DNA from: Lobulomyces angularis
Taxonomy: Eukaryota; Chytridiomycota; Chytridiomycetes; Lobulomycetales; Lobulomycetaceae
Assembly (NCBI GenBank): GCA_027604685.1
Contig: JADHYX010000254.1
Span: forward strand, 1-31,306
Direction: 5' to 3'
DNA: 31,306 bases
The notes under the pieces were generated by a model. It had not been told where the DNA came from. It worked only from the letters and a program-made list of their open reading frames with translations, and searched no databases. Numbering within the stretch: the stretch's first letter is position 1; the number at the start of each line of letters is the position of its first letter. The translations under genes were made by a program, and so were the position numbers. Positions 1 through 31,306 of the stretch are shown in pieces.

Positions 1-1395
1 ATTTTTTTATTTTTTTATTTTTTTTTCTCGTTGAAACTCACATTTCTCCTTACTTAATTTCCCGTTTTCTCTACTCCAATAATGTTTCTCTTTTATTTTA
101 TTAATCGTTATTTTTTTTTTTTTATGAAGAAAATTTTTGTATTTATTTCTTTTTAAAGTTGATGATTTTAAGAAAATACTGCATTTTTTGTAAAACTTTT
201 TAAATTTTCCACAAGTATTTTCATTGGAAAACCAACACTCCACATAGATCATAGATGAGCCTAATGATTTTTTTTGTTTGCATTTAGCTGGTGATTTAAA
301 TACCAATTTTTTAACGATTCTAGTTTCCTTTTTATTATAACTTTTTAATTACTTCCTAAGGTATATTTAAGCATTGATTTAAGTCGTTACTTTTTGAGTT
401 AATGTCATTTATTTGATGAAAATTGCTAAAAAATCGACTGAAAGCCTAATAATATACATTTTAGTAAAGCTAAAGGATGTACCGAATGTGAAATAATATT
501 AAACTTTTATTGTTTTCACTCAAATCATATATTAATGTTATAAAATATGCTAAATTTTAATTAAAACTATGAAAATTGAATGAAATAAATTTAAATAATG
601 TTTAAAAGGTTATTTATTAAAAGACTGTAGTGTTTAAAAGATATATTTAAAAACATAAAACATCAATAAAAAAAACTGAGTAACAGAGTAAGATTAAAAG
701 TTAAGCCTTTTACAGAGATTATTTAATAAAAATTAAATTTTAGAAATTACTATTTTTAATTTTGAAATAATTTGATCATTTTTTTATATTTAAAGAAGAA
801 CAATTATTTACTTTTAAAGTAGATTTTTACAACGATTATTTTATTGGCCTTTTAAATTTTGCCACAAACACCAACAAACAATATATTCTCTAAAAATAAC
901 AAAAAAGATGGAGATACTGCAATTAAAATTTAACTGCATTACCCATCTAAAGTAATCGCTTCTCTTAATGTGTTTTTCTATACTATTCATAAGATTGTTA
1001 AGAAAGTTCATTCGTGAATTTATCCTACATTTTTGATACTTGGTCTATATGAGCAACTTTTGATGGTGAGTAAAATTGTTTTCAGAATACAATGCCATAA
1101 CAGCATTTTTTTGGAAAACATCAACAGGAAAATTTGAGAAAAAGGATTTAGGTTAAAAGTTTTGTTAAACATAATTTATTATAAAGTATTTTTTTACAAG
1201 TTAAGAAGGATTTCTTTTGGTAAAGATCATTATAAAACCGAGAAAAAGAGTGAGGTTTAAAAAGTTAAGTTTTGTTAATTGGAATGGGGGAAAATAGGAC
1301 ATAAAGCAAGGAAAGGTTTCAACAACAAGGGGGAGAAATAAGAAAAGCTATTTAAAAAATGGTTCAAAAATGGGTCGAAAATGGCTAAATTAAAA
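1..1395. other. AT-rich stretch without a supportable gene
   Basis: Long A and T runs and frequent stops in all frames. A lysine-rich open frame of about 100 codons lies on the minus strand at 7-306. It has no recognisable domain, no convincing ATG context and a composition expected of A-rich DNA, so it is not called. Nothing else coding was seen. Confidence 0.6.
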
Positions 1396-1468
1396 TGCCG
1401 CTTGAGTGGATCGAACACTCGACATCAGCATCTTCAGTGCTGCGCTCTCCCAACTGAGCTAAAGCGGC
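1396..1468 (-). tRNA. tRNA-Phe (GAA)
   Basis: On the minus strand the 73-nt sequence folds into a full cloverleaf: 7-bp acceptor stem GCCGCTT/AAGCGGC, D-stem GCTC/GAGC, anticodon stem CAGCA/TGCTG with loop CTGAAGA (anticodon GAA), and T-arm GAGTG-TTCGATC-CACTC. The discriminator base is A, as usual for Phe. No intron and no encoded CCA, so it is a nuclear-type gene. A short T run follows the 3' end as a weak Pol III terminator. Confidence 0.97.
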
Positions 1469-2707
1469 TTATGGCTCCTCTTTTCTTTTTTCGTATCATT
1501 ATTACAAATCATCAACCACTAAAAAAAGTTGGTTTTAACAAATTCAATATCTAATAAAATATATAGATCTAATATAAATATATTCAATATCTAATATAAA
1601 TATATTCAATATCTAATATAAATAAATTCAATATTAATAAAGATAAAATCAGTATTTAATATCAATAATCAATATTAATAAAGATAAATTAAGTATTTGA
1701 TAAAAACAAATTCAATATTAATATAAATAAATTATGTGAAATTTGAATATATTTTAATTACTATCAATTTATTCCATACAACTTAAAATATATTTGTTAC
1801 AGTTGAATAGAATTGATTCAAACACTCATCTTCAGCATCATTAACCCCCCTGAAAAAAAAAAATTATTGATTTAAATACAATATCAAACTTAAATATATT
1901 GAATTCACACTAATAGACAAGCCAATGCAGATATATGAATATGAATATTTTTTTATTATTTTCGAAAATTCTTTTTATTACGAAGTAATTAATTCTATAA
2001 ATAAAAACTCATGCAAACTGTTGGACTAAAAATTTTGTTAAAAATAAATTCAGTTGTTGAATTGATGGTGACAATAATAAACGTTGTTCTAAAATTAAGA
2101 TTTCCTTATCATTAATGTATATTTTATTTCAGTGTAATTTTTTTCGTTTAAAATTAAGATTTCCTAAAAATGCAGAACGATGTAGTATTTTATCTTAAAA
2201 CACTACATAATTTATTTTAATTTTAGAGATGTAATAATTGTAACATGATCTTTTTTAAAAAATAAATTCCGTCTAGCTAAGCAATCTTTTAAATAAATCT
2301 TGCGTAGAAAAACCTATACAAATTCATTTTACAAAATGGTATAACAGAATATAAAATATTTAAAATATATTTCCAATTAACTAAAATAGCATTTTTTATT
2401 TATTAATTTTAAGGTTTTACTCTCTTTTCATTTTGAGTGAGAGCAGAACATTTAAAGAAACGTTTAAAGTCAATTGCTAAATTTTGCATATCTTTATACT
2501 TCATTTAAAAACTCTTTCCACAAATAATAAATAAATAAAGAAAAAGACTATTTACATATTTTTAATTTTAATTGATAGACTAAATCTTTAAAAATTCGAA
2601 AAAATTTTGAAGGAAAGAAAAAAAATAAAAAAAAAATAAAAAAGGTATATAAAAAAGGTATATAAAAAACCAAAAAATTTTAATATTTTTTACCTTAAAG
2701 CAAATAA
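1469..2707. other. AT-rich spacer upstream of RPAP3
   Basis: No gene seen. It holds the AT-rich tandem repeats at about 1555-1735 and a run of A-rich sequence just before the RPAP3 start at 2708 that probably contains the RPAP3 5' UTR and promoter. No clear promoter element can be singled out. Confidence 0.5.
1555..1735. repeat. AT-rich tandem repeat, about 22-bp unit
   Basis: The unit AATATAAATATATTCAATAT plus CT recurs about three times nearly perfectly from 1571 to 1640. Degenerate relatives built around TTCAATATTAATA continue to about 1735. It is noncoding and lies just beyond the 5' side of the minus-strand tRNA-Phe gene. Confidence 0.75.
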
Positions 2708-4502
2708 ATGGAAACAGCTTTCAGTATTCGAAAAAATGCTGAAAATTATCGAGATTCTGTAGTTGAATTAAGTTCATGTATAAACTGAAAAATAAACCTT
2801 TTTTTTTTATTCTTTTTTGATTCTTAATGAAGGGGAAAAAGAGATAAAAAAAAAAGAATTCTTATTAAAAAACAATGCTAAACGCAAAGATTTACCTCCT
2901 GTGAGAGGAACTTCGCAAAAAAAAAAGGATTTCAGAGATTGGGATGATTTAGACGAAGACCAAGACCTAATAGATGTTGGTTTTGTTGATTCTAAACCAG
3001 AAGTTGATAAAATCGAAAAGAGTTTAATAGAAAAAGAAAAGGTTTTTTTTAAAAAAAATACATTGTTTATAACAATAAAGCAAAACTGAATTAAATTTTA
3101 AAGGGAAATGCTTTTTTTAAAATGGGAAAGTTTAAAGAAGCGATTGGTATGCATTAAATTTTGTAACTCTGAAAAAAACAATTTTTTTCTTAAAAAGTTT
3201 GTTACTCGAAGGCAATAAGTTTTGATAAGGAAAACAAAATTTTTTATATAAATAGAGCACAATGCTATATTAAATTCGCATGGTAAATAAAAAAAAATAA
3301 TTTTTTTTAGATTGTATTTTGTTGAAATTATTTTTTTTTTTTTTGAAAAGTTGGGTTGAGGCAGTTATGGATTGCACAACGGCAATAAAATTAGACCCAA
3401 AGAATGTTAAAGCATTTTGGAGAAGAGGAATAGCCCATATGGGATTAAAAGATTATGTTGCAGCAAAAAATGGTAGGCAACCAGCAAAAATTAAATAAAT
3501 TTTTATTGCGTAGACCTGAAATTTGCCGCAACTCTAGAGCCTACTAATGTTGCCATCAAACAAGAGTTAAAAAAAATTTTTGACATAGAAAATTCAATAG
3601 TTGTAAAAAATGAGGAAAAAGTTTCAACCAAAAAAATTGAAACCGATAGCAAAGTTGATTCAGATATTGCCCATAATGCTGAAAAGATTATAAGTGGTAG
3701 AAAAAGAGTTGCAATTAAAGAAGTTGGAGACGCTAAGGATTACTTTAAAAATACTAATGGTAGCAGTGACGAAATATTGAAGGAAATCAGTACAAAATCA
3801 ACTGTTAATACTGCCTCCAAAGAAACTATAGCATTAAAAAAATTGAATGAAATTGTACCTGACAGCAAGGCTATTAATGTTGACAAGTTTTCAGGCCCCA
3901 AAATAGAAAGTGAAACAAATAATTTATCCCAAAAATCAAAGAACCGCGCAAATTTATCAAAAATTTATTCAAATGAATGTGCCAATAAATTTATAATCAA
4001 TGCCCCAAAAAACATGTATGAACTTGAATTAGGATTAAAATCCATAAAAAATGATGATGAAAAAATTTTTGGATATTTAGAGGTTAAACATCTCATAAAA
4101 TTTTTGTGTTTAGATGGTCTTTTTTTTAGTTAATCGACCCCAAAGACTTTCCTACCATTTTCAATAATAGTTTACAAGAAAATTTTTTAAAAATTATTAT
4201 AAGAAATTTGAAGTTAAATTATTTAAATAAAGGTGTAAATTTTCAGAAATGTTTCAATGTATTAAGTCATCTCAGTAAAGTAAAAAGATTTGATATGTGC
4301 TTAATGTTTCTTGAAAAGTCTGTAAAAAAAGGTAACTGGCTATATAAAATTTTTAATTAATTTTTCACTAAACCTGCTTTTTTTTCTTTCTATATTAGAC
4401 ATAGATGAAATATTTTCTTGGATGTTAGCAAGTTGTTCGAATACGTCCACTGACAAGTTGGAAGGAAAAGAAGTAGATGACTTATATAAAAAATACAAGT
4501 AA
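2708..4502 (+). CDS. RNA polymerase II-associated protein 3 (RPAP3) homolog
   Basis: Eight exons: 2708-2777, 2833-3041, 3104-3146, 3198-3282, 3351-3472, 3514-4082, 4130-4331, 4399-4502, all GT-AG, giving an in-frame 467-residue protein. Residues 1-90 carry the RPAP3 N-terminal pattern: a WEKEIKKKE-type helix, LPPVRG, then an acidic DWDDLDEDQD stretch. A single TPR domain of three motifs follows at about 94-197 (GNAFFKMGKF..., FYINRAQCY, AFWRRGIAH). After a low-complexity linker, the RPAP3_C domain (about 339-450) shows YELELGLKSI and LSHLSKVKRFDMCLMF. In the known family, RPAP3 is the HSP90-binding scaffold of the R2TP/PFDL co-chaperone that assembles RNA polymerases, snoRNPs and PIKKs. Vertebrate RPAP3 has two TPR domains; only one is present here. 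Ends convergently with SMU1, about 105 bp away. Confidence 0.92.
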
Positions 4503-4607
4503 CTTTTGTTTTTAAAAACAGTGTATGTTAGTTAGTTTATAATATGTTAGTTTATAATAAATTTTTGATTTTATTTATTGAAAAAGTTATTGTTTTATTT
4601 TTATAAA

Positions 4608-6795
4608 CTAATCTTTAAAGAAATTAAGGTTACCATTATCAAAAAATATACCTAAAATAAAAAAAAAAAAAAAACAAACAAAAAGTAAATTATGATACAT
4701 AATGTATAGAAAATTTGGTTTTTTTCTTACCCAAGTAATTTCCTCTGTCACTAGCACTAAACCCAACTACATTTCCTGTGGTACCTCCATGATTTACTGG
4801 TATCAAATCGTAATATTCCGTTTCAAATTCGAAAGTATTCAAATAAATTTCTCCATCTTTACCTACTTCTCCAACTTCACTGCGCCCAAAACCATTTTTA
4901 ACATCTTCCTCACCTGTTTTTCTTTTATTTTCTTCTTCTTTTGGGTCACAAAAAAAATACAGAATACTTTTTTTTGGTGAAAATTGAACAAAGTTTAAAT
5001 TTCCAGCTTTTTTCAATTCATAAAATTTTATTATCTTAAAAAAAAAAAAAAAAAAATTTTTGTAAATTAAAAATAAAATTCTTTTTTTTTTCTTTTTATA
5101 GTTTTCTTTTATTTTTACATTTCCATTAAAGTCCACCAAGTGAATAAAATTTGAATTGTTAAATACAAAAAAACAATATTGGTTTTCAAATTTGTGTTCT
5201 ACCAGTTTAAATACTGTTGGTGATATAGTGTTACTTAAGTTGCCTTCATGAATTGTTAAAGTTTTTATACAAACATTTGATTTTAAATCCCAGATCTGAT
5301 AAAATAATATTTTTTAATAAAGAAAATAAGAAATTAGTTGACCTTAACAGTTCCATCAGAACTTCCACTGACAATTTTTGTTTTACAATGACTAAAAAAG
5401 CAAGTATTTACAAAACTAGTATGTCCACGAAATTCTTTTAATGTTTTTCCTGATTTTAAACCATGTAATTTTATTGTCAAATCAAAGCTACTACTTATTA
5501 AACTTGTACCATCATGATTAAAGCATAATGATGTAACTCCTTGTTGATGCGCTGTTTTAAATGTTTTAAAAATAATACCACTATTAATTCTCCAAACAGT
5601 AACCACTCCTTTACTGCTCCCTTCAAAATTATCAAATTATTTAAAGATTAGAGGATATTACATAACTCAAGTATAAAGGTTTATTCACCTGACGCTAGTA
5701 AGGTTGAGTCTTTGCTTAAATTTAAAGTTAGAACTGAATCATCCATCATCATTATGTTTTCTTCCTTTTGAAAAGGAAAAGTCATATCTTGTTTACCAGT
5801 TGCAAAATCCCATATCTTAACGATGACGTTTAAAAAAATATAAATTTATGTATATTTAAAAAGTTGTCTAAAACCTCTATAAAGCCATCTGCAGTCCCGG
5901 TAACAAAGTTTTTGCTTCCCTATTTACAATTTTATACAATTTTTTTTTGTGCTCTTCACTTACAAAAAATATTCCAGATTCACAAAAGGACGACTTTGGG
6001 AATTTAATTTTATTTAATGGAGTCTTTGGAATCCTATCAATTTTCTCTACCAAAAACTTATTTGCTGAAGTTCCATCTACCTTTATTCCCTGAAAAAGAT
6101 CAAAATAGCTTTCAGTTGCAGTATCTTGGTCAAACACAGAATTAATTTCCTGAAATTTTAAGCTTTGGTTTAGTAATGTTAATAATCTATTTTGATCCAC
6201 AACTGTTAATTTTGAACTAATTTCTAGTTAAAAAAATAAATTTATATACTTTTTATATATTTTGATAACGTCAATTAACGAATTACCTTTTTCAACAATC
6301 TTTCTCAATTTAATTTTTCCAACGTTTTTAAAGGCGAGCTTCTCATCAAATTCATTTCTCTCTGTTAAAAATTGATTTAAAACTAAATATCTATTTGGAT
6401 CAATTAATCTCATTTTTTCAAATACTTGAGCATTTAAAAAAAAGTTTTTAGCAGGTAAAAATTCCTTTTCCAGTAAAAGTTCACAAAAAATTAAGTCAAA
6501 AAGGGAAATTAAGTTTTCCTGTGGTAAATTTAATGATTTTAAAATTTTTAATGTTTGACTGAAGTTTCCTTCCAGTATTGAGTTGGAAAGTTGTTTTGAA
6601 GTTGTGTAATCTACAGAAGGAGAAAAATTTAAAGTGACCCTTAGTTTCTTTACTTGAGTTATATAAATTAATACCTAGAGAATTCAACTTTACTTTAGTT
6701 TCCTTTTCAAGTGCTTTTAAAGATTCATTTAAGTTGTTTTCTTTAAAAAATTGGAATATCAACTTTATTATATCTGAAGATTCTATTTGCACCAT
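4608..6795 (-). CDS. SMU1-like spliceosomal LisH/CTLH/WD40 protein
   Basis: Nine exons in transcription order: 6795-6675, 6610-6287, 6223-5964, 5919-5875, 5815-5689, 5620-5343, 5295-5119, 5034-4731, 4651-4608. They join in frame to 559 residues. LisH at about 3-36 begins MVQIESSDIIKLIFQF, matching human SMU1 IEIESSDVIRLIMQY; CTLH and the SMU1 linker follow. The WD40 propeller from about 225 includes GSKNFVTGTADGFIE, MMMDDSVL, ISSSFDLTIKLHGLKSGKTL and GSSDGTVKIWDLKSN, all near-collinear with SMU1. In the family SMU1 partners RED in the B complex of the spliceosome and is nuclear. The last repeats diverge and carry an acidic, lysine-rich insertion (about residues 475-510), making the protein longer than the 513-residue human one. 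Two exons are short (44 and 45 nt). Confidence 0.93.
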
Positions 6796-7532
6796 TATGA
6801 AAAAAAATTGAATATCAAGGTATAAAAAAAAGTGAATTAAAAATATTCTTATTCGAAGATTAAAAAATTTAAAAATTTTTGGAAGGAACTTGATATGTTA
6901 ATTTTAACAAATTCTTTTACTTTCTTTGTTTTTTTTTCTTTTCTGTTACTTTTTTACACCAGAATTTTTTAAAGTTATAAATATAAACGAAAAAATCTTG
7001 ATATAACAAGAAATTGAATGGATAAAGAATTAAATCATTTTTGTGACAATTGTGAGTTGCAAAGATGAGTTACTAAAGGCAGAACAGGAAACTGCGAATG
7101 TTTTACCTGCAATTGCAAGGAAGAACAAATATTTATGTATTACTTAATCGTCCAAACTTCTTATTTCAGGTTCTAAGTCACTTTTTCAAAAGTCTTAATG
7201 TGTTGAATAGGAAAAAGTGTGAAATTCCTTTGTATTGGAACTATGAGCTTACTGGATAAGATAACAAGTTTTCTTTTTTACTTATTTTGAATTATGAATT
7301 AAAAATATAAATCTGAAAGTGGACTCATGTTAATTGTAATTTGATTATAACACCAGAGTACAAAGTAAAATTGAATGGGATAATATTAAAATATAATATA
7401 TATATTTTTTTAATAAAAAGCGACAACGACACTGTACAGTAACCATGTAATTATAAATTGCAGATTATACCAGAGTACTTTTTACCCAAATGTTCTAAAT
7501 GCATTAAAAAAAAAATATAAATATTTTCTTTT
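6796..7532. other. Spacer between SMU1 start and centrin end
   Basis: Mostly AT-rich. It contains the SMU1 upstream region and the centrin 3' region. A short plus-strand frame starting with ATG at 7018 contains six cysteines (CDNC, then a CECFTCNC cluster) but is broken by an in-frame TGA after 16 codons, so it is not called as a gene. Confidence 0.5.
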
Positions 7533-8507
7533 TCAGAAAATAGTAAAACTTACTGTCCTTTTCATCATTCGAATAAAGTCATCCACTGAGTGTTTCAAAA
7601 GAAAAACCAACATTTAAAATAATACTTTTATTAATATATACCTTTAACAACTCCATCGGCATCTTTATCAGCTTCCTCAATCATATCATTTATCTCATTA
7701 TCCATAATATTTTCATTCAACTCAGCAACTACTCGCCGAATATCCTTTGCTGTTATCCCACCCTTTCCGTGTATATCGAATAAAGAATAACATTTTATCA
7801 TTTCTTCTTTGACAGATCTATCTCTCTATTGCACAATAAGTATTCAAAATTTTTTAGAATATTATCATACAATTTTTTCTTTTATAAGTAATGCAAACTC
7901 TGGGTATTCAATAGATCCACTCCCATCAACATCCACTGCTAATAAAAACATGATTATTACTTAGTAATTAAACTTGCATCTGCACTAACCATCCATCATT
8001 TTCTTTGCCTCTTCCTTAGAAACTTGAAATCCTAATGATTTCATTGCGACCCTCCATTCTTTGCAACTAATGGATCCAGATCCATCAGCATCAAAAAGGG
8101 AACTAAAAAATTTTAGAAATAATAACTTTTAATAAACACTATGATATATTTTTAACTAACAAAGCATCTAAAATCATTTTTTCTTGTTCAGGAGTGAGTG
8201 GAATTCCTGCTTCTCCAGCTAAAAATAATGGAAAGGGAAGTGGTTCTGTCACCTGCAACTTTTGCTTCCTATGAATTAATCCTTTGAGTGATTTTTTTGA
8301 ATAAAGCTGCTGTGATGTTCCAGTTTGTGGGCTCACTAATTTTCTATTTACATTACTTTGCTCATTAACCTTTTCAACTTTTATGATTGGATTCTGCTGA
8401 AAATTGGTTTGCTTTGGTATTGTCGGCAGCGTTTCCTTAACCAACGAAATTGGATCTAATTGTGTTCTATTTGTCTTTGAATTACGTTGTCGTCGCTGAT
8501 CCATCAT
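7533..8507 (-). CDS. Centrin-family EF-hand protein with long N-terminal extension
   Basis: Five exons: 8507-8161, 8102-7990, 7938-7871, 7825-7642, 7585-7533, in frame, 254 residues. Residues about 1-105 form a basic, Gln/Ser-rich extension without a domain I recognise. Four EF-hands follow, with loops at 120-131 ([12 protein letters not shown]), 156-167 ([12 protein letters not shown]), 193-204 ([12 protein letters not shown]) and 229-240 ([12 protein letters not shown]). [22 protein letters not shown] and the MKSLGF helix are typical of centrin/caltractin. EF3 lacks acidic residues at loop positions 3 and 5 and probably does not bind calcium. Centrins act at basal bodies, centrosomes or spindle pole bodies and in the TREX-2 and XPC complexes. 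The usual centrin length is about 170 residues. The final exon contains a strong cryptic donor (ACA|GTAAGT), so an alternative last exon reading into about 7480 is possible. Confidence 0.9.
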
Positions 8508-9644
8508 ATATGAGGTTTAAAAAAAAATTTTAAATTTAACTTTAATTTTTTTACATTTTCGCGTCGGAGCGAGAACAACTAGTTGCTCAGTAGTTATCTT
8601 TTTGAACAACATTATTCAAAAAATTACACAAAGAATACCAATTTATGTATTTAAATATATTATAGTGAAAACAACGAGGAAAAAAAACTTCAACATTTAC
8701 GAAAACTGCATTAAAAAAAAAAACTAACTATTATTTTGGTTTTTTTGGTTTAGAATGTTAGGTCGCATTTTTTTTGAATACTTTTTTTCACATCAATTTA
8801 CTTATTGCTTTTTTTCACTTCCTAAACACATTTAATTTAAAAAGAAGCTCAAGTGCTCCAAAAGTTAAATTTCTTAAAACCAAAAATGTTAAACAAAAAT
8901 TTATAGAAATTTAAATCGAAGTCGAAATTATTAGTAATTTAATACTTTTGGGTGATAGAATCTAGATACCTTGGTTTAAGTCAACTTCATGATAGAAATT
9001 TAAAATCGAAGTCGAAATTCTTATTAGCTGTATCAAAATATATAAGTTATTAGTATTAGAACAGTTTAAGTAATTAAAATCTGATCACACGTACTTATTA
9101 AATGTAAGAGGTTGGTGAATACTTTTTTGGGTGATAGAATCTAGATACCTTGGTTTAAGTCAACTTCACGAAGTTCCAACCAAATAGCCTTGAAAAAATT
9201 ACCTTTTTCAAGAGTCCACGTGTATTGCTAAATAAGACAACCAATAAAATTTCAATAGAGACTATGCTTAGTTTTGAATTAAATTCGGTAGAAACTACAA
9301 TAAATTTCCTTTTGCACTCCCTATCACTTAAAAGTCAATCCTAATGCTATTGAGAAAATATTAAAATTTAACCGGTGATATGCTGAGATATCGAGATTCC
9401 TTTTTGTTTTAAAATCAGTTGTTTTCATATATCTTAACAAGTCTTCCAGGTTGGCTGGTATGTCAAAATTCTCCGGAACTACATTACAATCTTCTGTTTG
9501 CGAAATAGTGCTAATGTTGAGTTTACAAACATTTTAATTTCAATGCATACCATGATAGCTACAACTTAATAGGATGGCAATTTTCTATACGTTATCTAAT
9601 GCAGTCATTTTTTTTTAATTTAAAAAATTTCAACAGAATAAAAA
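8508..9644. other. Divergent spacer between centrin and NUP107
   Basis: About 1.1 kb separates the divergent centrin and NUP107 starts and should hold both promoters. No gene was seen. Its main content is the duplicated block described separately (8903-9169). A T-rich tract directly precedes the NUP107 ATG. Confidence 0.55.
8903..9169. repeat. Imperfect direct duplication of two intergenic blocks
   Basis: Block a (ATAGAAATTTAAATCGAAGT and the following CGAAATT) lies at 8903-8929 and again at 8993-9019. Block b, about 50 bp containing GGGTGATAGAATCTAGATAC and CTTGGTTTAAGTCAACTTCA, lies at 8941-8990 and 9119-9169, nearly identical. The order is a-b-a'-b', with about 100 bp of unrelated sequence between a' and b'. 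No open frame runs through it. It could be a duplicated regulatory region or a mobile-element remnant. Confidence 0.85.
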
Positions 9645-12600
9645 ATGATTAATCAACAAAAAGATTTTAGTGATGAAGACGAGATGATGGTTGAAAAAGA
9701 TCAGTATAATCAAAATGATCGCAATGGTAAATAGTTTCAACTTCAACTTTATCTAACTTTTTTTTTCTAATTTTAGTACTTAAAACAAGAGAAGAACTTT
9801 ATGGGGATTTGGATATTTTGTTAGAATTTGGAAGAATATTTAAAAATTATGACTCTGGAGTCGATTTATTTGATGAACATTATGGTAAAAAATATCTTTT
9901 GTTAAACTTTTAATTAATGTTGTTCTCAAGGTTTACTACATCAAATCCAGGATGCTATCGAAGTCAAATTGAATAATGCCGAGTCAAAATATGATAAAGA
10001 ATTTTATAATTTAGAGTTAAACACTTGGGATTTAGTTAGCAGACTATTTTCGTAAGTGAGAAATTTTTTAGTTCAAATGTTTAAATGACAATAGTCTTCG
10101 GTCATCTATGATAGAAAATAAACCTAACTTTGAAAATAAATTTCTCTCTGATCATGGGTTGGCTATGAAATTGTTTATGGAAAATGATCACATTAAAGAG
10201 TGTTACGTTAGTAATATTCTTGAGCTGTATATTTTTTAATTAACATTTAGATCGTAAAAGAATGGTTAGAGCATACAGCGAAGGAGTTTGAACCTGTATC
10301 ACGAAGGGGATACCTCACTTTTACTTTAAAGGAAATAAGGGCAGAAAAAGAGAATGTAATTTCCCAGATTGACCCAGATGCCACTACAAGACAAAATAAG
10401 AACTTAGCAGTCGGTGATGAAGTGAGTTTTATTAAGTATTATGAATATGCAATTAATTGTGTAGGAACTTGCAAAAGCGTTAAATAAAACCTTATATGAA
10501 TACGTAAGACGTGGTCAAGTTGACAATGCCATAGATCTCTGTGTACAATGCGAGCAGCCTTGGAAAGCAGCTACTTTTCGCGGTATACTCTTTTAGATTT
10601 TCAATATTTATTTGACTGCATAATAGGAACTTGTCTAGCTTATGATGGATTTATCGGTAATTTTGTGTAGTGGGTACTTAAATTTGTTTTAACTTTTTCA
10701 GATGGAGATCATGAGGATGACAACGCAGTGGCAATGGGAAATAGCAATAAGGAATTATGGAAATATTGCTGTGCATTATATGCTAAAAATAGCAACGATA
10801 TTTATGAAAAAGCTTTGTATTCTTTTTTTGCAGGTGAAGTAGAACATGCCTCAAATGTGTGTAACACTTGGGAAGATCTGGTATGGATAAAGTTCAACGC
10901 GCTAATTGAATATGAATATGACCAGGTTAGAAATAAGAAAAATATTTTTGTTACCAACATGTTCGTTTTTAGTTTCTTGAAAAAGAAAAAATTTATGCTA
11001 GAAATGGTGATGAATTAAATTTACCAAGTGAATGGACAAAGGAAATAGCTAAAAAACCTGTCGAAATATTTTCTGATTTAGCTTCCAGTGAAAAATTCTC
11101 TGTTGAAGCTAACAACCCATTTCGAATTATACAAGCTTTTTTAATAATAGACGATTATAACGCATTATTACACAACTTAAAAGTTCATTTAGAAAAAGCA
11201 CAAATAAAATCAGAAAAGTAAATTAAAAAACAGTTGGAACAAAAGTATCATTAACAAAAAATTTTAGTGCTAAAGAAATACCCCGTTTACATGCAATTTT
11301 AAGATTTGTAGTACACTTAATAATCATATCCCGGTCAGTTTTTAACGATTCTACCAACGATGGCTCTTTTGAGCAAGTTTCAGTTTTGAGGTCAAGTGAA
11401 AATTATCTGATAAAACATTATCTGGATATGATAAAACTGGCAGATATTCAAGAAAATACTTTTTTTGAATATTTACCATTTTATTGCAAGTTTTTGCCAG
11501 CAGATCAAAGAGAAGTATGGTTTTCACAATTTTTGTACACTTTGAGTGAGTCAAGGAAAGAAAATATAAGTAAAGAGGTGAAGGAGGAATTGTTAAGCTT
11601 GGCTAAAGATGCCAAAATGAATAGTTTAACAATTTTAAAAGGGTTTTTTGAATTGAAATATAGAAACTTTTTTTTGGTACAAGTTTACCTTCTCTTTTTA
11701 TCCAACAATTTTATATTTTATTTTTTCTCTCTTTGAATATAGCAATCTCTACCTTCAAATTCTACTCAAATTTTAATAGGAAAGTTTTCAAAAGAATTAG
11801 ATAATGTTGATTTAGACTATATTGATTGCTTGGAGTATTTATCTTTCAGCGAAAATTGTTTTGACGAACTATTGTATTATTCAAATAGACTTTGTAGACG
11901 ATTTTTATGTAATTATTTTATACTTAGAAATTACTAACTTTATTTCAAGTATTCGGAAGATTAAATGCTTTTAAAACACTGCTGAGCAAAGCTCTACCAC
12001 AGAAGTTTTTAAAATGGATTGAATCAAAAAACAATCAACAAGAAAAAAATTTTGAAAATATTACAGATCTTAATGAATATTTAGCCTACCAAGGGTTATT
12101 TAAAGGATTTAAACTTTATTTCAAGTGGGAAGAATGTTTAAAGCAAGAACCGTAAAAATTTTGTATTTCTTAAATTAAATTCTTTGTTAGTGAAAAATAT
12201 AACAAGGAGAGTTATAATTTATGGGAAGAGGAATTCAAACTACTAACACAGAATACTGAACAAACTTTTTCCCTTGTCTGTCAAATGTGGGCTGATGTAG
12301 AGGAAAAGTCTGACAAACACTATTCTGAGGAAGGTGGTAAAACATTTTTTCCATAGATTTTTTTAATACTCCAAATTAATATTTACTTTTAAAAATTTTT
12401 GAATTTAGCTTTGAAAAGAGAAGAAGAAACTGAACTCTTAAAGGAGATATATTCCCCAGAAATATTTTTTTTTAGGCATAATGTTTTGTACTCAAGTAGC
12501 CATGTAATTCCTGAGTAAGAAAATTTAATATTTTATTTTTAATATATTTTGCAATTTAGAAATCTTGAGAGAAGTTTAAAACTTGTAGAAGAAGTTTCAG

Positions 12601-12752
12601 AAAATGTAGCATTTACATTGTACTTTAAGCTATCTAAAAAGCTGGAAAAATTTTTAAGTTTAGTAAGAAAGTCTAGTTTGAAAATGCTAGCTGCTTTAGA
12701 AGGCGGATCTTTGAAGCAAATAGATATGTGTTGGGGAAGAAAAAATAATTAG
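9645..12752 (+). CDS. Nucleoporin NUP107/Nup84 homolog
   Basis: Fifteen exons: 9645-9726, 9777-9884, 9931-10051, 10095-10206, 10251-10421, 10465-10582, 10627-10656, 10702-10925, 10973-11217, 11268-11676, 11743-11908, 11950-12151, 12191-12336, 12409-12514, 12560-12752. They join in frame to 810 residues. The alpha-solenoid characteristic of the Nup84/Nup107 family is clear: the YVRRGQVDNAIDLCVQCEQP segment followed by WKAATFRG, the CNTWEDLVW signature at about residue 305, FRIIQAFLIIDD, an ARLHAILRFVVHLIIISRS-type segment, and a C-terminal SSLKMLAALEGGSL helix. In the family it is a core member of the Y-complex (Nup107-160/Nup84) of the nuclear pore scaffold. The N-terminal tail is short and acidic. 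Exon 7 is only 30 nt. The start is the first ATG in frame after a stop-rich leader. Confidence 0.93.
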
Positions 12753-13082
12753 AAACAAGTAGTTTTTTTTAAGATCAATGACTGTTTTTTCTTCTCAAAT
12801 CCTTAGTTCTTAAAAATTTCATTTTTTTCACTGAGAAAATTTTTGCTTTAATTTTCTATGTTCTTAGATAAAAATTCTATTTTGGTATTTACTAAATGTT
12901 TATTCATTTTAGAAAAAGTGTCCTATATAAGAAAAAAGGTAATACCATCAAAGAAATGTTCAAAAAGTGGAAAATATCATATACATCTACATCATAAGAT
13001 TCTATACTGAACAAATTGAAAACAATACTGCAATAATCAGTTCCTAGAAAGCAGCTTTAAATAAGTTAAAAAAAAATATGAT
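12753..13082. other. Convergent 3' spacer
   Basis: About 330 bp between the NUP107 stop and the stop of the next minus-strand gene. Very T- and A-rich, no gene seen; it probably holds both 3' UTRs and polyadenylation sites. Confidence 0.6.
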
Positions 13083-14050
13083 TTAGTTTCTATCGCTTTT
13101 TTTTTGTAAAACTAGTCTATTCCAATTCGAAACTATTCCATTTTTTGTCTCTCGATTATCTGCCTGGTAAGAAAATTCATCAATATTATTGCAATTGTAA
13201 TTGAGCAACATCAATTCACCTTCTTCTTCCATTAAGTCTCTAAACTCTTCATCATCACTAATTTCAAAACTTTTTTCAGTCACTCCTAATCGAGGATAAT
13301 CAAATTCACTCCAGGTTTCAAATATATCAGTAACTTCGTTAAACAGTAATTTTTTTTTTTTTTTTAAATTTGTTTTCAGAACTAATTTATTCAAGTTTTC
13401 AGGAGAAATTTCTACTTCTTCATACAAGGAAGTGCGTTTCAAAATTGATTTTTGCTTCACGGAATTTTTTATTTCACAGCATGTTAATTTACTTTTAATT
13501 ATCGGCAAATGTGTATTGTCAGACTCAGCAACAACTTTTTCCATTAGCAAATTTACTACTGGTGAACCACTTGGTAGGGGATTCTGACTTTCATTAGGAT
13601 AAGAGGAGTTGCTGTTAGCAATATTTTGCCCGTTGTAACCACTAGTTGTTTCTTTAGTCGTGGTAGTAACTAAACTAAGTTCACTAGAAGTTTTTGAAAG
13701 AGGAGGATAATCTAAAACACTAATTTGGCTTAAAGCACTGTCAGTTCTACGTTTTTAAATTGAAAAAAATTTAAAACACAAAATTAACTCAATTTTAAAA
13801 TTTTTTTACTCGTTACTTACAAATTTGGGTTAGCATTTATTTTATCAAAATTTGTATCACTGTTACTGAGATTGAAATGATTCCAATTATTATATTTATT
13901 ATTTGGTTGAATGTCGTTTGTTTTGAATAAATTTTTAAGTTTTAACTTTAATGCAGCAGTTCCCAGCTGAATATCGGACAGCTTTTTGGATAGAGTATTT
14001 TGGTTGAGCGCATAAGAGCGACGCTTTTTTGTACTAAAATCCTGTTGCAT
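13083..14050 (-). CDS. Unidentified protein with neurabin-like PP1-docking motif (gene E)
   Basis: Two exons, 14050-13821 and 13746-13083, joined at GTAAGT/ACGTAG, 297 residues in frame. I do not recognise the family. The protein is Ser/Asn/Lys-rich and mostly disordered-looking, with a basic N-terminus (STKKRRSY), a SILKRTS segment and an acidic tail. At 212-231 it has FNEVTDIFETWSEFDYPRLG just after a run of lysines and LL. This resembles the RVxF-phi-phi-Arg module of neurabin/spinophilin (...VFSTYSNEDYDRR), which docks protein phosphatase 1. It aligns without gaps with a segment of the minus-strand gene at 15895-17456 (10 of 20 identical). The upstream LLF is a poor match to a canonical RVxF. 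A PP1-regulatory role is inference. The exon structure is well supported; the function is not. Confidence 0.7.
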
Positions 14051-14299
14051 ATTTTTGAAAATATTTAACTGAAGTATTTTTCTTTTTTGTTTTTATTTCT
14101 CCAAGCCACAAAAGCCTTTCCCGAAAAAAAAAATTAATAGAATAAAAAACATAAAATAGAAAGTAATTAAAAAGTATATATTTTCATAAATAAAAAAAAA
14201 TTTGCAATTAAAAAATCTAAATAAATTATAATAAACTAACTGTAAATTTTTACTATAAATAAAAAGAAAAACATCTCTTTTTTTTTTATTTTTTAAAGA
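14051..14299. other. Short spacer upstream of gene E and the Fanzor relic
   Basis: AT-rich with A and T runs, no gene. It contains the presumed promoter of the minus-strand gene starting at 14050. Confidence 0.5.
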
Positions 14300-15740
14300 A
14301 TGGAAAAGCATCATATTCATGCAACAAAGCAAATTTTAATAAAGTTTTTATCGGAATACCCAAACAACATCAAAAACTCCAATCAGTTATTTTTTAAATT
14401 TTCAGCAAATCGATTAACTATTCATAGTACTCATTTTTTTAAGTATTTTTATGTTAAATTACCCTGAAAACAAAAAATGGAGTTTGATTAATTCTGATTT
14501 TTTTGTTAGAATATACAATTTCCTTAAAATTAAAACAACAAAAGTTACTTGTTAAACAACTGCTATTATTAATGAGATACTTAAAGAATATATTGAAAAG
14601 AATAATAGTGAATTCCGCTGCAAACAAGAAAATATCAAGTATATTGATCAAATTTCTCTTCATCAAGCTTCTATAATATTTACAAATTACACTGTTTATA
14701 TTCAAAAGCATTTTATTCCAAAATTGAAAACATTTATTTCAACAGTGAATATTAAAAACACATAAAGTTAAGACAGAAATTATTTTGAAAAAAGAATGGA
14801 TAAAACATCTTCAAGTTAGAAATCGATTAGTGCAGAAAATTATAATAGAAAATAATAGAGATCTTTCAGAATTATCTGAAAGTGAAATTCAAATCGTTGA
14901 CATCATTAGAACTATATTACCAAACACAATTTAAAAAAGATTCAATTCCTTTTGATTTTTGTTCAAAAAAAAATATTTTGAACCCTACTATAAACTTGGA
15001 TTATTATATGAACAGTACAGATTGCAATCATTTAATGTTTTTCCATTATCCACTTCAACAGTACCAAGACACATAAGATTTGATACCTTAATTTTTTTTA
15101 ACACTGCATTAGGACTCGATAGTGAACGTGTAAAAGGTATCTAAATGTAAAAGATAATCTGGAAAATATATGGTGTAAATTATTTAATTTAGAAAGAAAC
15201 CATTCAAATCAAGAATTGGAATGGTATTTTCAGGGGCAATTGAAACTGATGGAATATCAATCGCAGTGTGTTTAGAAGACATCAAAACTCAAAATAAAAA
15301 AAAGAATAGAAAGGGAAAAAAGAGAAAAAAACCAGGAAATTGATAAAACAAAACAACCAGCAAAAACAAAATTTAAAAAAAGTTAAAAATAAAATTATTC
15401 TTCAGAGTATTTTCAAAACAACACTTTAAAAAGAAAATCATGTTTATATTGATCCAAATAAAAGAGACCTATTGTATTGTTTGGGTAATTTTTAAAAACA
15501 AAGAACTAAAGTTTTATTATTTTATTATATACAGGATGGAATGATGAAAAACTCAGATATACCCAAATGCAAAGAAGAATTGAAAGTAAAGCTAAAAGTT
15601 AGGAATTAATTAGAAGAAAATTAGAAAGCGATAATAACCTTTTGACAAAACAAGAAGTTTATGGAAGGAATGGTTTAAAAAATTTAATTTATTGATGCAT
15701 GGAGTTAGACCAGTTTATTTAAATAGACAGATGTTGTAAA
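14300..15740 (+). pseudogene. Decayed Fanzor (eukaryotic TnpB-like RNA-guided nuclease) gene
   Basis: Reading across frames gives successive pieces of a Fanzor protein. About 14300-14760 has the N-terminal region, with ASIIFTNYTVYIQKHFIPKL matching the family's conserved NNI..HF helix. About 14779-15137 has FNVFPLSTSTVPRHIRFDT, the family's FxxLPLxxxxxPxxIxxDT segment. About 15190-15340 has FSGAIETDGISIAV (TDG strand) then a lysine-rich linker. About 15439-15484 has VYIDPNKRDLLYCLG, the RuvC-I strand with catalytic Asp at 15451-15453. About 15535-15600 has LRYTQMQRRIES (RYT..QRR segment). At least five in-frame stops or frameshifts occur (e.g. TAA near 14554 and 14932, TGA near 15341, TAG at 15600). 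A 50-nt GT-AG intron at 15485-15534 joins the RuvC-I piece to the RYT piece in frame. RuvC-II, the zinc finger and RuvC-III are missing. Intact Fanzors are about 500-700 residues, transposon-associated and omega-RNA-guided. No terminal repeats were identified. It cannot encode a working nuclease. Confidence 0.82.
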
Positions 15741-15894
15741 TTTTTTCCTAATAGTTTTCGCTAATTTTTTAATTGGTGTTTTTGTTTTATAATATTTTTG
15801 ATATTTAATGTTCAAAAGATAATGCTCACACACTATAATATAGATAAATATAAACTCTAATAATTTAAATGCTGTATTAATATTAATAAATATT

Positions 15895-17456
15895 TTAGTC
15901 TCCATATATATTTCCTTTGAAAGTGTGTGTGTGTGCTTTGTGCACGATACCGGCTGCCGCTTCTTCTCGTTCCTCTTCTTCCTCATCGGCCAGTTCCTCC
16001 GCATCAGCTTGTTCATATGACTTCTTTTTAGGGCCAACTCTATCGTATTCAGATTTATGATATGTAAAAAATATCTCCGTTTGCTCATTAAAACGAAAAT
16101 TTAAAACTCGAGGTATTTCATCCTCTGAATACCCCTCATCTTCTACATCATCTTCACTTTGCTCCTCTTGTTCTTGATGCAGTAGTTCAACTTTTTCTTT
16201 TTGTTGCTGAATTTTTTTCTGTTCCTCAGGAGAAATGCGAGATACTAAAAAAAAAATCAAATTTGTTAAATAATTAAAAACATACAAGCTTGCTTTTGAA
16301 ATTTTTTAACAGGAACGACCTCTACAACTTTTTCTTCATCTAAAAAACAACTGGGTTCAGACTGTGTATTTAATCCAAAGTAATTATTTTCTTCTGATTT
16401 GTTTTCAGCTGGAGGCATCTGATAATCATATTTAGGAGTTACAGTTTTAGGTTCCTCTAAGTAAACGTATTTAGATTCCAGCACTTTGATATCAGATGAA
16501 TTTGTGCTATGGCTCTTCACTTTAATGGTTGAAATATTATTTTTGTTATTTTGATTATAATTGTTGTTAATTTGATAATGATTGCTATTTTCTTTATTTG
16601 AAATAATATCTAATTCTTCATTGGAATTTTTAAGATTTATCAATGATAAATAATCTTGAAATTGAGTGAGAACTTCGGAATCACTCTTTTTTTCACTTAA
16701 GTTTGTTTGAAACCTGGATTCAAAATCTTTATCTACCGAGTGTGATTTAGCAACTTTTGCAGTGAATAGCTGTGGGGATTGTGTACGTTGCGTTGCATTG
16801 TCTAAGGTAGAAATTTTCCTTTCCCGAGTCAGAGGTTGCGTTTGTGAATGTGGTAAAAAAAGTGAAGAAGTTTGTTGATTTTTTTTGGCGTTTAGTTCCA
16901 TAGATTGTCTAATAGATTTAAATGTAGCAAATGTTTCTTCAGCAAAACTGTTGGATTCATAAGTAGTTGATGGCAAAGAAATTAGAGGTAGTGTTTTTTC
17001 TGATTTTGAAGCTGCAGGAAGTGAAGAGCTTCTATTTAAAAATGCCTTGCGTGTGTAGACTGATCGAGGATTACGGTCAGTATTTAAAGTTGAGGCTCGT
17101 GTCATCACTTTCACAGAGTCATTGGGTGTTTGAGAAGAATTGTAATTTTTTTTAGGGGGAGTTGGTAAATCAGCTTCTACAAAAAAAAAATAAAATAAAA
17201 TAAAATTTTAGGTTATAAACTTTGGATGTAGTTGTTTCAGTATCTTAAAAAAAAAAGGAATGATAAATAACAACCAAAAGATTTCAAATTAAAAGGGATT
17301 TAAGATGAGTAAGTTAAAAAAGCGCGTTAATCAAAAAGACTGAATACCAATTTTTGAATTATCATTAGATTGAGATTCTTCAATTTCTTTCATTTCTACT
17401 AAAAACTCGTCAACATCAGCTAGCAGTTGGTCAAAAGATGCCAATATCGATGACAT
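15895..17456 (-). CDS. Unidentified disordered protein with the same PP1-docking-like motif (gene F)
   Basis: Three exons: 17456-17348, 17176-16286, 16244-15895, in frame, 449 residues. No family recognised. Residues 1-36 form an acidic helix (MSSILASFDQLLADVDEFL). Residues 40-330 are Ser/Thr/Asn-rich and low complexity. The C-terminus is strongly charged: a Glu/Gln-rich coiled-coil-like stretch at 338-376, then FNEQTEIFFTYHKSEYDRVG at 385-404, then a Glu/Ala run. The SEYDR motif is close to the neurabin/spinophilin NEDYDRR element, and the segment matches gene E (13083-14050). The final residues (HKAHTHTF) come from a (CA)n microsatellite, and the 3' exon is more GC-rich than its surroundings. 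A donor inside it (GCCG|GTATCG) with an acceptor near 15876 could give a different, hydrophobic tail. A PP1-scaffold role is inference. Confidence 0.68.
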
Positions 17457-18009
17457 TTTTAAGTTTACAAAAACTACAGATTTTTATTTTTTTTTATTGT
17501 AATACAAGGGCCGCCCCAAGAACAAAGTTGCTGCCATTTTGAAAAAAGATTTACTTTTTTATACTAATTTAAGTTGCTTTAATGAAAATATATAGTTAGC
17601 ATAATGCATCCCCAACACAATGTATGATATATCAAAGTTTGTTGATGAAACTTCAATAAAAATAGATTTAATTATAACACCAAAATTTGGTTTTTCTTTA
17701 TCAATTGTGAAAACTATGACCGACTCCAAATTTATTAACAATAAACATTTGGTAAATACAACAGAAAATTTTAAATAATTTTTAAAAATAATATTATTGG
17801 ATTGGCGAGTAGGTCACTTATTTTTGGTAAGTTATTTTCCATGAAAACTTTAGCTGAGTAACGTAATTAAGTTATGAAACAGTTGTTAATACCAAATATC
17901 GCTATAAAATATTTTTTAATAAATAAAAGTGACAGATTATCTTGAAATAAGCAATATTATGTTGATTAAATTGTATTAAACAAATACCTTAATTAATAGA
18001 ATTAAGCAA
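17457..18009. other. Spacer with gene F upstream region
   Basis: No gene seen. It contains the presumed promoter of the minus-strand gene starting at 17456; the region before tRNA-Lys is AT-rich. An open frame of 60 codons at 17559-17741 (minus) has no recognisable features. Confidence 0.5.
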
Positions 18010-18081
18010 GCCCTGCTAGCTCAGTGGTAGAGCGTGGCGCTTTTAAAGCTAAGGCCGTGGGTTCGACACCCACGCAGGGCT
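18010..18081 (+). tRNA. tRNA-Lys (TTT)
   Basis: Acceptor GCCCTGC/GCAGGGC pairs perfectly. D-stem GCTC/GAGC, T-arm GTGGG-TTCGACA-CCCAC, and anticodon loop CTTTTAA with anticodon TTT. The anticodon stem is weak (TGGCG against AGCTA: one G-U pair and a closing G/A mismatch). The discriminator base would be T, unusual for Lys. A 7-T run right after the acceptor is a strong Pol III terminator. The A and B boxes look intact, so it is probably transcribed, but the weak stem leaves some doubt about function. Confidence 0.88.
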
Positions 18082-18657
18082 TTTTTTGAGTTCATTTCAT
18101 TTGACAGTATGGTTATAGATCATGGTGGGTTAGTAAGTATCATTATATTTGGAATAATTTATTGTTACTTTTTTTATTTCATTAAAAGTTTTTTATTCAA
18201 CATCTCATTTATCATGGTTTTTGGTATTAGTTAAATGTTTACTGTTTAATATAGATTTCCAAAATTTTACTTTACTTGCGACAGATACAACAGGCCACTT
18301 TAATAATGTTGCCGTTAGAGGTAGTATTATTTATTATCTCAGAATACTTCAAAGTTATAACATTACACTGAAACTATTACAGTTTTGTCAAGGAATACTC
18401 TACCTTCTGCAAGTTTTACATTTCAGAAAGTTGTATGAAATCTGATGACATTTTGTAGTGGGTATGGTATTGAATGATAAAAACCTTACAAAGAAATTAT
18501 CAATATGCAAAATTAAAAAAAAAAGTTGAATTTCTAAACACATCATATCTTTTATTAAATTTAAATCCTACAAATTAAAAAAAAAAATATAATTCACTTA
18601 TAATAATTTAATGAACAGTTGTTAACAAAAACAGTTATAATAGATATATTTTTATCC
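18082..18657. other. Spacer after tRNA-Lys with eIF3a 3' region
   Basis: Two short open frames occur on the plus strand (about 18109-18234 and 18221-18445). They are hydrophobic or patternless and I cannot assign them. The right end is the 3' flank of the minus-strand eIF3a gene. Confidence 0.45.
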
Positions 18658-21600
18658 TCATCTTTGGCTTGGAGGAATATACCTGTCACCAGATGGTTTT
18701 GATGCAGTACTTCTTGAGGTTGAAGATTTCTCCTCAACTTTTCTCCAGCCACCATCAGCATCATCTTTCCTATCCCTATTAATTCTTTCAAATGCGCTAC
18801 TGCCAGTTGAGCGATAATCTCTGTCACTGTCTCCCACACGTCTATCTCTATTGTCCCTACTGCTGTTACCATAGCGGTTATCTCTGTCACTGTCACCTGC
18901 ACGTCTCTCTCGATTGTCACTGCCAGTATTATAACGATTCTCTCTAGTGTCACTCCCGTAATTTCTAAAATGATTAATAAAGTAATTTTAGAAATGGCCT
19001 CACCCTCTGAAACTTGATCTATCACTGAATCCATATCTTTCACTAGCTCCGACTCTTGAACCTCTTGTTCTGTCTGCTCTATCACTGCCAACAGGAGATT
19101 GACTGCTCATTGACTGCCGTTGAGGTGGAACATATTTTTTACTTCCAGTATCATCTACATTGGCTTTTGCGGAAGCACCAGGAACAACTTTACCTGTACT
19201 ACCGTAAACTTCAGTTCCACTTTTTTTGAGAGAGTTAAGCTTTTCCTCCGCAGCCCTTGTTCTTTCATTTTGTTTTCTAGCTTGTTCGTCAAATTTCCTA
19301 CAGCATGAATAGTAAACAAAAAAAAATAAAAAAATAAAATAAATTGAAAGAATACTTTCTTCGTTCCAAAGATGCTGCTCGTTCGCTTTCTTCTTTGTTT
19401 AATTTTTCTTGAGCAAGACGGGCTTTTTCTATATCAGTTCGTAATTAAATATAAAATAAAATTTTTTCTTTTTTCTAAATACCTTTTTGTTCTTGAAGTT
19501 TTTGTTCTTCCAATCGTTTCTTTTCTTCAAGTTCTTTTTCTAATCTCACCCTCTCTGCTTCTCTCTCTTCTAAAACTTGTTTTCTTTTCAAATCTTTTGC
19601 ATTTTTTAACTCTAGATCCAATTTAGATTTTTTCTCATTAAAATTACTATCATAATTTTTTTTTAAATTGTCCTTGAAGGAATTTGCATCTGCTAACATT
19701 CTTTCCAATCTTTTCTTCGTTTCCATATTTTCTTTAAATAAAATTTTGGATTCTTCTAATTTTTTATTATTTAATGCTATGTGATTAGCTCTATCAATGT
19801 TTTTTTGATGTTCGTAATCCTTTTTTAAAAGCGGTATCTCTTCCTTTTTAAATGCTCTAGCCAAATGATCAGTTCTTCTTGCCAATTCCCTAGCTTTTTC
19901 TTTACCGTGCCTTAAGTCATGGTCAAGCATTTTTCTCAAAATTATAGCCAATTCATTTGGTTCTTTTGCAAGGAGATCATCTTTCACAGGAATACCCTTA
20001 TCACTTAAAGCTTTCAACAATTGGTTTACTGACTTTTGATCAGCTTCCTTCTTAGCTGAGGCTAAATCTGCCTGTAATTTTTGCTCAGCTCGTAACTTGG
20101 TTTCATTTTCTATTCTTCTTCGTTCTGATTCCATCAAAATAACTTGAGCCCTCGCTCTTTCTTCTCTTTCTCGTTGTTCCTATAAAAAAAAAAAAAACTA
20201 ATTTAACGGATATTAAAATTGTTGATTACTCGAATAAATGCATCATTTTCACGATCCTCTTTCTTCTTTTCAATTAAGGTTCTTCTTGCCACAGTAGCTA
20301 ATCTCTCTTTTTCAGCAAATTGCAAAGCTAGGTCAACCGCCTCTTTTCGTTTTTTTGCTTTCTCTATAGCCAATTGTGGGTTAATAAAAACAGCTGCAAT
20401 TTGCAATTTGTAAGCCAATCTAGATAAGTGAAATCTCATTTGGTCCACAGGTAGAGATCCTAATCTTGGACCTTCGGACACAGTTGTTTTCAAATTTGAA
20501 AAGACATCTTGTTCAAACGTTATAGACTGAGTTTGGTGGTCTATTCTTATAGAAAGTTCTCCTCTCTTACATCCATTCATTATAAATTTTTCAATTTTAT
20601 GTGCATTTAAGTTGAAAGGTTCTTGGAAAGTAGCTAAATTGACAATAGAATCAATCTTGACTGTGGTATAAACCTGAGAAAGTTGCTGAAGCAGACGAGT
20701 CAATATTACAGATTGAAGAGGTTTAGCATATTTAGCTAATTCGTTGTTTTTTAGTACACTTTGCATAATTGGTTCAATCTTTTTGCAGATTGAAAGTGGA
20801 TGAAATTGTACTTCAAGAATACTGTATAGATCCTTTAACTCAGGTAATACATGTTGAAATACACTTTTGTTCAACTACATTTGATTTTAATTAAAAATTT
20901 GAAGACAAAAAAAAATTTAAATTTACAGCAAATTTTAATAAAGCTTCTCGGGAAGGGGGAGTTGCAACTAGTAGTAACGCGGATAACCTTAAGTTTTTAA
21001 GTTTATTATCCTCTGACACTGAATAGGTTTTAGTTTTTGCCGCACTAATAATAGGAATGCTTAATGCTGAGATCAGGACCATTGACGCCATCCTAAAATA
21101 GTTAGCAAATATAGATTTTAACGTAAACAATTAATTCTTACTTTTGGGTCTCATGATCTGACATAGTGTTTCTTTTATTTTGATACAGTTTATTCCAAGC
21201 GGCAGCATGGAAAAGATAATTCTCACCAACCAAAAAAATTTTTGCTAGTTTCTCATAATAATTTGACATCATAAATGGTTTAGCTGTTTTTTTTGTCATA
21301 TCCAACAACTGATGAATGTCTTCAATTGATCGGTAGGCTTCCTGCCATAATTCTAACGCAGAGGCAACATTCAGTTGCCGAAACCTTGTGTCTAAATGTC
21401 TATGTAAAGTTTCTGGTTCATTTAAATTCACGGAGTGCGGTTGATGAGAATACTTTGCTGTAGTTTGCAAGTGTTGGCGTAAAAGTTCACATAACCTTCT
21501 AAACTCTGTATTACGTACATGATTCAAGCAGAAATCAAAAGCTTGACTTGCAACAGTCTTAAAAAATAAAAAATTTTTTTTAGTACTGGCATTAAAATGT

Positions 21601-22359
21601 TCCATATTTGAAAGCCATTAATTAGTTTTTTTTAAAAAAAAAAATTTTAAACTTTAGGTCCTGTTTTTCAAGACATCTCACCTGATACAAAATTTCCAAC
21701 CTTGCATTGTTTCTCAAAATATCAAGTGCAGTACGATAAGCTTCCCATAAAAACTTTAACCAAGGGGTAACCAGTTCTCTATCAGTCCTTTCCTTATTAG
21801 CACTTTCTGCTGTAAGCAATACTGTAGAGAGGATTATAGATTCTGGAGTTTCAGTGGCTTCCAAATCTTCAACAGTTGTAAGTGTTAATTGATCAGCCTT
21901 TGATTGGGCTTCTGTAACTTTAGTTTCCGCAAGTTCAATAAATTTTCTTATCACCGTCTAAAAATTTTTAGTTAAATATTTTTTAAAATCTGACCTCAAT
22001 AGTGTTAATGGCAACATTTTGAGATATGTTTTTATATTGATGCAGAGCTTCTTTTGCAGCTTTCCCTTTTCTTTGGTCAACAGTCAATTCTATAAATTTT
22101 AACAGTATTGGCTCCAAAGACGCAATTGGTGTTGATCTGAATCTAATTTAAATAGAAATAAAAAAATGTTTGTTAATTAAAATAATTGCTAATGATACCT
22201 TTTTGACATAATGAAATCGTGCAACAAAGTTAATGCTTGAGCATTTTGTTTTAGTGAGACTAGCTCTTCACATCTTTTTAAGGTGTTTTCTCCTTTAAAG
22301 TTCTATAATTCAATTTGTTATTGTTAACTTGTAAAAGTTAAATATATTATTATTACCAT
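18658..22359 (-). CDS. Eukaryotic translation initiation factor 3 subunit A (eIF3a)
   Basis: Eleven exons: 22359-22357, 22302-22199, 22142-21995, 21957-21682, 21557-21142, 21092-20927, 20874-20230, 20179-19483, 19428-19356, 19297-19004, 18964-18658. They join in frame to 1042 residues. The N-terminus reads [17 protein letters not shown], matching eIF3a [32 protein letters not shown] and [20 protein letters not shown] are diagnostic. The PCI domain spans about 350-540 ([32 protein letters not shown]). A long charged coiled coil spans about 560-870 with [11 protein letters not shown]. The tail has short [12 protein letters not shown] repeats, as in animal eIF3a. In the family it is the scaffold of the eIF3 complex on the 40S ribosome, alongside eIF3b and eIF3c. 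The first coding exon is only ATG, and the intron at 21958-21994 is just 37 nt. Confidence 0.95.
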
Positions 22360-22402
22360 TATACAAAAATGATCAACTATTTAATTTCCTCAAATAAAAA
22401 AA

Positions 22403-22430
22403 AAAAATAATAGTATATATATATACTTTA
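22403..22430 (-). promoter_or_regulatory. Alternating TA tract, candidate TATA region of eIF3a
   Basis: A (TA)n run at 22413-22426 lies about 55-65 bp upstream of the eIF3a ATG on the minus strand. It is the only distinctive element in the narrow space between eIF3a and the divergent GH16-like relic. Its use as a TATA element is inference. Confidence 0.35.
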
Positions 22431-22469
22431 TTTAGCTGTGTAGTTGAAAGTGAAGCATGGAATGAAGTT

Positions 22470-23619
22470 GTGATCAGGCAGATTTCACCACTGATAATTA
22501 CCAAAACCAAACTGAAAATATTGAAATTGTCTTAATTGCAACTAAAATTTGGCTAACACCATCTTCACAAACTACTGTTCCTAGAATGTAAGTGAGAATT
22601 TCTTTAAGCTCCTACCTTGACTATGGTAATACATAAAAATTTAATAAAATTAATGCATACAAGAATTATTTTTAGGATTTTTTTCTGTAAAACTAAGAGA
22701 ATGATCTCCTCCTGGAATTCCCACTATTTTATTTCAATGTCAGATAAAAAAAACACGTTTCGCATATGTGTCTGGTAAAAAAAAAAAAAAAAAATTAAAA
22801 CAGATATTACAGATGAACTGAATGGAATTTAAGTAGGGGATAGATTAACCGGGGCATTCAAACACTTTTTATGAAATCAATGAAGGTGGAGCAATAGATT
22901 GTACAAAGGGCAAGATTCCTGGTACCAGATTGGTGTTCCACTACATCCAAGTACAAAGAAGACTGGAGTGAAAGAAAAAAACTTTTTTAATCAATGGAGA
23001 AGTTGTCAGAACCGTCTTAGCGTCAGTTGGGAATTTTCCTAATTCTCCTCCTAGAATTCAACTCGTTGTTTGGGATGGTGCTGATGATCAACAGATGGCA
23101 CTAAAAACTGGGCAATGGAAGGTACTGGTTACATTGACTGCTGCAGGAGCATCACAAGGATATTCTGCCACAATTTAACAGATAACAATAAGTGGTAAAA
23201 ATTTTTATAATTTTTAACCAATATCAACAAAAAAAAATATAGTGCTGGATACACTACCTCACGAAAGACCGGCTGGATATACTATTCCAACGTTGCATGA
23301 TAAAGTCATGAAAATTGCTGTTAATGGATTAACAGTATCAGATTATTTAAAACTGGCATTGCTTTAAATGTTGGGGGAAATAAGTACTGGAACTACTGAG
23401 TTTACTGAATTAACAGGCACATCCAATTCCAATGATGTTAAAGAAACAAATTGTGCAAGAAAAAATGGAAACGGTACAGCTAGAAGCTCGAAATTTAGTT
23501 GTCTTTCCAATTTTGCTTTATTTTTGGAACCACTTAATTTTTTGAAAATACTGTATAAAAATGTAATAAAAAAATTTTTCAGAATAAAAAAAATATATCT
23601 AAATATATGTATTCTTTAA
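22470..23619 (+). pseudogene. Broken GH16 (fungal Crh-like transglycosylase) gene
   Basis: Pieces of a GH16 fold appear in order but in shifting frames. Near 22475-22590 there is a DFTTDNYQN and IWLTPSSQTTVPRM segment. Near 22600 SLSSYLDYG resembles the RxSSTxxxxYG strand. Near 22690-22740 ISSWNSHYFISMSD resembles the xVSSFxLxSD strand. Near 22810-22850 TDELNG-stop-VGD stands where DEIDxExxG, the catalytic motif, should be. Near 22960-23180 FLINGEVVRTVL is followed by PNSPPRIQLVVWDGAD and a QITISG end, the typical Crh C-terminal half. A Ser/Thr-rich stretch with a hydrophobic tail follows (to 23619), as in GPI-anchored Crh proteins. At least three frame breaks are visible and the catalytic glutamates are not intact. 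Crh enzymes crosslink chitin to glucan in fungal walls. Assignment rests on motif memory only. Confidence 0.55.
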
Positions 23620-24002
23620 CAACTCAATTAAGTTGAATGGAGTTTTTACAAATTTTTTTTTTGAAAAATAATTGGATTTAATAAAATTTTTAGTTCTACA
23701 TCCATTACTTGTAAACTCATTTCACTAAAGATGATATAAACATAAATATTAAACAACGTTTGCCTTTTGAATTTCAAGAAAAATAAAGGAGTTGAAAGAT
23801 GTAAAATTGAACTTTTCAAAATTTTACATTTTTCTAAAAGAATCTCATTATTAAAAACCTTTATTAAAATTTACTAATGAAATATTTAATTTCTGTTAAG
23901 TATTTATTAAGAACTGCATCCGCCATAGAATAATCTTTTAGTTTGAGATATCTGTCCCCAAAACGATTTTAAAACTCAGTTTAAGAAAAAAACAATTATT
24001 TG
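23620..24002. other. Spacer before calponin
   Basis: AT-rich, no gene seen. It should contain the promoter and 5' leader of the calponin gene starting at 24003. Confidence 0.55.
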
Positions 24003-25152
24003 ATGTCAGGTGTTCTTGGTTCACTAGATAGAGATTTAGGTAATTTATCAATGACTTAGAATTATTTAAAAGCTAACTTCACAATTGATAGCTGCGAAGC
24101 AAGCTGCAAAATATGACCCACAAAGAGAAGCTGAAGGTATTGTGGAAAAAACACTTTTTTTATTTTTGTTTTTTTGCAAATTGAATAGCAAGAACATGGA
24201 TTGAAACTGTCACAGGAGAAAAGATTGGTGGTAATTTTCATGAAAGTTTAAAAAACGGGCAGTTATTGTGCAAGTAGGCTTTGTTATTAAAAAATTAATT
24301 TGAAATGTTTTTTTAAGGTTGGCAACCAAAGTGTCAGGAGACGTAATTAAATTTAATAATTCTTCAATGCCATTTAAACAAGTGGGTGGTTAATTACTTA
24401 CAAATACTCAATTTTTTTTTATGCATAGATGGAAAACATTAATTTGTTTCTTGGGGCGATGGATAAGTTAGGATGTCCTAAATCAGATCAGTTTCAGGTA
24501 AAAAAAATTTTTTTTTTTGGAAATATATTAATTTTTTTAAGACTGTAGACTTGTATGAAGGTAATTTTAATCTCGAAAAACCGTTTTTAATTTTTTATTT
24601 TTTAGCAAAAAATATGGGGCAAGTAGTAGATGCAGTATGAAGTTTATACAATATTTAATTTTTTACTAAAGAAAAATGTAGATCTTTGCTTTGTCAAGAA
24701 ATGCTGAAAAAAAAGGCTATAAAGGGCCCCTTTTGGGACCTCGATTGGCAGATAAACATGAAGGTATTAATAATTTAATGTGCTAAATTAATTTATGTCA
24801 TCAACTGTATTCTAGTGTCATTTAGTGACGAGCAGCTTAACCAAGGTAAAGCATTTATCGGTGGCCAAATGGGGTTTACTGGAGGTGAATTCTTCGAATG
24901 GAAAAAATTTTTTAATTTTATTTTTTAGGTGCCAATCAGAGTGGGATGAGTTATGGCGCTAGACGTCAGGTTGACGGAGGTCATGACAAAGGTTCTTCTA
25001 TTCCATCAATGCAAACTCAAGGGAGGTATATATATTACGTAATTGAATAATCAATTTTTTTTAAAACTTAAAGTATTGGTGGAGCAAATGCATCAGGTGT
25101 ATCGTATGGTGCAAGAAGGGAAATTGGAGGAGCTGATCAAGGAAAAAATTAA
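24003..25152 (+). CDS. Calponin/transgelin-like actin-binding protein
   Basis: Eleven exons: 24003-24039, 24092-24136, 24189-24273, 24318-24381, 24429-24497, 24542-24560, 24606-24634, 24682-24763, 24816-24884, 24929-25025, 25074-25152. They join in frame to 224 residues. A single calponin-homology domain lies at about 20-135 (EARTWIETVTGEKIG, SLKNGQLLCKLATKV, ENINLFLGAMDKLGCP, DLYEAKNMGQVVDAIFALSR). Two calponin repeats follow: GGANQSGMSYGARRQ (about 164-180) and IGGANASGVSYGARREIGGA (about 199-219). Fungal transgelins (Scp1/Stg1) usually have one repeat and bundle F-actin; repeats of this GGANxSGxxxGARR type occur in early-diverging fungi. Very short exons (19 and 29 nt) with eleven coding exons in 1.15 kb make it extremely intron-dense. 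Confidence 0.93.
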
Positions 25153-25610
25153 AACTTGGAATATGAAAATGGCTAGTTTTTTGAGTGTTCTTCTCAGCTA
25201 TTTTTGTTTTTATAATGAATTTTGTAATTTTACCTATAACTAACTACCTCCAGATATTATTAACTTTAGATGAAAACTGCATGATTAAATTTTTTGAAAA
25301 GAAATTTAAATTAAGTCACCTCTTTAACTTATTTTCTCCCTACGCAAAGCATTTGCATAAAATTTACATTTAGTAATATGCTTAAGAAAGTAACTTTCCA
25401 AAAAAAAAATTATTTTTGTCTTGAACAAATTTTAACCTAAAAAATAAAATCTCTTTATTTCAGATGAATTCGTTAACTACTTTTTATTTCAATAAAAACT
25501 GACTAAAGAGCTTTTTTGAAATTATGAAACACTTATTAAAGTATTGAATTTCTAGTTGAATAGTTAAAAAGGAAAAACAATAGATGCACTTTCTTTTGGT
25601 ATCTACCACT
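25153..25610. other. Calponin 3' flank
   Basis: AT-rich, no gene seen. It lies between the calponin stop and the stop of the minus-strand small-peptide candidate. Confidence 0.5.
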
Positions 25611-25841
25611 TTACGTAAAGCAAAAAGTTCTACCAGTTTGTAAACTTTGAAAGTAGCAACCATGAAGATGGCACCAATCTTGTTGTTGTTCAACAAAGCA
25701 AAAATTTTGACGCTTGCTAATACTTTGAAAGCTGATTGGCAGGGAAGTTGAAATCAACACTGTAATAAAACAAAAATTTAGTTCTATTAAACATTTAAAT
25801 AGTATGTTACTTAATGTGAGTAAAATTAGTGCAGATTTCAT
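25611..25841 (-). CDS. Candidate small secreted cysteine-containing peptide
   Basis: Two exons, 25841-25811 and 25759-25611, flank a 51-nt intron (GTAACA...TTACAG) of normal size for this genome. Splicing gives 59 residues. Residues 1-22 read as a strong signal peptide (MKSALILLTLMLISTSLPIS), a Lys-Arg follows at about 26-27, and then comes a short mature part with four cysteines spaced CX8C, CX4C, CX11C. The unspliced frame is also open (76 codons), but splicing removes an awkward stretch and completes the hydrophobic core. The pattern fits a processed secreted peptide; no family is recognised. Function is unknown. Confidence 0.45.
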   Translation of the reverse strand: MKSALILLTLSNILFKCLIELNFCFITVLISTSLPISFQSISKRQNFCFVEQQQDWCHLHGCYFQSLQTGRTFCFT

Positions 25842-27007
25842 GGTGAAGGATTACACAGCCTGGCTTTACTAAACACATAAAGGGTTTTATAAAATGAATA
25901 ACCAAATTGGTGGAATTAAAGGCTTTAATTACATTTTAGTAGAATTTTTAAAATAGGAATATAACTGCTGTGGCGGTTTTTTCATATAAAAGGAATAAAA
26001 GCTTGATAAGATCACTTTTTCATCATAGTTTTTAACAAAAACTAAAAAAGAAAATTTCAATATAAAAGAGAGCAAAAAATCTTAATTAAAATTTTAATTT
26101 TTATTTACATAGAGTGTTTTGAATTTTAATGGTAGGCCAAATAGAATTGAGAGGTAAGAATTAAACAATAAGTTTTATTTTTAAGTTTAAATGCTTTTTT
26201 TCCTTTTTCAATGTTTAGATCTACTTGCTCAACCACCAGAAGCTCCAAATCCTGGCTCAGTTCATATCAACTCTTAACAGTTTTGTCTATATGATATATG
26301 GGCAGTTGTTAATTACCAATACCAGTAATGTAATTCAAACTTTTAAGAACTGTATTTTATATGAAATAATTGATTAAAGACAAATTCAAAAAATTGTAAA
26401 ATAAATTTTTAAGGCTTTATGATTTTGATTTTGAAGTTGGTGTACTATTTTTAATAATGTAAGTCGTAAGGATAATTTAGTTCGTTTTCGAAATCTCGTT
26501 TTCTTATCGCCGAAGGTTGTTATGCTTTCGTGGATTATTAATATTATAGTCTAATGTCCTTATAAAATAATTTTTATTAATTAAAAGGAATATTAAGTTT
26601 AATACCTATATTTGTAAAAAAATAATCTAAAGATCATTGAGTAACGACTTTTAAGCTAAGATCCTAAAATTAATAAATTAAAAACAAATATCATAAAACC
26701 TTTAACGAAGTTGTTAGGTAATAAGTAACCTTAGATAATTATTATAAAATGTGATAACAATAATTATGACTTTAATTGTCCAAATTCCTAAAATAACAAA
26801 TTAATAATAAAACTAATATAATTTACCTTAAGCATTAATTGTAATAATAAAAGCGATTGATAATAATTCTGATTAAAGATTTAAAAAACTAATTTTAAAC
26901 AATTAAGACATACTATTACTTAGATCTGCCTTGATTAAAAAGTAATGAGACAACTACAAATCAATTAGGATATACAGTGATATACCCAGAAACTTTAGCA
27001 AAGTCAA
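25842..27007. other. AT-rich spacer with one two-exon mini-ORF
   Basis: Mostly noncoding. At 26129-26277 (plus) an ATG frame is split by a 65-nt GT-AG intron (26154-26218) and would encode 27 residues (MVGQIELR then DLLAQPPEAPNPGSVHINS). It is proline-rich and matches nothing I know. No upstream exon was found, so it may be chance. No other gene seen. Confidence 0.35.
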
Positions 27008-27087
27008 GGCAGCGTGGCCGAGTGGTCTAAGGCGGTGGATTTAAGTCCCACTCCGAAAGGGCGCGAGTTCGAACCTCGCCGCTGTCA
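27008..27087 (+). tRNA. tRNA-Leu (TAA)
   Basis: Acceptor GGCAGCG/CGCTGTC (one G-U pair) with discriminator A. D-arm GCC/GGC, anticodon stem GTGGA/CCCAC (one A/C mismatch next to the loop), loop TTTAAGT with anticodon TAA, a short class II variable arm, and T-arm GCGAG-TTCGAAC-CTCGC. No intron and no encoded CCA; a T run follows at once as the Pol III terminator. Confidence 0.93.
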
Positions 27088-27222
27088 CTTTTTTTCTATT
27101 TTTCCAACTCATTTTCCGAAATAAAATATATTTTTTATAATATTCTGAACATTTTATTTTAATATTAATGACTTAATATTTTAAATAAAAATTTTTGAAA
27201 GTTACCTTATAACTCTATGAGT

Positions 27223-27400
27223 TAAGCAATAACCGGCATTCTACTTCAATAATAAAAAGAATATAAAATAGATCAAGTTAAAGTTTTTTATTAAATAACC
27301 AAGGTTTCAGTGTAATGAAGAAACCCTTGTAAGATACCTAAGTACATTGTAACTATCTACCCTGCCATTTCCAGTACAATAGTATTGATTAATTTCCACA
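27223..27400 (+). repeat. Dispersed repeat, copy 1
   Basis: About 180 bp that matches the copies at 28880-29029 (inverted) and 30709-30895 (direct). The shared core is TAACCGGC...TTCTA, TATAAAATAGATCAAGTTA, a TTTTTTATTAA stretch, AACCCTTGTAA and a CCATTTCCAGTACA end. The left end has lost the TGTATTAGATAAG terminus seen in the other copies. Confidence 0.75.
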
Positions 27401-28879
27401 TTAAATTTTAAAATATTTCAATGATTCTTGAACAGTTTATTTTATGGCTGAATACTTCTGCCATTCAATTTATTTATAAGTTAAAAAATTTTATTTAGAT
27501 TTAAGAATTAAAAAATTAAATAGGAAGTATTCTTTCCATCACAAAACACAATGAAATTTTTTAAAAAAATTTTCAATTATTTTTTTTTGTAATTTTGTAC
27601 TGAAAAAGGTAGTAATCCACAGTGCTCAGGTGTAAAATTTTTTCTGATTTGCCGATTTGGTTTTCTTAAATTCGTTCCTTTTTTGGATTCACAGCTGATG
27701 GGCAAAGTCGTGAACTAAGAAATTATTTCCTAATGCTATATGTATGGGGTTGACGGTCAGTTGGCTAATTTAAATCTAAGAATAAAGTAAAAGAATGTAA
27801 ATAATATACTAACTAAGCACTTAATACTTAATTTAATAATAATAATAATTATCCAAAAATAAAGTAAGAAGAATACAATATAATAATTTAACTGAGTCCT
27901 ATGAAACCATTAAAGTTTTATAAAGTAGGAAAGTCCATTATTAAATTAGAATGCCAGGAAGTTAATGAGGCTTGTAGCCAAAAACTTTGATTTAGAGGAC
28001 ATTTTCTAGTTAATAGTTTCAATTACTTTTACATGCAAGTCAAGTAATCTTAAACAGTACACCATTACAACATATCCTATTAGATTATATATTTTAACCA
28101 CTTCCTTCCTCCTCTCACTTACAAGTCATCAATGCACTCAGATACTTTATTTTATTCCCTCATCTTAAACAAATCAAGTCAAATTAATATTAAAATTAGT
28201 CATGATTCTAAAAAGAATAACCAAGTGAACACGTACCTTTACCTATCCGATTGCAAGGATATAAAATAATAGTATTTGTTATCCGATTACAAGGATATAA
28301 TATAACTGTTAACTTTAACTTCATAAAAAACATTTTTTGTCACTTCACTTTGGTTCCATTTCAAGATCAACAACACTTATCATTAAAAGATTAATTTTCT
28401 AACGGTACTGGATTCAATAAATTTCTACAACACGGTTTTTTTCTCACCCGACCTTTAATTTGATTTACGTTTTTTTTTTCTGAACTTCGTCTTTGCTTTA
28501 TAATTTACAATGGTATATTTTTCAACAATTTTAACTTATACCTTAGAAACAAATGCACTTTCACAACACTGCTTCAATGTTCCTTACCTTTTCAATTATC
28601 TTTTCAACTTCAATAGTAATTGTGTACAATCCAATGACAAGGAGTTTAAATACCCGCCGCTGTTATATAATTAGAAGGATATAGAATAATTGTTAATTTA
28701 TTACTGTTTGCTATCACTAACCTTACCGATTCAAACACTTTCCTTTACCTTTACACAAATTTCACAACAATTTTACTGGAGTTGAATTGATGCTTACCTT
28801 ATTGAAACTTATTGATACGTGCTGCTGCCTACTGATCTTTCTTACTCGCTTAATTATTTGGATTATTGCTGGTGTCAGT
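27401..28879. other. Stretch between repeat copies 1 and 2
   Basis: No gene seen. A CCGATTACAAGGATATAA-type unit occurs at about 28250 and 28282, with a diverged third copy near 28662 (ATTAGAAGGATATAGAATAA). This suggests a second small repeat family or nested insertions. Otherwise AT-rich sequence without long open frames. Confidence 0.5.
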
Positions 28880-29029
28880 GGGTGGTAATAATGTGTATTA
28901 AAGGTATCTTCGTTACACCAAACCCTGCTTGTTCCTTCAATTAATAAAAGACTTATAACTTGATCTATTTTATACTCTCTTATCATTATATTATTTATGT
29001 AGAACAACCGTTACTGCTTATCTAATACA
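28880..29029 (-). repeat. Dispersed repeat, copy 2 (inverted)
   Basis: Read on the minus strand it starts at 29029 with TGTATTAGATAAGCAGTAAC and contains GAGTATAAAATAGATCAAGT and CTTTTATTAATTGAA, like the copy at 30709. Together with copy 1 it forms an inverted pair bracketing about 1.8 kb (27223-29029). Confidence 0.8.
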
Positions 29030-29039
29030 GATTGGGTAA

Positions 29040-29189
29040 AAAAAAAGTCACAATGCAACAAATTTAATTTCATCGGAAAGGACCAAAAAACATATAGTAG
29101 ACACTGGATCACTACCTGGAACGTACTACATAATGGACTCAAATGGAAGGAGAATTGATCATCTACTTTATTCTTTAGATCTAAATTAG
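29040..29189 (+). pseudogene. Fragment resembling the C-terminus of an LTR-retroelement integrase
   Basis: A plus-strand frame of about 49 codons ends at TAG 29187-29189 and contains SLPGTYYIMDSNGRRIDHLL, resembling the integrase tail motif NGTYxLxDxxGxxIxHPV of Ty3/gypsy and related pol proteins. It begins only about 10 bp from the end of repeat copy 2, as if truncated by it. The match is short, so this is a tentative call. Confidence 0.35.
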
Positions 29190-30026
29190 CTAAGTGACCC
29201 AAACCATTACACAATCAAATCACATTTTCAAAATTTAGAAGAAGATCAAAACCATGCTACATCTCACGCTCCTCAAGCAACTCCCGTTATTTGATAACCT
29301 AAAAGTATTTGAATAAATGAGCAACTTATAAGAAAAAAAATTAAATAAAAAAAAATTTTTTTTATTTTATTAAGTTTAGTGGATTGAAAACTATAGAAGA
29401 TGTCGATAAACTGGTTTTTTTATTAGTTTGGATAAACACGTTTTGAAATTTTTTTAACTCCGCTAGGACTATATAAACACTGCACCACTGAACGCTAAAA
29501 ACTTTAGAAATATAATTTTTATAAAATAATTTAAATAGTATACAGTAACTAATTTAATTTATTTCTAAGAAGAACGAATTTATTTGCTAAGAATACAAAA
29601 AAGTGTCTGAAATATGGACCATGAATTCAGGTAAGTGATAATTTTTTATAACAAATTAACTACTGAATAATGATATTGTATTTTAATAAAAAATACTTCA
29701 CTTGAAAAACTAACTAAAAACTAATCCTTTTATACTAGAATTTAGATTTCAAATAAAGATGTACAATTAAAACGAAGATATGAAACAAATTCCAAGAGAT
29801 TCTTTAATCTTCCAAAAACTTCTAAAAGATTTGAATACTAATAAAAAAAAATGCTGAAGTCTTCTCAAACTTCGAATTCATTACAAAAAGCTATAGTCTT
29901 AAAAATAGCGGCTATCAAATTCAAAGAGATGAACAGTCGAATGGCCTAGAGAGCATAAAAGGCTTTAAAAAAAAAAAATACAATCGAAACGCCTGGAGAG
30001 CAGAAAAGATTATTACTTTGATTTAA
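29190..30026. other. AT-rich stretch between fragments
   Basis: No intact gene. A possible exon remnant (ATG at about 29613, MDHEF then a GTAAGT donor) precedes the pseudogene that follows, but stops are frequent downstream. Confidence 0.4.
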
Positions 30027-30720
30027 AAAAAAAAAAGAAGTTATTCAAGTTACAGCACTTTTCTGTTAATTAAAATATGTCAAAAAAGAAATGAATATTT
30101 ACAAACAAGACCTGATGGAAGGCTGTTAAGAGATTATAATTACATCTCAGATTATGTAGCATATAAAAACTACGTATATCAAAAGGCAGGAAGTCACCCA
30201 AACGCCGATAGACTCATGAATATTTTAAATGATATAAAAGAAGACGTTCCAGAAGTTGATGAAACATCCGAAGAATACGTTGAATATGTAGACCGGAAAA
30301 TAAAAATTATTATGGACCAACAAAAACTTGACTTGCAAGATTCTTGGCAAACAAAGATGAAATTAAGAAAAGCTGGAGATGAAGAACCAGAAGACTTAAC
30401 GTTAAAGTTATATTCATTGACAAAGCCAGAAGTTTTAACTATTCGCAAAGAAGTAAAAGCAAAATTGTTTGCGAAATTAAAAGAAAAAGAAGACGCTGAA
30501 GTAAAAATTTGGAAATTGAATTTGGTGTCAATTATTTTACAACTCTGGATCCAATATCAATGAGATCAGTTTTCGAAGACGTGAATTTGCAAAATGACCT
30601 GTGCTAATGCTTGAGAGCATTATAAGAAAGTTAATAAAAAGAGATGCGGAAGATCCCAACATATTAAGTGCCCATATAAAAAAATTTAAACAACAAAAAT
30701 GGGATAACTGTATTAGATAA
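30027..30720 (+). pseudogene. Unidentified decayed gene cut by a repeat
   Basis: A frame open from 30027 to 30563 encodes a charged protein (TRPDGRLLRDYNYISDYVAY, then PEVDETSEEYVEYVDRKIKI, then LTKPEVLTIRKEVKAKLF). After a frameshift near 30510 a related-looking frame continues (FGVNYFTTLDPISMRSVFED). After another shift near 30598 a third continues (MLESIIRKLIKRDAEDPNIL, ending QKWDN) and runs into the repeat at 30709. No family recognised. Codon use looks like real coding sequence, less A/T-biased than the flanks. It may derive from a mobile element or a truncated host gene. Confidence 0.45.
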
Positions 30721-30990
30721 GCAGTAACCGGCGTTCTAGTTAAATAATATAATAATAAGAAGAGTATAAAATAGATCAAGTTACAAGTCTTTTATTAATT
30801 GAACAATAAGCAAGGGTTTGTGTAACAAGAACCCTTGTAAATTAGTAACTACATTATTACTATCTACACTACCATTTTCAGTACACTTTACTACAGAGTT
30901 AGACATTGAAAAGTTTATGTGAAAATTTAATACTCTTCTATTTATTATATTATTTAAGTAGATGCTGGTTACTGCTTATCTAATAAACAA
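30709..30990 (+). mobile_element. Short inverted-repeat element, copies 3 and 4 of the dispersed repeat
   Basis: Left end TGTATTAGATAAGCAGTAAC (30709) and right end GTTACTGCTTATCTAATAAA (reading inverted, to about 30988) are imperfect terminal inverted repeats of about 60 bp, with ATAATATAAT and AGAAGAGTAT in both arms. The interior includes the TATAAAATAGATCAAGTTA core. It resembles a non-autonomous foldback or MITE-like element that landed in the pseudogene at 30027-30720. A target-site duplication is not clear. Confidence 0.7.
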
Positions 30991-31306
30991 CAAGCCAAAA
31001 AGATGTTGTAAATATTTAGAATTAATAATAATATAAAAATTAATTTAATAAACTCCACTGACAACTTAATTATTTATTAATAATTAATGGCTTTAAATTT
31101 ATTAATAGAGTCATAAGGCTTTAAATTTAAAAATAGAAAGATAAATATATTTTTCAAAACAAAAAGCCATACGGCGGAAATTAATTTTATAAAAATATAA
31201 TACTTTAAACTTAAACTAGTTAGTACTCTTGCAAATACTTCCAAGATTTCTGACTCATTCACTGACGTTTACTTCGCTAAGAAAGAAAAATTACTTAAAT
31301 ACTTTA
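30991..31306. other. Window right end
   Basis: AT-rich, no gene seen. A minus-strand open frame of 61 codons at 31077-31262 is hydrophobic and not recognisable. Confidence 0.5.

Follow-up and report, generated by a model that had tools for sequence, protein, structure and literature searches.

The window, i.e. the whole analysed stretch of 31,306 nucleotides from the chytrid Lobulomyces angularis, carries on its plus strand, from about 14141 to 15833 and hence past 15740, an interval that comparison with related sequences has confirmed as a decayed, internally deleted copy of a Fanzor1 (SpuFz1-type) OMEGA transposon, 84–86% identical to its nearest relatives. The host belongs to the Chytridiomycota, in agreement with the first-pass annotation, which had ascribed the DNA to an early-fungal type of genome from its letters alone. 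Elsewhere in the window, at about 18594–21957 on the minus strand, a host gene is represented by long, exon-like frames that look like those of translation initiation factor eIF3a.

At the left boundary of the element, an inner remnant of the terminal inverted repeat can be recognized by eye at 14141–14152, its outer part being lost or unrecognizable; the alignment of the window with the copies C26 and C181 starts at 14147–14148, and the C26 copy (C26:80167) has the full left repeat. The coding pieces that follow, all on the plus strand, consist of a decayed N-terminal Fanzor1 piece with NRLTIHSTHFFKYF (14300–14464), a piece that reads KKKYFEPYYKLGLLYEQYRLQSFNVFPLSTSTVPRHIRFDT and includes FNVFPLSTSTVPRHIRFDT (14965–15141), a piece with ETDGISIAV at about 15242 (15214–15340), a RuvC-I exon piece that has VYIDPNKRDLLYCLG from 15430 onward and includes its Asp (15430–15484), and a piece with WNDEKLRYTQMQRRIESKAKS (15535–15602), with LRYTQMQRRIES found after 15535. 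Each of the motifs named in the first-pass annotation is thus present where it had been placed. The passage from VYIDP to LRYTQ, for which the reading frame shifts, probably spans a spliceosomal intron of 50 nt with GT..AG borders (15485–15534, plus strand), because a like, indel-rich stretch is found at the same position in sister copies of the same group; many copies of the A group have one, and copies C1, C258, and C18 are without it. The motifs had originally been read across shifting frames, and the other shifts do look like real decay, but decay as the cause of all of them was rejected in view of the intron-like nature of the RuvC-I/LRYTQ shift.

The catalytic half that follows has been removed by an internal deletion, whose junction at 15680–15697 (plus strand) shows a short TTTA homology and lacks approximately 550 bp present in C26, in which the GDWS (RuvC-II), zinc-finger, and NRDD (RuvC-III) parts can be read. 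The earlier statement that the C-terminal half is gone therefore stands for the catalytic part but not for the terminus itself, since the last residues (LMHGVRPVYLNR, 15692 onward) and the right end were kept, the retained C-terminal tail with its stop codon (LMHGVRPVYLNRQML) occupying 15692–15739 on the plus strand. Beyond it, the right-end region at 15748–15833 (plus strand) corresponds to a putative omega-RNA scaffold, which in this copy has decayed and lost its fold (z about −0.5), and includes the right terminal inverted repeat at 15808–15833 (plus strand). The TA target-site dinucleotide of the right end follows at 15834–15835, and the host sequence at 15836–15855 (plus strand) would be at the guide position of the putative omega RNA, by analogy with SpuFz1 (PMC10432273).

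The claim that the interval is the relic of a Fanzor is upheld by searches of the PDB sequences, in which SpuFz1, the Fanzor1 of Spizellomyces, was the top match for two of the three window pieces tested singly, namely the 14965–15141 piece (E = 1.8e-6) and the RuvC-I and LRYTQ pieces joined over the inferred intron (E = 3.3e-6). These two are collinear in SpuFz1, aligning to chain positions 635–681 and then 771–806, and the RuvC-I Asp is present, with VYIDPNKRD of the window aligned to VIDPNKRD of SpuFz1. The N-terminal window piece alone returned no match among the PDB sequences up to E = 10; the homologous frame of copy C481 matched SpuFz1 with 1.8e-13. As for the ETDGISIAV piece, its counterpart in copy C1 can be aligned with SpuFz1, and the C1 frame matched SpuFz1 with 1.7e-27 and the Parasitella Fanzor1 with 1.6e-19. 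The RuvC-II/zinc-finger part of C258 matched SpuFz1 with 9.1e-11, and matched the Parasitella Fanzor1 too. In the window copy the RuvC-II Glu, the C4 zinc finger, and the RuvC-III RD are absent by deletion, making it a relic rather than a working member; the RuvC-II, zinc-finger, and RuvC-III parts are kept by sister copies such as C258, and NRDDVATMN could be read. Scans of the Fanzor pieces against the copy of Pfam searched matched no Fanzor model, and PF26935 occurs as a precomputed label on several of 16 related proteins, those named being from Lobulomyces itself, Clydaea, and Kappamyces. It could be argued that the spread of the decay over several frames, together with the N-terminal piece alone being without a PDB match, points to a diverged TnpB or some other non-Fanzor gene, but this is extremely improbable given that the other two pieces have SpuFz1 as their top match and that sister copies match Fanzor1 across the N-terminal, RuvC-I, and RuvC-II/zinc-finger parts; a TnpB or unrelated origin of the window piece was rejected on the PDB matches.

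The first-pass annotation had further suggested that intact relatives and their transposon ends may survive elsewhere in the genome, and of this the dispersed family with common transposon ends was found, but intact relatives have not been seen so far. A search of the genome with the window DNA gave at least 76 match pieces, including the window itself and several pieces per copy, a lower bound since 40 of the 103 candidates were scored, and a 41-aa segment of the 14965–15141 piece gave 62 matches, itself included. Among the 120 sequences examined, a sample outside of which many copies lie, no intact Fanzor frame was found, and the longest Fanzor-matching open frames, counted as uninterrupted genomic frames, were of 333 aa (C255) and 332 aa (C216 minus strand, L036, starting at base 2001 of the reverse-complemented sequence); the protein of Spu-1, the Spizellomyces punctatus element, has a length of 633 aa (PMC3627910). 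Across 15 distinct ungapped stretches, the window included, the differences per site in the 40-codon core amount to 0.21, 0.11, and 0.34 for the first, second, and third codon position, respectively, and the lineages would therefore have evolved as proteins before they decayed, a pattern that we take as a sign of past purifying selection. Between the window and its near relative C181 there are just 7 differing sites (1, 3, and 3 for the three codon positions), a number too small to interpret. As no intact Fanzor frame has been seen and the transposase frames described below are broken, there is no evidence of present activity.

The 333-aa open Fanzor1 frame of C255 (L066; minus strand 2390–3388) is without the RuvC-II stretch, which is absent in frame, and is followed by NRDDVATLN in a different frame and then by a GAGTAG-TTTTCA-CTACTC hairpin; it is possibly a dead-nuclease derivative. 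The PF07282 profile gave 25 matches in the genome, 5 of them over the cut-off, and as far as the frames could be read these five would represent other Fanzor or TnpB-like groups. The loci C78 (L001), C123 (L002), and C189 (L004) make up a second family of OMEGA type, in which a TnpB zinc-finger domain scores over the cut-off. Among the PDB sequences, the C78 piece is matched best by the TnpB-like protein L79 (7e-17), a mimivirus protein, and the family is on that account probably Fanzor2-like. A third, distinct TnpB/Fanzor zinc-finger family, also with PF07282 over the cut-off, is found at C247 (L003) and C107:41152–44295 (L005).

The well-kept Fanzor1 copies are bounded by inverted repeats of approximately 28 bp, AGTGCTTGGGCATTATCTTTTTGAACAT and its complement, adjoining TA. 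The repeat pattern, with up to 3 mismatches, occurs at 66 forward and 58 reverse places of the genome, and at none for the backward control. Inverted repeats, TA sites, and dispersed copies show the family to be carried by a transposable element, and in the window copy the right end alone is still intact. A left boundary drawn two bases further out, with AT inside the element, was rejected by eye, as the right flanks are without a matching duplication. The same repeats also enclose a DDE transposase of the IS630/Tc1/mariner type, which is located not inside the Fanzor copies but at two further loci, namely C280:11220–13730, where the repeat occurs with one difference (27/28) at both ends and transposase pieces are encoded, and the compact element C70:29879–31329, where one repeat is 27/28 and the other has 4 differences. 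For most of the transposase part, the two elements share 93% identity, and the repeat of the Fanzor copy C405 has the same one-base variant as C280. The transposase pieces matched the Pfam models DDE_3 and HTH_23, as well as an IS630 family model below the cut-off, and the last D is separated from the E by 44 residues; the frames are broken in all three loci read. Further sequence is associated with these repeats: in C280:11100–13850 (L073) a second frame with a coiled-coil-like stretch lies opposite the transposase, on the plus strand at about 408–881 of the piece, for which no Pfam match over the cut-off was obtained, and two short elements with the same repeats, C280:302–1341 (L074) and C115:54978–55827 (L076), have other open frames. 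The latter includes an LDSGACPHMY stretch, in our view reminiscent of retropepsins, although Pfam gave no match to this piece.

The flanks of the insertions were compared over 109 ends, i.e. 43 left ends, 49 right ends, 9 ends from elements that have these repeats but no Fanzor, and 8 unclassified ends that were dropped, the set retaining 4 left ends and 1 right end whose match does not start with TA. With the ends classed by what lies inward of the repeat, the subfamilies assigned by the analyst, and the dinucleotides chosen after inspection, the two bases before TA at the left ends are AT in 12 of 15 for subfamily A1, TA or CA in 7 of 7 for B (4 and 3, respectively), and CA in 5 of 5 for D, with CA in none of the 15 A1 ends. 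The left flanks of A2 (n = 10) and E (n = 6) are mixed, and the 49 right ends are without a subfamily dinucleotide pattern: AT is found at 2 of them (Fisher 1.1e-8 for A1), YA at 7 (1.5e-5 for B), and CA at 2 (6.6e-6 for D). Binomial comparison to the TA sites of the window gave 8e-9 for A1, 4e-7 for B, and 5e-8 for D. The association between dinucleotide and subfamily at the left ends was reached in 0 of 20000 permutations (7 classes), compared to P = 0.058 at the right ends; by position, it was reached in 0 of 5000 at −2 and −1, in 5 of 5000 at −4, and in at least 372 of 5000 at each of the remaining five.

The nine Fanzor-less ends serve as a control for these flanks, having TA 4 times, AA twice, GT, AG, and AT once each, and CA not at all, which gives P = 0.03 for B, 0.0005 for D, and 0.002 for A1. 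Since TA is found in 4 of the 9, B is hardly distinct from this control, and part of its YA may be a TATA preference of the transposase itself. Similarly, T at −4, present at 36 of 43 left and 29 of 49 right ends, may be the transposase's own preference. The five D-type ends (C86, C184, C262, C286, and C488), called left by judgement for want of a match to the right-end sequence, are near contig ends and have near-perfect repeats, as would be the case if recent, high-copy elements had dropped out of the assembly; no Fanzor gene is seen behind them because the contigs stop within a few hundred bases. In a further D-type copy, C42, the alignment takes in the A of the CA and stops short of its C. 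By analogy, the D ends could belong to Fanzor-less “ghost” elements such as those of Saito et al., which also have CA (PMC10432273). Spu-1 elements themselves show a conserved CA left of TA, the target-adjacent motif (TAM) of SpuFz1 being CATA (PMC10432273). We read the left-flank footprint as the target motif of the nuclease, a reading that the Fanzor-less control weakens for B. The TAM of the window copy itself is unreadable, as its left end is lost.

The opposite end of the elements is distinguished by an RNA-like fold. Over the last 90 nt (75–77 nt for a few), z was below −3 for 34 of the 49 right ends and 1 of the 43 left ends. A first, hand-chosen set of 43 right and 37 left ends (28 and 1 with z below −3) had mean z of −3.79 and −0.61, respectively (Mann–Whitney 9e-11), and the remaining 6 and 6 ends, added later, gave 6 of 6 right and 0 of 6 left. 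For the Fanzor-less elements with the same repeats, 0 of 9 ends had z below −3, the mean being +0.39. The fold starts after the coding end with a small hairpin, next to which there is a long stem with the right repeat as its 3′ arm, and in an alignment of 44 right-end sequences 87% of the cells pair, compared to 38–54% when the alignment is slid. Covariation did not lend support to the stem on this full alignment, with 3 pairs changed on both sides against a shuffle mean of 2.8. The first hairpin was compared in the 34 of 45 sequences (the 44 right ends and C255) that fit the search expression, 11 being dropped; as the expression fixes pairs 1–3, the informative pairs are 4–6, and across families pair 5 is A-U in 21 and C-G in 11 and pair 4 is A-U in 26, U-A in 1, and G-C in 1. 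Fold and position are as expected of a guide (omega) RNA, which is for SpuFz1 described as a scaffold of ~75 nt that includes the right repeat, with a guide of 14–15 nt from the host flank (PMC10432273), and we regard the right-end fold as a putative omega RNA by this analogy. The stem might instead be a DNA feature, a palindromic second copy of the repeat bound, e.g., by the transposase, as the repeat itself makes up its 3′ arm and the covariation does not exceed that of shuffles. We consider this improbable, given that the stem is weak or absent both at the left ends and in elements that share the repeats but have no Fanzor, that the first hairpin stem is kept with differing base pairs between families, and that its position fits the omega RNA of SpuFz1 (PMC10432273).

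The model that we favor, with a probability of roughly 0.7, is that the window holds a dead copy of a SpuFz1-type OMEGA transposon, the elements having been moved in trans by the transposase and their insertions at TAM sites having been kept by Fanzor cutting. In this model, the mobility of the Fanzor elements would have been supplied in trans by the DDE transposase, with TA as the target site. The omega RNA, which would end in host sequence to the right of the element, would then guide Fanzor to the empty allele, which would be cut where the left flank together with TA gave the TAM, i.e. approximately ATTA for A1, YATA for B, and CATA for D. Subsequent repair off the occupied chromosome would restore the element, such that the insertions at TAM sites would have persisted and the other insertions would have been lost. 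The window copy no longer acts in this manner, because it has lost the right-end fold, most of the left repeat, and all but one of the three RuvC parts. The wider proposal that the insertion sites record the action of Fanzor, each subfamily having survived preferentially at sites with its own TAM, and that RNA-guided cutting of emptied sites and the IS630/Tc1-type transposase acting in trans together governed which insertions lasted, appears to us evenly balanced.

An alternative model dispenses with the nuclease: the left dinucleotide would reflect a one-sided choice of target by the transposase, owing to sequence that differs just inward of the two repeats, and Fanzor would be an idle passenger. 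It has to be noted that both the left and the right inner sequences vary between subfamilies, that TA is found in 4 of the 9 Fanzor-less ends, as in 4 of the 7 left ends of B, and that T at −4 is favored on both sides, because of which the transposase must be credited with some flank preference. We nevertheless consider this model rather unlikely, as the CA that is conserved in Spu-1 and forms part of the SpuFz1 TAM (PMC10432273) is the CA of D, the preferred dinucleotide varies by subfamily, and the CA of D and the AT of A1 are rare at the Fanzor-less ends (0/9 and 1/9, respectively). In addition, a bias of orientation would be unexpected of a DDE transposase that acts on two like ends, the two repeats being nearly identical.

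The TnpB proteins of the IS200/IS605 and IS607 elements are RNA-guided nucleases thought to restore their element at an emptied site. The Lobulomyces family differs from these in that they have different transposases and no TA-flanked inverted repeats, and their protein is only distantly related. It resembles Spu-1/SpuFz1 of Spizellomyces punctatus (Bao and Jurka 2013, PMC3627910; Saito et al. 2023, PMC10432273) in being an element of ~2 kb with Fanzor1 only, inverted repeats of ~30 bp, and TA sites. To the left of the 5′ repeat, Spu-1 has conserved bases that make up its TAM (CATA), for which the left-flank bases here would be the counterpart, and the guide RNA of the right end has a putative counterpart here as well (PMC10432273). 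Unlike in Spu-1, the left-flank bases of Lobulomyces vary between several subfamilies (AT, TA/CA, and CA), some of the copies have a probable intron, none has been seen intact, and the repeats also enclose a DDE transposase, in broken form. For Spu-1, such a transposase was sought between the repeats by Saito et al. in 2023 and none was found (PMC10432273). The Fanzor1 elements of the PUl-4 type from Pythium are again Fanzor-only elements with repeats and TA sites in common with a Mariner-type family (PMC3627910); compared by description, these differ in that the host lineage is another one and the transposase here is IS630/Tc1-like. Since Fanzor1 elements with Mariner repeats are thus known elsewhere (PMC3627910), the sharing of repeats with a transposase is not new in kind, and among the open-licence papers listed by literature searches, none announces such a partner for the Lobulomyces Fanzor in its title or the opening of its abstract.

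Taken by itself, the window's relic is ordinary, and the wider interest of the family lies in the transposase with the same repeats and in the one-sided, subfamily-specific flanks. The biological role of Fanzor was called unknown by Saito et al. in 2023 (PMC10432273). Lobulomyces angularis, with dozens of copies, a transposase that shares their repeats, and TAM-like flanks particular to each subfamily, would make that role testable.
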